Source: a virus. From it: a DNA stretch of 64,000 bases. Location of the stretch: IMG/VR virus record IMGVR_UViG_3300034111_001103, positions 1 to 64,000 of that record. One strand, given 5' to 3'. Shown here piece after piece: positions 1 to 64,000 of this stretch. The notes beneath the pieces were generated by a model. The model did not search any database and had not been told where the DNA came from. It saw only the letters and a program-made list of their open reading frames with translations. Position 1 is the first letter of the stretch, and each line of letters begins with the position of its first letter. Both the position numbers and the translations under genes were made by a program.

Positions 1-270
1 CACCATTACCTACTACTAATAATCTATCTGTTGGCTCAAATGAAGTTGCGGATATTGGAGTATAGTCTGTATTTAAAGAACCTAATGATGTTTCTGAAAA
101 TGATTTTGCAGTTGTTTCAGTACCCATTGCAGTAGAATTAACTCCACTAGCAATAGCACCTAGACCACCCATAGCTATACTATTTAATCCTGTAGCACTT
201 TGAGGAGTAAAAGTTCCTGCATCATAGTTTTCAGAGTATAGGTAGTAAGAATCTCCTCCACCTCCACTAT
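1..270. repeat. Direct repeat copy 1 (fibre module)
   Basis: Bases 1-121 are identical to 43351-43471. Similarity continues to about base 270 with roughly ten substitutions and then stops at the Gly-rich linker. It encodes the adhesin-like module shared by two fibre genes. The extent to the left is unknown because the window starts here. Confidence 0.95.
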
Positions 271-517
271 CACAACCTACGATACTAGTATCAATTAAAT
301 CGGCTAAGTCCTGCATAGTATTTAATCCACCAATAGGGAAAGCAGTAGAATATAATTGCCAACTAGTTTCTGTATCTCGTATAAATATCCTATCTGAAAA
401 TAAAGTGTAAGTAGTATTACCAAGTAAAAATTGAGCAACTATTTCACTATCTTGATTAGTTAATGTCAATCTGCAATTATCTATCGATATATCTGTAATT
501 ATGTTACAACCTGACAT
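1..517 (-). CDS. Tail fibre / receptor-binding protein, N-terminal part (runs off left edge)
   Basis: The ATG is at 517 and the frame is open to base 1 without a stop, so about 172 codons are visible. Residues 1-85 form a unique head, followed by a Gly-rich linker (GGGGDSYYLY). After that come motifs of the YadA-head / trimeric-adhesin type (SIAMGGLGAIASG, STAMGTETTAKS). The last ~270 bases match 43351-43620 inside the fibre gene 42938-43762, with the first 121 bases identical. The missing C-terminus is therefore probably the same as in that gene. The gene lies just downstream of the major capsid gene and its terminator. The fibre role is inferred from repeat architecture and context. Confidence 0.75.
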   Translation of the reverse strand, partial: MSGCNIITDISIDNCRLTLTNQDSEIVAQFLLGNTTYTLFSDRIFIRDTETSWQLYSTAFPIGGLNTMQDLADLIDTSIVGCDSGGGGDSYYLYSENYDAGTFTPQSATGLNSIAMGGLGAIASGVNSTAMGTETTAKSFSETSLGSLNTDYTPISATSFEPTDRLLVVGNG

Positions 518-531
518 ATTTAATATTGATT

Positions 532-561
532 TTAAAAAATAGGCTGAGATAAACCCAGCCT
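532..561 (-). terminator. Rho-independent terminator after the major capsid gene
   Basis: On the minus strand AGGCTG pairs with CAGCCT around a short loop (541-561) and is followed by a T-rich run at 532-540. It lies between the stop of the capsid gene (593) and the start of the fibre gene (517), so the capsid message probably ends here. Confidence 0.75.
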
Positions 562-592
562 ATATATAAACAAAACAAACGAACTCTTTTTA

Positions 593-1684
593 TTATGATA
601 CTACTGCTGGACAGAAATTGAAATCTGAACAACTAATATCTCCACAACCTAATAGGTATTTCAATTTGAAGTTACCCTCCCCACCTGTACAAGTGTACTT
701 AGCAGTTGGAATATAGAATAAATCAAAATGTTTTGATAAAGTTACAGTCCATTGTCCACCATCTACACACGTATCAAACTCCATTGCATAATCATATTTA
801 ATTCCATTGATTACCATTGTAGTTCTTACTGAATTTTCTTTGAACCACTCCCAATTACCTGTATATCTGTAAGGCTCTATAATTTGGATAGCTCCTTTTG
901 CCCATGTAAGCGCCGCACATTCATTTAAAACTGCATCACTATTTGAATCATAGTAATATTGTAAGTCTGGTAATTGTGTTGCATCTAATCCTATTGCAGT
1001 ATTTCCGATTGATAATTTCAATAATTGATTGTACATTTTTAACCAACGACCACCTACTACCATATAGCCATCATTCGCACCGATACCATCATATTCAGCA
1101 TCTACGAGTGGGAATGTTGCTACATTCACAGCTCCAGAACTATTTACTAAGTTCAATGTTTTAGGACTTGTCAAAGATGAAGTTCCATCTGTGTAATTAC
1201 CCATTAAAGCATTCGCTCTTGATATTAATTCTTTGTCCATATCTCTTAAAACTGCTTTACTAGCTCTTTCAAGTTCTTTTGCCAAATAAGGGTCTTTATT
1301 ATAACAAACGTCCTCAAATTGAGCATTACTTAAAGTAAATTTCTTAGCTATATATCCGGTTACAGTTACATCTATTTGTTCATATTGCGCTCCACCCTCT
1401 GCAACTGGTGTACATGGGTTAGTATATGAATCACTTGTAGTATCTGTACAAAATGATTTTGGTATATTTACTCTTATTTTTGGGAATGAAGTATTAGGAA
1501 GTGCCTTATCTCTAAGTTCTTGCTCCATTTTCATCAAAATATCTTCGTAACCATTTCTGTTTTGATTACTTATTAAAGCGAAATATGCGCCTGAAGCATC
1601 TACATAATTTTCAGGCATACTTGGTTTTGCATTTAAGTCATATATTAGACTATTGCAAAGCGTTGCTACTGGTGTTACAGCCAT
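593..1684 (-). CDS. Major capsid protein (phage A), probable
   Basis: A 363-residue protein of the size usual for an HK97-fold capsid subunit without a delta domain. That agrees with a separate scaffold gene at 5367-6152. It has an Ala/Asn-rich N-terminus, a mid-region with KELERASKAVLRDMDKEL, and a Cys-rich C-terminus (GCGDISCSDFNFC). It is followed by its own terminator, as expected for a highly expressed virion gene. It is unusually far from scaffold and portal, being separated from them by a plus-strand island. No fold search was run. The call rests on size, composition and elimination, since no other phage A gene fits as well. Confidence 0.65.
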   Translation of the reverse strand: MAVTPVATLCNSLIYDLNAKPSMPENYVDASGAYFALISNQNRNGYEDILMKMEQELRDKALPNTSFPKIRVNIPKSFCTDTTSDSYTNPCTPVAEGGAQYEQIDVTVTGYIAKKFTLSNAQFEDVCYNKDPYLAKELERASKAVLRDMDKELISRANALMGNYTDGTSSLTSPKTLNLVNSSGAVNVATFPLVDAEYDGIGANDGYMVVGGRWLKMYNQLLKLSIGNTAIGLDATQLPDLQYYYDSNSDAVLNECAALTWAKGAIQIIEPYRYTGNWEWFKENSVRTTMVINGIKYDYAMEFDTCVDGGQWTVTLSKHFDLFYIPTAKYTCTGGEGNFKLKYLLGCGDISCSDFNFCPAVVS

Positions 1685-1876
1685 TGTTTTTATATTTAAA
1701 AATTTGAATAATAATTTTTTTGTGTAATTGCAAAGGCTACAACCTCGAAAGTTATTTTAGAAAGGATAACCAACCTCAAAAAGATTTCATATTTCTATGA
1801 TAAAATTAAATATAATTGTTTTTTTTTAATTTGCAAGTTTTATTTAAAATATTTTTATTTTTTAAATATTTATTAA
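1685..1876. other. Divergent intergenic region (capsid leader)
   Basis: About 200 bases lie between the divergent genes 593-1684 and 1889-2464. On the minus strand it would form a long capsid leader. It holds two copies of GAGGTTG flanking an imperfect hairpin with ends GTTAT and ATAAC (around 1757-1780). No clear minus-strand -7 element is visible, so the capsid promoter is not located. Confidence 0.4.
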
Positions 1877-1884
1877 TATATTTG
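1877..1884 (+). promoter_or_regulatory. -7 promoter element of Bacteroidota type, leaderless
   Basis: TATATTTG fits TAnnTTTG. The start codon of the next gene (1889) begins five bases after the final G, so the transcript would have essentially no leader. The -33 box is not well conserved here. The same geometry occurs at 21519-21526 and 32587-32594. Confidence 0.55.
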
Positions 1885-1888
1885 CAAT

Positions 1889-2464
1889 ATGTTGAAATTC
1901 ATAAAAAAATACTTTAAAAAAGATAGAAAAGAATTAATAGGAAACAAAGATGTAATTCTTAAGTTAGTTTATACGGATGTGTTTAATAACAAATGGTATG
2001 CACCAGAAGAACTTAGCGATTATCCATTTATAAGACTTAACCAAATACAAACCTATTCAAGATATACAGAATTAAAACTAGATAATTCAAGGCTTGTTAA
2101 AATTGCAGATACTTGCATGGAAGCATTAAAAGAGGGTCGCAATCAAGATGCAATGATATTGATTAATGAGATTAAAGTAGCAGAGCAGTTGTTTTGTGAA
2201 AAGAATACATTATTAAAATTAGCAAGTTCAATGTTCTTGATAAATGATGAACGTGCAAATAGTTTAAATGAGCAAATAGAAGCACAAAAGATTGAAATAA
2301 TGCTCAATGATGCAGATGCAATGGCTTTTTTTTTGCCCATTGCTTACCAAACCTTACAAGGCTACAAAAACAACTCGGACTTGCAGGTAGTAGAATATTT
2401 ACAAAAGACACTTCCAATTATAGAAAGATTGAATTATCTTATATCGAATACTTCAATAGAGTAG
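1889..2464 (+). CDS. Unknown protein with a -1 frameshift site; tail-assembly-chaperone-like organisation
   Basis: A 191-residue, mostly helical, charged protein that begins MLKFIKKYFKK. I do not recognise the family. It opens the plus-strand island between the capsid gene and the rest of the virion genes. Nine consecutive T at 2326-2334 form a slippery run (CTT TTT TTT TTG). A -1 shift there opens a frame that continues for 300 bases to 2634. A short product plus a frameshifted longer one is the usual arrangement of tail assembly chaperones in long-tailed phages. That role is inferred only from this layout. A homopolymer sequencing error is the main alternative. Confidence 0.7.
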   Translation: MLKFIKKYFKKDRKELIGNKDVILKLVYTDVFNNKWYAPEELSDYPFIRLNQIQTYSRYTELKLDNSRLVKIADTCMEALKEGRNQDAMILINEIKVAEQLFCEKNTLLKLASSMFLINDERANSLNEQIEAQKIEIMLNDADAMAFFLPIAYQTLQGYKNNSDLQVVEYLQKTLPIIERLNYLISNTSIE

Positions 2465-2634
2465 TAGATGAAGTAAATATGAGCTTATTATCTATAAGTG
2501 AACACTCAAATATGAGTATAAGTGATTTGACATATAATGTTACTACTTTAGAGTTGTTTAGCTTATGGAATAGTATAATACATAAAGTCGAATTACAAAA
2601 TAAGGCAATAGAAGAACAAAATAATAAATTATAA
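2326..2634 (+). other. Frameshift extension (-1) of the 1889 gene
   Basis: From the T9 run the -1 frame is open for about 100 codons, passes the stop of the zero frame (2462-2464) and ends at TAA 2632-2634. It encodes a helical stretch with segments such as LQKQLGLAG, IEYFNRVVDEVN and ELFSLWNSIIHKVE. Without it, the bases 2465-2634 would be an unexplained gap between 1889-2464 and 2671-3498. Frame arithmetic was checked base by base. Use of the shift in vivo is inference. Confidence 0.6.
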
Positions 2635-2670
2635 TTTTGTTTTTTCAAAAAGTTTATTATATTTAATACT

Positions 2671-3498
2671 ATGATAAATTGCTTTGAAAATATTATTGGT
2701 GTCATTGGATGCAAAGGAGCTGAATCTACTAGTGGACTTTATTTGAATGGAACGGAAGGAATCGAAGGTATTAGTATTAAAACGGCTTCACTAAGTGCAG
2801 ATAGTGAAACTATAACTGGACATGACCTATTAAAAGGATGTATAAAAAAAGCATCTACTGAAATTATTTTACAAGCAAGTGAAAAACTAAGTAGGTACTT
2901 TCAATTTAATACAATACTTGATAACTATACTTACTTAAATAACGGAGTAGTTACAACCAACCCACCTGCTTTATTGTTCCCATTCGATAGCTACAATCTT
3001 TATTCATGCTATTACATAGATACTTTAGTATTTAAAAGCTCTGATAGTCAAACTGCAATACTCACAATAAATGGAGTTAATCAAAATATTATTTTAGTTG
3101 CAAATACTGATTATGTTTTGCAAGTAAACAAAGAGTATTACGATAGCTTAACTATTCAAATAACAGGAACTAACATATATACAAATACATCATTCTTTAA
3201 CGGCATCATACAAAAAAGATGTAGTGAAGATAAGTTTTGGTGTATGTATAAAAAGGAATTAGCCATGCCTATAAAGTATTTAGCTGGTTCAATGTTCTTT
3301 GCTGAAGTAATCAATAGTGATAGATATAACCTAGTTACTTTTACAAATAAAGAATTAGCTAGTGATAATTATACTCGATGCGATGCAATGGCTAAAAAAT
3401 ATTTAACATCTGCTATTGAAAAAATAAAAAATTCAATACCTAATAGTTGCGGATGTTTGAAATGTACTGATATTAATTATTCATACGCTAAACCTTAA
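2671..3498 (+). CDS. Putative virion protein of the plus-strand island
   Basis: A 275-residue protein, unrecognised. The N-terminus is Gly/Ser/Thr-rich (MINCFENIIGVIGCKG), the middle is beta-like with many Asn/Thr/Tyr, and the C-terminus carries a CGCLKC motif. Both the Cys pattern and the composition resemble other structural proteins in this window. It is in a tight run with 3502-3765 and follows the frameshift gene, which suggests a tail or connector role. Confidence 0.65.
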   Translation: MINCFENIIGVIGCKGAESTSGLYLNGTEGIEGISIKTASLSADSETITGHDLLKGCIKKASTEIILQASEKLSRYFQFNTILDNYTYLNNGVVTTNPPALLFPFDSYNLYSCYYIDTLVFKSSDSQTAILTINGVNQNIILVANTDYVLQVNKEYYDSLTIQITGTNIYTNTSFFNGIIQKRCSEDKFWCMYKKELAMPIKYLAGSMFFAEVINSDRYNLVTFTNKELASDNYTRCDAMAKKYLTSAIEKIKNSIPNSCGCLKCTDINYSYAKP

Positions 3499-3501
3499 TA
3501 A

Positions 3502-3765
3502 ATGATTTGTTGTGATACATATATAGACTTAGGATGCCTTAATGGTTGCGCTCCATTGGATTTTGGATTAGCTACTATGGATGGTGTATATACTTTACTT
3601 TTAGAATACAACGACGCTGTAAGTTTTTATGAACTTGATGTATTGACTGGTGAGCAATTAGAATTTGATGTAAAATTAAATGAAAGCTACTTTTATACTG
3701 CAAAATTAATAGACCCTGATGGTGATTCTGTTTGCTATAAATTTAAAACTAAAATATATGTTTAA
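3502..3765 (+). CDS. Small acidic beta-rich protein, unknown
   Basis: An 87-residue protein that starts three bases after the previous stop (ATG directly after TAATAA). It begins MICCDTYIDLGCLNGCAP and is acidic with alternating hydrophobic residues, as in small beta domains of virion proteins. It overlaps the next gene by eight bases, which suggests translational coupling. No family is recognised. Confidence 0.65.
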   Translation: MICCDTYIDLGCLNGCAPLDFGLATMDGVYTLLLEYNDAVSFYELDVLTGEQLEFDVKLNESYFYTAKLIDPDGDSVCYKFKTKIYV

Positions 3766-4069
3766 TAGTTTATTTCTTATACTATTCACTTATTGTCTTT
3801 CTACTATTATAGATGAATTTATGAATCCAAACATGATATTGAATTTGTATTATACATGGCTTACTAAAATAGGTAATGTAGTAAATGATGAGTTAGGCAA
3901 TGTTATAAGTGCAAAATGGTTTATTTATCCGATTGGATTTTGTAAAATTTGCACGAATATTTGGCTAACTTTCTTTATATGCTTATTCGCTTGTTTATTT
4001 GGCTATATCGAGACTTTTTATATACTTCCTATATTAGTATTTAGTAATTATCTTACTATTAAATTTTAA
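3758..4069 (+). CDS. Small membrane protein with a Cys-x-x-Cys loop
   Basis: About 103 residues from the ATG at 3758, preferred over the in-frame ATG at 3719 because it gives a minimal overlap with the upstream gene. There is an N-terminal hydrophobic helix (NSLFLILFTYCLSTII) and a C-terminal hydrophobic hairpin after a GFCKICTNIW motif. A similar membrane protein with a paired-Cys motif is common in phages, but the function is unknown. It ends the plus-strand island and overlaps by four bases, tail to tail, with the minus-strand lipoprotein gene. Confidence 0.6.
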   Translation: MFNSLFLILFTYCLSTIIDEFMNPNMILNLYYTWLTKIGNVVNDELGNVISAKWFIYPIGFCKICTNIWLTFFICLFACLFGYIETFYILPILVFSNYLTIKF

Positions 4070-4305
4070 GGACATTTATAAGCCTTGCATAATTGCTTAG
4101 GAGTGTAATAAGTCTTTTTAATAACTGCCACTCCATTATTATCTGTGAATGTTTCTGTATATGGATATGTAATTTTATACAATCCGTTATCTTTCATATT
4201 TTTATATGTACACTCATCACAATCTTTTGAGCATGAACATAAATAAACTATCAAAGTAAATAAGAATAAAAAATGAATAACCAAAGTAATAAATAATCGT
4301 TTCAT
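4066..4305 (-). CDS. Small lipoprotein
   Basis: A 79-residue protein with a hydrophobic signal segment (residues 6-24) followed by a lipobox-like YLCSC. It should be lipidated and anchored in the membrane. The mature part is about 55 residues with a DCDEC motif. It is the last gene of the minus-strand head run. Small phage lipoproteins often serve in superinfection exclusion or as outer spanins. Neither role is proven here. Confidence 0.65.
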   Translation of the reverse strand: MKRLFITLVIHFLFLFTLIVYLCSCSKDCDECTYKNMKDNGLYKITYPYTETFTDNNGVAVIKKTYYTPKQLCKAYKCP

Positions 4306-4342
4306 ATTGTTTAATATTTTTACAAATATGTAAATATTTTAA

Positions 4343-4768
4343 TTAACAACAACATGGTTTTTCAATTTCACAATTATTAAAGTGTCCAAACAAGTTAAAC
4401 TCAAACGTGTTTACTATTAGATTTGTTCTAATATATTCCTCTGTAAAATTAGTTATAGTAAATTTAGCATTGCTTATACTTCCAGTATCTTGTAGTTTAG
4501 TATCTAAGAATGCACGTAGCAACCAAGCTGTATAAGAACATTGAGTAATAAATTTAAAAGTATAATTTTGATTTACTTTATTTATATCACAACTTATCTG
4601 CTCAAATTCTGCATCACTTTTAATAGCAAAAAAATAGTTCCCTTTGCCATCCTCAATTCCTACTTCATCAAGTGACTTTTCTTTGTAGTATCTTCCATCT
4701 TTTTCAAATACAACTCCGTAATTATCAAAGTCCTCAATTACTATCTTATCAATAATTTCTCCAAACAT
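4343..4768 (-). CDS. Putative head-tail connector or tail-completion protein
   Basis: A 141-residue protein of mixed alpha/beta character that ends in a Cys cluster (EKPCCC). It sits 12 bases downstream of the 4781-5254 gene in the run scaffold - small gene - 4781 - 4343, where tail-completion genes usually lie. The family is not recognised. Confidence 0.6.
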   Translation of the reverse strand: MFGEIIDKIVIEDFDNYGVVFEKDGRYYKEKSLDEVGIEDGKGNYFFAIKSDAEFEQISCDINKVNQNYTFKFITQCSYTAWLLRAFLDTKLQDTGSISNAKFTITNFTEEYIRTNLIVNTFEFNLFGHFNNCEIEKPCCC

Positions 4769-4780
4769 GATTCTATAATT

Positions 4781-5254
4781 TTATTTGCTAGTAAATTCTG
4801 CAACTTTTCTATTGATGAATTTTGTACCAATCTCAATTGCTTTTTGTTTTTCGCTTTCTTTTGGTGAAAATGTTTCTCCATATTGTTTATCTAAGTATTC
4901 AGATACTTTAACTGTATTTTGTCCTGTTGGATATTTAACATCTGAAACTGCTATATATGTATTGCCTTTATCTTGAACTTGTTTTGTGCTTCCGAATAAT
5001 GTGCCACTTGCATATAAATTTACTTTTGATGCTAACTTAGCCCCATACTTTTTTTCTTTTGCCTTTGCATAAGCTGGTGTATAAGTTCCTAAATTAGTAC
5101 CAAAGCTATTCTCACTACCTTGTTGATTATTGAATATTCTTTTTGTCATAGTTCCAAGCATTGCACCACTTACAAGCACTTGCATTTCTTGTTGTGATTC
5201 TTGAATGAACTTTGCCATTTTATTAAGATATTCAATTACATCATCTGGTTTCAT
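4781..5254 (-). CDS. Putative tail-completion (virion morphogenesis-like) protein
   Basis: A 157-residue protein with a helical N-terminus (residues 1-50). A basic middle follows (TPAYAKAKEKKYGAKLASKVNLY), reminiscent of Mu-type virion morphogenesis proteins, which carry a similar lysine-rich stretch before a short beta region. The start overlaps the upstream stop (ATGA). Its position next to scaffold and connector genes supports a neck role. The assignment is by resemblance only. Confidence 0.55.
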   Translation of the reverse strand: MKPDDVIEYLNKMAKFIQESQQEMQVLVSGAMLGTMTKRIFNNQQGSENSFGTNLGTYTPAYAKAKEKKYGAKLASKVNLYASGTLFGSTKQVQDKGNTYIAVSDVKYPTGQNTVKVSEYLDKQYGETFSPKESEKQKAIEIGTKFINRKVAEFTSK

Positions 5255-5364
5255 TTGATACTTATTACAATAGTATTTGCATTAGGTTTTACCACTCCTA
5301 AGCTATTTGTTTTAATTTGCTTAGGTGTGCTTACTACATTTTTATTCGTTCCACAACATCCCAT
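5251..5364 (-). CDS. 37-residue protein, unknown
   Basis: A short ORF with ATG at 5364, beginning MGCCGTNKNV and ending in TGA that overlaps the next start (ATGA). It is lysine/threonine-rich with no membrane segment. It fills the gap between scaffold and tail-completion genes exactly, and the stop/start overlap supports translation. Confidence 0.6.
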   Translation of the reverse strand: MGCCGTNKNVVSTPKQIKTNSLGVVKPNANTIVISIK

Positions 5365-5366
5365 AG

Positions 5367-6152
5367 TTATTGATTTGTTTTAGCTTCTAATTCTTTTATT
5401 CTAGCTTCAGCAATAGGATTAAGTTTTACTGCTCCTGCTGGTGGTGTAAATGGTTGTCCATTGTTTGCAGGTGGATTTTGTCCGCCCCCATTTGACTTTT
5501 GATTATATGGTTCTAGTACTGCCGAAAATACTCCATCTAAATCATTTAATTGATATGTTTTATCACCTATTTGTGGTAATAATCCTGTTTCTTTTTGCTT
5601 TACTATTACAGATTTCTTTTCACCATCATATCCTAATTCCAAACCCATTGACTGCAGTTTACTTTTACCAATTAATATTCTATCCTCAATTGGTAAGATG
5701 CTTTTTTCTAATTTAGATGCACTAGTATTTAAAGCCAAATCTATGTAAACTTGATTTACTTTGCTTTGCTCTTCAACTCTTATTGCAGGGATTATTTCCT
5801 TTTCAAATTGAATTAATTTACCCTCTGCATCTGCTAGTTTTGTTTGTAATTCTTGAGCAGTTAATTCACTATTACTTATTAATTGCTTTCTGCCTTTTTC
5901 AAGTAAACTATCTACATTGTCAGTATCTTCAATAGTTACTCCAAGTATCTTAGCTATTTTCTTTTCAGCTACTTTTATAGCTCCTAATTTTTCTTTATCT
6001 GCTATTGCTTTGTAATTTGCTGGATTGTTTATTACGGATTCTTTTATTGAATCTTTGTAAGTGTCTGCAATTTCTTGTTGTTCTTCAGCCGTTCCACTTG
6101 TTGCCTTTGTAATTTGGTCTTCACTTAGACCTAGTAGTTTTAAAAATTCCAT
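5367..6152 (-). CDS. Head scaffolding protein, probable
   Basis: A 261-residue, highly charged, helical protein. Residues 30-140 look like long coiled coil (KEKLGAIKVAEKKIAKI; AQELQTKLADAEGKLIQFEK). A Gly/Pro/Asn-rich linker follows around 220-235, then a basic tail. This is the usual make-up of siphophage scaffolds. It lies two genes downstream of the MuF-like protein and portal. The capsid gene it should serve is not next to it but at 593-1684. Confidence 0.7.
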   Translation of the reverse strand: MEFLKLLGLSEDQITKATSGTAEEQQEIADTYKDSIKESVINNPANYKAIADKEKLGAIKVAEKKIAKILGVTIEDTDNVDSLLEKGRKQLISNSELTAQELQTKLADAEGKLIQFEKEIIPAIRVEEQSKVNQVYIDLALNTSASKLEKSILPIEDRILIGKSKLQSMGLELGYDGEKKSVIVKQKETGLLPQIGDKTYQLNDLDGVFSAVLEPYNQKSNGGGQNPPANNGQPFTPPAGAVKLNPIAEARIKELEAKTNQ

Positions 6153-6179
6153 TTGTTTTTTTTGTTTATGATTAAAAAA

Positions 6180-6617
6180 TTATTTTTTAGCTGGTCTGCC
6201 TGATTTCTTTTTAGGTGTTATTGTTTCTTCTTTGGATTCTTTTATTGCATCTTCTATCGATTGGTTTCTGTCTATGCCTCGTGTACCTTTAAAATGGTTG
6301 TCAAAACCAATAGGTTCTCTTTTTTCTAACTCTTCTAAAATATCATTAATAGGTTCTTCTGTAGTTTCAATAGGTGATTCTACTTCATCTAAATTGATGC
6401 CTTTAGTAGCCAAATATTCTCTTACTCCTTGTTCATCTAAGTACTCCCAATCATTTGTATTGAATTTTACAACCTTATCAAATTGTATTGTTTTAGGATA
6501 ACTTACAATAGCTATCACATTTTTACGCTTGTCAAATAATACCTTTTCGTTTCCTTTGATTTCATCAACTTGATTCGGATTTTCAAGTGTCTTTAATTTT
6601 TTTAATAGTTCTATCAT
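6180..6617 (-). CDS. Unknown acidic protein near scaffold
   Basis: A 145-residue protein with a compact N-terminal half (residues 1-80), a Glu/Asp-rich linker and a basic Lys/Arg tail (TPKKKSGRPAKK). It lies between the MuF-like gene and scaffold. It may be a minor head protein, but no family is recognised. Confidence 0.55.
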   Translation of the reverse strand: MIELLKKLKTLENPNQVDEIKGNEKVLFDKRKNVIAIVSYPKTIQFDKVVKFNTNDWEYLDEQGVREYLATKGINLDEVESPIETTEEPINDILEELEKREPIGFDNHFKGTRGIDRNQSIEDAIKESKEETITPKKKSGRPAKK

Positions 6618-6691
6618 TGTGTTTTATTTATGAGTTTTTTAAATATAACATTTTAAAAACAAAATGCAAATATTTTTTATAGTTTATAAAA

Positions 6692-7522
6692 TTATATCAA
6701 AGTGCCATAAGCCTTATGTATGCAATTATAACCACCTCTATTACGGATAAATTCGCTTACTGTTTTAGTTGGAACTATCATACCTTGTCCAAATCCTTTG
6801 GGGTCTTTATCTGCTTTATTTAGTAATAACAATAACTCTTCATTACTTATTTCAGCTTTGTAAGTGTCTATTATTTTTGTGCATATAGGTCTTGAACGCT
6901 CAATTAAAATGTTTGGAGTGTATATAATTCCATTTAATCCTAATTCATCGTAAATACCTGCGTTTAACTCACCAGTGTATTGATATAAACTATCCTGTGC
7001 AACTTGTTTAGTGTATTTGTATAAGTCGCCTGTATCATCTGTTGCATCAAAGTACTTTTCTAAATTAGCTTTTAACTCTAATACTGATACATTATTTTTT
7101 AATGAATTATATATTAAACTTTGCACTCGATTAACCACATTTACTTCGTAACCACCAGCTGTTAAACCCTCATAAAATATTCCTGTATTGTTTAGTAGCT
7201 TGTTAGTCACATTAGATGCAACCTTATTGCCAAGCTCCTTATTGATTGTAATATCTTTACTTGCTACTCCTTTGCTATTATCTACAAACTTTAAAACATT
7301 TGCTTTGTAGTTAGTTTTTATTGTGGCTTGTATAACGTATTCTCTTATAAGATTAACTAAGTTATCATTGTATTGAACTTGTCCATCTTTTACATCGATT
7401 TTACCTAATATCTTTTTGTAAACTTCATCATAAACCTCGTTAAAATCTCCTACGATTGATTTTAAAAAGTCTTTGATTACATCACTAGATTCTTGTTGGC
7501 TCTCTTGGAATAATTTTTTCAT
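6692..7522 (-). CDS. Minor head protein, MuF-like
   Basis: A 276-residue, mainly helical protein. Its C-terminus ends NRGGYNCIHKAYGTL, which fits the GG-[YW]-N-C-x-H ending of the Mu gpF / SPP1 gp7 family. It starts inside the last codons of the portal gene (38-base overlap), the classic portal-MuF pairing. Family members bind the portal and help start head assembly and DNA ejection. No toxin domain is fused at the C-terminus. Confidence 0.75.
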   Translation of the reverse strand: MKKLFQESQQESSDVIKDFLKSIVGDFNEVYDEVYKKILGKIDVKDGQVQYNDNLVNLIREYVIQATIKTNYKANVLKFVDNSKGVASKDITINKELGNKVASNVTNKLLNNTGIFYEGLTAGGYEVNVVNRVQSLIYNSLKNNVSVLELKANLEKYFDATDDTGDLYKYTKQVAQDSLYQYTGELNAGIYDELGLNGIIYTPNILIERSRPICTKIIDTYKAEISNEELLLLLNKADKDPKGFGQGMIVPTKTVSEFIRNRGGYNCIHKAYGTLI

Positions 7523-9188
7523 AAGCCAAAGTTACAAGTTCTGAATTTGTTTTGCTCATATTACTTTCAACTTCTAGTAATTCACTTAACCATTTGTAGC
7601 CGTTCATGTGAAATTCAAAAGCATTATTATCTAATCTTTGCATAGCCTGTAGTGTAGATAAATCTTGTAATGAATAATCATAGTAAATATCATTCTCGAT
7701 AAGTATTTCTAATATTCTTTTTTCATTACCATCATACTCCATTTCTACATACTCCAGTGATAATGGCTTTGCAAGGCTTTTATTTACTGCATTTAATTCA
7801 GTTATTTCTTTTACTACACTTTCTTTGTTTCGTATTTCGTAACGTATAGGCTCAATTACTCTTACTTCAGTATCATCAAATTTATATTTAGATATACATT
7901 TAACTGAAAACTCTAATAAGCTAAATAAATTATTACCTATTACAGAAATAAAATCACGTTTTTGTTCTCTATCAATTTCTTTTGCAACTCCACTTTGATT
8001 ATCAAATGACTGATAAATAGATATTGATTGTTCTGCTTTATCCATCATTTCATACCAATATTCTTTATTGATAGCTATTGCATCCATTGGCGGTGAATAG
8101 TATCTTATTGTTGGTATATCGGTTGCCACTTCTCCATTGATAGGATTTGGTGGTGATTTTAATATTTCACTATAAGGTGATAATGCTATCTCAACCCCTA
8201 AGCCATTGCAATTAGGACATCTTATGTCTTTGCAATCGTTATTATTACAATTTGGCTCTGGTATTTCTTTTCTACCTTTACAAGTATTACATACTGTTGC
8301 TAATCTTTCTGTAACTGGAAAACCATATCTAACTTTAACTGCATCGGTTTCACTTGATGCAATTATAGCTTTATTTGCCCATGAATTATATGCTGTAAAG
8401 TAAGTATCAAATAATCTATATTCTTTATTTACTTTTTTATTTTTTTCTTTTACTTCTGCACTTTTAATTGTGTCTAAACCGCCTAAAACTCTAAATGGTA
8501 TAAATCCAAAGTTATGATTATAGTATGGTCTTAACTCATATATTAATTCATTTTTATCATTGAATTTTGTAGGGTGGTATATCCAAATATCTGTATCGTT
8601 TACTATTTTGTAAATTATACATTCTACTTCATCTACATAAGTTGTTTTATAATTATAGACTAAGATATTTTCATCTATGTATCGAATATTTTTGCTTGGT
8701 ATATATTTGATTTCAATATCTACTTCACTTGTTTTATCTACGTTATCAGGGATGTCATTTTTATCAAATGGATTAACCGCTTCAACAAATATTACAGCGT
8801 TTGGGTCTTCCGTATTTAATTGCAAAAAAGACTTAAATATCAAATCATAAATATTTAATTTATTGATTGATACAACGCTTTCAAATTTCTTTTCTTTTAG
8901 ATATTCTTTGATGTTATCACTACAAATTAACTTATAATCACTTTGTTTAATTAAGTGATAAGTTGAATTTAAAGCCTTTAAAATAGGGTCTTTTGTAATA
9001 GGAAAATAAGTATCAACTCGATACTTAATTATTTCTTTTGGCTCGTTTGGTCTATTGATTTCTAGTAGTTCTTTTGGTTGCTCACCTCTAGTGTGAACTA
9101 TCATGCTATTATAGATAGAAACCCACAACTTTCTCAATTGTGGGTCTATCTCTAAATTTGTATATTTTAATAGTTCCTCAACTAGCAT
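7485..9188 (-). CDS. Portal protein (phage A) with an inserted zinc-ribbon-like motif
   Basis: A 567-residue protein located between tail and MuF-like genes, with the size and mixed fold of SPP1/HK97-class portals. It ends with a helical region and overlaps the MuF-like gene. Residues ~288-330 hold CNTCKGRKEI, then CPNCNGLG, two CxxCxG motifs like those of DnaJ-type zinc fingers. Such an insertion is unusual in a portal. The portal forms the dodecameric DNA gate at one capsid vertex. The assignment comes from context and size. Confidence 0.7.
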   Translation of the reverse strand: MLVEELLKYTNLEIDPQLRKLWVSIYNSMIVHTRGEQPKELLEINRPNEPKEIIKYRVDTYFPITKDPILKALNSTYHLIKQSDYKLICSDNIKEYLKEKKFESVVSINKLNIYDLIFKSFLQLNTEDPNAVIFVEAVNPFDKNDIPDNVDKTSEVDIEIKYIPSKNIRYIDENILVYNYKTTYVDEVECIIYKIVNDTDIWIYHPTKFNDKNELIYELRPYYNHNFGFIPFRVLGGLDTIKSAEVKEKNKKVNKEYRLFDTYFTAYNSWANKAIIASSETDAVKVRYGFPVTERLATVCNTCKGRKEIPEPNCNNNDCKDIRCPNCNGLGVEIALSPYSEILKSPPNPINGEVATDIPTIRYYSPPMDAIAINKEYWYEMMDKAEQSISIYQSFDNQSGVAKEIDREQKRDFISVIGNNLFSLLEFSVKCISKYKFDDTEVRVIEPIRYEIRNKESVVKEITELNAVNKSLAKPLSLEYVEMEYDGNEKRILEILIENDIYYDYSLQDLSTLQAMQRLDNNAFEFHMNGYKWLSELLEVESNMSKTNSELVTLAYEKIIPREPTRI

Positions 9189-9189
9189 A

Positions 9190-9792
9190 TTAAGATACTA
9201 CTGTGTCAAACAATGCTGAATCCATACCTGCTACATAACGTCCAATTATTACTGGCTCATCATATACAAATGTAAAAGCAAGTTTATATGTTTGTAGTTC
9301 TTTGATTGCATCTGTTGTAATATCTAAACCACCACTTACTACCATTTGCAAACCACTTTGAATAGTAGCTGACCCTGTTGTATAGTGATTGTTATAGTAT
9401 ATCAAACCATTACAATCTACATAAAACCATCTATATCCTAATGGATTTTTTAATATTTTATTGTAGTATTCAAAATCTGTATTTAATGTTTTATCTACAA
9501 ATGAACTTTCAAAAGTAGCAGTATGTGTCCATACACCTATTGGCATATCTGGAAGACATGAAGCTAATTTTTTATTCTCACTTGACGGAACTGGTTTTGC
9601 ACCAATACCTATAGGCAACATTTGGATTATTCCATTTGCTACAGCAGTAGTAACGTCTGCAACATCTGTTAAATCTATATTTTCGTTACATGGAAAAAAT
9701 CCATAACTTTTTATACCTGCACTTCTAGTTTCATTTTTACATGAAGTAAATGGAGTTGGCATATCTGGAGCGCACAATGAATTACAAATCAT
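9190..9792 (-). CDS. Putative major tail tube protein
   Basis: A 200-residue, beta-rich protein with an N-terminal Cys-rich stretch (MICNSLCAPDMPTPFTSC). The C-terminal half shows alternating hydrophobic residues typical of tail tube subunits. It lies directly upstream of portal in transcription order. A head-neck role is possible instead. No family motif is visible. Confidence 0.45.
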   Translation of the reverse strand: MICNSLCAPDMPTPFTSCKNETRSAGIKSYGFFPCNENIDLTDVADVTTAVANGIIQMLPIGIGAKPVPSSENKKLASCLPDMPIGVWTHTATFESSFVDKTLNTDFEYYNKILKNPLGYRWFYVDCNGLIYYNNHYTTGSATIQSGLQMVVSGGLDITTDAIKELQTYKLAFTFVYDEPVIIGRYVAGMDSALFDTVVS

Positions 9793-10033
9793 CTTTTTTC
9801 TTTTTTTTAGTGTTAATTAATGGCTCGTCTGTTTTGTTTATAGTATCTTCAGGCGTTTCATAATCGCCATTTAATTTTTCTTTTAGTTCATCTTCCAATT
9901 CTGTAACTAATTTCTTAGTATCTACAAGCCTTGTATAGTTAGGGAATGTTTGACCTAAACTAATCATTTTATTATACTGCTTTTCGTTCATGTTGTGAAC
10001 TTTACCAGTAATATTATGCTTTAATTGTACCAT
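9782..10033 (-). CDS. Small charged protein, unknown
   Basis: An 83-residue protein starting MVQLKHNITGKVHNMNEKQ. The acidic middle is followed by a lysine-rich end (NTKKKKKDD), and it overlaps the next gene by 11 bases. Its N-terminus resembles small capsid or tail accessory proteins that begin with a short beta hairpin, but nothing specific can be claimed. Confidence 0.6.
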   Translation of the reverse strand: MVQLKHNITGKVHNMNEKQYNKMISLGQTFPNYTRLVDTKKLVTELEDELKEKLNGDYETPEDTINKTDEPLINTKKKKKDDL

Positions 10034-10090
10034 ACTTTTAAATATAATATTTATTTTTATAAATGCAAATAATATTTAAAATAAATTTGA

Positions 10091-10960
10091 TTAACAATTT
10101 TTATTAATAATCTCGCAACTTTTTTCAAGTTTAACAATAGGAAACCAAAGCGAACCCTTTTCATTGCCCTTTTCAAATCCACTCTTAACTTGTAGTGTAT
10201 AAATTCTACCATTTGTAGCTGTAATTGTCAAGTTTTTACCAGCTAAAACTGCCTTAATTCTATCAACTTGCCACTCTGGAATACCCCATATTCTCAACTC
10301 ATATTGGTCTATTGTTTTACTTTTAGTGTGTACTATTCTAGTTGATAGACTTGTATTTATTTCATCATAGGTATTTTCTTCTGCAACTCCTTTACGTTCT
10401 ATTACTGCCTTTAATCTCATACAATTAGAGTAAACAACCGCAGGTAATGTACTTGTATTGTGAATTACTGAATAATTATATATAGTTCCATTACAATCTT
10501 TTTTAGTGTAATCACTACAAAATAACAATGTTGGTTCTTCACATTGTACTTTACAAAAACCACCACTCATATAAGTTATAGTTCCATAAGTTACTTGTAC
10601 TTTGAAACAATCTACACCTGCCAAAGTGCTATATGTACTCATATCAAATTCTAAATTCGTAAAAGCTCCAAACTCTGTTAGTAATGAAGTTGCATCAAAT
10701 AATGGGACGTTTGCAATAAATACTTCATTGAGTGTATATAAATCTACACTTTTAACAACATCATAGCTTTCTAATGGTATTTGAAATATAAATTTATCAC
10801 CATCAATAAATGGTTGGCAATAACAAGCACCACACTCGTCTTCTTCATTAAACCCTAATAGTCTGGCACAATCACCAAAGATTAATTGCAATCTTTCAGT
10901 TCTTGAATCATTGCTTGTTTCCGTTCCTACTAAACATAAAGGATATGTATGTATTATCAT
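10091..10960 (-). CDS. Tail-associated protein, unknown
   Basis: A 289-residue, beta-rich protein with scattered Cys (ECGACYCQPF; CKVQCEEPTLLFC). It begins two bases downstream of the 10962-12704 stop and belongs to the tail operon. The composition suggests an extracellular virion part such as a distal tail component. Confidence 0.6.
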   Translation of the reverse strand: MIIHTYPLCLVGTETSNDSRTERLQLIFGDCARLLGFNEEDECGACYCQPFIDGDKFIFQIPLESYDVVKSVDLYTLNEVFIANVPLFDATSLLTEFGAFTNLEFDMSTYSTLAGVDCFKVQVTYGTITYMSGGFCKVQCEEPTLLFCSDYTKKDCNGTIYNYSVIHNTSTLPAVVYSNCMRLKAVIERKGVAEENTYDEINTSLSTRIVHTKSKTIDQYELRIWGIPEWQVDRIKAVLAGKNLTITATNGRIYTLQVKSGFEKGNEKGSLWFPIVKLEKSCEIINKNC

Positions 10961-10961
10961 C

Positions 10962-12704
10962 TTATACTTTTTTAATTATTACTTCTAAACTCCATGATAA
11001 AGTCTTATCTAAACTACTTGTATCTAAATAAAACTCTGCACAACTAGACCCTGCAAAAGTAGAAGGAACTCCTACAAAATAACTATTGGTTAATTGTGGC
11101 ATAACTGCACTGCTATAAGGGTCGTATTCAAAATTATTAACACCTTGTTTTAAGACTGGTATTATATTAAATTCATCTGTGTCTAACTTACAAATCTTTA
11201 CTTTAAAATAGTCTAAACAAGTTGAATTTAAAGTTACTATATTGTCAATTATTGAAGTTATTACATCGCCCGTATCTGGATTAATTAATTCGATGCTATG
11301 AATTTTTGGAACTGCTAAAGCCATATCATAATTTAATATATGATTTAACGAACTACATTGTATTGTTTCAGTATGTGTACTTGAATAGATTATATCAAGT
11401 TCAAACTCTGCTAATATGTACTCCCCTAACCATTCATTTCTCATTGTGAATAAGAATTGATACGATAAAGCCGTTGTGTTTATAGTCATTGAGCCTGTGC
11501 CAAATACTGGTACTGCTGTCCACGTTCCCAAACTATAAACTGCTGTTGATTCATGGACTACTACACCTGTACTTTGAATACTTAATTTTAATCTTGCTAC
11601 TTTATCATAATTTTCATATCCTAAAGGAAAACAATCTGGAGTTAATACATCTATCTTATTAAAATCTGTTCTACTTACCCTAAACCCATATAAAACCCTT
11701 TCACTCATTGTAGATTCTAAACAAGCACCTATATAAGAATTATTGTAATCACCATATCTAGGTTCAATAGTTGGATAACATCCATATATTACTTCTGGTG
11801 CATTCAATTTTGCACTATAAACAAGCGAACCTGCATCATCATAAACTATTGCTAATATATCTTTTGTAGATGGAGTTAATGCAGTTAAATCAGCTTCTAA
11901 TGTGTAACTACTACCTACATTTGACATTGTGGCAATCTGTGAATCTTCAATTATCGAATCATTAAAACTTCCTGTACTTTCACCATTCTTATTTATTAAC
12001 ATTATTTTTGCACTACTCGGAGTTGTAGCTCCACTATCAAATTCTATAGTAGTTGTAACTGGTGTATTAATTATTAATTGTTGAGGTGTAGTTAAAGTCC
12101 ATCCATCTGTTATAAATGTAGTAACTTCGTTTTCGTAAAATCTAGCATAGGCAATATCATAATCTAAATACCTTTCATTTGCATTTGTGTTTATTCCGTC
12201 AATACTAAGAAACTTAGTAAAATACTTAGTACTATCATATACGCTTGTTTGATTGTTATTATTAGCACTTGTAGATTTATTTTGCAACCAATTACTAAAA
12301 CTATTTGCACCATTTTGACCTATGAAAGTATTTGTATCATCAGTTACATAAAATTTATGTCTGATTGTGAAAGTATTTAAACTATCTTTTGTAAAATAGA
12401 CTTCATAATTTTTTCCTTGATAGTAATTGCTATCTTGCGAACTTCCATCAACTTCTAAGCTCATAGGATATTCAACTCCTATAGTAAGATTACTAGTTGA
12501 TATTTTCCAACTATTATCTGTTGTAGGTTCTATTGGTACATCTAAAGCAAATGCACTATTATATTTGACTATAACATCATCTAAACAAGTATCACAACCA
12601 TATTGTGCTTCCATTTGTTTATTTTCACCTATTGCACAAATTAAATCGGTACTTGAAGTTAATCCGCTTATATCATCAGTATATGCTATGCTTATTCTTT
12701 TCAT
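10962..12704 (-). CDS. Large tail protein, unknown
   Basis: A 580-residue, Ser/Thr-rich, beta-rich protein. It includes an Asn/Ser linker near residues 145-160 and Ig-like regions after residue 215. Its ATG overlaps the stop of the gene before it. Position after the baseplate-like gene 12704-14368 and composition suggest a tail-tip or side-fibre protein. Confidence 0.6.
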   Translation of the reverse strand: MKRISIAYTDDISGLTSSTDLICAIGENKQMEAQYGCDTCLDDVIVKYNSAFALDVPIEPTTDNSWKISTSNLTIGVEYPMSLEVDGSSQDSNYYQGKNYEVYFTKDSLNTFTIRHKFYVTDDTNTFIGQNGANSFSNWLQNKSTSANNNNQTSVYDSTKYFTKFLSIDGINTNANERYLDYDIAYARFYENEVTTFITDGWTLTTPQQLIINTPVTTTIEFDSGATTPSSAKIMLINKNGESTGSFNDSIIEDSQIATMSNVGSSYTLEADLTALTPSTKDILAIVYDDAGSLVYSAKLNAPEVIYGCYPTIEPRYGDYNNSYIGACLESTMSERVLYGFRVSRTDFNKIDVLTPDCFPLGYENYDKVARLKLSIQSTGVVVHESTAVYSLGTWTAVPVFGTGSMTINTTALSYQFLFTMRNEWLGEYILAEFELDIIYSSTHTETIQCSSLNHILNYDMALAVPKIHSIELINPDTGDVITSIIDNIVTLNSTCLDYFKVKICKLDTDEFNIIPVLKQGVNNFEYDPYSSAVMPQLTNSYFVGVPSTFAGSSCAEFYLDTSSLDKTLSWSLEVIIKKV

Positions 12705-14368
12705 TATATTATTCCTGTTATTCTAGCTGTTCTATCTTTAAAATTAAATTCTATACTTTCTATTATTGCTTTTGTTGGAGTTCCAAATACTTTAATCATT
12801 ATTGCACTATCATTTTGGTAAGATAAATATTCAGCACAACTAAAATCAATAGTTAGTGAGTATTTTAACCATTTTCTTTGATACTTACCATAAACTCCTC
12901 TGTGGTTTGGTACATTTCTAGGATTCTCTATGAAGTGGAAATTATCATATAAATTGCAATCCTCATAATTTGCTATATTGTTTGGGAATATAGAAGTAGT
13001 TGAACCAAATGAGCTATACCCTGTATCTAAACTAGCTTGTGCATAATTACCATTAAACCATAATGCACTATTAGCTTTATGAACCGCAGTAGCATATAAT
13101 GAAGCATCATAACGACCTACATTAATAGGAGTATATTCTCCACCTGAATAAACCCCATTAAATCCTGCAATACATATTGTAGGAGTAGAAATTAATGTTT
13201 TCTTTTTCATATCCAAACAATCTTCTAAACTTCCAACTGCATAATCTGAAAACCCAAATAATGGTATCCACGCTAAAGAACAATAAGCTCCATATTCATC
13301 TTTTTGAATAGGATTAACTGGATTATTCCATTCTACAATATCATTGTACAATTCTTTATATAAAGAAACATCTGGTTGGTCTTCACCAAATGGTAAAGTA
13401 GACCATTGCATATTTGCATAAGCATACATATTCCTATTATCAATCTCAAAGCATAATTGATAATCTGTGCAATCCTTCCATATTACAGAATTATAATAAA
13501 AATAATCTTTACGTTCAAATATGAATTGAACTACACCTCCTACACTTTTCAATAGATAATCAGCATTGAAAATAGGTTTTAGTTGTTCTAAGAATTGCTT
13601 TGTCGTTTTAATATACCTATTCTCCCATCTTATTTTATTGCCTATTTCAGATTCTTTTAATGGTTTTGCTATATCAGAGTTAAGCAAATAAGCATGATAA
13701 TAAGGGTTTAAATTACTTTGAAAGCTCGAAGTTGCAGGAGTGTAATTATAATTATCTCCTGTCCATCCATTTAATGAATTTCTACTATTTAATATTCCAG
13801 ATGCAAATATAAAGTTTGGTTGGTTGGCTATTGTAGCACTTAATAAACCACCTATTCTAGCACCCTCTACGTATCTAAAATTAGGACCTACTCCTGTTGA
13901 AAATCTAATTGGGAAATTCAAAAAATGCTCACCTATTATTTTATAAGCATCATAATCTAATACATTATTTAAACTCAAATAAGCATCAGTAACCTCATCA
14001 TATTCTGTTGCTCTAGCTAATATATAACACTCATCTGTACACCATTCTATCTTATCTCTTGTAATTTGTCCTTTGAATATCCAAACTCCGCACTCACAAT
14101 CATAAAACCGAACCCACATATATTGAGCATTATTATCATAGAAATTAGTAAGTAGTAAGTCTTTAGTTGCATTGTAAAACTTAATATCACCACTCATTTT
14201 CCTCATTACTTGGTTACCATCTTGACGCTCACAATTTAATGTAAGTTCTTCAAGTCCTTCAACATCTTGCTCTGGAACATCAAACCATGTAACTGGCAAT
14301 GAAGCTAAGTTATAGACTGGCTTTGCTGTTACTGGTTGTACTGATTGATATGCTAATTGTAACTTCAT
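12704..14368 (-). CDS. Tail tip / baseplate-like protein
   Basis: A 554-residue protein directly downstream of the tape measure gene with no gap, where distal tail (Dit) or tail-associated (Tal) proteins usually sit. The N-terminal ~130 residues look like a Dit-type beta barrel (FYNATKDLLLTNFYD; VRFYDCECGVWIFKGQI). The rest is Tyr/Asn-rich beta. Role inferred from gene order and composition. Confidence 0.6.
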   Translation of the reverse strand: MKLQLAYQSVQPVTAKPVYNLASLPVTWFDVPEQDVEGLEELTLNCERQDGNQVMRKMSGDIKFYNATKDLLLTNFYDNNAQYMWVRFYDCECGVWIFKGQITRDKIEWCTDECYILARATEYDEVTDAYLSLNNVLDYDAYKIIGEHFLNFPIRFSTGVGPNFRYVEGARIGGLLSATIANQPNFIFASGILNSRNSLNGWTGDNYNYTPATSSFQSNLNPYYHAYLLNSDIAKPLKESEIGNKIRWENRYIKTTKQFLEQLKPIFNADYLLKSVGGVVQFIFERKDYFYYNSVIWKDCTDYQLCFEIDNRNMYAYANMQWSTLPFGEDQPDVSLYKELYNDIVEWNNPVNPIQKDEYGAYCSLAWIPLFGFSDYAVGSLEDCLDMKKKTLISTPTICIAGFNGVYSGGEYTPINVGRYDASLYATAVHKANSALWFNGNYAQASLDTGYSSFGSTTSIFPNNIANYEDCNLYDNFHFIENPRNVPNHRGVYGKYQRKWLKYSLTIDFSCAEYLSYQNDSAIMIKVFGTPTKAIIESIEFNFKDRTARITGII

Positions 14369-17300
14369 TTATCTTTTCCAAGCGTTTTCTTTGTCAATTA
14401 TTTGTTTCATTCTAAAACTTAAACCTCTACTATCTGCATTGAATGAAGCCTGTGGCATCCTATTAGGTAAATCAATTATAGCCTTTTCAACTTGTTTTAG
14501 TCTGTCTTCTAATTGCCCATTTTGATTTACAAATGTAGTGGATAATATCGGATTTAATTGCATTGAATCTAATCTTACACTTGCTAATAAATTATCCAAA
14601 TCAATTTTTTCATTGTTAATTTTGTCAAACCATTTTTGATTCTTTAATGAAGTTTCACGATTGAAAATAAACTCATCTCCTTCCATTTCGTACAACTCAT
14701 TTCTACCTTGAACACCAAACTTGATACCTCCTTGTTCATGTGATGCACCTTTCATCATTCCTGTTGGTACTTTACCACCTTTTCTGAATTGTTGGCTAGA
14801 TACTACTCCAATTTGCACCGCAGTAAGCGCCGCTAAAAGTCCAGTTAGTACTCCAGCTATTATTGGTCCTGCAGGAGCTTGTGAACCCCATTGCGCCCAT
14901 ATATTAGCTATACCAACCGCATTATTAATAAGTATTTCAGCTATTGCAATAGCTTTCTTTTTACGTGCTTGTTCACGTCTTAATTCCTCTAACTTAGCTT
15001 CTTTTTTTAATTCAGCATCATATAACTGTGAATTACCTTTATCTGCTATTTGTTTAGCTTCTGCTACATTTACTTTTTGTTTTTCAATTAGCTTATCTAG
15101 GTTTGCAATATTCCTATCTATTGAGTTAGATATTATTTGAGTGAATCCTAAAAATATATCACCAACATATGTTGCTATTTGTCCAGCTGCTTTTTTTAAT
15201 CCTTCTTCTAATGTTAATAATGTACTTTCTTGTTTCTTTATATTGCTTTGTTGTTCTTGTACACTCTTATCATAATCTTGTGTTAATTTATCCCTAGTTC
15301 TTTTAGCTTCTTTTATCCTTTCTTCATTGCCATCTTTTTCAGCGTCTGCTAATTGCTTATTAGCTTCTTTCATCTTATTATTAAAATCTATTTTTGTAGA
15401 TTCTAATTGTTTGTATGCAAATTCTACAACTAATCTTTGTTCTTGAATAGCTTTTTTAGTTGCATTTAAGTCAAATAAACTTGTAGTTAATCCACCTAAG
15501 CCACTAGTTACACCGCTAAAATCTCCGCCTATACTTGCTGTAGCGCTTAAAAATGCGCTTTTAAGTCTTTCTGTATAATCTAATACATCATCAATATTCA
15601 CATCTTCTAATCTTAATGGAACGCTTAAATCAATTTCTTTTAAAGTTAAAGTTTCTTGTAAAAATTCTATTTCTTTTGTAAATACAGCAATTAAATTTAA
15701 TAACGACCCCGCTCTTTCTTTTTCTTTTTGCGCTTTTTCTTTTTCTTTTTGCGCTTTTACCTTTTCAGCATTTTCTTTTAATCGTTCTTTATGCTTTTCA
15801 GCTAGTTCACGTTCTCTATTTGCATAGAAAATATCACGCTCATTTTCAGCTTTTAAAATTTCAGTTATCTTTTCAGATTTTTCATTATATAATTTAGCTT
15901 CATCATTACTTAATGCTATCTTTTGTTTGAGTTTTAATTCAATGCCTTCTATATTTCTTAGTTCTTCTTTTTCCTTTTCATCAAGTCCATTTTTAAGAAT
16001 ATTAACGCTTCTATTTACTTGTTCAGCTTCTAAATTATAAGTGTCTTTGCCCTGTGCTTTTAGTAATAGTATTTGTCTATTTTTGAACTCCTGTGATGCC
16101 TTTGCAAATTCATTAAGTCTTTTCTGTGCATTGATTTGTTCTTGTCCTATATAAGCTTGGGTATAAGAATCACTAGTTTGTTTGCCTAAGTCCTTAAATT
16201 TATTTACAATACCTTTAAATCCATCATTTAATCCACCGCTTACAATATCACCAATGCCTTCAAATGCAGTTGAAAATGCACTGCTTAAACCTGCTATAGT
16301 GGATTTTATGTTATCAATATTTTTAGATAAGAATTGTATTGCTTCAATTATTAATGCAATAACTGGAAGTACAACAAATAATACTTCTTTGAATTTTTGG
16401 AAACCCTCTGAATTTTCTTCAACTGCTTTTTTTAATTTATCGTAATTAGCTATTAAAGTAGCTATAGCTATAACTGCTAATCCTATACCTGTCGCCGCTA
16501 AAGCTATTCTAAACAACTTCATAGCTCCTGTACTAGCTCCAACAACAAAAGTATATAATTCTAGTGCTAATGATTGCGCACCTATTAAAAATATACTATC
16601 TTTTTTTAATGCGTTTTGGACTTGTTCTAATCCTTGAAGCACAGCCATAGCACCATTAACCTTTAACAATGCTTGTTGCACTTTGTCATTTTCAACTCCA
16701 AATAGAGCAGAAGCACCTTGCAATGATGCAAATATCCCAACACCTAAACTAAGACCAGACATCGCAGTAGATAATAGCTTAGTATCACTACTTAGTAATT
16801 TTATTTCTTTATTGGTATCATTTGCAGTCTTAGTCATTTCAACTAATCTTTGCTTTGCTATAACTAACTCATCACCTGTTAATTTACCACTATTAATTAA
16901 GTTTTTTAACTCATTCATTTCCGTACGGAAAGACTTAGTTTTAACGGTCATTTCTTCCGTTCTTTTGCCTAATTCAGTTGCACTATTAACCCCTTTATTA
17001 ATTGCATCTTCTAAGATTTCAAAAGCCTGTGCATTACTTATTGCACCCTTTTCAACTGCCTTTGCGACTTCACCTGCTACTTTCATAAACTCCTTATCTT
17101 TCATTAAGACGTTTTGAAGCTCATTTGCTAATTCTTTTACTTCCTTAGTACTTGATGCAATAGAAATGTCATTGAATTGCTTTTTAGCCTGTGCTAAGTT
17201 TTTTAAACCATCCGCACCACCTTTGATATTCTTATCAAATTCAGATAGTTCTTTTTGTGTTGTGTTTAATGATAGATTAAGTTCATCAGTAGCTTTAGTA

Positions 17301-17392
17301 GTGTTTTGCATAACCTTATCAAGGTTCTTTGCGCTTGGTACTGCTTCCGATGTATCGAATAAAACTTTTAAAACTACATTCTCATTTGCCAT
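14369..17392 (-). CDS. Tail tape measure protein (phage A)
   Basis: A 1007-residue protein, the longest in phage A. The N-terminus (1-200) is coiled coil. Three hydrophobic stretches lie between about residues 205 and 350 (GLSLGVGIFASLQGASALFG; ATGIGLAVIAIATLIANY; VVLPVIALIIEAIQFL). A long charged coil runs from 470 to 560, and a second hydrophobic domain near 820-860 includes AAGVLTGLLAALTAVQ-like sequence. This is the standard tape-measure layout. It implies a long tail, so phage A is a siphovirus (or myovirus lacking a visible sheath). By the usual ~0.15 nm per residue the tail would be near 150 nm. Confidence 0.85.
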   Translation of the reverse strand: MANENVVLKVLFDTSEAVPSAKNLDKVMQNTTKATDELNLSLNTTQKELSEFDKNIKGGADGLKNLAQAKKQFNDISIASSTKEVKELANELQNVLMKDKEFMKVAGEVAKAVEKGAISNAQAFEILEDAINKGVNSATELGKRTEEMTVKTKSFRTEMNELKNLINSGKLTGDELVIAKQRLVEMTKTANDTNKEIKLLSSDTKLLSTAMSGLSLGVGIFASLQGASALFGVENDKVQQALLKVNGAMAVLQGLEQVQNALKKDSIFLIGAQSLALELYTFVVGASTGAMKLFRIALAATGIGLAVIAIATLIANYDKLKKAVEENSEGFQKFKEVLFVVLPVIALIIEAIQFLSKNIDNIKSTIAGLSSAFSTAFEGIGDIVSGGLNDGFKGIVNKFKDLGKQTSDSYTQAYIGQEQINAQKRLNEFAKASQEFKNRQILLLKAQGKDTYNLEAEQVNRSVNILKNGLDEKEKEELRNIEGIELKLKQKIALSNDEAKLYNEKSEKITEILKAENERDIFYANRERELAEKHKERLKENAEKVKAQKEKEKAQKEKERAGSLLNLIAVFTKEIEFLQETLTLKEIDLSVPLRLEDVNIDDVLDYTERLKSAFLSATASIGGDFSGVTSGLGGLTTSLFDLNATKKAIQEQRLVVEFAYKQLESTKIDFNNKMKEANKQLADAEKDGNEERIKEAKRTRDKLTQDYDKSVQEQQSNIKKQESTLLTLEEGLKKAAGQIATYVGDIFLGFTQIISNSIDRNIANLDKLIEKQKVNVAEAKQIADKGNSQLYDAELKKEAKLEELRREQARKKKAIAIAEILINNAVGIANIWAQWGSQAPAGPIIAGVLTGLLAALTAVQIGVVSSQQFRKGGKVPTGMMKGASHEQGGIKFGVQGRNELYEMEGDEFIFNRETSLKNQKWFDKINNEKIDLDNLLASVRLDSMQLNPILSTTFVNQNGQLEDRLKQVEKAIIDLPNRMPQASFNADSRGLSFRMKQIIDKENAWKR

Positions 17393-17440
17393 ACTTTTAA
17401 ATATAGTAAATTTTTTGATTTATGCAAATTTTAAAGTCTA

Positions 17441-18730
17441 TTAATTAAAATCTAACTTATCTTTAAAATTATTAATTAAAAGATACTTCAAGCAATCCAT
17501 TAAGTGTGAGAGTTCAGAGCCTGTGCCTGTAGTTTTCTTTAATAACTTACCATCACTACCCACTTCACAATAAGTCAAGTCATTTATCATAAGTTTACAA
17601 TTCGGATTTATAAAGCACAAATCAGTATGGAACGCCCTGCTAATTAACTCCCTACTATTCAAATTAGAATGATTAACACTAGGTATTACAAATTGATAAC
17701 CAGATAATTTTAACTTATCAGCAATCACTTGATAATAAGTTATTCCACCTTTACTAATTGCTTGTCTATTTTTGCCTGTGGCATCACCTGTTACCATTAT
17801 ATTATTAGACTTTGGCAGTCTCATTCTTATATGGTCGCATAGTTCGTAAATATCACTATCACGTAAAACAAACTCTTCAATTACTACAATCTTATTGCCT
17901 TGTAATTGCCCTGCAATACAAGTCATAGGGTTGACATTAAAGTCAAATGATAGATATATAGTTCCGTTATTATATTCACAATCTTTTACGTGCTTTTCTT
18001 TTCTGAATGTAGGTATAAATGGTTTATCTACTTCAGCTTTACCCCACTTACCATATAAATTGACATCGAGTAAATTTTGATTATGTGAATAATTGAGCCT
18101 TAAAGTTTCCTCATATTTTTCTCTATCTATAAATTCGTTATTGGCAAATGTAGAATGATTAACATAAGAATCTAAGAAGTCTATTTTTATTTTACTATCA
18201 TTATTTTCATCAAAGAAATAAGTTCTTAACCAACTATTGACATCTACTGGATTAAAGCTAATTATAAATTGATGATTTTTATTTAATGGAGTTCTTAAAA
18301 GTGCATTCAAAGTAGTAAAGTCATCTTGACTACCTTTGTTTATTTCATCCCACCATATAATAGTAGGGTCTGAAAGTCCTTTGGTATTTTCTGCATTATC
18401 CATTCCGAGTGCAGTAAATTCAGTACCTGTTATTAGGTTCTTAAAGCCATAATTTGTTTTATTAATACTAAAGTACTTAGTAAGTCCAAGTGCTTTTAAT
18501 ACTTTAATTATATCTTTGAATTGATTTTTTCTTATGTCACCAAATACCTTATTGACATATACTATATGATTATACTCTTGTAGAAATGATATTGCAATAA
18601 GTTTAAGTATAATATTATGTGTTTTACCACCACCTCGACCACCCCATAGTATTTGATACCTATTTTTAGATTGTAGGAAGGATTTGAAATGTTCACTATA
18701 CCATTCTCGTTTTATCTTGAATTTCTGCAT
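17441..18730 (-). CDS. terL: Terminase large subunit (phage A)
   Basis: 429 residues. Walker A is GGRGGGKT (near residue 31), Walker B is IIWWDE (near 125), followed by a typical coupling motif (IISFNPVD). The C-terminal RNase H-fold nuclease has FDFNVNP (first catalytic Asp), GDATGKN and DCLKYL. This is the PBSX/Terminase_3 type ATPase-nuclease that pumps DNA into the head. It overlaps the small subunit by one base (TAATG). Confidence 0.93.
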   Translation of the reverse strand: MQKFKIKREWYSEHFKSFLQSKNRYQILWGGRGGGKTHNIILKLIAISFLQEYNHIVYVNKVFGDIRKNQFKDIIKVLKALGLTKYFSINKTNYGFKNLITGTEFTALGMDNAENTKGLSDPTIIWWDEINKGSQDDFTTLNALLRTPLNKNHQFIISFNPVDVNSWLRTYFFDENNDSKIKIDFLDSYVNHSTFANNEFIDREKYEETLRLNYSHNQNLLDVNLYGKWGKAEVDKPFIPTFRKEKHVKDCEYNNGTIYLSFDFNVNPMTCIAGQLQGNKIVVIEEFVLRDSDIYELCDHIRMRLPKSNNIMVTGDATGKNRQAISKGGITYYQVIADKLKLSGYQFVIPSVNHSNLNSRELISRAFHTDLCFINPNCKLMINDLTYCEVGSDGKLLKKTTGTGSELSHLMDCLKYLLINNFKDKLDFN

Positions 18731-19053
18731 TATTCCTCAATGAATAAATCATCTGCACCTTTGTTAATTGTGATGTCTTGTTTTGTAGAAGCATTCCACC
18801 CGAATACATCAATTAGTAGTTTTATTGCTTGTAAGTCGCCTTTATTTGCCTTATCCATTAATACATAAGCGATATTGCTTTCTAGTGTTAATTCAGTACC
18901 TCCAACATTACTTTTGACTACTTCTCCAAAGTGATTTAAAGCATCTTTAAACCTAGTTATTCTTTTAGGAACTCTTTTAGCTTCATTTGGTGGTTGATTT
19001 GTGCTACTGAATAACTTACCACCTTTACCTTTTAAATTTTCTCCTTTTGGCAT
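18730..19053 (-). CDS. terS: Terminase small subunit (phage A)
   Basis: A 107-residue protein directly upstream of terL. The basic, low-complexity N-terminus (KGENLKGKGGKLFSS) is the short-motif form found at the N-terminus of many small terminases. A helical core follows (LTLESNIAYVLMDKANKG). It recognises the packaging site and regulates TerL. Assigned by position and length. Confidence 0.75.
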   Translation of the reverse strand: MPKGENLKGKGGKLFSSTNQPPNEAKRVPKRITRFKDALNHFGEVVKSNVGGTELTLESNIAYVLMDKANKGDLQAIKLLIDVFGWNASTKQDITINKGADDLFIEE

Positions 19054-19123
19054 TTTATATCGTTTTTACATGGTTTTATCGAATTATTAATTCTACTCCA
19101 TCTGTTTTACTTAGTTTTGGCAT

Positions 19124-20164
19124 TTATATTAATTTATCTAACCATTGTAGTTTTATTTGATTAGCTATTTGTGCGGTCATTACTGGAGGTACACTCATAC
19201 CAATTAAATATTTTGGTTCTACATCTTGAAAGTCGTAATCGAGTGGGTAAGTGCCTATTTGGATATATTCGTTATCAGTTAAATAACCTTTTCCGCTACT
19301 ATGCAAATGAATACCGCCACCACTATCAGCAATTAAAGTATTGCTTATTTCTTTTGGGTGTTGTTTGTAAGTTCCAAAATAATGCCCTTTAGGGTGTACA
19401 CTTGAAACACTTTTACCCATAGGACAAATTTCAGCATAATCTTTTATTCCATCTCTTATTTCTTTTCTTTTTACATTTAATCCTTCATCTATTAATCCAA
19501 AAGGTATTGCGTCCTCACTAAACTCCAATTTCAATTTAGGTAAATTCAAATCCTTTCTTTGACAAATAAAAAACACACGTTCACGTTTTTGAGGTACTCC
19601 CATAGATGCTGCATTAAGTAAAAACAATTGTACATTATACCCTGCTTCATCAAATGCTTTAAATATCTTTTTTACATAAAGTTTAGCGTTACCTTGAATT
19701 AATCCTTTTACGTTTTCAGCTAATACTATTTTAGGTTGTAATTTCTTTGCAAGTGCTATGTATTCAAAAAACAAATCGTCTAAAACTTGTTCGGCTTGAC
19801 CCTCTTTAAATACCTTTTTTTTGCCCCAATCTTTTTCACGATTTCCAGCCATTGAAAAACTTGAACAAGGTGGAGAACCATCTAATAAATCCAAATTATA
19901 AAGTTCTTGAGGTATATCGGAACGCTTTACAAATTCTCTTATATCTTCTAAAAATAAATGTTTTGGTTTATGGTTTAATTGATAAACCTTTGCAATTTTA
20001 GGGTCTATTTCAACACCCCCTAAATGATTAAACCCTGCTAATTTATAACCCATAGTAGAGCCACCACCACAAATGAAAGTTCCAAAAACATTATAATCGT
20101 TTTTAGGTATTCCTTTTGAAGGATAGCCATCTGCTAAATTCCATTTATAGGGAAACAAGTGCAT
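19124..20164 (-). CDS. DNA (cytosine-5) methyltransferase
   Basis: 346 residues with the C5-methylase motifs in order. There is an AdoMet-binding FICGGGSTMG (motif I), the catalytic GSPPCSSFSMAG (motif IV) and ENV (motif VI). GVPQKRERVFFI (motif VIII), a target-recognition stretch and YLIGMSVPPV near the end (motif X region) follow. It should be active. Its start lies inside the end of the ParB-like gene (20-base overlap), so the two are coupled. It probably protects phage DNA from host restriction. No cognate nuclease is adjacent. Confidence 0.92.
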   Translation of the reverse strand: MHLFPYKWNLADGYPSKGIPKNDYNVFGTFICGGGSTMGYKLAGFNHLGGVEIDPKIAKVYQLNHKPKHLFLEDIREFVKRSDIPQELYNLDLLDGSPPCSSFSMAGNREKDWGKKKVFKEGQAEQVLDDLFFEYIALAKKLQPKIVLAENVKGLIQGNAKLYVKKIFKAFDEAGYNVQLFLLNAASMGVPQKRERVFFICQRKDLNLPKLKLEFSEDAIPFGLIDEGLNVKRKEIRDGIKDYAEICPMGKSVSSVHPKGHYFGTYKQHPKEISNTLIADSGGGIHLHSSGKGYLTDNEYIQIGTYPLDYDFQDVEPKYLIGMSVPPVMTAQIANQIKLQWLDKLI

Positions 20165-20720
20165 CGTATAATGTTTTTTCAGGACTTTGTCCGAGTTGCT
20201 GTAATTTGTCTTTTACGAAATTATAATCTTCTTCTGTAAATTCTAATTTGATTGTGTAATTTTGGTTTTCAAAATCGTTTGCATCAAATTCTTTGTTTTT
20301 ATCTGAATAGTCCTTTTCCTCCAATACCTCCACAAAAACCTCACTAACTTCAAACTCAAACTCATCTGCAAGTACTTCTACTAATTCAACATCAATGTTT
20401 TGATTTTTTTGTGCTACTGTATTTGCAAGTATCGAAGCCTTATGAAATTCTTTTGTACCGCTTTCAATATCCGTTCTTTTTATTACAACTGGAGTAGTTC
20501 CATCTGTTTCTACTATAATAGCATCATTTGTGAATTTTTGCCCTATTTTCTCGTGCCTAGCATTTCCGCTTATAATTACATTATCGTTGCTTATAGTTAC
20601 ACTTTCAATAATTCCTACTTGTTCTAGTGAATTATCTAGTGTGTGCATACCATACTCGGTGTGCTTGTTTGTATTCCTGCTATCAGGTTTTATATCTTTA
20701 AATTTTATTTTTGCCATCAC
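20145..20720 (-). CDS. ParB/Srx-domain protein
   Basis: 191 residues. Residues 4-75 match the ParB N-terminal/sulfiredoxin fold, with IKPDSRNTNKHTEYGMHTL, GIIESVTI and ISGNARHEKI corresponding to the usual nucleotide-binding and GxxR-H motifs. In phages such proteins are often linked to methyltransferase genes and terminase, as here, and are thought to bind DNA. The start is MM, and the second ATG (20717) is equally possible. Confidence 0.75.
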   Translation of the reverse strand: MMAKIKFKDIKPDSRNTNKHTEYGMHTLDNSLEQVGIIESVTISNDNVIISGNARHEKIGQKFTNDAIIVETDGTTPVVIKRTDIESGTKEFHKASILANTVAQKNQNIDVELVEVLADEFEFEVSEVFVEVLEEKDYSDKNKEFDANDFENQNYTIKLEFTEEDYNFVKDKLQQLGQSPEKTLYDALVSL

Positions 20721-20725
20721 TTAAT

Positions 20726-20821
20726 CTATTTTGAGCCATAATCAAATATAGTACTTTTTAATCTATTACAATTCACACTATCCCACACTTCATCACCTAC
20801 TTTAAATTTTGTTTTTTGCAT
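20726..20821 (-). CDS. 31-residue protein, unknown
   Basis: A short ORF with ATG at 20821 and TAG at 20726-20728. It reads MQKTKFKVGDEVWDSV at its start, a KOW/SH3-like opening seen in small phage proteins. It is preceded by an A-rich leader and followed five bases later by the ParB-like start. Confidence 0.5.
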   Translation of the reverse strand: MQKTKFKVGDEVWDSVNCNRLKSTIFDYGSK

Positions 20822-20845
20822 TTTGTTTGTTTTTAGTTTATTTGT

Positions 20846-20905
20846 TTAAAATGGCAATCCATCCTCTATTTCACTTTTAGTTGGTTCAGCTGGTGCTTTG
20901 GCAGT
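20846..20905 (-). pseudogene. In-frame continuation of the 20906 gene after a TGA codon
   Basis: Directly after the TGA at 20906-20908 the same frame continues for 19 codons and ends TAA. It encodes an Ala/Pro linker followed by an acidic tail ending EIEDGLPF. That tail resembles the acidic, Pro-Phe-terminated tip of single-stranded DNA-binding proteins. It looks like the original C-terminus, cut off by one base change, or reached only by readthrough. Confidence 0.55.
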
Positions 20906-21142
20906 TCAGTTACTACCATTACTTTTTGGCTCGTATGTATTTAATACTAAGCTCAAAGCGTTTTCATCTTTCTTTTGCTTTAATATGTCAAAGTTTACAT
21001 ACCCACTACTATTTGCATTTTCTTTTAAAAATGTGATAGCATCCTCTACTTTTATATTTAGAGTGCCTAATACGTATTCAGGAGCGCCCTGTCTAGGCAT
21101 CTTACCATAAAATCCTTTGCCATATACTTTTTCGTTTGCCAT
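20906..21142 (-). CDS. Putative single-stranded DNA-binding-like protein, shortened by TGA
   Basis: 78 residues, beginning MANEKVYGKGFYGKMP. The N-terminal ~70 residues form a small beta-rich domain (YVLGTLNIKVEDAITFLKEN) followed by a Ser/Asn linker. The TGA at codon 79 precedes an in-frame SSB-like tip (20846-20905). It lies in the minus-strand early run just downstream of 21146-21514. Family assignment rests on the tip motif and size and is tentative. Confidence 0.55.
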   Translation of the reverse strand: MANEKVYGKGFYGKMPRQGAPEYVLGTLNIKVEDAITFLKENANSSGYVNFDILKQKKDENALSLVLNTYEPKSNGSN

Positions 21143-21145
21143 TGT

Positions 21146-21514
21146 TTAATTATTTAATCGTTCTTTTAATTTAATATTGTCTATTTTTATTATGTTTAAC
21201 AAGTGGTCTGGTAGGTTTGAATTGATAATACAACTTGTATTATGTGATTCGTTTTCGTATTTTCCACTCCTGCAACCTATTAACTCTAATTTAATGTCGT
21301 CTATTGTCATGCCTTTAATTGTCAATAAACTACCATCTATTACAAGTGAAGCACCTATATCATTATTCTCAAACACTAGATTTTTACCTGTGTGAAAGTA
21401 ATTTACAGGGCAATTTATAAATTGTCTTATCTTGTTATCATATATTGCATATACTCTGCAAAATGCAGTTTTTCTAGTATTTATAATCTGTAAGACCTCT
21501 AAATGATATTGCAT
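21146..21514 (-). CDS. Early protein of unknown function
   Basis: 122 residues from the ATG at 21514, beginning MQYHLEVLQIINTRK. This start is preferred over the in-frame ATG at 21598 because a consensus promoter lies at 21519-21549 and would place the RNA start at this codon. The protein is mixed alpha/beta with no recognised motif. As the first minus-strand gene of the divergent control region it may be regulatory. Confidence 0.7.
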   Translation of the reverse strand: MQYHLEVLQIINTRKTAFCRVYAIYDNKIRQFINCPVNYFHTGKNLVFENNDIGASLVIDGSLLTIKGMTIDDIKLELIGCRSGKYENESHNTSCIINSNLPDHLLNIIKIDNIKLKERLNN

Positions 21515-21518
21515 AATG

Positions 21519-21549
21519 CAAAAATAGTACTTTTTTATTAATTTACAAA
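21519..21549 (-). promoter_or_regulatory. Consensus Bacteroidota promoter, minus strand
   Basis: On the minus strand TTTG (21546-21549) is followed by 19 bases and TATTTTTG (21519-21526), an exact match to TTTG-N19-TAnnTTTG. The ATG at 21514 begins five bases after the last G, so the message is leaderless or nearly so. Confidence 0.8.
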
Positions 21550-21635
21550 TTAAATTATATGAATTATTTAAACTAAATTTTATTGACTTAATTATCAATG
21601 ATTTACGATTTATTTTGCATATTTGTAAAAATTAA

Positions 21636-21667
21636 TTTTTATTTTCGTAAAAAGGTTATATATTTGC
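21636..21667 (+). promoter_or_regulatory. Early promoter, plus strand
   Basis: The -7 element is TATATTTG (21659-21666). The -33 box is weak (TTTT). The sequence GTAAAAAGGTTRTATATTTG here recurs almost unchanged at 35138-35157, so the two form a promoter family. It drives the plus-strand early genes from 21692 and is divergent to the promoter at 21519-21549. Confidence 0.65.
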
Positions 21668-21691
21668 ATATAATTTAAAACAAACAATATT

Positions 21692-21850
21692 ATGACAACT
21701 AAATTAAATCAATCAGCACCTATTTTTTGGAAAGGAAAACTTTGCAAGTTTATTAAATGGGAAACATTAAACTTTGGTGGTAAACTTAAAATCAAAATTG
21801 ATAAAAAGTTTATTGAGGCGGATATTTCAGAATTAACTAATAAAAACTAA
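21692..21850 (+). CDS. 52-residue protein, unknown
   Basis: The ATG at 21692 follows an A-rich leader (AAACAAACAATATT). The basic protein begins MTTKLNQSAPIFWKGK and contains a KLKIKIDKKFIE strand. It is the first gene after the plus-strand early promoter. It is small and unrecognised. Confidence 0.65.
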   Translation: MTTKLNQSAPIFWKGKLCKFIKWETLNFGGKLKIKIDKKFIEADISELTNKN

Positions 21851-21856
21851 AAAATC

Positions 21857-22066
21857 ATGCTAACATACTACACACTAGAATATTATCCCACTACTTCAAA
21901 TATTGGAGTTAGAAATATAAGTAGCACAGGAATATTTAAAGGCTCATTTGAACCTTTAAAACCTTATAATCTTAGCAATTCAGATTATGTAAGATTGCCT
22001 CATATTGATTATGAGCTATTAGGTAGAGTGCTGGAAGCTAAAAAAAATAAACTAAATAATAATTAA
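21857..22066 (+). CDS. 69-residue protein, unknown
   Basis: It starts six bases after the previous stop and three bases separate it from the helicase, so it is clearly in the same operon. It begins MLTYYTLEYYPTTSN, is Tyr/Asn/Leu-rich and ends in a basic tail. No motif is recognised. Confidence 0.7.
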   Translation: MLTYYTLEYYPTTSNIGVRNISSTGIFKGSFEPLKPYNLSNSDYVRLPHIDYELLGRVLEAKKNKLNNN

Positions 22067-22069
22067 AAT

Positions 22070-23434
22070 ATGGACTATTTAGAATTTATTAATAACAAAA
22101 AACATTCAATAGGAAACTTTGGATTTAAAGCAAATTATATTCCTGATATAGCTTTTGACTTTCAAAAATTCGTTATTGAAAAAGCTATTTTAAAAGGTCG
22201 TAGCGCTGTATTTTTAGATACAGGATTAGGAAAGACTTTAGTTCAATTATCATTAGCAAAAAACATTGTAAATCATACTAATAAAAAAGTATTGATTTTA
22301 ACACCTTTAGCGGTTGCTTTTCAATTTATTTTAGAAGCTGAAAAGTTAGGAATAGATGATATTGAATACTCAAAGGATGGTAAGCATACAAAAAAGATAG
22401 TAGTATGTAATTACGAGCGTTTACATTACTTTAATGAATCAGATTTTGTAGGAGTTATTTTAGACGAAAGTTCAATACTTAAAAATTTTGATGGTAAAAT
22501 AAAACAAGAGGTTACAAGCTTTGTTAAAAAGATACCTTATAGATTTTTATCTACTGCAACACCCTCTCCAAATGATTTTATAGAATTGGGAACAAGTAGT
22601 GAAGCTTTGGGTTATATGGGTTACATGGATATGTTAGGTAAGTTTTTTAAAAATAATCAAAACGATACAGGAGGAAATAACAATATAGGAGAAAAGTTCT
22701 ATTTAAAACCACACGCTGAAAGTGATTTCTTTGCGTGGGTTAATCAATGGTCAATTATGGCAAAGATGCCTAGTGATTTAGGATTTAGTAATGATAGGTA
22801 TAATTTACCTGAATTAATAATTAATAGACACGTTGTAGAAAATCAAAGTTTAATAGATGTTAACGGACAGATTCAAATGTTTACACCTATTGCAAAATCA
22901 ATGACAGAGGTTAGGCACGAACAAAATCAGACTGAAGAAAAAAGATGCGAAAAGGCTATAGAATTAGCAAATGGCAAAACATCAGTATATTGGTGTAATA
23001 CAAACAATGAAAGCAGTATATTAAAATCAAGCGACAAAGAAGCAGTAGAAATTATAGGAAGTCAAAGCATTGATAAAAAAGAAGAAATACTACTAGCATT
23101 TGCAAATGGCGAAATTAAAAGATTAATAACAAAGGCAAAAATGACCTCAATGGGTTTAAATTGGCAACACTGTAATCATTCAGTATTTTTTCCTACTTGG
23201 AGCTATGAGCAATATTATCAAGCTATAAGGCGTTTTTGGAGGTTCGGACAAAAAAACGATGTAACTATAGATATTGTAATTTCAGACGGACAAACTAGAG
23301 TTATTGAGGCATTGGAGCAAAAAACAAAAAAAGCAATAGAATTGCATAAAAATTTAACTCAAAATGTAAATAGAAGTTTTGAGAATAAAACAAAAGAATT
23401 TAATAAACAAATAATAAAACCTAAATTTATTTAA
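22070..23434 (+). CDS. SNF2/DEAD-type helicase
   Basis: 454 residues. There is a Walker A-like DTGLGKTLVQ (motif I), VLILTPLAVAFQ (Ia), VILDESSILKN (DExx, motif II), FLSTATPSPND (motif III) and, near the C-terminus, SYEQYYQAIRRFWRFGQ (motif VI). This is a superfamily 2 translocase of the SNF2 kind, with the two lobes separated by an insertion. It is followed after one base by a methyltransferase, a pairing often found in phages. It likely acts in replication or DNA remodelling. Confidence 0.85.
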   Translation: MDYLEFINNKKHSIGNFGFKANYIPDIAFDFQKFVIEKAILKGRSAVFLDTGLGKTLVQLSLAKNIVNHTNKKVLILTPLAVAFQFILEAEKLGIDDIEYSKDGKHTKKIVVCNYERLHYFNESDFVGVILDESSILKNFDGKIKQEVTSFVKKIPYRFLSTATPSPNDFIELGTSSEALGYMGYMDMLGKFFKNNQNDTGGNNNIGEKFYLKPHAESDFFAWVNQWSIMAKMPSDLGFSNDRYNLPELIINRHVVENQSLIDVNGQIQMFTPIAKSMTEVRHEQNQTEEKRCEKAIELANGKTSVYWCNTNNESSILKSSDKEAVEIIGSQSIDKKEEILLAFANGEIKRLITKAKMTSMGLNWQHCNHSVFFPTWSYEQYYQAIRRFWRFGQKNDVTIDIVISDGQTRVIEALEQKTKKAIELHKNLTQNVNRSFENKTKEFNKQIIKPKFI

Positions 23435-23435
23435 C

Positions 23436-24455
23436 ATGGTAAAAGAACAAGTAATAACAGAAAATTATGCAATATACAATAGCGATTGTATGTTAGTATT
23501 ACCTACACTAGAAAATGAAAGTATTGACTTATCAATATATAGCCCCCCTTTTGCAAATCTTTATACATATTCAAGTTCAGAACGTGATATGAGTAATGTT
23601 TCAAGTAATGAGGAGTTTTTTACTCAATATGAATTTCTTGTAAAAGAGATGGCAAGAGTTACAAAAAATGGTAGAATTAACGCTATCCATGTTACTGATT
23701 TGTTTAAATATAACGGTGCTTTAAGCGATTTTCCGGCTGATATAATTAAACTACATGAAAAGCATGGTTTTACTTATATGAGCCGAATTACAATATGGAA
23801 AGAACCATTAAGAGTAAGGCTTAAAACTATGGTACAGTCTTTAATGCACAAATTTATAGTTGAAGATAGTACCAAGAATTACCCAGCAATGCCTGACTAT
23901 ATTTTATTATTTAAGAAAAAAGGAGATAATAAAGTACCCGTAACTCATCCGTTTGGATTTACACACTATGCAGGCACTACGCCAATTTTACCTGAAACTG
24001 TTGGTATTTATAACCGTGCAAATGACACAGATTTTAAAAATGGTGCTGATTTATGGGAATATATTTGTAAAAAATATGAAAACCATAAAGAAGCAGGAAC
24101 AAACAAAAAAAGTCATATTATTTGGCAAAGATACGCGTCAGCAGTATGGGATGATATAAGGGCGGAAAATTGCCTACCTTATAAAGATTCAAAAGAAGAC
24201 GATGACGAAAAACATATTACACCTACTCAATTAGATGTTTTAGATAGAATAGTAGATTTATATTCAAATCCTAATGAGGTTGTGTTAAGTCCTTTTATGG
24301 GATGCGGTAGTGATGTTTTTAGTCCTGTTTCTATGGGTCGTAAAGCTATTGGTATTGAGTTAAAAGATAGCTATTTTAAACAAGCTAAATTGAATTTAAA
24401 AGAAGCTGAAAAACGATTTAATACCTATAAATTAGAAAATTCTTTACTATTTTAA
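23436..24455 (+). CDS. DNA methyltransferase, N4-cytosine/N6-adenine type
   Basis: 339 residues. The catalytic SPPF (motif IV, near residue 31) lies before the AdoMet-binding region near the C-terminus (FMGCGSDVF; GRKAIGIEL), the order of beta-class amino methylases. The target-recognition part is in between. The final bases run up to the promoter at 24456. It is coupled to the helicase. Confidence 0.85.
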   Translation: MVKEQVITENYAIYNSDCMLVLPTLENESIDLSIYSPPFANLYTYSSSERDMSNVSSNEEFFTQYEFLVKEMARVTKNGRINAIHVTDLFKYNGALSDFPADIIKLHEKHGFTYMSRITIWKEPLRVRLKTMVQSLMHKFIVEDSTKNYPAMPDYILLFKKKGDNKVPVTHPFGFTHYAGTTPILPETVGIYNRANDTDFKNGADLWEYICKKYENHKEAGTNKKSHIIWQRYASAVWDDIRAENCLPYKDSKEDDDEKHITPTQLDVLDRIVDLYSNPNEVVLSPFMGCGSDVFSPVSMGRKAIGIELKDSYFKQAKLNLKEAEKRFNTYKLENSLLF

Positions 24456-24487
24456 TTTGCAAAATCAAATATTATTTATTACTTTTG
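24456..24487 (+). promoter_or_regulatory. Promoter upstream of structured leader
   Basis: TTTG (24456-24459), a 20-base spacer, then TACTTTTG (24480-24487) match the Bacteroidota consensus. A start near 24494 would make a leader of about 115 bases before the gene at 24609. Confidence 0.7.
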
Positions 24488-24493
24488 CAGTAA

Positions 24494-24608
24494 ATCCACA
24501 AATCAATGTACAATTTTATTAACAATATAGCACCTGAAAACACATACCTCCGTATGTGGGTTAGTGGATTATCCAGAGGGTGCTTTTTTTCTTTAAAAAA
24601 TCCACTAA
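24494..24608 (+). ncRNA. Structured leader or small RNA with terminator
   Basis: Three elements are visible. A perfect hairpin CACATAC-CTCC-GTATGTG spans 24541-24558. An outer stem AGCACC (24529-24534) / GGTGCT (24579-24584) is followed by seven T, so it is a terminator. TTAGTGGATT (24561-24570) in the terminator loop is exactly complementary to AATCCACTAA (24599-24608), the ten bases directly before the start codon at 24609. This allows either a terminated short RNA of ~97 bases or a readthrough form in which the start region is paired. No known riboswitch class is recognised. Confidence 0.6.
24529..24590 (+). terminator. Terminator within the leader
   Basis: The AGCACC / GGTGCT stem encloses an inner hairpin and is followed by TTTTTTT (24584-24590). 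It lies 19 bases before the start codon of the replication-type gene, so expression of that gene would need readthrough. Confidence 0.65.
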
Positions 24609-25385
24609 ATGGCTAAAAGATTTACAGATACTGAATTATGGGATAAAGAATGGTTTATGACCTTATCTTTAAAGCAAAAATGTATAGTCAAATTTATTCG
24701 AGATAAAGCTGATTTATGCGGTGTTTGGTCGCCTAATTTTGTTATTGCATCTGCTTATATAGGTGAAAAAATAACTGAAAAAGACATATTAACAATAGAT
24801 AAAGGAAATCAATTTAGAAAATTAGATAATGGTAAAATTTATTGCATTGGATTTGTTGAATTTCAATATGGAAATATTTTGAGCGAAAAAAGTCCAATTC
24901 ATAAAAAAATTATTGGATTATTAGAAAATAATGGAATTTTAGAAAATTACAAGAAAGACTATTTATACCCTATCAATAGGGTATCAAATACCCTGCAAGA
25001 AGAAGAAGAAGTAAAAGAAGAATATAAAGTAAAAGAAAAAGAAGAAGTAAAAGAAATAAAACTTGCAAAAATTGAAAAAAATGAAATTGAACTACTTTTT
25101 GATGAATTTTTAAAGATGCGAGTTAAGATAAAAAAACCTGCTACTGATAAAGCTATTGATTTATTAAAAAAGAAACTCAATGAATTATCTGGTGGAAATG
25201 AATACAAGGCTATAAAAATAATTGAGCAATCAATAGTTGGTGGATGGCAGGATTTTTATGAATTAAAAAATGATACTAATACTGAAAGTAAAATAAGTAA
25301 GCTCAAATCAGTTTCAGACGAACTAGACATAAAATTAGGAATAAGCCAAAATAATCAATTAAAAACAAATGAGCAGAGTAATTAA
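24609..25385 (+). CDS. Putative replication initiation protein
   Basis: 258 residues. The N-terminal ~110 residues are a winged-helix-like domain (DTELWDKEWFMTLSLKQKC; SPIHKKIIGLLENNGILE). A Lys/Glu-rich linker follows, then a helical domain (residues 160-215, FDEFLKMRVKIKKPATDKA; GGWQDFYEL) like the C-terminus of phage replication/DnaD-like proteins. It probably binds the origin and loads helicase. Assignment by architecture. Confidence 0.65.
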   Translation: MAKRFTDTELWDKEWFMTLSLKQKCIVKFIRDKADLCGVWSPNFVIASAYIGEKITEKDILTIDKGNQFRKLDNGKIYCIGFVEFQYGNILSEKSPIHKKIIGLLENNGILENYKKDYLYPINRVSNTLQEEEEVKEEYKVKEKEEVKEIKLAKIEKNEIELLFDEFLKMRVKIKKPATDKAIDLLKKKLNELSGGNEYKAIKIIEQSIVGGWQDFYELKNDTNTESKISKLKSVSDELDIKLGISQNNQLKTNEQSN

Positions 25386-25719
25386 ATTTAGAGCTTGGTC
25401 AAAAGAAGCAGAAAAAATGAGTGATTGGGATTTTATCCATTCAGTTAGAAACCTTCATAAACTTATGACATTAAATCATATTGAATTAATGCAATTCACA
25501 GGACTTACTGATAAAAACGGAAAAGAAATTTATGAGGGGGATATTATTAAGTATTATGACAGAATTTCACAAATTAATTATAGTGATTTATATGCTTGTT
25601 TTATTATGTATAGTGAATTTGATAAACAAAGTTTTTCTTTATGTGGTTCTATAAATGATTCCAAAAGAGACTTAGAAGTAATTGGAAACATATTTGCAAA
25701 TCCAGAATTAATAAAATAA
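25369..25719 (+). CDS. YopX-family protein
   Basis: 116 residues with the family hallmarks: KFRAWSKEAEKM at the start, MQFTGLTDKNGKEIYEGDII in the middle, and a C-terminal VIGNIFANPEL. YopX proteins are very common in phages of low-GC and Bacteroidota hosts. Their function is unknown. It starts inside the end of the previous gene (17-base overlap). Confidence 0.9.
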   Translation: MSRVIKFRAWSKEAEKMSDWDFIHSVRNLHKLMTLNHIELMQFTGLTDKNGKEIYEGDIIKYYDRISQINYSDLYACFIMYSEFDKQSFSLCGSINDSKRDLEVIGNIFANPELIK

Positions 25720-25720
25720 T

Positions 25721-26461
25721 ATGAAATATCAAATTAAAGAAATTAAAGAATTTATTTTAAGATGCTATGCAAGTGCAGGGCAAAATTCAAATAGTGAGGA
25801 CGCAGCACTTTTAATAAATCTATTTTGTAGAGAGGTTGAAACGAATTGGAAAAGACATATAAGAATTACAAACAAAGGTCAAGAAAATGAAAACTGGAAC
25901 TTGAATGAGATATTTTACTTCATTGACTTAGGATTATCTAAAGTGTTTGGCGATTACTTTGGGATTAATTTAATCACTTTTAAGCAATTTGAACACGCTT
26001 ATAGCAAAAATGAAAATAGTTATTACAGAAAGCAATATTTGCTTAAGAATCCATTGCCAGTATTAGAAGCAATAGAACAACATACAGAAAGTGGCAAAGA
26101 TGAAATAGTAATTGATGCAATGATAAGTAAGCTAAAATCAAAGAATTATACAGATGCCGATTTGAATGTTTGGTATGACTTTTTAGAGCAAAAAGGAGCA
26201 ATAAAATTAGATAGATGGAAACAATATGAAACGGATGGAGCTGAAAAATACACACAGGAGTTACACAAACGCTCAAATTTTGCACAAAATAATAATTTGA
26301 AGGATTTATATAATGAAATAAAAAAAGCATTAGATTTGGCAAAAGAATTAAAATATGATGTAATTGAATTAGCTTACCACTCAAAGGTTCATTTTATGGA
26401 ATTAACTTTTTGCACAGATGAAAATATTAATAAACTAGAAACTTTTTTAAAAATTAAATAA
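25721..26461 (+). CDS. Unknown protein next to the replication genes
   Basis: 246 residues, helical, with a KQFEHAYSKNENSYYRKQYL segment and a C-terminal helical repeat region. The context after the initiator and YopX genes suggests a replication accessory such as a helicase loader, but there is no Walker motif. No family is recognised. Confidence 0.65.
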   Translation: MKYQIKEIKEFILRCYASAGQNSNSEDAALLINLFCREVETNWKRHIRITNKGQENENWNLNEIFYFIDLGLSKVFGDYFGINLITFKQFEHAYSKNENSYYRKQYLLKNPLPVLEAIEQHTESGKDEIVIDAMISKLKSKNYTDADLNVWYDFLEQKGAIKLDRWKQYETDGAEKYTQELHKRSNFAQNNNLKDLYNEIKKALDLAKELKYDVIELAYHSKVHFMELTFCTDENINKLETFLKIK

Positions 26462-26466
26462 ACTAA

Positions 26467-26646
26467 ATGGAAAAAGAACTCAAAGAACTTTTAAAGCTAA
26501 AAGAAAATGTAGTAAGATGGAATATGTGCGCTGAACTCGATGAAAGGCTAGGAGTAGACCCAACTAAATCAAATGAAAGTGCATTGTTTTACGAGCAGGA
26601 ATTGAATAGTAAATTGAAAAAGATTATTGAAACTTATGGGAAATAA
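26467..26646 (+). CDS. 59-residue coiled-coil protein at the edge of the cassette array
   Basis: The ATG at 26467 begins MEKELKELLKLKENVVRW. It is short, charged and helical, with a single WNMC. Its TAA stop (26644-26646) is part of the AAATAAC that opens the first attC-like palindrome, as for the gene 27626-27877. It may be the left-most cassette gene, but no matching GTTATTT is found at its 5' side. Confidence 0.65.
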   Translation: MEKELKELLKLKENVVRWNMCAELDERLGVDPTKSNESALFYEQELNSKLKKIIETYGK

Positions 26647-26766
26647 CGCCTACGGCTTGGCGAAGTTGCCGTATTCCAAATGCCAAATTGAAAAACAAAT
26701 GATAAATTTTAGTACAAATGTTAAATAGTAGTACAGAACGGCAATTTAGCCAAACCGATGTTACAG
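26641..26766 (+). repeat. attC-like palindrome 1
   Basis: It opens with AAATAAC. The arm 26653-26672 pairs with 26738-26757 (17 of 20), and the element ends with GTTACAG (26760-26766). The spacer contains TAAATAGTAGTACA (26722-26735), identical to 27938-27951 in palindrome 4. The ATG of the methyltransferase ORF (26718) lies in the spacer. Confidence 0.75.
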
Positions 26767-27440
26767 GAAGCCCTTTTAGAGTGCTTAATCTTTACGCTTG
26801 TTTAGGTGGTAACAGATATAAATGGACTGATTGCGAAGTTACAGCAGTTGAATTAGATAGTGAGCTGGCACGAATGTATCAAGAGAGATTTCCAAATGAT
26901 AAAGTGATAATAGCAGATGCACACCAATATCTACTTGAACATTATAAAGAATTCGATTTCATTTGGACTTCGCCACCTTGCCCAAGCCATAGCAGAGTAA
27001 GATTTACACAAAAAAATAAAGACTTTTATAATCCTATTTACCCGGAAATGACTTTGTATCAAGAAATCATTTTTTTAGAAAATCATTTTGAAGGTAAATA
27101 TGTAGTTGAAAATGTGATACCATACTATGAGCCTTTAATAACTGCACAACAAAGAGGAAGGCATTTATATTGGTGCAATTTTAAATTACCTAATAATATT
27201 GATAGAGAAGAATTAAAAGGATTAGTTGGTGGGAATACAAAATATGAAGTAAAAAAACTTTGTAAGCTACACGATATTGATATTGACTTTTTAAAATCGT
27301 ATAAAGGCGAACAAAGATTAGATAAAGTGATTAGAAATCTTGTTGATTATGAAGCTGGCTTAAACATTTTCAATACAGCAAGAGGAATTATTAATAGGTC
27401 AAATGTTAAAAGTCCTTCACTCTTTGATGGTGTCTTTTAG
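26718..27440 (+). CDS. Cassette-borne C5-type DNA methyltransferase
   Basis: 240 residues. Residues 1-14 (MLNSSTERQFSQTD) are encoded by palindrome 1, then VTGSP is read across the GTT crossover. The enzyme proper starts RVLNLYACLGGNRYKW (motif I). TSPPCPSHSR holds the catalytic PC (motif IV), ENV is motif VI, and QQRGRHLYW is motif VIII-like. It is shorter than usual C5 methylases (300 or more), with a compact C-terminal part. The stop is 10 bases before the AAC of the next palindrome. It probably modifies phage DNA against host restriction. Confidence 0.8.
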   Translation: MLNSSTERQFSQTDVTGSPFRVLNLYACLGGNRYKWTDCEVTAVELDSELARMYQERFPNDKVIIADAHQYLLEHYKEFDFIWTSPPCPSHSRVRFTQKNKDFYNPIYPEMTLYQEIIFLENHFEGKYVVENVIPYYEPLITAQQRGRHLYWCNFKLPNNIDREELKGLVGGNTKYEVKKLCKLHDIDIDFLKSYKGEQRLDKVIRNLVDYEAGLNIFNTARGIINRSNVKSPSLFDGVF

Positions 27441-27446
27441 GGTTTC

Positions 27447-27578
27447 CTGTAACGTTTGAGAATATGAGAAGTGGCGGGAAAAAAGGTTTGTAGTACCGAG
27501 TGTAAATCTGAAACCTTGAAATACCCATTAAGCTCGACAGTAGCCACTCTTAGCCATTTCTTATATTCTTTGTTATAA
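27447..27578 (+). repeat. attC-like palindrome 2
   Basis: It opens with CTGTAAC. The arm 27460-27475 pairs with 27553-27568 (14 of 16), and the element ends with GTTATAA (27572-27578). Complementarity between cassette ends is longer than 7 bases: 26760-26773 against 27440-27453 pairs at 13 of 14 positions. The spacer keeps a TAGTACCGA segment related to that in palindrome 4. Confidence 0.72.
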
Positions 27579-27593
27579 AATCGTTTTAATGTT

Positions 27594-27725
27594 TTATAAC
27601 GTAAAATAATAAAAGCAGTAGCGATATGAAAGAACAAATTGAAAATATATTGATAAAGGTTGATGAAGGCACGATGCCTGTTCAACAAGCACTAAGCGAG
27701 CTATTGCTTTTATTTAGTGTTAGCG
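27594..27725 (+). repeat. attC-like palindrome 3
   Basis: It opens with TTATAAC. The arm 27608-27622 pairs with 27700-27714 (14 of 15), and the element ends with GTTAGCG (27719-27725). Only 15 bases separate it from palindrome 2, so the cassette between them (starting 27573) is essentially empty. The start codon of the next ORF (27626) lies inside its spacer. Confidence 0.7.
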
Positions 27726-27877
27726 GTTCGTTGCCATCTATTGACCCATTAGATGACGAGAATAGCGAAATACATAAAATAGGTAGAGAAATAGCTGAAA
27801 TGTCCGATGAAGAGTTTGATAATAATTGTAAAGCAATAACAGATATGCTGTCAAGGTCGAAAGGCAATGACCGCTAA
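27626..27877 (+). CDS. Cassette ORF with N-terminus encoded by a palindrome
   Basis: 83 residues. Residues 1-31 come from palindrome 3 (helical, ending LLLLFS), then VSGSLP is read across the GTT crossover. A short acidic C-terminal part follows, ending KGNDR. Its TAA stop is part of the CGCTAAC that opens palindrome 4. The function is unknown. The VSGSLP junction parallels VTGSP in the methyltransferase cassette, as if a fixed N-terminal leader were joined to exchangeable bodies. Confidence 0.65.
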   Translation: MKEQIENILIKVDEGTMPVQQALSELLLLFSVSGSLPSIDPLDDENSEIHKIGREIAEMSDEEFDNNCKAITDMLSRSKGNDR

Positions 27878-28001
27878 CGTATGGGTATTGGCGAAGGGCA
27901 AGAATAGTAGTACCGATGTTCAACCTTTGCACAATGCTAAATAGTAGTACAACTGCTCAATTTATTACTTCTGCTTGCCTTTTGCCAATACATTGTTGTA
28001 C
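27872..28001 (+). repeat. attC-like palindrome 4
   Basis: It opens with CGCTAAC. The arm 27886-27902 pairs with 27974-27990 (15 of 17), and the element ends with GTTGTAC (27995-28001). Its spacer has two TAGTAGTAC copies and an ATG at 27934 that opens a 49-codon frame (to 28083) beginning MLNSST, as in palindrome 1. Here GTT is not in that frame. Confidence 0.75.
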
Positions 28002-28071
28002 GCTGTTTTTCTTTGGTATTCAGTACTTTACAAAGTATCTAAAAATAAATAATAAAATTTTAATAAAATTA

Positions 28072-28102
28072 TTTGGAAATTAAAATAAATGTTGTATATT
28101 TG
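28072..28102 (+). promoter_or_regulatory. Promoter inside cassette 4
   Basis: TTTG (28072-28075), exactly 19 bases, then TATATTTG (28095-28102) make a full consensus match. It drives the two short genes 28146-28331 and 28321-28479, so this cassette carries its own promoter. Confidence 0.8.
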
Positions 28103-28145
28103 TACTTGATAAGCAATTAAGCATATCACTAAAAAAAATAAAAAA

Positions 28146-28331
28146 ATGACAGCAAATTCAGTAGTATCAAGAGAAACATTCAATAATGATTTGAATAATT
28201 GCTTAACTATTTTAAGCAACTTGACAGAAAAAGAAAATATAAAAAGTGAAACTTATACTTACTACAAATGTGAGTATATATCTCCTGCGTTATACAAAAA
28301 AACAATAATTGTAGCTGTTTATGAAAATTAA
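28146..28331 (+). CDS. Cassette gene, 61 residues, possible toxin-antitoxin partner
   Basis: Preceded by a consensus promoter and A-rich leader. It begins MTANSVVSRETFNNDLNN and ends in a beta segment (TIIVAVYEN). It overlaps the next small gene by 11 bases. A promoter plus two short overlapping genes is a typical toxin-antitoxin layout, common in integron cassettes. There is no sequence recognition to confirm it. Confidence 0.65.
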   Translation: MTANSVVSRETFNNDLNNCLTILSNLTEKENIKSETYTYYKCEYISPALYKKTIIVAVYEN

Positions 28332-28479
28332 GAAAAAAAGCCCTGCTGGTAGAAAGCCTGTTGAAGATAAAAAAGTGGTTGTAAACTTATTTATTCGTCA
28401 GTCAGAATTAGACAAACGAGGTGGCAAAGAAGAAGTCCAAAAGTCTTGTTATGAGTTTTTGGGTGTGTCCGCAAAATAG
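28321..28479 (+). CDS. Cassette gene, 52 residues, basic DNA-binding-like
   Basis: ATG at 28321, TAG at 28477-28479. It begins with a basic patch (MKIKKKSPAGRKPVEDKK), then a strand (VVVNLFIRQ) and a helix (ELDKRGGKEEVQKSCYEFL). That is the order of a ribbon-helix-helix-like fold. The stop codon lies in the inverted repeat that ends the cassette (28473-28487). It could be the antitoxin or regulator of the two-gene unit. Confidence 0.6.
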   Translation: MKIKKKSPAGRKPVEDKKVVVNLFIRQSELDKRGGKEEVQKSCYEFLGVSAK

Positions 28480-28487
28480 CGTACAAC
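28473..28487 (+). repeat. Cassette 4 end, orphan 5' half of an attC-like site
   Basis: AAAATAGCGTACAAC is the reverse complement of 27995-28009 with one mismatch, so it closes the cassette that starts at 27996. No paired arms or GTT 7-mer follow at the expected distance (~28607), so the array is cut here and phage sequence resumes. Confidence 0.65.
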
Positions 28488-28532
28488 TAGTAGATTGTAG
28501 AAATTAATTGTACAATAAAACATTAATTATCA

Positions 28533-28751
28533 ATGCAAATTTATACAAAATGGATAGCTTATGATGGATTAGTAGGAGTAACTGAAATTTACGAATACTA
28601 TGATTTAACAACTTGCAAAAGATTAATTAAAGAAGTGCATCAAGGCTCAATTTACTATAGAGAAAATGGAAGTAAAAAAAGGTATTCTTTTAACAAAATA
28701 AATAAAACTAAGAAATTAGAAAAAATTGAAATTATTAATTTACCATTTTAA
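28533..28751 (+). CDS. 72-residue protein, unknown
   Basis: The first gene after the cassette array. It begins MQIYTKWIAYDGLVGVTE. It is small, basic and beta-rich with a lysine-rich end. It runs with 28763-29059 (11 bases apart). No motif is recognised. Confidence 0.65.
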   Translation: MQIYTKWIAYDGLVGVTEIYEYYDLTTCKRLIKEVHQGSIYYRENGSKKRYSFNKINKTKKLEKIEIINLPF

Positions 28752-28762
28752 AATAAATAAAA

Positions 28763-29059
28763 ATGAAACTATCAAAACCAACAACTGCACTAACAGAGGT
28801 GCTTTATGAACTGCTCACAAAGAAAAGTATAAGCAATGCAGATTTGCCTTATATGTGGGGTTTCCGTTCAAGAATAAGCAATTTAACTACTAAGTATGGT
28901 ATTCAGTTAAATTCTACTATGATAACTGCTAAAAATAAGCATGGTAGAGCTTATTCATACGTACAACATCAGTTAATGAAAAGAAAAGATGCTTTAAAAA
29001 CCTATAATAAACTTATAGGAAATGAAAAAAAAGAAATTATCAAATATTTTAAAAAATAA
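28763..29059 (+). CDS. Small helix-turn-helix-like protein
   Basis: 98 residues. LTEVLYELLTKKSISNADL, then MWGFRSRISNLTTKYGIQL, reads as a winged-helix/HTH with the recognition helix RSRISNLTTKYG. Similar small HTH proteins occur in phage replication regions. A C-terminal basic helix follows. The call is tentative. Confidence 0.55.
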   Translation: MKLSKPTTALTEVLYELLTKKSISNADLPYMWGFRSRISNLTTKYGIQLNSTMITAKNKHGRAYSYVQHQLMKRKDALKTYNKLIGNEKKEIIKYFKK

Positions 29060-29124
29060 CCGATAGGGTATAAAATCGTACTAAATCATATAATTAACAC
29101 CCTTTAGGGTACAAACTAAAACAA

Positions 29125-29775
29125 ATGAAACAAGAAAATTACTCACAAGTTAAAATGATAGGAGAATGGCTTATCAGAGGTCGCAAGAATGGACAAGAAT
29201 ATAATATAGACCATTTTATAAATGATGTACACTTAGTATTCAATAATAAATTAAGTCCAGATATACTAGTTTTTGAACAACATATAGACTATCTTATACA
29301 TCTATGTTGTATTGAATTTAATTGCACTATTGATGAAATAAAAGGCAAAACAAGATTAAGACACATAGTATTAGCTAGACATATTGCAATGTATATACTA
29401 AAAATGAATAGAGCAGGAACGCTTTATGCTATTGGTAAAATGTTTGGAATGCGTGACCACTCGACTGTTATTCATGCTTGTAATCAAATAGAAGTATTAT
29501 TAGACTTAAAAGATACTGGGTACTTGCATTATTTGAATATCTTAGAAAAATTCAATGCTTATATAGGAGAAGAACAAATACAAGTAGATGAGAATACTGA
29601 AATACAAAAACCTGTTGTAGCGTTCCCTATTGATAATTTAAAGTATGATATTATGGATAAAATTCAGTACATCGAAAATTTAAATACAAAGGATGTTGAA
29701 ATAAAAAGAATGACTGGTGTTGAAAAATCTACCTATGAAAATGTACTTGAAATGATTAAAAATAATGAACAATAG
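29125..29775 (+). CDS. Protein with a DnaA-type DNA-binding domain (domain IV-like)
   Basis: 216 residues. Residues ~65-135 match the DnaA C-terminal helix-turn-helix, with CTIDEIKGKTRLRHIVLARH as the basic loop and helix and MRDHSTVIHACNQI as the DnaA signature. The AAA+ ATPase part of DnaA is absent. It would bind DnaA-box-like sites, perhaps the phage origin or host oriC. It overlaps the next gene by 11 bases. Confidence 0.85.
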   Translation: MKQENYSQVKMIGEWLIRGRKNGQEYNIDHFINDVHLVFNNKLSPDILVFEQHIDYLIHLCCIEFNCTIDEIKGKTRLRHIVLARHIAMYILKMNRAGTLYAIGKMFGMRDHSTVIHACNQIEVLLDLKDTGYLHYLNILEKFNAYIGEEQIQVDENTEIQKPVVAFPIDNLKYDIMDKIQYIENLNTKDVEIKRMTGVEKSTYENVLEMIKNNEQ

Positions 29776-30028
29776 GCAACTATACTACCAAGCTAATAAA
29801 GAACAAATAAAAGCAAAGCAAAAGGAATGGAGAGCTAAAAATCCAGACTTAGTATATGCTAGTAAAGTTCATTTTAGAGCTAAGTATCAAAAAGAATTGC
29901 ACGATATTTACATTAAGGAAGTGCTAGTGAATAGAAAAGGATACAAACGCTCTGAAATAACTCCAGAACTTATCGAAATTCAAAGAAATATTATAAAACT
30001 AAGTAGATATGCTAAACGAACTAAATAA
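29765..30028 (+). CDS. 87-residue basic helical protein
   Basis: Begins MNNRQLYYQANKEQIKAKQ. Rich in Lys/Arg/Gln helices with WRAKNPD, a motif seen in the helical DNA-binding tails of HNH-type phage proteins, though no nuclease domain is present. It overlaps both neighbours, so it lies within an operon. Confidence 0.65.
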   Translation: MNNRQLYYQANKEQIKAKQKEWRAKNPDLVYASKVHFRAKYQKELHDIYIKEVLVNRKGYKRSEITPELIEIQRNIIKLSRYAKRTK

Positions 30029-30212
30029 AGCCTTATTAGGGCAAATAAAGAAAATTGAATCTGAAAAGAATTTAGATACAGAGGTGTTAAAATCAAAAGA
30101 AATTTGTAGGTTGAGCAATCAAGTTATAAATTTGCATAAGTTAAATTTAGAAGCGCAAAAGCTGGAAAATTTGGGAGATGTGAAAGTATTGCATGAATTT
30201 TTTAAAAAGTAA
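30009..30212 (+). CDS. 67-residue helical protein, unknown
   Basis: Begins MLNELNKALLGQIKKIESE, a short coiled coil. It starts 20 bases before the end of the previous gene, and its stop runs into the palindrome at 30212-30237. Confidence 0.65.
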   Translation: MLNELNKALLGQIKKIESEKNLDTEVLKSKEICRLSNQVINLHKLNLEAQKLENLGDVKVLHEFFKK

Positions 30213-30237
30213 ATTCGTGATTCGCGAATTGCGAATT
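30212..30237. promoter_or_regulatory. 26-bp palindrome, possible operator
   Basis: AATTCG, TG, ATTCGCGAAT, TG, CGAATT is a near-perfect palindrome in which only the TG pairs break symmetry. It directly follows the stop at 30212. Length and symmetry suit a dimeric repressor or an origin-binding site. The core TTCGCGAA resembles the arms of the operator at 32669-32697. Confidence 0.5.
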
Positions 30238-30343
30238 GTAGGATAAAATACTCATAGATAGGTTATAAATTCTACAATGATGCTTAATATCTACATAAAG
30301 GTAAATATAGTAAGTAATAATCAACAAATTTCTAAAAAATAAA
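30238..30343. other. Gap before the 30344 gene
   Basis: About 106 bases, AT-rich, after the palindrome. No promoter of full consensus and no ORF are seen. Confidence 0.4.
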
Positions 30344-30472
30344 ATGAAACAACTATATAATTACATCATCACAAAAATAGCTTTTTACTTATATGCAGGA
30401 AAAGACAATAAAAAACTAACTGCCGAAAGTTTTGCAAAGGCTATTAAATTCTGCGAAAAACATCAAAAATAA
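30344..30472 (+). CDS. 42-residue protein, unknown
   Basis: ATG at 30344, TAA at 30470-30472. An A-rich leader precedes it, and the next gene starts four bases later. It begins MKQLYNYIITKIAFYLYAG, a hydrophobic helix, so it may sit in the membrane. Confidence 0.55.
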   Translation: MKQLYNYIITKIAFYLYAGKDNKKLTAESFAKAIKFCEKHQK

Positions 30473-30475
30473 AAT

Positions 30476-30877
30476 ATGCAAATAAATAATATTAAAAAAG
30501 AAGATGTAAAAAAGATATATAGTGATGCTATCTTAAATTCTTATAGTCATCATATAGATATATTCGACCCCAAAAAACACTACAACAGAAGTCCATCAGA
30601 TATAGGATTTAAAGAATTTTTAGATATGTTTTCAAAAGAAAAATTTAAACATATAACAATAATATACAGAGAAGCTAGAACCGATTGGGAGTATGAGCAT
30701 TGGGAGTTTGGTCTGTGTAATACTAGTGTCTATCTAAACATCAAAGTATCCTTAAAACAAGCTGAATTAATTTTTAAAAAATACAATTTAACATACCCAA
30801 AATGCAAGTGCAATATATCTAATACTGAATTTGTACAAATGTGTGATAAGTGCATAGATACTATTAAGCTAGGTTAA
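30476..30877 (+). CDS. 133-residue protein with a C-terminal Cys cluster
   Basis: Begins MQINNIKKEDVKKIYSDA. The C-terminus has CKCNISNTEFVQMCDKC, four Cys that could bind zinc. The middle contains DWEYEHWEFG. No family is recognised. It is the last plus-strand gene before the minus-strand lysis and nuclease patch. Confidence 0.65.
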   Translation: MQINNIKKEDVKKIYSDAILNSYSHHIDIFDPKKHYNRSPSDIGFKEFLDMFSKEKFKHITIIYREARTDWEYEHWEFGLCNTSVYLNIKVSLKQAELIFKKYNLTYPKCKCNISNTEFVQMCDKCIDTIKLG

Positions 30878-30912
30878 GATATAGTAATAAATATCTTTTC
30901 AGTTTTACTAAT

Positions 30913-31434
30913 TTATATTTTTTTGCTTTCCATTCCAGTAACACTACACCAGCTATAACCTCTTTTTATATCTGATATAGTAGGAATAGATATATTATAT
31001 TTTTTAGCAATTATACTATATTTTGAATTATCTTTAAATATTTCCAACACTTTGTTATTCGTTAATTTAGATTGACTATTTTTTTCTCCTTTTGCTGACC
31101 TAAGTCCTATTTTTATAGCATGTTTTTGATTTTCACTTTGAGTATTCCATTCTAAATTTTCAAGTCTATTATCACTCTTTAATCCGTTAATATGGTTTAC
31201 TTGTGGCTTTGATGATTTATTATCTATAAATGTATTAGCAATCAATCTATGCACTAAAAATCGTTTAACTTTTTTATCTTTTACCAAATCAACAGCATAA
31301 TAACCAAAAGTTACTTTTATAGGTTTTAATATCCTAGTGCCTTTTCTTGTTTTTTTAGGTAAACTAATAATATCTCCATTTGAACATGCTGAATATAATC
31401 CCTCATATCCAGTAATTTGTTTAAAAATATTCAT
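30913..31434 (-). CDS. HNH homing endonuclease with NUMOD4 domain
   Basis: 173 residues. NUMOD4-like start (FKQITGYEGLYSACSNGDI), then an HNH core (VHRLIANTFI; QVNHINGLKSDNRLENLEW; NQKHA). A C-terminal helix-turn-helix follows (NKVLEIFKDNSKYSIIAKKY). All catalytic residues are visible. A selfish free-standing nuclease gene, probably inserted between the plus- and minus-strand operons. A TATATTTG element lies upstream on its strand. Confidence 0.88.
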   Translation of the reverse strand: MNIFKQITGYEGLYSACSNGDIISLPKKTRKGTRILKPIKVTFGYYAVDLVKDKKVKRFLVHRLIANTFIDNKSSKPQVNHINGLKSDNRLENLEWNTQSENQKHAIKIGLRSAKGEKNSQSKLTNNKVLEIFKDNSKYSIIAKKYNISIPTISDIKRGYSWCSVTGMESKKI

Positions 31435-31489
31435 TTTATTTTACTTGATTACGACCACAAATATAATAAATTAAATATTAATATATAGA

Positions 31490-31909
31490 TTATTTTATCC
31501 TTAATACTTGCTTTCTGTTTTTGCCATGATTATAACTTATATGTACCCATTCAGGACCACTATTATCCCCATATTCAAAAATTAGTTGGTCAAATTCTAA
31601 ATTATCCTTAGCAAAATCAAATAATTTTTTATTTTCAATCTTACTTCCAGCATCAATATCAATAGCTTGACCTTTCAAATGTTGCGAATTTTTAGCACCG
31701 CCTACTTTTCTATTTAATTCTAAAGACCTAAAAAAACTACTAACTCTTAATGGTTTGCCATAAAATTCTCTAATTGGGTCGAAACATTTAGTACCAACTA
31801 TTTTCATATTTCGTAACTGCTCATCATTAGGCTCGTTTTTAATTCCGTGTCTTATTGCCGTTTGGCTTTTAGTTGCTTCGTTGTATGATATATATTTAGA
31901 TATTTGCAT
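31490..31909 (-). CDS. Peptidase M15-type endolysin (D-Ala-D-Ala carboxypeptidase-like)
   Basis: 139 residues with the zinc motifs SQHLKGQAIDID (HxxxxxxD) and PEWVHISY (WVH). The N-terminus FDPIREFYGKPLRVSSFF is typical of the family. It cleaves peptidoglycan cross-bridges. There is no signal peptide, so export would need the holin, which lies far away at 42126-42302. Confidence 0.88.
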   Translation of the reverse strand: MQISKYISYNEATKSQTAIRHGIKNEPNDEQLRNMKIVGTKCFDPIREFYGKPLRVSSFFRSLELNRKVGGAKNSQHLKGQAIDIDAGSKIENKKLFDFAKDNLEFDQLIFEYGDNSGPEWVHISYNHGKNRKQVLRIK

Positions 31910-31922
31910 TTGATTTTATTTT

Positions 31923-31949
31923 GTAACAAATTTAGCACATATTTGTTAC
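31923..31949. promoter_or_regulatory. Inverted repeat between two minus-strand genes
   Basis: GTAACAAAT (31923-31931) and ATTTGTTAC (31941-31949) are perfectly complementary around nine bases. They lie between the stop of 31949-32104 and the start of the endolysin gene (31909). No T-run follows on the minus strand, so an operator or mRNA hairpin is more likely than a terminator. Confidence 0.5.
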
Positions 31950-32104
31950 TAATTTTTAATATTTTTCAATTCTAGTAGGCATTTTTCTAAGTTTAATTTA
32001 GAACGCTCCATAGCTTCATAGTCATTCTTTTCTTCAAACATTGCTATTAATTGCTTATAGGTTGCAATATCCTTTTCAATTTCTTTTTTAGTTCTTTTTT
32101 TCAT
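31949..32104 (-). CDS. 51-residue coiled-coil protein, unknown
   Basis: ATG at 32104, TAG at 31949-31951. It begins MKKRTKKEIEKDIATYKQL and is helical throughout. It starts three bases after the stop of 32108-32302, so it is in that operon. Confidence 0.6.
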   Translation of the reverse strand: MKKRTKKEIEKDIATYKQLIAMFEEKNDYEAMERSKLNLEKCLLELKNIKN

Positions 32105-32107
32105 ATT

Positions 32108-32302
32108 TTACTTCATTCCAAACATATTCTTTAAATTCTCAAGTACATCATCATCATTTATTCCCTCATTTATTCCCCCATTTATTTTGATAATGTTTAT
32201 CTTGTTTTTCAATTTATTGATAGCGTCATTTTTGCTTTCAGCTTCTACTTCGTACTTCATCTTTTTGCCAAAAATTTCAAAGTAAATTTTATATGTTTTC
32301 AT
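32108..32302 (-). CDS. 64-residue protein, unknown
   Basis: Begins MKTYKIYFEIFGKKMKYEVE with a beta hairpin, then a lysine-rich helix (AINKLKNKI). It is small and in the same operon as the endolysin. No motif is recognised. Confidence 0.65.
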   Translation of the reverse strand: MKTYKIYFEIFGKKMKYEVEAESKNDAINKLKNKINIIKINGGINEGINDDDVLENLKNMFGMK

Positions 32303-32312
32303 TTTATATAAT

Positions 32313-32582
32313 TTAAGCGTAAATACTACCGATTATTTCTATTTTGCTCATTACTTTGCTATCTTCTACTATTATTTTATTCATAACCTCATCTATTCCA
32401 TATTCGCTCCATAAGTAGTGATACAAGTACTTTATAAATTCAATACTGCATTGACTATTATTCAAATTCAAATAAATACTATCGTATGAATCATAAATAG
32501 TGCTTATTCCGTTAAATAATTCAACTGAATCTACTTGGTTAAGCATCCCAGTTTTGAAGTATTTTATTTTTATAATTTTCAC
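32313..32582 (-). CDS. Unknown protein starting at GTG, leaderless
   Basis: 89 residues from GTG at 32582. A longer in-frame ORF starts at 32708, but its extra part crosses the plus-strand promoter and operator. A TATATTTG element (32587-32594) also ends five bases before the GTG, the same geometry as two other genes. Acidic, mixed alpha/beta. First gene of the minus-strand patch that holds the endolysin. Confidence 0.55.
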   Translation of the reverse strand: MKIIKIKYFKTGMLNQVDSVELFNGISTIYDSYDSIYLNLNNSQCSIEFIKYLYHYLWSEYGIDEVMNKIIVEDSKVMSKIEIIGSIYA

Positions 32583-32586
32583 AAAG

Positions 32587-32594
32587 CAAATATA
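32587..32594 (-). promoter_or_regulatory. -7 element of a leaderless minus-strand promoter
   Basis: On the minus strand TATATTTG is followed by four bases and GTG (32582). The -33 box is not clear. It is divergent from the plus-strand promoter at 32663-32692. Confidence 0.5.
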
Positions 32595-32641
32595 AATATT
32601 AATTATTATATTTACACGTTCATTTTTATTGTTTTGGTTTG

Positions 32642-32659
32642 GGGAGTATTTATACTCCC
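32642..32659. terminator. Hairpin between divergent promoters
   Basis: GGGAGTAT and ATACTCCC are fully complementary with two bases between. T-rich DNA follows on the plus strand. It stands alone between divergent genes, so it could insulate the two promoters or be part of the operator region. Confidence 0.5.
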
Positions 32660-32662
32660 TAT

Positions 32663-32692
32663 TTTGTTTTTCGCAAATAATGTTTATATTTG
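32663..32692 (+). promoter_or_regulatory. Promoter of the metallophosphoesterase operon
   Basis: TTTG (32663-32666), an 18-base spacer, then TATATTTG (32685-32692). The -7 box overlaps the right arm of the palindrome 32669-32697, so a bound repressor would block it. Confidence 0.65.
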
Positions 32693-32697
32693 CGAAA
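32669..32697. promoter_or_regulatory. Palindromic operator overlapping the promoter
   Basis: TTTCGCAAATA (32669-32679) and TATTTGCGAAA (32687-32697) are perfect 11-base inverted repeats seven bases apart. They cover the space between -33 and -7 and the -7 box itself. The shape is that of a dimeric repressor site. The binding protein is unknown. Confidence 0.65.
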
Positions 32698-32712
32698 CCA
32701 ATAGTCAAAAAA

Positions 32713-33687
32713 ATGACAAAAACAGATATATGTAGAACTTATTTAAAGAAATTTCCAAATTTTCCAAACGCTAAATTGGCGAGGATAATAGTCAAAGATA
32801 ATCCGTTAATGTTTGATAGCATAGAAGCTACTAGAAGCATAATTAGAGGAATAACAGGCAATATGGGTAAGCGAGTTGTAAAAATAGATGCTGAAAATAA
32901 AACTCCACCAAAACCAATGAATCCATATAAACTTCCTGCATCCGATGAAACAAGTTTTACTCCATTTGTTATTAAAGCTAGTAAAGTATTAGTACTTTCT
33001 GATATTCACATACCTTATCATTCCATTAGTGCATTAACTGCCGTATTTGACTACACAAAGAAAATGAAAATAGATGCTATTTTACTTAATGGTGATGTAC
33101 TAGATTTCTTTGGATTAAGTCGATATTGCAAAGACCCAAAGAAAAGAAATTTTGCAGAGGAATTGAAATCTTTTGAAGAATTTATGGATATACTTAACAA
33201 TATCTATAAATGCAAAATTTATTTGAAAATTGGAAACCATGAAGAAAGATATAATCACTTCCTTTGGCAAAAGGCAGGTGAGATAGCAGATGTAGAGGAA
33301 TTTCAACTTGAAGAAATAATTAAAAAACGTGCTAAAAATGTAACTATAATTGGTGAAAAAAGAATTATCAAATTAGGACATTTAAACGTATTGCATGGAC
33401 ATGAATTTGCAGGAGGTGTATTTAGTCCAGTAAACATTGCAAGGGGTTTATTTTTAAAAGCTAAGGTATCAGCTATGCAAGGGCATAACCACCAAACAAG
33501 TGAACATTCAGAAAGTAATTTGGAGGGCAAATTGACTACAACATTTAGTTTAGGATGTTTATGTGAATTGAATCCTGAATATATGCCTATAAACAAATGG
33601 AATCACGGCTTTGCAATAGTAGATATAGATGCTAAAGGCAATTTTGAAGTTCAAAACAAAAGAATATTAAAAGGTAAAGTACTATAA
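32713..33687 (+). CDS. Calcineurin-like metallophosphoesterase
   Basis: 324 residues from the ATG at 32713. The upstream in-frame ATG at 32629 lies before the promoter and is rejected. The catalytic motifs are in order: LSDIHIPYH (DxH), LLNGDVLDFFG (GD), GNHEERY (GNHE), LHGHEF and MQGHNHQ (GHxH). The N-terminal ~80 residues look like a small helical DNA-binding domain (ICRTYLKKFPNFPNAKLARI). It should bind two metal ions and act on phosphodiesters. It may be a phage DNA-repair-type phosphatase. Confidence 0.88.
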   Translation: MTKTDICRTYLKKFPNFPNAKLARIIVKDNPLMFDSIEATRSIIRGITGNMGKRVVKIDAENKTPPKPMNPYKLPASDETSFTPFVIKASKVLVLSDIHIPYHSISALTAVFDYTKKMKIDAILLNGDVLDFFGLSRYCKDPKKRNFAEELKSFEEFMDILNNIYKCKIYLKIGNHEERYNHFLWQKAGEIADVEEFQLEEIIKKRAKNVTIIGEKRIIKLGHLNVLHGHEFAGGVFSPVNIARGLFLKAKVSAMQGHNHQTSEHSESNLEGKLTTTFSLGCLCELNPEYMPINKWNHGFAIVDIDAKGNFEVQNKRILKGKVL

Positions 33688-34019
33688 TGATACTATCATT
33701 AATAATATTATCTATTTGGGTTTTAGGGCTAACTTACTTTATATTTACTAGAAAATATCAAGATGACGAGGTTATTGACGAAGAGTTGGAAGAAGATATA
33801 GAGTTTGAATTTGAAGCTCCTACTAGAGCTGAAAATATGCAAGTAATATCTTTGGCACATGAATTATTTGAGCAAAGCGACCCTATGATTAAAAGCCAAC
33901 AAGCTACTAAGGAGCGCACAATTAAGAAGTGTAAAAAGATTGCAAAAAGGTATGTAGATGAGATTTATGATGAAACTTTTTATGTAGAAAAAACAGAAGA
34001 AAATGGAACAGAAAGCTAA
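33687..34019 (+). CDS. Single-pass membrane protein
   Basis: 110 residues, with an N-terminal membrane helix (LSLIILSIWVLGLTYFIF), then an acidic cytoplasmic part (EELEEDIEFEFE) and a basic helical end. It shares one base with the previous stop and overlaps the next gene by 17 bases. Function unknown. Confidence 0.7.
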   Translation: MILSLIILSIWVLGLTYFIFTRKYQDDEVIDEELEEDIEFEFEAPTRAENMQVISLAHELFEQSDPMIKSQQATKERTIKKCKKIAKRYVDEIYDETFYVEKTEENGTES

Positions 34020-34365
34020 AACAAAAGAAAAAGAATTAATTGCTTTTAGGAAGCATAAATTATTCGCAGGTAGGATAATTTCATTTTCAAAGAGTGGATA
34101 TAGAAAAGCATACCCAAACAATGAAATAATATTTAACTCATTTATTTACACTCCTAAAGGTAGAGTAGTGTGGTATGGCGATATTGATTTAACTACAAGT
34201 TGGAAGCAAGTATGGAAAGCTATGCAAGATTTAGGACTTAAAGAATTGCACATACAGTATGAAAATAGCGAATATCAAAAAGAAGCATCAATGTATATAA
34301 TACGTGATAATAAATTATTTAGATACGTACGAGTAGCAAGTAATTTTACATATAGAATATTTTAA
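34003..34365 (+). CDS. 120-residue protein, unknown
   Basis: Begins MEQKAKTKEKELIAFRKHK. The middle (GDIDLTTSWKQVWKAMQ) and the end (SMYIIRDNKLFRYVRVAS) are beta-rich. No motif is recognised. Last gene of this plus-strand operon. Confidence 0.65.
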   Translation: MEQKAKTKEKELIAFRKHKLFAGRIISFSKSGYRKAYPNNEIIFNSFIYTPKGRVVWYGDIDLTTSWKQVWKAMQDLGLKELHIQYENSEYQKEASMYIIRDNKLFRYVRVASNFTYRIF

Positions 34366-34387
34366 TTTTGATTTAAGAATATTTGTA

Positions 34388-34481
34388 TATATTTGCAATA
34401 TTATTCACCAGTTTTTGGGTAATTCTGTGGATTTTCATTTTATTGTTTGGTTTAAAGGTGCTAATAATTAGCACCTTTTTT
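34388..34481 (+). ncRNA. Candidate small RNA between convergent genes
   Basis: TATATTTG (34388-34395), with TTTG 17 bases upstream (34367-34370), could start RNA near 34402. A strong hairpin (AAGGTGCTAA / TTAGCACCTT, 34455-34477, three-base loop) with a T-run ends it ~75 bases later. There is no ORF in between. It shares GTGGATT and GGTGCT with the leader at 24529-24584. It may instead be only a terminator between convergent genes, with a chance TATATTTG. Confidence 0.4.
34454..34481. terminator. Strong hairpin terminator between convergent genes
   Basis: A 10-11 bp stem with a three-base loop, followed by T6 on the plus strand. The HNH gene stop (34461) on the minus strand is inside the stem, so the hairpin may serve both directions. 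Confidence 0.75.
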
Positions 34482-34715
34482 ATTTTTCAAAGATTGATTA
34501 AAGTCTTTATCATTGTGTGCCTTATCATGGCATATTCTACATAGTGCAATTAAATTACTATGATGGTCTTGCTCATCTTTTTTATTCTTACCAAACTTAC
34601 TTCTAAATTCTATGTGGTGTATATCAACTGCCTTGCATCCGCAGACCTCACAGGCTATAAATTCAAATCCAGTATATCCATGATGACTAAGATAATTTTT
34701 GATATGTTTTTGCAT
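34461..34715 (-). CDS. HNH endonuclease, short
   Basis: 84 residues with zinc ligands CEVCG and CRICHDKAH around an HNH core (DIHHIEFRSKFG; NLIALC). It overlaps the RusA gene by 29 bases. Small HNH proteins of this kind are common in phages, acting in packaging or as nicking enzymes. Here the position next to RusA suggests DNA processing. Confidence 0.85.
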   Translation of the reverse strand: MQKHIKNYLSHHGYTGFEFIACEVCGCKAVDIHHIEFRSKFGKNKKDEQDHHSNLIALCRICHDKAHNDKDFNQSLKNKKGANY

Positions 34716-35019
34716 TAATTTCTATAAATTCTTTTCCTATGTTTACAATTTCTTTTGTTAAAATTAATTCAAAAATATCTCTATCATTGAATTTATATTT
34801 TTTCTGCATTATATCAATTACTAATTTAGTAGGATTATCAATATCACTCAATGGACTGCTAAACCCATAATGAATAGACAAGCTAATAGGTGCTTCTGGT
34901 ATCTTAAATTTAGGCAACAATAACAACATATCACGCTCAAATTTTAAATATTCTTTTGTCTTAAACCTCTTGCCCTGCCATGCTTTATTCACCGATAATG
35001 GCACTATATTTATTCTCAT
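34687..35019 (-). CDS. rusA: RusA-like Holliday junction resolvase
   Basis: 110 residues. It has SPLSDIDNPTKLVIDIMQKK and FNDRDI, the DxDN...K and ND-RD acidic catalytic motifs of RusA. The N-terminus (PLSVNKAWQGKRFKT) is also typical. It resolves branched DNA before packaging. First gene of a two-gene minus-strand operon. Confidence 0.9.
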   Translation of the reverse strand: MRINIVPLSVNKAWQGKRFKTKEYLKFERDMLLLLPKFKIPEAPISLSIHYGFSSPLSDIDNPTKLVIDIMQKKYKFNDRDIFELILTKEIVNIGKEFIEINAKTYQKLS

Positions 35020-35126
35020 TTTACAAATTTACTATAAAATTATCACTTTTTATGCAATTTTTTCTATTTGATAATCAATACTTTATAAAAATAATGCTTT
35101 TTTATTTGCATTTTTGTACAAATAAA

Positions 35127-35157
35127 TTTGCATAGTTGTAAAAAGGTTGTATATTTG
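35127..35157 (+). promoter_or_regulatory. Consensus promoter of the recombination operon
   Basis: TTTG (35127-35130), exactly 19 bases, then TATATTTG (35150-35157). Almost the same sequence (GTAAAAAGGTTRTATATTTG) is found at 21647-21666, so both operons are likely controlled together. It is followed by the leader ATTAAACAAACAAAA and the gene at 35187. Confidence 0.85.
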
Positions 35158-35186
35158 CATCATTAATTAAACAAACAAAATAAAAA

Positions 35187-35483
35187 ATGAATAATCAATT
35201 AGCAAACAAAAAAATAACAATGGCAACTCTTAAATCTTTTATTAAAAAAAGTAACAATTTATTTGTTGAAGAATTAAGCAGTTTTGATGGTATGATAGAT
35301 GGTATTTCAATGAATCATGATAGAAGATTAATAGAGGTTAGTAAAGAAAAAGCAATAGGACATGATGGCGTTTGGTGTGTTGGTCAATCAAGAGATTACT
35401 TTACTTATGTAGAAAATGAAAACTATTTTGGTATTGAAGTATATAATTGTTGTGGCAATTCTGTATTATGGACAAAAAAATAA
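35187..35483 (+). CDS. 98-residue protein, unknown
   Basis: Begins MNNQLANKKITMATLKSF. The middle is GVWCVGQSRDYFTYVENEN. First gene of the plus-strand recombination operon. No family is recognised. A hairpin follows it. Confidence 0.65.
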   Translation: MNNQLANKKITMATLKSFIKKSNNLFVEELSSFDGMIDGISMNHDRRLIEVSKEKAIGHDGVWCVGQSRDYFTYVENENYFGIEVYNCCGNSVLWTKK

Positions 35484-35489
35484 CAAAAA

Positions 35490-35518
35490 AAGTGGTGTAT
35501 TATAATAATGCACCACTT
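35490..35518 (+). terminator. Hairpin after the first operon gene
   Basis: AAGTGGTG (35490-35497) pairs with CACCACTT (35511-35518) around a 13-base loop. No long T-run follows, so it may attenuate or stabilise RNA and does not have to end transcription. Confidence 0.5.
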
Positions 35519-35548
35519 AAATTTTAATAATTAAATAAAAAATAAAAA

Positions 35549-35767
35549 ATGAAAAATTCAATAAGTATATCAGATTTTAATTTAAAAAGAGTAGGTTATG
35601 GACAATATAATGTAACATATATTAGTCCAAATACAGGCAAAGAATACACATCAAGAACCACAGACAGTAGTTTAATAGACGCTACATTTAATTCAGATAG
35701 TGCGAAAATAAAAGACTTAAATTTATTAAAAAAGATAGCAAAATATAGTTGCACACATAATTGGTAA
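35549..35767 (+). CDS. 72-residue protein, unknown
   Basis: Begins MKNSISISDFNLKRVGYG, with a beta-rich start and a helical basic end. It has an A-rich leader. No motif is recognised. Confidence 0.6.
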   Translation: MKNSISISDFNLKRVGYGQYNVTYISPNTGKEYTSRTTDSSLIDATFNSDSAKIKDLNLLKKIAKYSCTHNW

Positions 35768-35812
35768 TACTCACACTTAAATTTCAATAATTAAACAAAC
35801 AAAACAAAAAAA

Positions 35813-36454
35813 ATGAATACTTACACTAAATATTGCCCAAATGTATGGGTTGCAAAATGCACACAAAAACATCAAAAAGATGATATAATTATATTAACAA
35901 CAAAATATGGTAAAGAAAATGAGTGTTATGTGCATAATCTTTTATTTGAAAAAGATGGTTTTTTTTATTATTCAATTACTAGAGTAGATGGTTTAAACTC
36001 TCAAGAAAGAGCAAAACAAAAAGCAAAAAAATTACAAAATTGGGCTAATAATGCAGAAAAAAGAAGTACATCATATTGGGAAGCATCACAAGAAGGCAAA
36101 GATTTTTTAGTATTAGCTGAACCTATAAAAATAGGACATCACAGCGAAAAAAAACATAGGTCTTTAATCGAACGTAACCATAATCGAATGAAAAAGTGTG
36201 TAGAAGAAAGTAATAAGTCAAAAGAATACGAATCAAGAGCAGAATATTGGGCAAAACTCGAAAATAAAATAGATTTATCAATGCCAGAAAGTTTAGAATA
36301 TTTAGAATATAAACTAGAAAATGCTATCGAAAAACACGCAGAATATAAAAATGGCAAACGTAATCAAGAGCATTCTTTTTCAATTACTTACGCAAAAAAA
36401 GAAGTAAATGAATTAACAAAGAAACTTGAAATAGCTAAAAAACTTTGGTTATAA
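35813..36454 (+). CDS. DUF-type basic coiled protein, unknown
   Basis: 213 residues. The N-terminal part (residues 1-65) is beta-rich (YTKYCPNVWVAKCTQKHQ). The rest is a long charged helix region (KKHRSLIERNHNRMKKCV; LENAIEKHAEYK). The order resembles phage DUF3560-type proteins that begin with a zinc/beta domain and end in coils. I cannot confirm the family. Confidence 0.6.
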   Translation: MNTYTKYCPNVWVAKCTQKHQKDDIIILTTKYGKENECYVHNLLFEKDGFFYYSITRVDGLNSQERAKQKAKKLQNWANNAEKRSTSYWEASQEGKDFLVLAEPIKIGHHSEKKHRSLIERNHNRMKKCVEESNKSKEYESRAEYWAKLENKIDLSMPESLEYLEYKLENAIEKHAEYKNGKRNQEHSFSITYAKKEVNELTKKLEIAKKLWL

Positions 36455-36479
36455 ATTTTAATAATTAAATAAAATTAAT

Positions 36480-36487
36480 TATATTTG
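36480..36487 (+). promoter_or_regulatory. -7 element before 36506
   Basis: TATATTTG is 18 bases upstream of the ATG at 36506. The -33 box is poor. It probably adds transcription within the operon. Confidence 0.5.
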
Positions 36488-36505
36488 CATTAAAATAAAA
36501 TTACA

Positions 36506-36721
36506 ATGATAAGAAAAGAATTAAGTAAACTAGACAAACAAAAATTAGCAATATTTGTTCACATGAGGAATAAATTAAAGCTAGGTAATACTTTAAAACG
36601 TAAAGGTATAAGCATCTACAAACAAAATCAAATAGTTGAAACTGGATTGTGTGATGATATAGAATTAAATATTATTAATGATGTGTGGGAAACTGTACAA
36701 CATCCAGAAGGAGTAGAATAA
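36506..36721 (+). CDS. 71-residue protein, unknown
   Basis: Begins MIRKELSKLDKQKLAIFVH. Small, basic and helical, with a stop that overlaps the next start (TAATG). No motif is recognised. Confidence 0.65.
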   Translation: MIRKELSKLDKQKLAIFVHMRNKLKLGNTLKRKGISIYKQNQIVETGLCDDIELNIINDVWETVQHPEGVE

Positions 36722-37005
36722 TGAATAAGTTTGTACAAATCGAGTATGATGCAGTCGAGGAATTGCTTACATACTACCTAAATACAGAGGATAGTGAACA
36801 AGAAAGTTTCTATATAAGTAAACAAGAAATTATCTATGAACTTGGATATGAGCAAAGAAATGGATTTGATGAAATTGAGTTTACGGATGGTTCAGTAATT
36901 GATAAATTCAATGGTGAACACTCACAAGATGAATGTTGGCAGATACTATCTGAATATGAGCCTACTGATGAAGAATTATATAAAATAATCGAAATAAAAC
37001 ACTAA
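36721..37005 (+). CDS. 94-residue acidic protein
   Basis: The start at 36721 (MNKFVQIEYDAVEELL) overlaps the previous stop and is preferred over the in-frame ATG at 36685. Rich in Glu/Asp, with two helices. Acidic small phage proteins can mimic DNA, but that is speculation. Confidence 0.6.
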   Translation: MNKFVQIEYDAVEELLTYYLNTEDSEQESFYISKQEIIYELGYEQRNGFDEIEFTDGSVIDKFNGEHSQDECWQILSEYEPTDEELYKIIEIKH

Positions 37006-37009
37006 ACAA

Positions 37010-37450
37010 ATGAATGAACTAGAACAATTAACAGAAGAAATCAAAAAAGAACTTCCTAGATTAATGGAGCTTACTGATGGATGTATAATTAAAACACCTC
37101 ATTGGAATATTTTTATTCAAATGTATGAAAAAAATAAATATGACGATTATTATATTTTTGGTTCATCTATTTTTAATGACAACTATGATAAGATTTGTAG
37201 TGTTGCAAACATATACAAAGAATTTAGCAAAGAAACTTCTATAATAGGACACCCAATATTACTAAGTGATGTTTTGGAGTGGTTAAAAGGAATTAATACA
37301 GAAATACATTCAATAAATAAATATGGGCTTTTTCATGATAGAAATTGGAATGGTGCTAAAGATTTAAAGTGCGCTTGGGATTTATCCAAACCATATTTAA
37401 AAGACCAATCACAAGAACTTATTGATTATTTACATTCATTAATTAAATAA
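37010..37450 (+). CDS. 146-residue protein, unknown
   Basis: Begins MNELEQLTEEIKKELPRLM. The C-terminus has DRNWNGAKDLKCAWDLSKPY. It runs with close spacing (4 and 2 bases) between its neighbours. No family is recognised. Confidence 0.65.
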   Translation: MNELEQLTEEIKKELPRLMELTDGCIIKTPHWNIFIQMYEKNKYDDYYIFGSSIFNDNYDKICSVANIYKEFSKETSIIGHPILLSDVLEWLKGINTEIHSINKYGLFHDRNWNGAKDLKCAWDLSKPYLKDQSQELIDYLHSLIK

Positions 37451-37452
37451 AT

Positions 37453-37635
37453 ATGAACGAACTATTAGATTTATTAATCCAATATGCTAAGTTGCAAAAA
37501 GGATATGAGGACATGGCTGAAAATGCAAAAAGAATGGAGCAATGGGAGTTTTACGATGAACATATAGCTTCATCTATTGCTCTAAAAGAAAAGGTAGAAA
37601 ATATTAAACAAGAAATTCTAAGACTAATACCATGA
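37453..37635 (+). CDS. 60-residue helical protein, unknown
   Basis: Begins MNELLDLLIQYAKLQKGYE, a two-helix protein. It overlaps the next gene by four bases (ATGA). Confidence 0.65.
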   Translation: MNELLDLLIQYAKLQKGYEDMAENAKRMEQWEFYDEHIASSIALKEKVENIKQEILRLIP

Positions 37636-37751
37636 AGCAAACAATTAACTTACTAATAGACTTTATAAAGTCTTTAGATTTATACAAAGTATTTATTTAT
37701 AGTGCATTTACAATATGTGCATTAATAGTGGCATATCAATTATTTAATTAA
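37632..37751 (+). CDS. 39-residue membrane protein
   Basis: ATG at 37632, TAA at 37749-37751. One membrane helix (VFIYSAFTICALIVAYQLF) makes up the C-terminal half. The ATGA overlap with the previous gene supports translation. Confidence 0.6.
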   Translation: MKQTINLLIDFIKSLDLYKVFIYSAFTICALIVAYQLFN

Positions 37752-37766
37752 ACAAACAAAAACAAA

Positions 37767-38279
37767 ATGAACGAACAAAACAAACATTGGAGAGATGTGT
37801 ATAAATCTGACTACTTAGCTAGTTGGGACTTAGACAAAAAAGCTACACTAACTATTAAGGAGTGCAAAGCTGAAATGTGCAAACTTTCAAAAGGCAAAGA
37901 ATTAAAAGTAGTTGCATACTTTGAAGAGTTAGAAATGGCAAACAGAGTAAAAGTAAAACCTATGATTTTAAACCCTACAAATTGCAAGTTCATACAGGGT
38001 CGCACAAATTTACCAAAATATGCAGATTGGAGCGGATTATTAGTAGATATTTCAGTAGAAGAAAATAAAGGTGGTATTGGTGAAAAGTTTGGATTAAGAA
38101 TTGTAAATGTAGAATTTAAAGACAAGTCTAGAAAATTACTACCAGAGCTTAAATTTGAAACTCCACAATACAAACAAACGTACGAAAAGATATTAGCTGG
38201 TACTGTTACTATTGCAAAAGTAAAAGAATTTTACACACTAAGTAGTGAAGTTGAAAATGCTCTAAAATCTATAAAATAA
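37767..38279 (+). CDS. Putative recombination partner of the YqaJ nuclease
   Basis: 170 residues. Beta-rich, with GKELKVVAYFEELEM and NPTNCKFIQ. The ATG follows the leader ATTAAACAAACAAAA. Its stop overlaps the nuclease start (TAATG), so the two are coupled. In phages the gene before a lambda-exonuclease-like gene usually encodes a single-strand annealing or ssDNA-binding protein. That role is inferred from position only. Confidence 0.6.
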   Translation: MNEQNKHWRDVYKSDYLASWDLDKKATLTIKECKAEMCKLSKGKELKVVAYFEELEMANRVKVKPMILNPTNCKFIQGRTNLPKYADWSGLLVDISVEENKGGIGEKFGLRIVNVEFKDKSRKLLPELKFETPQYKQTYEKILAGTVTIAKVKEFYTLSSEVENALKSIK

Positions 38280-38896
38280 TGTTAGCAGAACAAAGATTTG
38301 GAAAATTTACTGCATCTGAAAATTGGAAGTTGCTAGTAAGTGGCAAAAATAAAGGTGATGTATTTGGCGAAACAGCAAAAACTTACATTAAAGAAAAGGC
38401 AGTTGAAATATTAACACAAAGACGAAAAGAAAGTTTTTCATCACGTGCTACCGATTGGGGCAATGAATATGAATATAAAGCCGTTCAAGAATACAATAGA
38501 TTTAATTTTGTAGATGTTGAATACTTTGGAAGTACAAATCCTAAGTTTTTTACTTGTCCTGAATTTGAGCAGTATGCAGGTGGCAGTCCAGACTTTTTAG
38601 CAGGGGCAACAGTTGGCGAAGTTAAGTGTCCATACGATAGTGTTAATCATTTAGACAACTTACTACTAAGAAATGTAGATGAATTTAAAAAATTGCATAA
38701 AGAATATTACACTCAAATACAATTTAACATCCATTGCACAGGCTCGGAAGTAGGACACTTTGTAAGCTATGATTGGAGATTTCAAGATGAAAAGCAACTA
38801 TTCATTTTAGAAATACCAAAAGACAAAGAACACATAGAATTGATACTTGATAGGCTAAAAATAGCTATTGATAATTTGAATGAATTGATAAATTAA
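38279..38896 (+). CDS. YqaJ/lambda-exonuclease-type nuclease
   Basis: 205 residues. The PD-(D/E)xK motifs are visible: RATDWGNEYE (N-terminal Glu region), GGSPDFLAG and VGEVKCP (D...ExK core), followed by YYTQIQFNIHC. A 5'-3' dsDNA exonuclease for phage recombination. Overlaps the previous gene by one base. Confidence 0.9.
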   Translation: MLAEQRFGKFTASENWKLLVSGKNKGDVFGETAKTYIKEKAVEILTQRRKESFSSRATDWGNEYEYKAVQEYNRFNFVDVEYFGSTNPKFFTCPEFEQYAGGSPDFLAGATVGEVKCPYDSVNHLDNLLLRNVDEFKKLHKEYYTQIQFNIHCTGSEVGHFVSYDWRFQDEKQLFILEIPKDKEHIELILDRLKIAIDNLNELIN

Positions 38897-39124
38897 ATGC
38901 AAATAAAAGTAAGCCACAAATTAGATGGTATAGAAGAATACGATGTAGAAAAGTTTTATAAATCAGAAAAAGAACTTATATCTATTATTAAAAAAGCTAT
39001 TAAAAGCGGAGTAAGTCCACAAGTAGGCAATAGATTAATAACTAATGATGATGGAAATATTTATGAAATAACTTCAATACTTTTTGGAAATTACATAATT
39101 TATGATTTAATAGATGTAAATTGA
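38897..39124 (+). CDS. 75-residue protein, unknown
   Basis: Begins MQIKVSHKLDGIEEYDVEK, directly after the nuclease stop. Beta-alpha-beta pattern. It overlaps the NinB-like gene by four bases (TTGA). Confidence 0.65.
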   Translation: MQIKVSHKLDGIEEYDVEKFYKSEKELISIIKKAIKSGVSPQVGNRLITNDDGNIYEITSILFGNYIIYDLIDVN

Positions 39125-39552
39125 AATACACATCAACTATAAGATTAGACAATGGAGTTTTAAAGCTCGTAAACAAAGCTGAAATGCTTAAATTTGCATT
39201 ATCTTTGAATTGTAAGGAGTTTGCATTTACTTTGGAAAAGAAACGAAGTAAACGAAGCAATGAACAGAATAGATATTATTGGGGTGTAGTAGTTCCACTA
39301 GTAAAACAAGGTCTTACAGAATTAGGGAATGTAGTTAGTTTAGAAAGTACGCATGATTTTATAAAATCTGAATTTAACTATAAAGAAATTGTAAATGAAA
39401 CGACTGGTGAAGTAAAAAAGTTGCCTAATAGTACAACACAACTAAACAAAACAGAGTTTAGTGAAATGATTGAACGAGTTAAAATATGGAGTGCTGAATG
39501 GTGCAATATTTATATACCAGATGCAGGAGAACAAATAAGTTTTGAATTATGA
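39121..39552 (+). CDS. ninB: NinB-like recombination protein
   Basis: 143 residues from a TTG start that overlaps the previous stop. The next ATG would remove conserved N-terminal sequence. It contains KRSNEQNRYYWGVVV, the family hallmark (RS-x-x-QNRxxWG). NinB proteins of lambda bind ssDNA and act with Orf in recombination. It is in the recombination operon after YqaJ. Confidence 0.85.
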   Translation: MKYTSTIRLDNGVLKLVNKAEMLKFALSLNCKEFAFTLEKKRSKRSNEQNRYYWGVVVPLVKQGLTELGNVVSLESTHDFIKSEFNYKEIVNETTGEVKKLPNSTTQLNKTEFSEMIERVKIWSAEWCNIYIPDAGEQISFEL

Positions 39553-40178
39553 TAACAATATTCTCATACCAACGCAAAGAAATGCTTACTAATTTACTTA
39601 GTGAGTTAGAAAAATATGAACCTATTATATTAGATGATGGTAGTGATTTTAAATTAGAATCATCAAACTTTCATCAATTTGAGCATGGTGGTAAAGAAAA
39701 TTTCTATAAACTTTGGCAATTTGCATTTAGTGAAGCACAAAAAAGCAATGATGATTTTTTTATGTTTTTACCTAGTGATTTTAGCAATATTGACTTATAT
39801 AGAATTTATGATTACTACAATCAATTAAGGCATGAATCTTTTGTTTGTAATATTATAAATGATAATCGTAAATCTTGCTGGGGGTCGTACCATCCTATGA
39901 AATACAATAGCGAATTAAATAGAGTTTTCTTTACTGATTGCGGATTTTTCTGTAATAGATTAGCACTCGAAAAAATAGACTTCCATATAAAAGAAGTACC
40001 AAAAAGTAGATTTAATAGAACTAATATATCAAGTGGAGTAGGTCAATACTTAACTTATATATTTAATAAAAAAAATGTAAAGATATACACTCCTATAAGC
40101 TCATTAGCTTTTCATGGTGAGCATGAAAGTTTAATGCACCCAGAGGAACGAATTAAAACACCATTAATAAGTAAATGA
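39549..40178 (+). CDS. Glycosyltransferase-like protein 1
   Basis: 209 residues, starting MITIFSYQRKEMLTNLLSEL, then PIILDDGSDF, a GT-A-type nucleotide-sugar site with DDGSD. The C-terminal half has WGSYHPMKYN and FTDCGFFCNR. Overlaps the previous gene by four bases. It could glycosylate DNA or virion proteins. Target unknown. Confidence 0.65.
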   Translation: MITIFSYQRKEMLTNLLSELEKYEPIILDDGSDFKLESSNFHQFEHGGKENFYKLWQFAFSEAQKSNDDFFMFLPSDFSNIDLYRIYDYYNQLRHESFVCNIINDNRKSCWGSYHPMKYNSELNRVFFTDCGFFCNRLALEKIDFHIKEVPKSRFNRTNISSGVGQYLTYIFNKKNVKIYTPISSLAFHGEHESLMHPEERIKTPLISK

Positions 40179-40417
40179 AAAAAAGAGATTTAAAAGAAAT
40201 AAAAAAACTTGCCGATAATTTACCACCTAGTAAATCATTGCAAAAATTTTCTGTAATTTTAAATGGCAAAAAAGAATATAAGTTTAGGCTTGTAGATATA
40301 GACCATTATAGTAGATTAAAACACGCTCATTCAACTAATAAACAAACAGGTATGCAAGATTACATAATTTGGTTAAAAGCTAATAATGAAAAGATAAATA
40401 AAATGTTTAATCAATGA
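40175..40417 (+). CDS. 80-residue protein between glycosyltransferases
   Basis: Basic protein beginning MKKRDLKEIKKLADNLPP. It overlaps both neighbours by four bases, so all three are translated together. No motif is recognised. Confidence 0.65.
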   Translation: MKKRDLKEIKKLADNLPPSKSLQKFSVILNGKKEYKFRLVDIDHYSRLKHAHSTNKQTGMQDYIIWLKANNEKINKMFNQ

Positions 40418-41040
40418 AAATAATAGTAGGCATTGCCACAATGAACGGACGTGAAGAGCAATTAAAAGAAACTTTTGAAAGTCTTTGCCCTTATGTTGAT
40501 GAAATAAACATTTACCACAACGGAATAGAACCAATAGATTATACAGATAATGCTAAGTTTGAAAGCCTACAAAGATACAATGAACCGATTTATTTTTTTT
40601 CATGTGATGATGATATAATATATCCAAAAGACTATATAAGTAAAACTATTGAATTAATAGAAGAGTATAAATGTATCATAACTTATCATGGTAGAATTTT
40701 AAAAGGAAAAGGATTAAACTACTACAAAGGACATCAAGCGTTTCATTGCAAAGGTGCTAATTATGTAAATAGATATATTGATGTAACAGGAACTGGTGTA
40801 AGTGCTTTTAGAACTGATTATTTTAATCCAATAGAAATTTATAAAAGCAAATACAAAAGAATGTTTGATTTGGTATTTAGTTTAGAAGCTAAAAAACAAG
40901 GCAAAAAAATATTATTAGGTAAGCACGATGCAAATTGGATTAAAGTCCAAAATATTCCACTAGAAAAAACTATTTATGGTATGGAAGTCAAAGACTGCTC
41001 AATGCAAAATAGTTTAGCAGATGAAATATTAAGGTTTTAA
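40414..41040 (+). CDS. Glycosyltransferase family 2-like protein 2
   Basis: 208 residues beginning MKIIVGIATMNGREEQLKET, with the DDDIIYPKDYI acidic site and the typical start of GT-A enzymes (IATMNGRE). Later KGHQAFHCKGANYVNRY. It ends inside the tail fibre gene on the opposite strand (12-base convergent overlap). Confidence 0.75.
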   Translation: MKIIVGIATMNGREEQLKETFESLCPYVDEINIYHNGIEPIDYTDNAKFESLQRYNEPIYFFSCDDDIIYPKDYISKTIELIEEYKCIITYHGRILKGKGLNYYKGHQAFHCKGANYVNRYIDVTGTGVSAFRTDYFNPIEIYKSKYKRMFDLVFSLEAKKQGKKILLGKHDANWIKVQNIPLEKTIYGMEVKDCSMQNSLADEILRF

Positions 41041-42126
41041 TTTTAAGAAAACACCCCATGCACTATCACCACTATTTGCTAAAGTTATAGAAACTACCAA
41101 ATATTTATTTGTTGTAAAATCTGGTGTAATTGTAGATGGAGATGTAGTAGATGAAACACCTACATCTATTAGTGATGTAGAACTTGTTGGCAATATTTTA
41201 GTACCTGCACCTGTACCATCTTTCTTTTTAATATTGATGTATCTTTGAGCTGTTGCATTTTTAGTAGTAGCCCCTAATGCAGCACTTTGAAAAACTAATA
41301 TAGGACTGCCAGATAAATTAGGAGTAGAATTTATGTACATTTTTAATGTTACAGTTCCTGCACTACCTGTCTTTTCTATTTTAAAACTTGCATCCAAACT
41401 TAAATCATCTTTAATTAAGGAACTTGATATTAGTTCTGCATAAGTAACAGTTTCAGATGTTGTGCCTGTTACTATTGTGCCATCTGCACCTTGATTAATA
41501 ATAGGCAATAAATAATCTAATCCTAAATTTGTTCTAGCAGTTGTAGCACTTGCTAAATCGCTTAGATTATTAGCTTTTAATAAAGCTAGTCCTGTTGCTT
41601 CATATAGTGTATCAAAATAAGTTTTTAGAAAAGATTTAACATTTGCAAAAGTAACTTTCTTTTGTTTATTAGTGTCTGCTGTATCTACAATATTTATTAA
41701 GTCTGCATCTAATGGAGTTGTTTTTGCAGTTAATCCGTTTGCAAAAGCTCCAAAATTAACATCTGTTAAATCATCTTGCTTACCATCTAAAGCAGTTTGT
41801 AAATCTGTTTGGTCTGCTAAAATTCCTGTAATATCACCCCATATAGCAGAACCACCTCCACCTCCACCACATTCACACCTGCAATCTGTTCTTAATCCTA
41901 CTAAATAAGTATATAATAAATCAAATGTAGTGTAAGTACCACCATTAATCAAAGTAACATCATCTAATTTTATTTCATAGGTATTTCTATAATCCTTAAT
42001 AGTAAAAGTATATTCACTATATGCAAATGTTGTTTCAGTTGCATTAAATTCAGCAATTACATTACCATTACTGTCTTTTAAAACTAAAAGACAATCCGAT
42101 TTACTTATGTCGGTTACTATACACAT
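41029..42126 (-). CDS. Tail fibre protein (phage A)
   Basis: 365 residues. A short N-terminal domain is followed by a Gly run (CGGGGGGSAIWGDITG), then LADQTDLQTALDGKQDDLTD, a common phage-fibre collar. The C-terminal half is a beta-rich receptor-binding type. The stop of the holin-like gene overlaps its start. Confidence 0.8.
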   Translation of the reverse strand: MCIVTDISKSDCLLVLKDSNGNVIAEFNATETTFAYSEYTFTIKDYRNTYEIKLDDVTLINGGTYTTFDLLYTYLVGLRTDCRCECGGGGGGSAIWGDITGILADQTDLQTALDGKQDDLTDVNFGAFANGLTAKTTPLDADLINIVDTADTNKQKKVTFANVKSFLKTYFDTLYEATGLALLKANNLSDLASATTARTNLGLDYLLPIINQGADGTIVTGTTSETVTYAELISSSLIKDDLSLDASFKIEKTGSAGTVTLKMYINSTPNLSGSPILVFQSAALGATTKNATAQRYINIKKKDGTGAGTKILPTSSTSLIDVGVSSTTSPSTITPDFTTNKYLVVSITLANSGDSAWGVFLKLKP

Positions 42127-42302
42127 TATTTACCTGAAACATTAAAATCTTTTGCAACTACTCCTAATACTGCAATTGATACAGCTATTATTAATTGTGC
42201 TACTTGTTCTTTGCTACCTGTAAATCCTTCCGAAATAAATGTTTGAGCTACTAATAAGCCTGATGCTATTGCACCTATTAATGTCGTTTTCCAATTTTTC
42301 AT
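42126..42302 (-). CDS. Holin-like small membrane protein
   Basis: 58 residues, ATG at 42302, TAA overlapping the next ATG. Two hydrophobic helices (residues 7-24 and 35-50, TLIGAIASGLLVAQTF and LIIAVSIAVLGVVA) are separated by a short Gly/Ser loop, and there is a basic start. This matches small holins that accompany fibre and lysis genes. Confidence 0.7.
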   Translation of the reverse strand: MKNWKTTLIGAIASGLLVAQTFISEGFTGSKEQVAQLIIAVSIAVLGVVAKDFNVSGK

Positions 42303-42667
42303 AATTTATTTTTTTTAATGTTATTAAATGATTTTAACCTTTTTTTATTTTGTTTTAAATTTTCAAATTCACTATTTACAATTTGTTCAACTTGTTCAGC
42401 ATTGTAATCATCTTTTAATATTAATATATATTGATTAATTACATCTTTTTGAGAATATTTTTTTAAATCAGTTCTTATATTTTTTCTTATTAAATTATCT
42501 TTTTTTATTTCTTTTCTAGTTGCATCTTTTTTTGCTTCTACAATTTGAACTGGAGTACGAATTTCTTGTTTTTTTTCTATAACTGGCACTAATTCCTTAG
42601 TCGTGTCTGAAACGCTAGAAATTGACTTAAAAAACTGAATTATTAATTCAATAATTGATTGCCACAT
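42299..42667 (-). CDS. Basic helical protein of the lysis region
   Basis: 122 residues, with an N-terminal amphipathic helix (MWQSIIELIIQFFKSI). The rest is lysine-rich coil (IVEAKKDATRKEIKKDN). It overlaps the holin by four bases. It may be a spanin-type or lysis accessory protein, but no lipobox is present. Confidence 0.6.
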   Translation of the reverse strand: MWQSIIELIIQFFKSISSVSDTTKELVPVIEKKQEIRTPVQIVEAKKDATRKEIKKDNLIRKNIRTDLKKYSQKDVINQYILILKDDYNAEQVEQIVNSEFENLKQNKKRLKSFNNIKKNKL

Positions 42668-42912
42668 TTTTTTTCTTCTTTTAATTCAGGTTCTTCACTT
42701 TTATTTATGAAAAGATAGCTAAAAAAATTAATTGGATTAATGTCATCTTTTGCAATGCCAAGTTTATTATTTATTACTGCAACTTGACTTTCTAGCTTAT
42801 TTGTCTTTTCTACATATTTGTCAATTTTGAAATAAGTTTGACTTGTAAAAAAGCAAACAATAGTAAACATTATTCCTGTTATTGTCTTATAAAAAAAATC
42901 TTGGTTTTTCAT
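42643..42912 (-). CDS. Membrane-anchored coiled-coil protein (i-spanin-like)
   Basis: 89 residues, with an N-terminal membrane helix (TITGIMFTIVCFFTSQTYF) followed by a coil. The layout is that of an inner-membrane spanin. It overlaps the next gene by 25 bases. Spanins act in the last step of lysis. Not proven. Confidence 0.55.
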   Translation of the reverse strand: MKNQDFFYKTITGIMFTIVCFFTSQTYFKIDKYVEKTNKLESQVAVINNKLGIAKDDINPINFFSYLFINKSEEPELKEEKKCGNQLLN

Positions 42913-42937
42913 ACAAAATTAAAAATATTTTATGGCT

Positions 42938-43762
42938 TTAAAGTTTATACCAATTAGTTCCGTCTGTTACAAATTCAAATGCTTTATCATTTCCTGTATA
43001 ATCATAATGAGTAGCACCATCAATATTGCTCCCAGATTGTGGATTAATTATAATATTATGATTTTTTGATTTTCTTTTTATAATAATTCTTGCAGTCATG
43101 CCATTAAAAAACATTTCAGATGCAATTGGCAAAGTTATAGTTTTGCTTGATGCAGAATTATCAACGATTGTAATCGATGCACAACTAGAAGCATTTAATG
43201 TAGTATTAGAGTTTATAACCTCAATAGATGTTGCATAGAATCCATTTACTTGTAATTTTGCTTCATTTGTAGTAGTTTCAAAGTTATCTATTCCAATAGC
43301 AGTTTTACCATTTTTAAGGATTGTAAATGCGTCTGATGGATTGCCACTTCCACCATTACCTACTACTAATAATCTATCTGTTGGCTCAAATGAAGTTGCG
43401 GATATTGGAGTATAGTCTGTATTTAAAGAACCTAATGATGTTTCTGAAAATGATTTTGCAGTTGTTTCAGTCCCCATTGCAGTAGAATAATCCCCACTAG
43501 CAATAGCACCTAGACCACTCATAGCTATACTATTTAATCCTGCAGCACTTTGAGGAGTAAAAGTTCCTGCATCATAGTTTTCAGAATATAGGTAATAAGA
43601 ACCTCCTCCTCCATTATTAACCCATTCTCCTTGTTGATTTAAAACAAGATCAGGATCTCCAGTAGTACTAGATATACCAAGACAAGCTCGAAGATAGCAA
43701 CAAAGTTTATTCCATCTACTTTCTAGTTTTTTTACTCTACTTTCTAATTCAAATAATCCCAT
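42938..43762 (-). CDS. Tail fibre protein at the phage A/B junction
   Basis: 274 residues. A coiled N-terminus (ELESRVKKLESRWNKLCC) leads to a Gly linker (NNGGGGSYYLYSENYDAG). A YadA-head-like module follows (SGLGAIASGDYSTAMG), then a beta C-terminus (SNTTLNASSCASITIVDN). The module (43351-43620) is the copy of 1-270. The N-terminus is different from the fibre at 1-517. If the joint is an assembly artefact this ORF is a hybrid: N-terminus of phage B, C-terminus of A or B. Confidence 0.85.
   Translation of the reverse strand: MGLFELESRVKKLESRWNKLCCYLRACLGISSTTGDPDLVLNQQGEWVNNGGGGSYYLYSENYDAGTFTPQSAAGLNSIAMSGLGAIASGDYSTAMGTETTAKSFSETSLGSLNTDYTPISATSFEPTDRLLVVGNGGSGNPSDAFTILKNGKTAIGIDNFETTTNEAKLQVNGFYATSIEVINSNTTLNASSCASITIVDNSASSKTITLPIASEMFFNGMTARIIIKRKSKNHNIIINPQSGSNIDGATHYDYTGNDKAFEFVTDGTNWYKL
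43351..43620. repeat. Direct repeat copy 2 (fibre module)
   Basis: Matches 1-270. The first 121 bases are identical, then about ten substitutions. It sits at the boundary between the phage A and phage B gene sets. Confidence 0.95.
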
Positions 43763-43811
43763 ATTATTATAATTCTATATTTTTTATTTATTGTTTGATT
43801 TGAAAAACTAC

Positions 43812-43835
43812 TCCCTCCCTTTTTAGGGGGAGGAT
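43812..43835 (-). terminator. Terminator after the 43884 gene
   Basis: CCTCCC (43814-43819) pairs with GGGAGG (43828-43833). On the minus strand it is followed by a T-rich stretch. It ends the phage B fibre operon just before the junction gene. Confidence 0.7.
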
Positions 43836-43883
43836 TGTAGAAAAACTCACTGAAACCAAAAAACAGGAAGTTTTGTAAAATTT

Positions 43884-44819
43884 TTATATTACTCTTTCCA
43901 CTATTAGAGAAAGGATACCCTTTCCTCCTACAGTTGTTTTAGCAGCTAAACACATTATTGTATCATCTGCTACAAAATCCCAAGTAGATGGAGTAAATGT
44001 TAGAGAAACAGTATCATTTACAGCACTAGATAAAGGTACAGTTAAAATACCCATAGATGTAAAAGGAGAGGTGTTGTATTTAAAATTAATAGTCCCATTA
44101 TCTGTAGCAGATAAAACTTTTGTAACACAGAAGTAAGCTTCTTTCATAAAACCAGCAAAAGGTAGTTTTATAATATTAGCACTTTGTTCCCCTGATTCAA
44201 AAGAAATTGGGATATTTATTACTTCATATAAAGAAGATAATACAAAAGCAGATTTATTTATAGTGGTAACAGTAGTACCATTGCCTATAGGAATTTCATT
44301 GTTTGCTAAAGCTAAATCAGCTGGATTTCCTGAAGCATCTCCTATCTTAACAGAAGAAACTGTCATTGTAGCTAATTTGGCATTAGTTACTGAATCATCA
44401 GCTAAACTAGAAGTAGAGATAGCACCAGGAGCAATCTTAGAAGAAGTAATAGCATTGTTCTGTATATTAGAGGTAGAAACAATATTACTATCATCAAAAG
44501 AAGATTGAATATCTACATCCCAAGTGGAACCATTATAAGTACATAGTATTTCTTGAGAGTTAAGAGCTTGAGGAGCTGTTAGAGCTTGACCAAATATTGT
44601 TACAGATGTAGAGTTAGTAGTTATATCTAGTATAGCTTTATAGTTAAAAACATAAGTTAGACCTGTGATGGCTGTATTTATAGGAGCTATAGTAACATTA
44701 GAAATCATTGTAGCTGTTCCTATTATGTTATATATTTCTGTAGAGGCTGTAGTATCTAAAGTGAAAGAACCTCCAGATGCTGTTATAGTTATTGTATCTT
44801 GTACTTTTAAAAAAGGCAT
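43884..44819 (-). CDS. Fibre or appendage protein (phage B)
   Basis: 311 residues, Ser/Thr/Ile-rich and beta-like, with repeated ISTSSLADDSVTNAKLAT-type segments near residues 125-150 as in phage fibre shafts. The C-terminal region looks globular (PFAGFMKEAYFCVTK). Its start follows the 44821 gene with no gap. Confidence 0.7.
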   Translation of the reverse strand: MPFLKVQDTITITASGGSFTLDTTASTEIYNIIGTATMISNVTIAPINTAITGLTYVFNYKAILDITTNSTSVTIFGQALTAPQALNSQEILCTYNGSTWDVDIQSSFDDSNIVSTSNIQNNAITSSKIAPGAISTSSLADDSVTNAKLATMTVSSVKIGDASGNPADLALANNEIPIGNGTTVTTINKSAFVLSSLYEVINIPISFESGEQSANIIKLPFAGFMKEAYFCVTKVLSATDNGTINFKYNTSPFTSMGILTVPLSSAVNDTVSLTFTPSTWDFVADDTIMCLAAKTTVGGKGILSLIVERVI

Positions 44820-44820
44820 A

Positions 44821-45777
44821 TTATATTTTTTTAAGTAATTCTATTCTAAATAAATCATTTTTAGCAGGGACTGCAACAGTAGAACCAGTACATTGTGCTT
44901 GTATATTTAAAGTAGTCCAATCTATTGTGTCATAGAAACTATAAGTATGTGCTACTTGTTGAGTTGTGTAAGAAGTTACATTGTTAGGAGTATAAGTTAA
45001 ATTTGTTTCTCCTAGTGTTTTATGTACAGTTCCTGTGATTAGAGCATTGTTGGAACCTGATAAAGCAACTACATTTATGTCTAAATCAAAAAGAAAAGAG
45101 TAAGCTTCAGTATCTTGTCCATCATTTCTACCAGATAAGTTTGTGCCAGAAGAAAGTAATATTGAACAAAACCCAGTACTACCAAAATCCTTTATAGTAG
45201 GTAATTGAAAACTAGATCTTACTTTAATTACATCTCCTACTGCTAAAGAGTAAGTTGTTATGTAGTTAGCTAAAAAAGACTTAGTAGTTGCTAAAGTAGC
45301 AGCATTAGGTCTAGTTAAAGGAGCATTATTAGCATATATAACTCCAGATAAAGCTAAGTTTGAAATAGTATCACAACAATCTTCTATAGCTGTAACTCTT
45401 GTATCTAAATCTCCTATTAAAAGAAGATTTGTTTGGTCTCCAGAAGTTATAGTATTCTGAAGATGTACAAAAGTAGAATTAATGTAATCTTGATAAACAT
45501 CAGCTATATCTACATAATAAGTAGTTGTAGTTCCAGAAGTAGCTGAAGTTACTGTTATTTTAGTAGGATCAGCAGAAGCTACTACTGTAGTAGTCACTCC
45601 ACTAGGACTATTAGTACAGATAAAATCATTTATTCTACTTAAAATAACTTCTAAAGAATCTCCACTAACAGCAGGAATACAATCTAAAGTTTCTGACTTA
45701 TAAAAAATGCATTGGGCATCTAGCTGTATTTCACAACCACATTGATTTAAAGAAGTATTTTCACAACCACAAGCCAT
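44821..45777 (-). CDS. Virion appendage protein with Cys-rich N-terminus
   Basis: 318 residues. The N-terminus (MACGCENTSLNQCGCEIQLD; then AQCIFY; ...DCIPAVSG) shares a pattern of Cys and a DSLEVILSRINDFIC segment with the genes at 45799 and 46447. The middle is a beta-rich shaft and the end is a receptor-type beta domain. Probably a paralogous set of appendages on one particle. Confidence 0.7.
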   Translation of the reverse strand: MACGCENTSLNQCGCEIQLDAQCIFYKSETLDCIPAVSGDSLEVILSRINDFICTNSPSGVTTTVVASADPTKITVTSATSGTTTTYYVDIADVYQDYINSTFVHLQNTITSGDQTNLLLIGDLDTRVTAIEDCCDTISNLALSGVIYANNAPLTRPNAATLATTKSFLANYITTYSLAVGDVIKVRSSFQLPTIKDFGSTGFCSILLSSGTNLSGRNDGQDTEAYSFLFDLDINVVALSGSNNALITGTVHKTLGETNLTYTPNNVTSYTTQQVAHTYSFYDTIDWTTLNIQAQCTGSTVAVPAKNDLFRIELLKKI

Positions 45778-45798
45778 ATTATTAATTTTTTTTATATT

Positions 45799-46428
45799 TT
45801 AATTTGTTTCTATTGAAAAACCATCTAAAGAGAATCTAAAATTACCTATGGGAGATGCTTCTCCTGTAGATTCATATCTTACTCCTGGAATAAATACTCC
45901 TGTTGAGGGAATAGATATGACTGCATTTAACCAATTAGATACATCATAACCTGTTATATTTGGAAATCTAAAAGCACAAGAATGAAATTCTCTAGTTAAA
46001 AGAGGTCTTATTGTAGAAGGTAATGTTAGAGGAGAAGAGTTATTAGTTGGATCAGGATTTGCTACAAAAGTATTATTGTTACAAATTCCTCTAAAATGTA
46101 CTTTACCTATTATAGAAGGATCTAAAGCATATTGAGGTTTTTGGAAACCTGAAGGAACAGTCCATCCTTCATTTAAAGTTAAATCTACCCAAGTTAAACT
46201 TTCTGTTGCAGGTCTGTTACAAATATAGTCTAACATCAATTCTGCAAATTCTTGCATATTATCTGGTATACTAGATAAACAAGATTCAGGTACAGTTAAA
46301 GATACACATTTTGCTTGTACAACATTTACACAATCAAATTCATCAGGACAATCTGTACAATTAGGTTGACCTATTCTAGTACCTTGATTATTATATATTG
46401 GAGTTCCTCCACAATTAGTTGATGACAT
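45799..46428 (-). CDS. Virion appendage protein, paralogue
   Basis: 209 residues with the same Cys-rich N-terminus (PNCTDCPDEFDC; ...AKCVSLTVPESCLSS), then a helix ending LMLDYIC. The C-terminal beta domain differs from its neighbours. Only the anchor is shared, which suggests exchange of tips. Confidence 0.7.
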   Translation of the reverse strand: MSSTNCGGTPIYNNQGTRIGQPNCTDCPDEFDCVNVVQAKCVSLTVPESCLSSIPDNMQEFAELMLDYICNRPATESLTWVDLTLNEGWTVPSGFQKPQYALDPSIIGKVHFRGICNNNTFVANPDPTNNSSPLTLPSTIRPLLTREFHSCAFRFPNITGYDVSNWLNAVISIPSTGVFIPGVRYESTGEASPIGNFRFSLDGFSIETN

Positions 46429-46446
46429 ATTTATTTATTTTTTGTA

Positions 46447-47076
46447 TTACACACAAGATCCTCCTCCAAGTGTTAGAGTTTTTAGACAATTTACTTGTCT
46501 TATTAGAACTCCTATTTGGGCAGATTGTAAAGCTAAACTAGTTTGTAAATTAGCTATTGTAGTAGCTTGTTCTTGTACCATACAAGATAAAGATTTACCT
46601 GTAGGAACAGGACATAATTCAAATCCTAAATTAGATTTTAACTCACATAAACAATTTAATACATTTTGTATAGCTTCAGATACTGTAACAGTCCCTACAG
46701 TAACACAAGGGCTATCTGCACAACATTTATAGTCTACAGTTACCATTGGTTCAAAAGTAGATAAATCTGTATTTAGAGTATCTATTTGAGATTGTAGATT
46801 ACAAGATTCTTCTAAAAGAAAAAGTATAAACTCAAGGATAGTTTTATCTCTAGTACCCCAAGCTGTCACTAGACAAGGAGGAAGAACAATAGTAGAAACA
46901 TTTGTTGCTCCCACTAATTCACATAACTTTTCAGCTATAGAAACCTGAACTGTAGTTAGTTTCATTCCAGGACAAATTTCTAAACAAGGTATTTCTGGTC
47001 CTTGATATGAAACACAGTCAGAAGTAATTACATCTGGACAATTATAAAAGGAATCTTGGCAAGTCTTACAGCTCAT
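46447..47076 (-). CDS. Virion appendage protein, coiled-coil paralogue
   Basis: 209 residues. The N-terminus (MSCKTCQDSFYNCPDV; SDCVSYQGPEIPCLEICPG) matches the anchor of the two genes after it. The C-terminal half is a coil (EQATTIANLQTSLALQSAQI). It overlaps the next gene by 11 bases. Confidence 0.7.
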   Translation of the reverse strand: MSCKTCQDSFYNCPDVITSDCVSYQGPEIPCLEICPGMKLTTVQVSIAEKLCELVGATNVSTIVLPPCLVTAWGTRDKTILEFILFLLEESCNLQSQIDTLNTDLSTFEPMVTVDYKCCADSPCVTVGTVTVSEAIQNVLNCLCELKSNLGFELCPVPTGKSLSCMVQEQATTIANLQTSLALQSAQIGVLIRQVNCLKTLTLGGGSCV

Positions 47077-47344
47077 TTAATTTATTTTTTATAACACTAA
47101 AAATATCTTCTATTTTGTAATCTTTAAAACAAGTATCACAATTTTTAATCTTTTCTAAGAGTTCTTTATATTTAGCTACTTTAAAAACTAAATCTTTATT
47201 TATAGTACCTCCTAAATCAAATCTTTGAGAAGAATGAAAAGCATTTATTTTTTTTGAAAGTTTTTTATCTATGGTTCTTTGTAATTTTTCTATATCTTCA
47301 CAAGAATAACCACAATCACAATTATTTGGTGTCATTACAATCAC
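47066..47344 (-). CDS. 92-residue Cys-containing protein
   Basis: Begins MIVMTPNNCDCGYSCEDIE. It has a lysine-rich middle and CDTCFKDYKIED at the end. It probably binds zinc or forms disulfides. It overlaps neighbours on both sides and lies in the appendage operon. Confidence 0.65.
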   Translation of the reverse strand: MIVMTPNNCDCGYSCEDIEKLQRTIDKKLSKKINAFHSSQRFDLGGTINKDLVFKVAKYKELLEKIKNCDTCFKDYKIEDIFSVIKNKLNEL

Positions 47345-47876
47345 AGTTTATTAGATTATCCAATATTTTACTTGCTTTAGAATATAAAGAATTAGCTTCT
47401 TTAAGATTACAGTCATTAGTATTTGCTAATACTCCTTCCATATATAATCCAGCTAATTTTAGTTTTTCTAGTTTATCTTTAGAATAACAAGCAGAACATT
47501 GTGCAAAATCTAATTCTAAGAGAGCTTTAAAGTAAAGACACTCTAGTTTACACATTCTGTAGAAAGTTCTTTCTTTATAGAATTGATCATGAGGACATAT
47601 ACTGATTTTAATAGTATAAGGACCATCTGGTAATTCTATATAGTCAGCAGGATCTAAAACTTTCTTTATATTTAGATTAGAACTGTTTAGAATAGTTACT
47701 CCTTCTTTATAGTAAGTTAATTCTACAGGGTTTGTATAACCTGGAGCTAATACTTGCATAATAGGTTCTGTAATAGTTTGAGCAGGATTATAATAAGATA
47801 TATCCATAACACCTATAGTATTACAAGTATGAGTATTTACAAAAGAAAAATCTAAAAAAGTATTATTAAAAGCCAT
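47322..47876 (-). CDS. Virion-associated protein, unknown
   Basis: 184 residues, with a beta-rich N-terminal half (YTIKISICPHDQFYKERTF) and a helical C-terminus with CSACYSKDKLEKL. Several small proteins with this layout occur next to appendage genes. No family is recognised. Confidence 0.65.
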   Translation of the reverse strand: MAFNNTFLDFSFVNTHTCNTIGVMDISYYNPAQTITEPIMQVLAPGYTNPVELTYYKEGVTILNSSNLNIKKVLDPADYIELPDGPYTIKISICPHDQFYKERTFYRMCKLECLYFKALLELDFAQCSACYSKDKLEKLKLAGLYMEGVLANTNDCNLKEANSLYSKASKILDNLINCDCNDTK

Positions 47877-47989
47877 TATTTTTTATTTATAAGTTCCCTG
47901 CACATTCTACAGATACCATTTATTATACCAAGACTACAAGCTTTTCCAGCTTTTCCACATTTGGTACATTTTGTTTGACCACAAGACAT
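47876..47989 (-). CDS. 37-residue zinc-ribbon-like protein
   Basis: ATG at 47989, TAA overlapping the next ATG (TAATG). It begins MSCGQTKCTKCGKAGKAC and has a second pair, ICRMC, so two CxxC pairs fit one zinc site. It fills the gap between 48025 and 47876. Confidence 0.65.
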   Translation of the reverse strand: MSCGQTKCTKCGKAGKACSLGIINGICRMCRELINKK

Positions 47990-48024
47990 GATTTATTTTG
48001 GTTTTTTTGGTTTAAAAAAGAATA

Positions 48025-48462
48025 TTAATCACAATTATCTACTCCTGTTAAAGAAGTTACATCGGATTTATATACTACTCTAGACTTAAAAGCTAAAAGC
48101 AATAATTGTACATTTATTGTTGAAGGAGAATTATACCAAGAAGTTTGTAAATTTCCAGTCCAATTACCTAAAGAATCTAATGTTATAGTATTAATAACTC
48201 CTCCTTCTGGTTCTGTAGAACTTACTATAAATACTTTACAAGTGTTTCCAGCTAATTTAGGAAATGATATAGATACATTTTCAAATATAACACCTGTTAC
48301 ATTAGTATTACTTCCACAAGTAAATGTATCATATGTTACAGAAGGAATACAACAAGGTTCTAAAATAGTTTTGAAATCATTATACATAGTTTTAGAAACT
48401 ATATGTTTTAATTGAGCTAAAAGAGAGGTTTTATAATTAGAAGGTTGTTTTAAGAAAGCCAT
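48025..48462 (-). CDS. Virion protein, unknown
   Basis: 145 residues with a helical start (MAFLKQPSNYKTSLLAQLKH), then a beta-rich Cys-containing middle (CCIPSVTYDTFTCGSN). It is the first gene after a strong terminator, so it should have its own promoter. Likely an appendage or head decoration. Confidence 0.6.
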   Translation of the reverse strand: MAFLKQPSNYKTSLLAQLKHIVSKTMYNDFKTILEPCCIPSVTYDTFTCGSNTNVTGVIFENVSISFPKLAGNTCKVFIVSSTEPEGGVINTITLDSLGNWTGNLQTSWYNSPSTINVQLLLLAFKSRVVYKSDVTSLTGVDNCD

Positions 48463-48498
48463 TTTATTTTAATTTTTATATTTTTAAACAATAAAAAA

Positions 48499-48530
48499 GG
48501 GAGGTTCAAGGAAGTTTCCTTATTCCTCCC
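48499..48530 (-). terminator. Strong terminator after the 48561 gene
   Basis: GGGAGG (48499-48504) pairs with CCTCCC (48525-48530), with an inner AAGGAA/TTCCTT stem. On the minus strand it is followed by a run of T. It ends the head-gene transcript. Confidence 0.85.
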
Positions 48531-48560
48531 TAATAATAGGTTATTTATTTAGAGTATTTT

Positions 48561-50495
48561 TTAGATAACTATAGGTGATACTATTGAACCTGGGAAAGAA
48601 ACAAAAGCATTGATAGCATTTACAAAACTAGAACCTTGTCCAGCAGGAAAGTACACTGTTAATGAATGTTCTTCAAATTGAGAGTGTCCAAAACCTGAAG
48701 CCATACCAGAGTTTCCTACTTCTGAAGTATATGTCAAAACATATTCATCATAGTATCCTTGTAAATCTATTCCTAATTCATATCCCATAGCATCTCTTGT
48801 TGCAGGATCACTATTCCAGTTTCTGTTAAAGTAGAAGTTAGATAATACTACTCTTTCAGAAAGTACACTAGAACCATATCCTTTTGCATATTTAACTCCT
48901 TGAACAACTGTTACAGGGAAATCAGAAGAGCAAAGTTCACTATAATCCATATCATTAGGGTTTTTACTAGATACAGATATAAACAAAGGTTCAACTTCAT
49001 AAGAAACTGCTTCAAAAAAACATTCTTTTCTATCTCTTTGTACATAAGCACTTTCTAATTGTACTCCACATACACAACCTACACCAGTAACATCAGTAGC
49101 TACTAAAGTCCATATAGAACCATTAAAAGGTTGAGGAGCTGTAAAAGTATAAGTAGGGTCAGAACAATCATCACAATAAATATTATCACTTTCTATTTCT
49201 ATGAAATATTGAGTAGTACAAGTACCAGTGTTAGTAGTTCCTTGAGTTACAGTACCAATTCCATCATAAGCTGCTTGTAATTCTGTTAAGAATCCATCTC
49301 CACAAACATTATTTTTAAGAGATATAGAGTAGCTTTGTAAAGCTCTAGTACAAGTAACACCTTCAGTCCATGCTATAGAAGTAGCAGTATCTTGAGTACA
49401 AACTGCTTGAACATCTCCTATAAGAGTAACCACATCCCCAGCTGTAGCAGCAGCTAAAGTTGCACTTGTAGAATATATTTCATAAGTAGAAGTACCAAAT
49501 GCTCGAGATAATCTTATTGCTGTATTTTCTTCTGCTGTTGCAGTATAGTCAGTTTTAAAAGTAGCTAATGCTGTTGGAGTACCATCATCTGTTCTTGTTA
49601 CAGTATAAGCATACAAACCATCTACTAAAGTATATCCAGAAGGACAAGTAGTACAATTAGGAATTGTAGGAGTAACAGAAGAATCAAAAGCTGTTGGAGT
49701 AGAACTATCACATACAACTAATTTATAAGTTGAGTAAACTCCTGATCTAGATAATCTAGATACAGCTGTACCAATATACTGAGCTTGAACTCTTCCTAGT
49801 GCTTCTTGATTACCTGCATCAGCTACAACCAAAGTAAATTCTGTACAGTTTACAGTAGCATAACCACTTGGAGTATCACAAGATACAACTTTAGAAGCTC
49901 TTACATATTTAGAAAGTAATTCTCCACCTATAGTTTTTCTTTTATTGATTGCATCAATCATTGCATCTGCAACTACATTACAATCTACTAAAGCTCCACA
50001 ATTATCTGCACATTCATCAGTACAAGGTAACTGAATAGTAAATGCTTCAGTTAATGTATTGTAGTGAGTAGTAGAACTAGCTCCTAAAAGATTTCCTATA
50101 GGTGCTCCAGATAATGTTAGGTAGAAATTCATATCTTTACCTTCTTGTAAAGATAAAGTTTTAGTAGCATCCACACCATCATAACCAATTCTTACAATCA
50201 TATTCTGAGGTGCTTGGCTTTTATTACCAACCCAAGATTTAATACTTGATGCTTTAATTGGAAGAGATTTTGGTGTTTCATTTGTTAGACCAATTCCCAT
50301 AGGAAAAGATCTAACATCTCTACCCCAAGCTATTATAATAGCATTGTTTGTAGGATATGAAGGAGTAGTTACTGCTTGATAAGTTCTAGCATCGAAAACT
50401 CCAATTTGAAAATCACCTAAATCATAAGTTGATCCTGTAGAAGGAATAGAACCTAAGTTTGTGATAAATGCATTTCTGTACGGTTGTGTTGCCAT
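48561..50495 (-). CDS. Large virion protein (tail or collar), phage B
   Basis: 644 residues. The N-terminal ~140 residues (MATQPYRNAFITNLGSIPST; AWGRDVRSFPMG) and the C-terminal ~150 (ECFFEAVSYEVEPLFISV; GHSQFEEHSLTVYFPAG) form a structured core. Between them lie several Cys-rich, Thr/Ala-rich repeats (residues 190-440). It is followed by a strong terminator, as expected for a major structural gene. It might be a tail tube or sheath-type protein, but no decisive motif is visible. Confidence 0.6.
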   Translation of the reverse strand: MATQPYRNAFITNLGSIPSTGSTYDLGDFQIGVFDARTYQAVTTPSYPTNNAIIIAWGRDVRSFPMGIGLTNETPKSLPIKASSIKSWVGNKSQAPQNMIVRIGYDGVDATKTLSLQEGKDMNFYLTLSGAPIGNLLGASSTTHYNTLTEAFTIQLPCTDECADNCGALVDCNVVADAMIDAINKRKTIGGELLSKYVRASKVVSCDTPSGYATVNCTEFTLVVADAGNQEALGRVQAQYIGTAVSRLSRSGVYSTYKLVVCDSSTPTAFDSSVTPTIPNCTTCPSGYTLVDGLYAYTVTRTDDGTPTALATFKTDYTATAEENTAIRLSRAFGTSTYEIYSTSATLAAATAGDVVTLIGDVQAVCTQDTATSIAWTEGVTCTRALQSYSISLKNNVCGDGFLTELQAAYDGIGTVTQGTTNTGTCTTQYFIEIESDNIYCDDCSDPTYTFTAPQPFNGSIWTLVATDVTGVGCVCGVQLESAYVQRDRKECFFEAVSYEVEPLFISVSSKNPNDMDYSELCSSDFPVTVVQGVKYAKGYGSSVLSERVVLSNFYFNRNWNSDPATRDAMGYELGIDLQGYYDEYVLTYTSEVGNSGMASGFGHSQFEEHSLTVYFPAGQGSSFVNAINAFVSFPGSIVSPIVI

Positions 50496-50527
50496 TTTAT
50501 TTTATTTGTTTAAATTTATTTTTATAA

Positions 50528-51190
50528 TTAGTTTTGTTTAACTTTCCTACTATCTGCTAGTTGATAACCTATTGAATTTTCTGAACTTCTAAAGAATTCT
50601 TCTACAGCATAGTTTATGATTTCATCCATAAACCTATCATCTATAGGTAGAGGTTGGTTTGTTGAATTTGTGTTGTCTATATTAATGTATCCTTCTATAT
50701 CAAAAGTTGGAAGATTTAAATAATAAGTAACAGTTATTTTAGGTATAGTAAAATCTGTTTTATATACTTTTATAGAGTTAGATGCTATTTGGTGAAATGT
50801 CCATTCCCAATCAAAGTCTGGTTTTTGGTTTTCATCAAATTCTAAAAGGTTTTTATTTTGACCTTTAGAGGGTCTAGAAAAGATTACCTTTTTGCATTTG
50901 TCTTTTACAGCTTCACAAGTTACAGATATACATTCAAAAAAGTTTGAGTCTATTGGAAATTCTATAAAATCTCCTTTATCTATACCATTTATTTTTGAGG
51001 TTGTAACTACTAAAGATTGTATGTCATCTATTAGGATAGAGTCTTTATTCTTTAGTTTATCATTCTCCCAGATATTTTTAACTTCATTTATGATTAAAGC
51101 AAATCTGGCTTTATCACATTGAATGTTAAATTCTGTATTACCTTTATTTATTTTTAATAAAAACTTCTGATATGCTATTTCTGGATTCAT
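50528..51190 (-). CDS. Putative head-tail connector (phage B)
   Basis: 220 residues. The N-terminus is helical (EIAYQKFLLKINKGN) and the middle beta-rich. The C-terminus DDRFMDEIINYAVEEFFRS is typical of adaptor proteins that end in a helix binding the portal. It lies between the capsid-proximal gene 51207 and the large virion gene. Confidence 0.6.
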   Translation of the reverse strand: MNPEIAYQKFLLKINKGNTEFNIQCDKARFALIINEVKNIWENDKLKNKDSILIDDIQSLVVTTSKINGIDKGDFIEFPIDSNFFECISVTCEAVKDKCKKVIFSRPSKGQNKNLLEFDENQKPDFDWEWTFHQIASNSIKVYKTDFTIPKITVTYYLNLPTFDIEGYINIDNTNSTNQPLPIDDRFMDEIINYAVEEFFRSSENSIGYQLADSRKVKQN

Positions 51191-51206
51191 TTTAAACCTT
51201 TAGTTT

Positions 51207-52172
51207 TTAGCCAAGGTTTTTCATAGTCTTAGCTTTTTTATCAACTGCTTCTCTCAACTGTGCTAATTCTGTAGAAAAAGAATCAGATTTTAATAATTCA
51301 ATAGAACCTTCTTCAGTATCTCTATAATTAACTCCACCTCTAAAATAACATTTATCTGTAGGATTAAACTTAACTATATTTAAGATTACAGCTTTTTTGA
51401 AAAGATTTGCTGTCATTATATCTTCATTCTTTAAAGAACAAGCATTATTGAATTTTTCTGCTTGAGCAACAATCATTGTTTTTTCATATAACAACTCTTG
51501 TAAAAGATCTTCAGACATATTTCTCTTAGGTTTGTACCCTAAGTAATAAGCAATTTCCCAAGCTCTATCATAATTTACTTTATCTCCAAATAACTCAGAT
51601 AAGTGTTTACCTTTAGCTATATCTATTCTTACTCTTTGTCTAGCATCTTTGTTTATTTCATCTTCAGTTGTTAAGAGGTATTTAGCTTCTCTGAACTTAG
51701 GATCTCCAGCTTCTTCTTTAGTGCCTGGTACTAGATTGTTAAACTTTAAGAAAATAAGAGCTACTTTATGATAAGGATTATCTGTAGGACTTAAATTATA
51801 ACTTTTACCTTTGATGTCCATGTATGCATTACCAAATGCATCATCTCCAAGAACTACACAAAAATCATCCCAGAATTCAGATTTAGGAGATAAGTCAACA
51901 CCTAAAGTATCTTCTAGGTCTTGTTTTAACTCTGTAATTTCTTTAATTTTTTGTTCTTTTTCTTTACCTTTTAAAACCAATACACTTGGATGAGTTACAT
52001 CTAAACCTGTAGAGAATTTTTTTAAGTTATGATTGTAAGGACAAAAAATTAATTTACTAGTATCTGGGTAAGAACTTTTTTTGTAATCAGAAAGTCCTGA
52101 AGGATCTTTCTCAATGTATCTTTGTTTTACTTGATATGACTTAGATAAGTCAATAGTTGAATCAGTGTTCAT
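51207..52172 (-). CDS. Head-associated protein, unknown (phage B)
   Basis: 321 residues, helical and charged, with an N-terminus like YQVKQRYIEKDPSGLSDYKK. It is directly downstream of the major capsid gene. The leader has repeated ACCAAAAA segments. No family is recognised. It may be an internal or ring protein. Confidence 0.6.
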   Translation of the reverse strand: MNTDSTIDLSKSYQVKQRYIEKDPSGLSDYKKSSYPDTSKLIFCPYNHNLKKFSTGLDVTHPSVLVLKGKEKEQKIKEITELKQDLEDTLGVDLSPKSEFWDDFCVVLGDDAFGNAYMDIKGKSYNLSPTDNPYHKVALIFLKFNNLVPGTKEEAGDPKFREAKYLLTTEDEINKDARQRVRIDIAKGKHLSELFGDKVNYDRAWEIAYYLGYKPKRNMSEDLLQELLYEKTMIVAQAEKFNNACSLKNEDIMTANLFKKAVILNIVKFNPTDKCYFRGGVNYRDTEEGSIELLKSDSFSTELAQLREAVDKKAKTMKNLG

Positions 52173-52214
52173 TTTGGTTTTTTGGTTTTTGGTTTTTTAA
52201 AAATTTAGTATATC

Positions 52215-53912
52215 TTAGTAAGGAGCAGACAATTCAAATAAGATTGATTTTGTAGGATCTTTCAACCAGATATTAGATTGATTTTCCATGATAGTTGTAG
52301 AACCATCAAATCTACTTGAAGCTACATTACCTCTACCTGCTGAAGGAGCATATGGAGATGTTCTACCTGCAATATAAGTTACTTTAGTACCTGGCATTCC
52401 TGCATTTCTTACTAAGTAAATATTTGCTCCAGTATCTACACCTTTAGCCCATTCTACTTGAGAAGTTACTTGAGCAGCATTTGTTGATGCTGAGTCTGTA
52501 ACATCAAATATAGCAGAAGTGTAAGAATGTTTAGGGAAACCTCCAATATAAGGTTCATCTTCAGTTCTTGAGAACTGTGAATCAAATGCTGGGTTATGTT
52601 CTATTTCAAGAGTACCTAAACCAGAGATGAATACAGATTGCATTCTATAACCAGAAGATAATTGAGATATACCATTTATTTCACCTACTTTTTTAACTAT
52701 ACCAAGATCAGCTGCTTGTAATACTGCACCAGCTTGATTAGCTGTTCTATTTAATTCTTCATTAAAGATTCTTTGAAGTTCATTAACTGCACCTCTACCA
52801 CCTTGTAATTTGAATTTTCTCATATAATCAGGAATGTCTGGTCTGTTTCTGAAAACTTGTCCAAATACATTCATTAAAGCTTGTTTAGAGTATCTAGGGA
52901 TTTTAGCCCAGTTACCTCTTTTCATTTGTTGGTATAAACCTTCACCTATGATTTGAGATTTGTTTCTAGCACCTTGTATAACACCTCCTTTTGCCCACAT
53001 AAGATCTCTTTCTTCATCTAACATTAATTGTTTCATGATAAGAGCATCAGCCATAGACATCCAAGAAGCTGTACCAGGTTTAATACCTTGCATACCATCA
53101 GTACCTAATTTACCATTACCTTCACCAATAACCATATAGAAATTAGGGTCATTTGGATTTAAAAGGTTAGAGTTACCTCCTACAAAGTCTACAGGAGTAG
53201 TACCATTATTTTTATTGAATTGTAGATTCAATCTTTGAGCATTACCTGTGATAGTATACTCAACACCTCTTCTACCTCCCAATTGATGTTTTAATTTCAT
53301 CATACCAAAAGAGTTCTCAATACCTGCAAAGTTTTCTGTGAATTCTCCACCTGTACCTGAAATTCTAAAGTATTGTGTACCTACAGATAAATATTTTTTA
53401 TCAAAGTATTCATCTCTATTGTTAGTTACTAGTCTTACTTTGTAAATAAAACCTTGACCACTTTGAGCAGATGCTACATCCACAATGTAAAGATTTTGTC
53501 CATCTCTGAAGTCTGGAGTAATTCTTGTTCCAATTTGGAAAGTTGGTTCTAGATTACCATCACCTAAACAGATTTCAAATAATTGACCATCTTGACCTGG
53601 TTTAGCTATATCAGTACTCATTTCCTCTTTTACAGTAACACCATCTAATTGGTAAGGCATGTTGAAAGTTAATTCTCCATCATCTCCATTTAAATAGATA
53701 GTATTTTTTTGTAATTCTGTCATTGACAATAATGGTGTAGAGATAAGAGACCATTGATTCCATGCTGAGAGAACTCCCATATGAGTAGATCTAATATCAT
53801 CTCCAAACATCTTTAATAAGTTGTTTGAGTCTGTAAAAACTCCAGACATTCTATAATCTGCTTTTTTTACTACTAAGTTATTGCCAAAATTCTGAAAAGT
53901 AGGTGTTGCCAT
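52215..53912 (-). CDS. Major capsid protein (phage B), probable
   Basis: 565 residues. The order scaffold - this gene - head proteins is the usual one. The sequence has long beta stretches, a GGRRGVEYTITGNAQRL loop and a compact end (WLKDPTKSILFELSAPY). Size and position agree with the larger HK97-fold capsid proteins of crAss-like and related Bacteroidota phages. No fold search was run. Confidence 0.7.
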   Translation of the reverse strand: MATPTFQNFGNNLVVKKADYRMSGVFTDSNNLLKMFGDDIRSTHMGVLSAWNQWSLISTPLLSMTELQKNTIYLNGDDGELTFNMPYQLDGVTVKEEMSTDIAKPGQDGQLFEICLGDGNLEPTFQIGTRITPDFRDGQNLYIVDVASAQSGQGFIYKVRLVTNNRDEYFDKKYLSVGTQYFRISGTGGEFTENFAGIENSFGMMKLKHQLGGRRGVEYTITGNAQRLNLQFNKNNGTTPVDFVGGNSNLLNPNDPNFYMVIGEGNGKLGTDGMQGIKPGTASWMSMADALIMKQLMLDEERDLMWAKGGVIQGARNKSQIIGEGLYQQMKRGNWAKIPRYSKQALMNVFGQVFRNRPDIPDYMRKFKLQGGRGAVNELQRIFNEELNRTANQAGAVLQAADLGIVKKVGEINGISQLSSGYRMQSVFISGLGTLEIEHNPAFDSQFSRTEDEPYIGGFPKHSYTSAIFDVTDSASTNAAQVTSQVEWAKGVDTGANIYLVRNAGMPGTKVTYIAGRTSPYAPSAGRGNVASSRFDGSTTIMENQSNIWLKDPTKSILFELSAPY

Positions 53913-53948
53913 TTTTTATAATTTTTTTTATTATTTGTTTATTTAAGT

Positions 53949-55124
53949 TTATTTAAACCTATCAAATGTGGTAGGTCTGTTAAAAGTTTGTTTTTGTTTT
54001 TTAGTTTCTTCAGGAAACTCAGTATTTTTTCTAGTAATATTACCTTCTCTTATAAGTTGGAAAGTTTTTTTATTAGTTTCCTTTTCTATTTCTTTTTTAT
54101 CTCCCACAGAATCAAAGTCTTTAACCATTTTAACAAGTTTTAAAAACTTTGCAGGATCAGATTGGATTTCTTGTATTTTTAAAAGATAATCAGAAGCTTT
54201 TCTTCCACCTTCAATTACATGTTTAGTATCAAAATAAAACTTTTCTAATTCTTTTTTTTCTCTATCAGGAGTAGAATCTTTGTAGATAGCTTCTTTGAAA
54301 GTTTTTATGTATTTTTCTTGAGATTCTCTTTGATATTTAGCTTGTCTTTCTTGTTCTTGTAAAAGAGTTTGTCTATCTTCTTGTATAGCTTTCACTAGTG
54401 CTTCTTTTGCTTCTTCAGCAGCTTCTGATAAAGCTTCAGCTCCTTGATCTTTTAAGAACTCGATGTATTTTTTTGTATTTTTATCAGAAGCACCTAAAGC
54501 TTCTTGATAATTTTTTATTAATTCTTCAGCATGATCAGGATCTTCAGGATCATAAGAATCTATATTTTTTTGGTCAGCTTCAAATTTTGCTAAATCTTCA
54601 ACTCTACCTCCATTTTTTATAAACTCATAAAAAGACTTATATTGTTCTCCTAGTTCTTCTTCTTTTTGTTGTAGAACAGATTCAGCTTTCCACTGTGCTT
54701 GTTTGATAGCTAGTTCTTGAAAAGATTCATCATCTAGCTCTAAATCTTCTATAGGTTGACCTTTTTCATCTTCTACAGGAAACCATTCTCCAGATTCTAC
54801 TAACATCTTATAGTATTGAGTTCTATCTAGACCTGTTGATTTTGTATTCTCAGTAGTAGGTTTATTATCTTTACTTTTACCAGAGTCTTTTTGAGTATCT
54901 TCTGTAGTAGTAGGTTCTGCACCTAAAACAGATAATTCCTCCTCTGTCATACTTGGGATTTCTCCAGGTATTAAAGTTTGATTGGGAATTACTGTGGTTT
55001 CAGTTTTGGTGTTTTCTACAGTTTCTGTTGTTTCTGTAGTAGCTCCAGGAGCATTATCTAAAGACTCTCCTGACAAAGCTTGAATCTCATCATCAGATAA
55101 TGAGGCAACTTGAAAATCAGACAT
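53949..55124 (-). CDS. Scaffold-like protein (phage B)
   Basis: 391 residues from ATG at 55124 (MSDFQVASLSDDE). The extra ten codons upstream are the A-rich leader. Acidic N-terminal third, then long coiled coil (QDRQTLLQEQERQAKYQRES; KTFKEAIYKDSTPDREKKE) and a basic end. A typical scaffold, directly before the capsid gene. Confidence 0.75.
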   Translation of the reverse strand: MSDFQVASLSDDEIQALSGESLDNAPGATTETTETVENTKTETTVIPNQTLIPGEIPSMTEEELSVLGAEPTTTEDTQKDSGKSKDNKPTTENTKSTGLDRTQYYKMLVESGEWFPVEDEKGQPIEDLELDDESFQELAIKQAQWKAESVLQQKEEELGEQYKSFYEFIKNGGRVEDLAKFEADQKNIDSYDPEDPDHAEELIKNYQEALGASDKNTKKYIEFLKDQGAEALSEAAEEAKEALVKAIQEDRQTLLQEQERQAKYQRESQEKYIKTFKEAIYKDSTPDREKKELEKFYFDTKHVIEGGRKASDYLLKIQEIQSDPAKFLKLVKMVKDFDSVGDKKEIEKETNKKTFQLIREGNITRKNTEFPEETKKQKQTFNRPTTFDRFK

Positions 55125-55223
55125 TTTTTTTGGTTTTTTGGTTTTGTGATACAATATTACAAAATATTATTCATATAAAAAAATGAGTATCAATACTTTG
55201 CTTTAATATGTTAAAATGATACT

Positions 55224-55544
55224 TTAAGTTGTAAGTAATCTTTTTATGTGCTCAAAAAGATAAGCTTGTATTTCATGATTGTTAAAATCTATTTCTACTC
55301 CAGCATAATTTAATATATACCAAGTAGCGTGGATTAATTCATGATCTAAAGTAGTATTATTGTTATAAAATAATAGAAAAGAACTTGGACCAGGAAATTG
55401 ATAGAATATACCAAATACATTATCTAGGTCTTCTATTAATTTTGTCTCATTAGGATAATTTAATTTAACCCATTTTTGACATTTTTCTTTATCTTTAAAA
55501 CTAAATATGGGAAAATTAAAAGGTTCAACTATTATTTTTTTCAT
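55224..55544 (-). CDS. HExxH metallopeptidase-like protein
   Basis: 106 residues with LDHELIHATWYILNYAG (HExxH) and NHEIQAYLFEHI (a downstream Glu as third zinc ligand), the minimal gluzincin layout. It overlaps the portal gene by one base and lies before the scaffold, where other phages place a prohead protease. A capsid-maturation protease is possible. Confidence 0.65.
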   Translation of the reverse strand: MKKIIVEPFNFPIFSFKDKEKCQKWVKLNYPNETKLIEDLDNVFGIFYQFPGPSSFLLFYNNNTTLDHELIHATWYILNYAGVEIDFNNHEIQAYLFEHIKRLLTT

Positions 55545-58438
55545 TATTTAGAAGGTTTTGGTTTAGTTCTAGCATTTTTAAGTTGAACTTTAGCTATATC
55601 TAGTTTTATCTTTCCTAACTTTTCATCATTTTTAGCTTCTTTATCTGCTAGTTTTGATTCTTTGTTTAGAACATCCATATCAGTTTTATGTTTCTTGTTA
55701 GCTAACTGTAACTGATTTTGATTTTGTTCTCTAGAAGTTTGTTGTTTTATTTTCTCTGTTTGAGTTTTAGCTCTAAAAGCATCTTCTTTAGCTTTAATGT
55801 CTCTAGCTTGTAAACTTAATTTTTGTTTCTCTAAAGAATGTTTTCTAGAAGATTCTAAGAATTTATGAGAATTGTCTAAGGTAGAGATATATTGATCATG
55901 GGAAAGTCTAGATTGTTCTATAGCTATTTTACCTTGTTCTATAGCATCTATCATATTATTATCAGCAGTATCTGTGTCAAAACCCATTACTTTTATAGAA
56001 GCTTCTTGTATTTTAGCTTCTCTATTGAGTTGATTTTGTTCTGCTTCAAATGCTTGAGCTTTATCTAAGGCTTCTTGTTGAGCTTTAATTTGTTGTTGTT
56101 GCATTTCTTGCTCATGTTGTCTTTGAGCTTCTACTTCTTTTCTTTGATCTTCTTCTGCAACCTCCAAAGCTTTTTGTATAGCATTGATGTTTTTCAAAGA
56201 TATGATAGATATAAGTTTAGACATAGGTAGGTTAGTAGTATTGTTCTCTACAGCTAATCTTCTAGCTAAATCTAAGTCTTGTAAAGTTTCTTGAGCATTA
56301 TCTACATTTACACCCATATTCTTTAAGAGTAAATCTGTACCTGTAGTTTTTATGAAAGCATTGCCTAGGTCAGAAGTTATATAGTCCAGAGTAATGTCTC
56401 CTTTAGTACTAGCAACATATTGTGCTAGGTCTATAAGCATTGTTAGTTTTCTTCTCTTATAGTTATAGAAGTTTTCATTGTAGGGTTCTGTAATTGCATA
56501 AGAATTCATTACAGCTGCTTGAATACCTGTAGCTGTTTCTGAAGCTTGAGTTTGTCCTTGTCTTTGTGGGGTAATACCTATTTGTTTGAAACCCATATCT
56601 TCTATAATAGCAGCCATTTGTAATAACTGCATAGCTTTTTCAGTTTCTCCTAAGTCTAGAACAGTAGTTTGATTAAATTGCACAGAACCTCCTGTGTTTG
56701 AAACAGATGTATCTAAAGGCACAATTCCTAACTCTCTACCTATAGCTAATCCTTTTTCTAAAGCTTGTTCTCCTCCCCAATCTTTAAAGTTAGATAAAAG
56801 TTTAACATCTAAGAAAGCTATCTTACCATTATTTCTTTGAGCTATACCATAAGCTTGATTTACAAGGGCATTATAAAATATCTGATAAGGTTTTAGTAGA
56901 TCTACAAGGGAATTGGATTTAGCATTTCTATTGTTGAAGATACCTCCTACTACAGGAAGTTTTGGTTCAAAAGGAGTAAAATCCCCTTTGAATTGGAAAG
57001 GACAAGGTTTAACATCAAAGTAAATAGCATTTCTATCTCTATCTTCTGTAGATTGAGAGAAATTAGCATTTATTTTACATCCTTGCCATATTTGAGTATG
57101 CCAAGTCCATACTACACTATTTACAGGAAAGTCTTCGTTATAATTAACAAGAGGGGTGTCTCTTATTTCTTTTATATTGAAAAGTTTTGGGTTAAAAGAT
57201 TCATCTACTATTTGTGTGGTAGCTTCACCAGTTTCAGGATCAGCTATAGTTAAGTAACCTATTCTAGATTGACTTCTCCAATAAGCTTCTGTAACTTGAA
57301 CTAAGTCTCCTGTTGCAAATTGGAAATTAGGAAAACCTGTGTTTAAGTCTTCATAACCCAAAGTAGGAAGATTTCCTACAGGAGTATTATTCCAAGGGTC
57401 AAATCCTATAGAAGTAGTTACATTTGCATAATCTCTGTAAGCAGGAAAAGGATACATTGTAGCATTAAAGAACTCTCCATATACATTTCCTTGTGTCTCT
57501 CTATAGTCTTTAGGGTATAATTTTTTAATTTGCTCTTCAGCCATTCTCCAACCAAATCTATCTATTACTGTAGATTTGTTCATATAGAATACTCTACCTA
57601 CATAATCTCCTTTTTCTATATGTGGAAGATCTGGATGCTGATGGAAAAATACATTTAAAGGGTTCCAATATTCTAGATTATAACCTGTAGGTGTGAGGTA
57701 CATATGTGAAAAGCATCTATCTGCTATCAACATATCTGTAAACTCTACTTTTTCTAGTTCTCTAAAGTTAAATCTTTTTCTATCATTAGAAAGTACAGCT
57801 TGTCCCCATTCTTCAGCAGAAGTTCTGTAGTCATACCTCATATATTTTTCAATATTCTTAGGAGTTAACTCCTGGTATTTTTCTTGAACTTGTTGTTGGT
57901 ATTGTTGAGCTTCTTCTTCTGTTTTGAAGTCTTTCTTGTTAGGGTCTATTCCTTGTTGTTGTAACTTAAGAGTTATTTCTCTTTGGATTTCTTCCATCAT
58001 AAACTGATGTAATAAATCAGTCTTAACTCTTAATCTTTCATTAGTAGCATCTGGTCCACTTTCCACCACAGAAAATATATCAGGTCTCTTAAGGTATTCT
58101 CCTACTAAAAGTTGAACAGCCTTACCTATAATATCATAATGTTTTAAGTGAGAAGGAATTTCAAACTCTTGAGATATAGCAGATACTAAATCTACATACT
58201 CATTCTTTCTCATATAATGGGCTAAATCAAACTCTTTAGATACTATCTTGTAGTTTTCCTTTAAAGCCATATTTTGAGCAAACTGATACCTTCCTACAGC
58301 TTCTAAAGCATCCATAGTATCTTTCATCCATTTGGACACACCAAATTTATCCAACTCTTCTAGTTTCTTAGTAAGAGGTAGTTGTTGTCTGGGTAAAGCT
58401 GCATTTAAAGGTTTGCTTGTATCTATAGCACTTGTCAT
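55544..58438 (-). CDS. Portal protein (phage B), very large
   Basis: 964 residues, directly downstream of terminase. Residues 1-700 are the body, with a helical N-terminal segment and beta wing (YLTPTGYNLEYWNPLNVFFH). Residues 780-960 are a Gln/Lys-rich coiled coil (EMQQQQIKAQQEALDKAQ). Portals of this size with a Q-rich tail are known from crAss-like phages. Transcribed with the terminase operon. Confidence 0.8.
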   Translation of the reverse strand: MTSAIDTSKPLNAALPRQQLPLTKKLEELDKFGVSKWMKDTMDALEAVGRYQFAQNMALKENYKIVSKEFDLAHYMRKNEYVDLVSAISQEFEIPSHLKHYDIIGKAVQLLVGEYLKRPDIFSVVESGPDATNERLRVKTDLLHQFMMEEIQREITLKLQQQGIDPNKKDFKTEEEAQQYQQQVQEKYQELTPKNIEKYMRYDYRTSAEEWGQAVLSNDRKRFNFRELEKVEFTDMLIADRCFSHMYLTPTGYNLEYWNPLNVFFHQHPDLPHIEKGDYVGRVFYMNKSTVIDRFGWRMAEEQIKKLYPKDYRETQGNVYGEFFNATMYPFPAYRDYANVTTSIGFDPWNNTPVGNLPTLGYEDLNTGFPNFQFATGDLVQVTEAYWRSQSRIGYLTIADPETGEATTQIVDESFNPKLFNIKEIRDTPLVNYNEDFPVNSVVWTWHTQIWQGCKINANFSQSTEDRDRNAIYFDVKPCPFQFKGDFTPFEPKLPVVGGIFNNRNAKSNSLVDLLKPYQIFYNALVNQAYGIAQRNNGKIAFLDVKLLSNFKDWGGEQALEKGLAIGRELGIVPLDTSVSNTGGSVQFNQTTVLDLGETEKAMQLLQMAAIIEDMGFKQIGITPQRQGQTQASETATGIQAAVMNSYAITEPYNENFYNYKRRKLTMLIDLAQYVASTKGDITLDYITSDLGNAFIKTTGTDLLLKNMGVNVDNAQETLQDLDLARRLAVENNTTNLPMSKLISIISLKNINAIQKALEVAEEDQRKEVEAQRQHEQEMQQQQIKAQQEALDKAQAFEAEQNQLNREAKIQEASIKVMGFDTDTADNNMIDAIEQGKIAIEQSRLSHDQYISTLDNSHKFLESSRKHSLEKQKLSLQARDIKAKEDAFRAKTQTEKIKQQTSREQNQNQLQLANKKHKTDMDVLNKESKLADKEAKNDEKLGKIKLDIAKVQLKNARTKPKPSK

Positions 58439-58522
58439 TAATACATAAATTATTGTAGCACAATATTACATAAAATATTCCATATTTTAGAATTGATAAC
58501 TAATATCAGTTATTTTGGTTAT

Positions 58523-60628
58523 TTACCAATTTATATTTGTCTTAGGAGTTCTTTGATTTTCTGATCTGAAAGGGGATTTAGACTTAGGTACAATATCTCC
58601 AAAAAAGGTTTGAACTCTAACTTCTGGTTTAGTAGGTTCTGTTGGTTTAGGTTTGTAACCTTCTAGAGGATAAAGAGCATCATAATATTTGGCTAGGGTA
58701 AGGGCATGTCCAGCTGATATGACTCTATCATAGTTACCATCATGCACACCTTTAGAAGAAGAAGGTTTTCCTTTGTACTGTATATATTCTTCTAAAAGCA
58801 TAGGATCTAATATTTTGGATACTCCTAAATATTCTTCTATATTTCCATCTTCATCTATTGTACTAATTTCTTCTTTAGCATCTTCTACTAGGAGAGACAT
58901 ATAGTGATTTTGATTTGGAGTTGAAGCCGAAAGTCCTATTAACCTATTAGATTTAGTTTTTTGATTAATTTGTTTAGAAAGATCTAAAGATTTAGCAAAG
59001 TAATGTCCTTTCTTTTTCATTATGACATATTGTATCATGGTTTTATCTTCATTCTCAGGAAGTGCTCCTTCTATAGCATTATAGTATTCCATAACCATTA
59101 AACATAGTTCATGGAATTCTCCTACAGTTTTACATCTGCCTGTCCAAGAAAACACAAATTTATTAGCAAAAGGATCTCCAGGTTTATAATATCTTTTTCT
59201 GACATGTATAGATCCTAAAGAGTTTACTTTATCAGAAGACTCATTTTCATTGTAAGGGTCAATCCCTATACAGTATGTAGCAAAAGGAGCTTCAGGATCT
59301 GGATGTTCATATACAGAACAAGGTATTTTACCTAAATGTTGTAAGTCTTTAGCACTTACTGGAAATTTAAATATAGGTTTGTTATCAGAATATCTAAAGT
59401 CTACTTTGTTTTTTTGGTTTCTAAATAAATCTACATATTCAGCAGTATAATTTAATTCTAACCATTTTTGTTGAGCTTTACAAGCTTCTACAGGAAAGTT
59501 ATTATGAGATTCTGATAAAAATACATCATCTACATTTAAAGGATAATATGCTTTCCATCTATTGTAAGATTCAATATCACCTTCTTTTTTAAACTCTTCT
59601 AACTCCTCTTCTATTTTTTTAATACCTTTTTCTTTATCAGAAACTCTAATATCAATATCCCAAAGTTCAGAATCCTTAGGTATATCTTTTAAAATTCCCT
59701 GATCTGTAAGATATTTTCCTAGTGATGTAAGATATTTACAATCTTGTCTTAACCAACCAGGTAAAAATAAACCTGTAGTTCTACCATCTTCTTGTAAGTG
59801 CTCTATAAAGGTATGTGCTTTTGGATTAAAAAATAATTTTTTAGCATCTTGAGCTTTTTCTACATTTCCTCCTGTACCTACACAAATGGGAAAACATCTC
59901 CAACCATGTTCAGAAAGCATTGCTGGTTTAGTACCTATAAGAGCTTGTAAAAAATCATTTTTACCTATCTCATCCCAGATATTAGATTTTAAGTTAGAAA
60001 CCCCTGCACCTTTTTCTGTATTTTTACCACCTATTGTGTTTCTTATGACAAAAGTAGAATGTACAATATTATCCCCAGATTTAGTTTTTAGTCCTACTAA
60101 AACCCTTTCTTGTCCCCAATCTTTTGTAATTCTGGGTATTCTAAAATAAGGAGAACAATTTAATAAACCATAATCTAAGTTTTGAGTAAGGTTATTTAAG
60201 TCATCACTAGATGTACCCATTATAAGATTTTGAGAACCTTTAAATAAAATACCTGCTCTCCCTGCATAAGAAGATTCTAAAGTAGTCTTAGCAAATTGTC
60301 TAAGTCCCATAATACTTATTCCTTTTCTTTCTCTTTCAGCAGTTTTTAATTCTTCATTTAAAATGATTTCATTATCCCTCAAACCAGGAGTTACCATATC
60401 AGGTATGATTTCCCCATAGTCAGTCATCTTATCAGCATTAATCTTCCAATGGTTTATATGCCAATATAACCAACCAGTCATTTTATAACCATCTATTTCA
60501 ACACCTCTTTCTACTTTATATTTTTCTTTTTCCCAAAACTCTGCATACCCTGGATCTGTTTTTTTCCAAGGTATGTCCTTATCATTCATTTTGTAAAAAA
60601 GTTCAGTAGTATATGTTTTTTTACTCAT
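58523..60628 (-). CDS. terL: Terminase large subunit (phage B)
   Basis: 701 residues. The Walker A-type loop is GLRQFAKT (near residue 104), Walker B SNIWDEIG (near 215), and the nuclease region has CIGIDPYNENESSD and VHDGNYDRVISAGHAL. It is much longer than the phage A TerL and belongs to a different lineage, like the large TerL of crAss-like and T4-like phages. It overlaps the preceding gene by one base. Confidence 0.88.
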   Translation of the reverse strand: MSKKTYTTELFYKMNDKDIPWKKTDPGYAEFWEKEKYKVERGVEIDGYKMTGWLYWHINHWKINADKMTDYGEIIPDMVTPGLRDNEIILNEELKTAERERKGISIMGLRQFAKTTLESSYAGRAGILFKGSQNLIMGTSSDDLNNLTQNLDYGLLNCSPYFRIPRITKDWGQERVLVGLKTKSGDNIVHSTFVIRNTIGGKNTEKGAGVSNLKSNIWDEIGKNDFLQALIGTKPAMLSEHGWRCFPICVGTGGNVEKAQDAKKLFFNPKAHTFIEHLQEDGRTTGLFLPGWLRQDCKYLTSLGKYLTDQGILKDIPKDSELWDIDIRVSDKEKGIKKIEEELEEFKKEGDIESYNRWKAYYPLNVDDVFLSESHNNFPVEACKAQQKWLELNYTAEYVDLFRNQKNKVDFRYSDNKPIFKFPVSAKDLQHLGKIPCSVYEHPDPEAPFATYCIGIDPYNENESSDKVNSLGSIHVRKRYYKPGDPFANKFVFSWTGRCKTVGEFHELCLMVMEYYNAIEGALPENEDKTMIQYVIMKKKGHYFAKSLDLSKQINQKTKSNRLIGLSASTPNQNHYMSLLVEDAKEEISTIDEDGNIEEYLGVSKILDPMLLEEYIQYKGKPSSSKGVHDGNYDRVISAGHALTLAKYYDALYPLEGYKPKPTEPTKPEVRVQTFFGDIVPKSKSPFRSENQRTPKTNINW

Positions 60629-60942
60629 TATTTCATTATATCAGGAACTTCTTGATCATTTCTCATAGAAACTTTAACTTTTTCATCTTCAGTTCTTAGT
60701 TTATTAATAACTTCTAAAAGAGCTAGGTAATCTTTCATAGTTTCTCTATGGTTTTTTTGTTGAGCTTCTATTGTAGCTACTGTAAGAGGCATAGCTCCTC
60801 CACCCTTAGTTTCTTTCCATTGTATTCTATCCACGAAACTATCATAAGGATTATCTTGTAGAAATTTCTTATAATAAGTTAATTGTTCTTCAGCTAATCC
60901 TAACTCTATTAAAATAAATTTATTTTTACTAGTTACTGCCAT
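60628..60942 (-). CDS. 104-residue protein before terminase
   Basis: Helical, beginning MAVTSKNKFILIELGLAEEQ, with KKFLQDNPYDSFVDRI. It directly precedes TerL, where a small terminase subunit may lie, but the typical HTH is not clear. Confidence 0.6.
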   Translation of the reverse strand: MAVTSKNKFILIELGLAEEQLTYYKKFLQDNPYDSFVDRIQWKETKGGGAMPLTVATIEAQQKNHRETMKDYLALLEVINKLRTEDEKVKVSMRNDQEVPDIMK

Positions 60943-61345
60943 TTGGTTTTATTGTTTTTAAGAATTCTTCTATTTGAGGGTTTACTTCTATTTTATCTCC
61001 CTTAATCTTTAGGTTATCTAATACATGATTATTCATTATATAGTAATGAGAGAGTTGAGAATCATTTAAAAGAGTAGTAAGGTCATATCCTAGGTTGTTA
61101 GATATAATTTGTAATAAGGTAAACATTTGTGCTTCTAAAAAGTTAACTTTATAAGAAACAAATCCTAGTTTGATTTTTAAAGATCTATCTAAGTCTTCTT
61201 GATTAAGATTTCCTTTTCTAGCATTATCTTCTATTACTTTAGCTAATTCATTATACTCTTTTAGTATAGAATTGTATTTACTCAAAAGAGAGTCTTTAAG
61301 GGACTCTCTATCAAGTGTTTGGGTATTTGGGTTTGTATTTTCCAT
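60929..61345 (-). CDS. 138-residue helical protein, unknown
   Basis: A coiled coil (SLKDSLLSKYNSILKEYNEL) followed by a helical end. It overlaps the previous stop by one base and the next gene by 14 bases, in the terminase operon. No family is recognised. Confidence 0.65.
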   Translation of the reverse strand: MENTNPNTQTLDRESLKDSLLSKYNSILKEYNELAKVIEDNARKGNLNQEDLDRSLKIKLGFVSYKVNFLEAQMFTLLQIISNNLGYDLTTLLNDSQLSHYYIMNNHVLDNLKIKGDKIEVNPQIEEFLKTIKPNGSN

Positions 61346-61626
61346 TATTCTTCTCCTTCTCCTTCATCATATTTATCAAAAAAAGATACTTTTGGAGGAT
61401 CCATCTCTAGTTCAGCCATATATTTTTCTATCTTAGAGAGAGTTGTTTTGTTAGTCCAAAAGTAAGGACTAGTATCTGATTCTTCTTTTCTAAATATAGT
61501 ACTCATATGTTGAGCAAAAGTCATCATAGGATAAAGATTAGTTAGTTGATCTAGTCTAGAGAGAATCATATTTTTGATTTGTCTGTCTTCTTTAAAGTTT
61601 GGGATAGTGTTTAATCCATTATTCAT
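61345..61626 (-). CDS. 93-residue protein, unknown
   Basis: Begins MNNGLNTIPNFKEDRQIKN. It ends in an acidic tail (DKYDEGEGEE). It is close to the terminase operon. No motif is recognised. Confidence 0.65.
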   Translation of the reverse strand: MNNGLNTIPNFKEDRQIKNMILSRLDQLTNLYPMMTFAQHMSTIFRKEESDTSPYFWTNKTTLSKIEKYMAELEMDPPKVSFFDKYDEGEGEE

Positions 61627-61669
61627 AAAAATTAGTTTTTATTGTTTTAGTTTTATATTTAAAAGATAC

Positions 61670-62032
61670 TTACCATTTTAAGTTTTGGAAGTTATCTGGG
61701 TTTTCATTATTATATTCTTCTAATCCACAATGACAAGTTAAACAAGCTGTTTTCTTAGAGATTATGCAAGAACAAATGGAACAATGTAAGTATTCTACAC
61801 TTGATTTGTAGTTTTCTCCATATAATTCTTTATACTCTTTAGAAGTTTTTGCATTTATAGAGTTTAAAGGACAAGTTTCACATATAACCCTTCTAGATAT
61901 AATTTTCTCTATATCTTTATCAGATAATTGATTGTTATCTAGTTTATATGCATTGATCCAACCCTCAAGGACTTGAGCTGGATGTCCTAACCCTTTAGGA
62001 ATTAGTTTTAAATATTCTGTTAATTTAGACAT
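61670..62032 (-). CDS. Zinc-binding protein, unknown
   Basis: 120 residues. Cys pairs CETC, CSICSC and CLTCHC could bind two zinc ions. The N-terminus LTEYLKLIPKGLGHPAQVLE is helical. Likely nucleic-acid or protein binding. No family is recognised. Confidence 0.7.
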   Translation of the reverse strand: MSKLTEYLKLIPKGLGHPAQVLEGWINAYKLDNNQLSDKDIEKIISRRVICETCPLNSINAKTSKEYKELYGENYKSSVEYLHCSICSCIISKKTACLTCHCGLEEYNNENPDNFQNLKW

Positions 62033-62072
62033 TTTTTATTAAATTCAATTTGTAAATATACAACATTTTTAT

Positions 62073-62603
62073 TTAAAAGTCAATAGGGGGTAATTTTTTG
62101 TGTTCTATAAAGTATTCAACAAACGTATAATCTGTTGGTTTATAGTCTATTATGATTCTATGAGATTCCCCCTTCTCTCTTAGTTTTTGGTTCCAAGCTA
62201 TAGTTCTAATGATTATAACTTTTCTTAGAATTTCTAATTGTTGCCAAGCTATTCTAACTTTATTTTGTAGATCTGTGTAAGCTAGGTAAAGTTTATGTTC
62301 TTCAACTACTATATTTTTTTGTTGTTTGAGTCTTCTAACTCTAGGTTTCATCTTCCTCAACTCTATAATAGAAGAATGTAAGAATTTCTTTAAAGGAGAC
62401 ATTGATACATCAAAGACTCCTAATTTTGGTAATTCTATTGTAGTGTAAGGAGAGAATTGTTTTCTCTTTATAACTTCCTTCCAAAATTCTGTATATATAG
62501 CAGTATGTAATTGAGTAGGAGTTTTTTCCCCTATATCTTTACCTATAGGGGAATCACACTCTTTTACTACTTTATATATTAAATCAGGAATATTTCCAAA
62601 CAT
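62073..62603 (-). CDS. Basic protein, possibly DNA-binding
   Basis: 176 residues with a strongly basic centre (ELRKMKPRVRRLKQQKN) and an N-terminal part (YTTIELPKLGVFDVSMSPL) that recalls the strand-turn-strand of HU/IHF-like proteins. This is a weak similarity. It is followed by the zinc-binding gene. Confidence 0.55.
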   Translation of the reverse strand: MFGNIPDLIYKVVKECDSPIGKDIGEKTPTQLHTAIYTEFWKEVIKRKQFSPYTTIELPKLGVFDVSMSPLKKFLHSSIIELRKMKPRVRRLKQQKNIVVEEHKLYLAYTDLQNKVRIAWQQLEILRKVIIIRTIAWNQKLREKGESHRIIIDYKPTDYTFVEYFIEHKKLPPIDF

Positions 62604-62612
62604 ATATTATTT

Positions 62613-62918
62613 TTAAAGTACAGCTATAATTTCAGATTCCTTAATTAGAGCAAATAAAACTTTCTCATTAGCTGTTTCATCTCTCTCACCCCATACTTTA
62701 GGATAAGCATAAGAAGTAAGAACAGTATCTCCTACATTACAGAAAGTAACATCTTCAGCTTTGGTAATAACTTCTCCCTTAAAGAAAGCTTCTTGTGTCT
62801 CTAAAACAGCATCTTCAGCAGAGATAATAATTCCAGATTCTGTTTTTTTAGGGGGCATAATTTGTTTTACTAAGATATGTCCTTTGTTAAATCTGGCATT
62901 TTGATATTTTGATTGCAT
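62613..62918 (-). CDS. GroES-like co-chaperonin
   Basis: 101 residues in the GroES order. NKGHILVKQIMPPKKTESGI is the first strand and mobile-loop region, then a beta core with KAEDVTFCNVGDTVLTSY, ending EKVLFALIKESEIIAVL. Phage-coded GroES replacements (as T4 gp31) help fold a capsid protein that is too large for host GroES. No groEL is present, so host GroEL would be used. Confidence 0.8.
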   Translation of the reverse strand: MQSKYQNARFNKGHILVKQIMPPKKTESGIIISAEDAVLETQEAFFKGEVITKAEDVTFCNVGDTVLTSYAYPKVWGERDETANEKVLFALIKESEIIAVL

Positions 62919-62941
62919 AATTTGGTTTTTTATTTATTTAT

Positions 62942-63271
62942 TTATTTAATTAATTTAAAAAATTTCTCAAAAAAATTCTTTTTTGGTTGAGGTTGGGGTT
63001 TATTATTAATAATTCTTTTTAATAGCATTATTTCTTCTTTTAAAGTACTCACTTCATCTAGTAGTCTTTTTTCTTTTTTCCAATTGTCAGCTAATTGTTC
63101 TTCATGTTTTTTCATAAGTTCTAGTAACATATCTTCTTTTGTATAAACAAAGAATTTATCTCCACTACATCTGTTTATATACGCAATGTGATTATGCTCT
63201 AATAAAGTACTATCTCTAAGTAATTTATGATAGTGACTAAGTTCTAATACAACTGTGTTTACTTTTTGCAT
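62942..63271 (-). CDS. 109-residue coiled-coil protein
   Basis: Begins MQKVNTVVLELSHYHKLLR. The C-terminal half is a coil (LADNWKKEKRLLDEVSTLK) with a Pro/Lys end (PQPQPKKNFFEKFFKL). No family is recognised. Confidence 0.65.
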   Translation of the reverse strand: MQKVNTVVLELSHYHKLLRDSTLLEHNHIAYINRCSGDKFFVYTKEDMLLELMKKHEEQLADNWKKEKRLLDEVSTLKEEIMLLKRIINNKPQPQPKKNFFEKFFKLIK

Positions 63272-63275
63272 ACTT

Positions 63276-63623
63276 TTATTTATTTAATAATTTTAATTCT
63301 ATTAGGTTTAATTGGGTAGCTAGAGACATATTCAATTCTTTACAGAGAGTTTCAGAATGTGAATCTTTTACTAGTATCCCTAGGGTTCTATATTTAGATA
63401 TACAGTTTGTTAAGACTTGTTTGTTTTTGCAAAGTTTTAACTCCTCTATAATCTTAGTCTTTGTAAACTCATTATATCCTTCTATCATAAAGGTACTTAT
63501 AATCAAGTTATCATTAGAAGTAATTCTTATGTTCTTTATAAGGCAAATCAACTCTATATAGAATCTAACAGAATCTATGTAGGAAGAAGAATATTTTGTA
63601 ATTTGTATCTTTTGGGCTTTCAT
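63276..63623 (-). CDS. 115-residue protein, unknown
   Basis: Helical, beginning MKAQKIQITKYSSSYIDSV. Possibly a winged-helix-like protein (EELKLCKNKQVLTNCISKY). It runs with the neighbouring small genes. Confidence 0.6.
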   Translation of the reverse strand: MKAQKIQITKYSSSYIDSVRFYIELICLIKNIRITSNDNLIISTFMIEGYNEFTKTKIIEELKLCKNKQVLTNCISKYRTLGILVKDSHSETLCKELNMSLATQLNLIELKLLNK

Positions 63624-63632
63624 ATTTATATT

Positions 63633-63947
63633 TTATATTCCTAATACTGAATCTATAAGTGCATCTAAAGTATCTACTGATTCTGGAGAAGTAAAAGTAA
63701 TATCTATACCTGGGATAATAATCTCTGTTTGTTCAAAACTTACCTCATCAAATGCATAAGGTATCAAAACTATTCCTTTTATACTATCTCCATATACTAC
63801 TAAGTCTCTAACAGAATAATCTGATGGAGCTATTTCTACCTTTACTATATCACCTTCCTCTTTACCCTCTAATTCTTTTTCTATTTTATCTGAAACTCTT
63901 TTATTGTTACAGAATATAGGAATTCTTACTTTTAATATTTTATCCAT
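63633..63947 (-). CDS. 104-residue protein, unknown
   Basis: Beta-rich, acidic, beginning MDKILKVRIPIFCNNKRVS. The first visible gene of the phage B operon on the right edge. The upstream region (63948-64000) continues off the window. No motif is recognised. Confidence 0.6.
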   Translation of the reverse strand: MDKILKVRIPIFCNNKRVSDKIEKELEGKEEGDIVKVEIAPSDYSVRDLVVYGDSIKGIVLIPYAFDEVSFEQTEIIIPGIDITFTSPESVDTLDALIDSVLGI

Positions 63948-64000
63948 TATCTAATAATTTTTGGTAAAGTTACAAAGAATTTTTGACATTTAGTATGCTT

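Follow-up and report, generated by a model that had tools for sequence, protein, structure and literature searches.

A putative mobile two-gene operon at the end of a three-cassette, integron-like array in a fixed phage slot

The window analyzed here covers the opening 64,000 bases of a phage record that is 168,934 bases long. It contains a short array whose features, as given below, all lie on the plus strand. A 59-aa phage ORF (26467–26646) ends in a stop codon that overlaps the left junction of the array, AAATAA|C (the bar marks the joining point). Three attC hairpin sites, found by a scan for AAC...GTT sites with pairing arms, follow at 26641–26766 (attC1, arm-pairing score −27.7), 27447–27578 (attC2, −26.8), and 27872–28001 (attC3, −31.0). 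Cassette A encodes a C5 cytosine methyltransferase (26718–27440; Pfam PF00145, E 2.4e-8), and its start codon sits within attC1. Cassette B holds an 83-aa gene (27626–27877) with no Pfam or NCBIfam family above the cut-off. Cassette C (27878–28486), the subject of this report, appears to be a mobile unit made up of the body of attC3, which we assign to this downstream cassette, a leader, and two genes, ORF1 and ORF2. AA|C is found at both of its ends. On the right, the R'' box GTACAAC (28481–28487) lies at the recombination junction and forms an inverted match to the cassette start. It is followed by a conserved attI-like platform flank (28485–28551; first bases AACTAGTAGAT), which is 100% identical over 67 nt in a sister phage, L035. 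A gene for a protein consisting only of a DnaA C-terminal DNA-binding domain (29125–29775; Bac_DnaA_C, E 3.1e-21) lies near the platform, and a similar-looking gene, judged by eye, adjoins the array of L017 (G005 18111–18512).

A weaker attC-like hairpin (−20.0; 27594–27732), with cores TTATAAC and a GTT box, covers the first half of the cassette B coding region. A related gene in L033/L034 (L033 7025–7144) shares only that first half, with 76% DNA identity over 27602–27721, as if C-termini had been swapped via recombination within the gene.

The three sites, all within 26641–28001, are the only attC-like hairpins above the threshold in the whole record; at the same threshold the rest of it gave none on either strand (334,868 bases). 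All three are R''-L''...L'-R' hairpins with AAC/GTT cores, and the cassette ends are complementary, an R' start pairing with an R'' end. The inverted match covers 13 of 14 positions in cassettes A and C, 12–13 of 14 in nine of the 13 cassettes tested, and 9–10 of 14 in the other four. The hairpins and the pairing ends uphold the description of this DNA as an integron-type cassette in the earlier note, which was made from the sequence alone. A tyrosine integrase (PF00589) was found neither in the 168,934-base record nor in the ten other records searched; the array is therefore CALIN-like, not a complete integron. This kind of array in phages is already on record (PMC9892861). A search with attC3 in INPHARED, which covers phages only, gave no match.

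An AT-rich leader (27995–28145; first bases GTTGTACGCTG) precedes the two genes of cassette C and carries the promoter TTTG-N19-TATATTTG at 28072–28102. This would be a promoter of the Bacteroidota type, which may point to a host in that phylum. The window has two exact sites, whereas 100 dinucleotide shuffles give an expectation of 0.09, and only one of 5000 local shuffles of 27995–28145 contained one. The leader aligns to that of a cassette in another phage contig, L003, with 101 of 109 alignment columns identical, and the same promoter spacing is seen in L003, L014, and L017. The shuffles and the matching leader thus support the promoter that had been proposed at this position. An inverted repeat in the window leader is no better than chance (184 of 300 shuffles equally good). 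The L014 leader is the only one with a repeat in excess of chance (3 of 300 shuffles equally good). This is a 12-nt perfect inverted repeat at offsets 62–73 and 84–95 from the cassette start; it flanks the −33 box of the L014 cassette promoter and is a candidate operator.

The two short overlapping genes already noticed in the earlier reading are present and share 11 nt. ORF1 (28146–28331; 61 aa, pI 5.2) is the variable first gene, and ORF2 (28321–28479; 52 aa, pI 9.9, with 14 K+R and 7 D+E) is the last. Over 46 codons, ORF2 differs from its L002 counterpart at 3/0/10 first, second, and third codon positions and from its L003 counterpart at 4/1/11. Because the differences fall mainly at third positions, we regard ORF2 as a real protein under protein-level selection. 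A basic strand-helix layout had been suggested for one of the genes, and the AlphaFold2 model of ORF2, although middling (mean pLDDT 73.9), backs it with an extended stretch at residues 18–26 and helices at 27–32 and 36–47, a beta-alpha-alpha layout. On this middling model, and on a resemblance judged by eye, ORF2 is probably a small ribbon-helix-helix regulator and likely binds DNA. Foldseek against the PDB and profile searches gave no match for ORF2, and a viral fold search gave two, both insignificant. For ORF1, only one of five models exceeded pLDDT 60, and the best PDB hit of the fold search was not significant (E 0.11). Neither protein matched a Pfam or NCBIfam family or a PADLOC entry. 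ORF2 had no match in INPHARED or PLSDB, and ORF1 had none in INPHARED, where phages only were searched. Two genome-contig scans for host homologues returned a single match, on a contig of a Treponema MAG (40% across some 40 residues), which looked coincidental by eye and was discarded.

A scan with the gene left of the array returned six loci, five of them spanning the site. When the window is compared with L031–L035, both flanks are common and the cassettes differ; L033 and L034 hold identical cassette content. The window and L031 are 100% identical over 19721–27880, and the match resumes at 28479 (99%). The difference amounts to one unit, cassette C in the window and an N6/N4 methyltransferase cassette in L031. 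The right side of the window is matched by L032 only from 28750 on. The 59-aa ORF is 98–100% identical in L031, L032, and L035, and in each the array DNA then starts at AA|C; L031 has the array start of the window, and L032 and L035 have other starts. The left junction AAATAA|C is therefore common to these four loci, and it also occurs in L033/L034 after a shorter flank. On the right, AA|C is the junction in all six loci (the window and L031–L035), in the forms GCGTACAA|C, GCGTATAA|C, GCTGGTAA|C, GCAGGTAA|C, and CCTAAAA|C. The sequence after the junction C is TAGTAGATTG or TAGTATATTG, L032 excepted. These alignments show that three integron-like cassettes occupy a fixed slot of the phage genome, with cassette C as the last, and that the content of the slot differs in sister phages. 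The slot-mates include N6/N4, D12, and C5 DNA methyltransferases and a nucleoside deoxyribosyltransferase-like protein.

The same ends are met outside this slot. In L017, whose flanking genes look unrelated, the array ends in GTTGCCTAA|CTAGTATATAT, again with AA|CTAGTATAT. The motif AACTAGTAKAT has nine copies in the 11 records, six at array ends (in six of the 11 records) and three elsewhere; its reversed control has none. The L014 unit interrupts a phage ORF at ACAA|C, and an 89-codon frame is restored when the flanks are joined; no intact homologue of this 89-aa frame was found in phages or plasmids. The right-hand attC of cassette C had been described as cut short. It is true that the sequence ends after GCGTACAAC; this end, however, is a recombination junction and not a broken attC. 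We rejected truncation since the related arrays, L014, and L017 end likewise. By eye, three arrays are exceptions to the rule: the L002 array finishes with an attC that is cut short behind the 5' arm, L003 extends past the end of its contig, and the right end of L004 does not show it. No empty platform was found; the flank scan returned only four contigs already known. Two extra exact copies of AACTAGTAKAT lie on the minus strand of the phage record (G000 29261–29271 and 129276–129286) with no cassettes adjoining, and these are possibly unused platforms or chance occurrences. In L002 the terminase large subunit gene (594–2366) has an intein-like insertion near the C-terminus, judged by eye from its CFIGSTKI start and HNC end.

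The slot could also be a product of ordinary phage mosaicism, in which homologous or illegitimate exchange replaces the content and the attC-like hairpins are relics of host arrays that undergo no site-specific recombination. The lack of an integrase in the 11 records agrees with this, and phage CALINs have been attributed partly to such events (PMC9892861). However, AA|C marks the exchange boundaries of eight arrays (L033 and L034 are alike), even within the L014 ORF; the cassette ends pair, and the platform motif recurs in an unrelated context. Mosaicism is for these reasons an unlikely explanation.

In classical integrons an attC belongs to the preceding gene, and crossover takes place at G|TT of the R' box. 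Here the junctions lie instead at AA|C of R'', and ownership is reversed as well. The attC3 body is identical at 110 of 118 positions to the attC of L014, which precedes the same leader start, and only at 69 of 122 to the attC of L031, which follows the same gene B. Similarly, attC1 shares 84 of 121 positions with the L035 site before a related methyltransferase, against 71 of 121 and 42 of 113 with sites behind the same 59-aa gene. These comparisons indicate that each attC moves together with the gene downstream of it, opposite to classical integrons. At 12 of 35 sites, those of both C5 methyltransferases among them, the attC contains a start codon from which a frame continues for 30 codons or more into the cassette; the L014 case leads into the promoter leader and probably has no meaning. 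Because in-frame starts recur inside attC, the site may supply both a start codon and an N-terminus. A recurrent start within attC, for example MLNSST or MNTQLNSST, is in frame with the downstream cassette gene; starts of this kind are found at 26718 in the window, 7470 in L035, 8212 in L031, and 3557 in L002.

The point of recombination, at R' or not, reveals which attC strand was used, and in Bouvier et al. 2009 (PMC2727003) classical recombination uses the bottom strand, at R', with IntI1 binding the bottom strand and not the top. The strand described there is the bottom one, whereas the natural junctions here point to the coding strand. The hairpin arms are stabler on the coding strand at 30 of 33 sites (DNA parameters), a preference that is biased by ascertainment because the sites were chosen by coding-strand pairing. 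We strongly infer that integron-type recombination, acting on the coding strand at AA|C of the R'' box, both inserts and removes units.

The two genes of cassette C behave as separable parts. ORF2 recurs at 92–94% identity in two other phage contigs, with more distant relatives elsewhere. In L003 it follows the same leader and an unrelated 76-aa first gene, and in L002 the first gene is an unrelated one of 56 aa. ORF1 has a homologue (63%) in L017, within a complete cassette with its own TTTG-N19-TATATTTG, where a different small basic protein follows with the same kind of overlap. The same plan is built from other genes in L014 and in a second L017 cassette (2118–2620), and the promoter with this spacing is found in four cassettes of two-gene build. 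A strict promoter match within the first 220 nt occurs in three of 35 attC-bounded cassettes (cassette C and those of L014 and L017), and the last gene of each is a small regulator-like one. Relaxing the promoter adds one L017 cassette, whose last gene matches HTH_24 weakly and below the cut-off (E 0.048). The association gives a Fisher p of about 1e-4, a post hoc value from related arrays with regulators called partly by eye. An operon of two genes with its own promoter and a small basic regulator-like second gene, as first suggested for this locus, is thus supported.

We consider it somewhat better than even (about 0.55) that cassette C, moved with reverse polarity, is a regulated operon of the Aca-like type encoding an accessory protein with a possible role in counter-defence. 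Recombination would take place beside the attI-like platform AACTAGTAKAT, with an integrase supplied by the host; the precise empty site predicted is AAATAA joined to CTAGTAGATTG, that is, AAATAA|CTAGTAG. The strong cassette promoter would drive ORF1, whose small accessory product probably targets the defences or physiology of the host at an early stage of infection. ORF2 would then bind the leader and shut the operon down, following the logic of anti-CRISPR/Aca operons. The promoter and the mobility of the cassette are well supported, and ORF2 may repress its own promoter. As promoter and regulator travel along, the cassette would be expressed wherever it landed, and the first gene could be exchanged behind this constant pair.

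Counter-defence is favored by the slot-mates, which comprise DNA methyltransferases and a deoxyribosyltransferase-like protein, and by the plan that this cassette has in common with Aca-type operons. The earlier note had also offered an anti-phage role, in which ORF1 would be a defence or superinfection-exclusion protein against other phages. A mobile cassette in which small variable genes come with a regulator of their own is compatible with that role, which is possible. The slot-mates, however, are modification enzymes typical of counter-restriction, and neither gene matched PADLOC; counter-defence fits better given the methyltransferases in the sister-phage slot, and a defence role seems improbable.

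Type II antitoxins need a toxin-binding tail, and both second proteins, ORF2 and its L017 counterpart, stop within a few residues of the DNA-binding core. A type II toxin–antitoxin pair, with ORF1 as toxin and ORF2 as ribbon-helix-helix antitoxin and autorepressor, kept since its loss kills, had been proposed from the two short overlapping genes, the basic regulator in second place, and the promoter, and an integron carried by a phage is reported to contain a toxin–antitoxin cassette that has a promoter of its own (PMC9892861). We set this reading aside as improbable, since partners swap both ways (one ORF2 behind three unrelated first genes, one ORF1 before two unrelated second genes, and hence no cognate pairing), neither second protein has the tail, and PADLOC, NCBIfam, and Pfam gave no match. 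A role in stabilizing the array, also suggested earlier, does not follow because the array is in a phage and not in a host integron.

The regulated counter-defence operon may be one part of a larger arrangement, which we put forward tentatively. In this phage family, an integrase-less integron platform of reverse polarity, AACTAGTAKAT, would receive units that carry their attC 5' of the gene, often with its start codon, through R'' recombination on the coding strand. Some units would be self-contained operons of promoter, exchangeable small gene, and autorepressor, and together they would form a shared counter-defence library drawn upon via the host integrase. In bacteria, integrons are known for collecting resistance genes. 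The phage lineage described here points to precise, repeated cassette turnover at one site, with a polarity opposite to the textbook one. If this is true, phages swap counter-defence genes from the integron pool, either strand of an attC site can be read in nature, and the constant promoter and regulator could serve as bait for new small anti-defence proteins.

Parts of this arrangement have precedents. Anti-CRISPR/Aca operons have the same plan, with one or more small variable genes and a small DNA-binding regulator under one promoter, and Aca2 is an autorepressor (PMC8434428). Aca2 is a helix-turn-helix protein, whereas the candidate regulator here is probably ribbon-helix-helix and lies on an attC cassette. 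In archaeal viruses a conserved early promoter marks diverse anti-defence genes (PMC11065993), likewise a constant regulatory sequence ahead of unrelated small genes; in contrast, the unit here is a recombination cassette, and its last gene is the candidate regulator. A further likeness is to the phage CALINs of Qi et al. 2023 (PMC9892861), attC arrays without an integrase in virulent phages, including Polaribacter phage P12002L with its methyltransferase cassettes. The phage attC clusters are described there as captured components. Their attC sites recombine with IntI1, five of six tested being verified into attI1 at the R-R' box; the array reported here differs in its R'' coding-strand junctions, in attC sites that belong to the downstream gene, and in turnover at one platform among sister phages. 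Searches of an open-access library brought up phage CALINs and studies of attC strand choice, and no report of a phage platform with R''-type turnover. By eye, the array of P12002L also ends in a junction of the R'' type.
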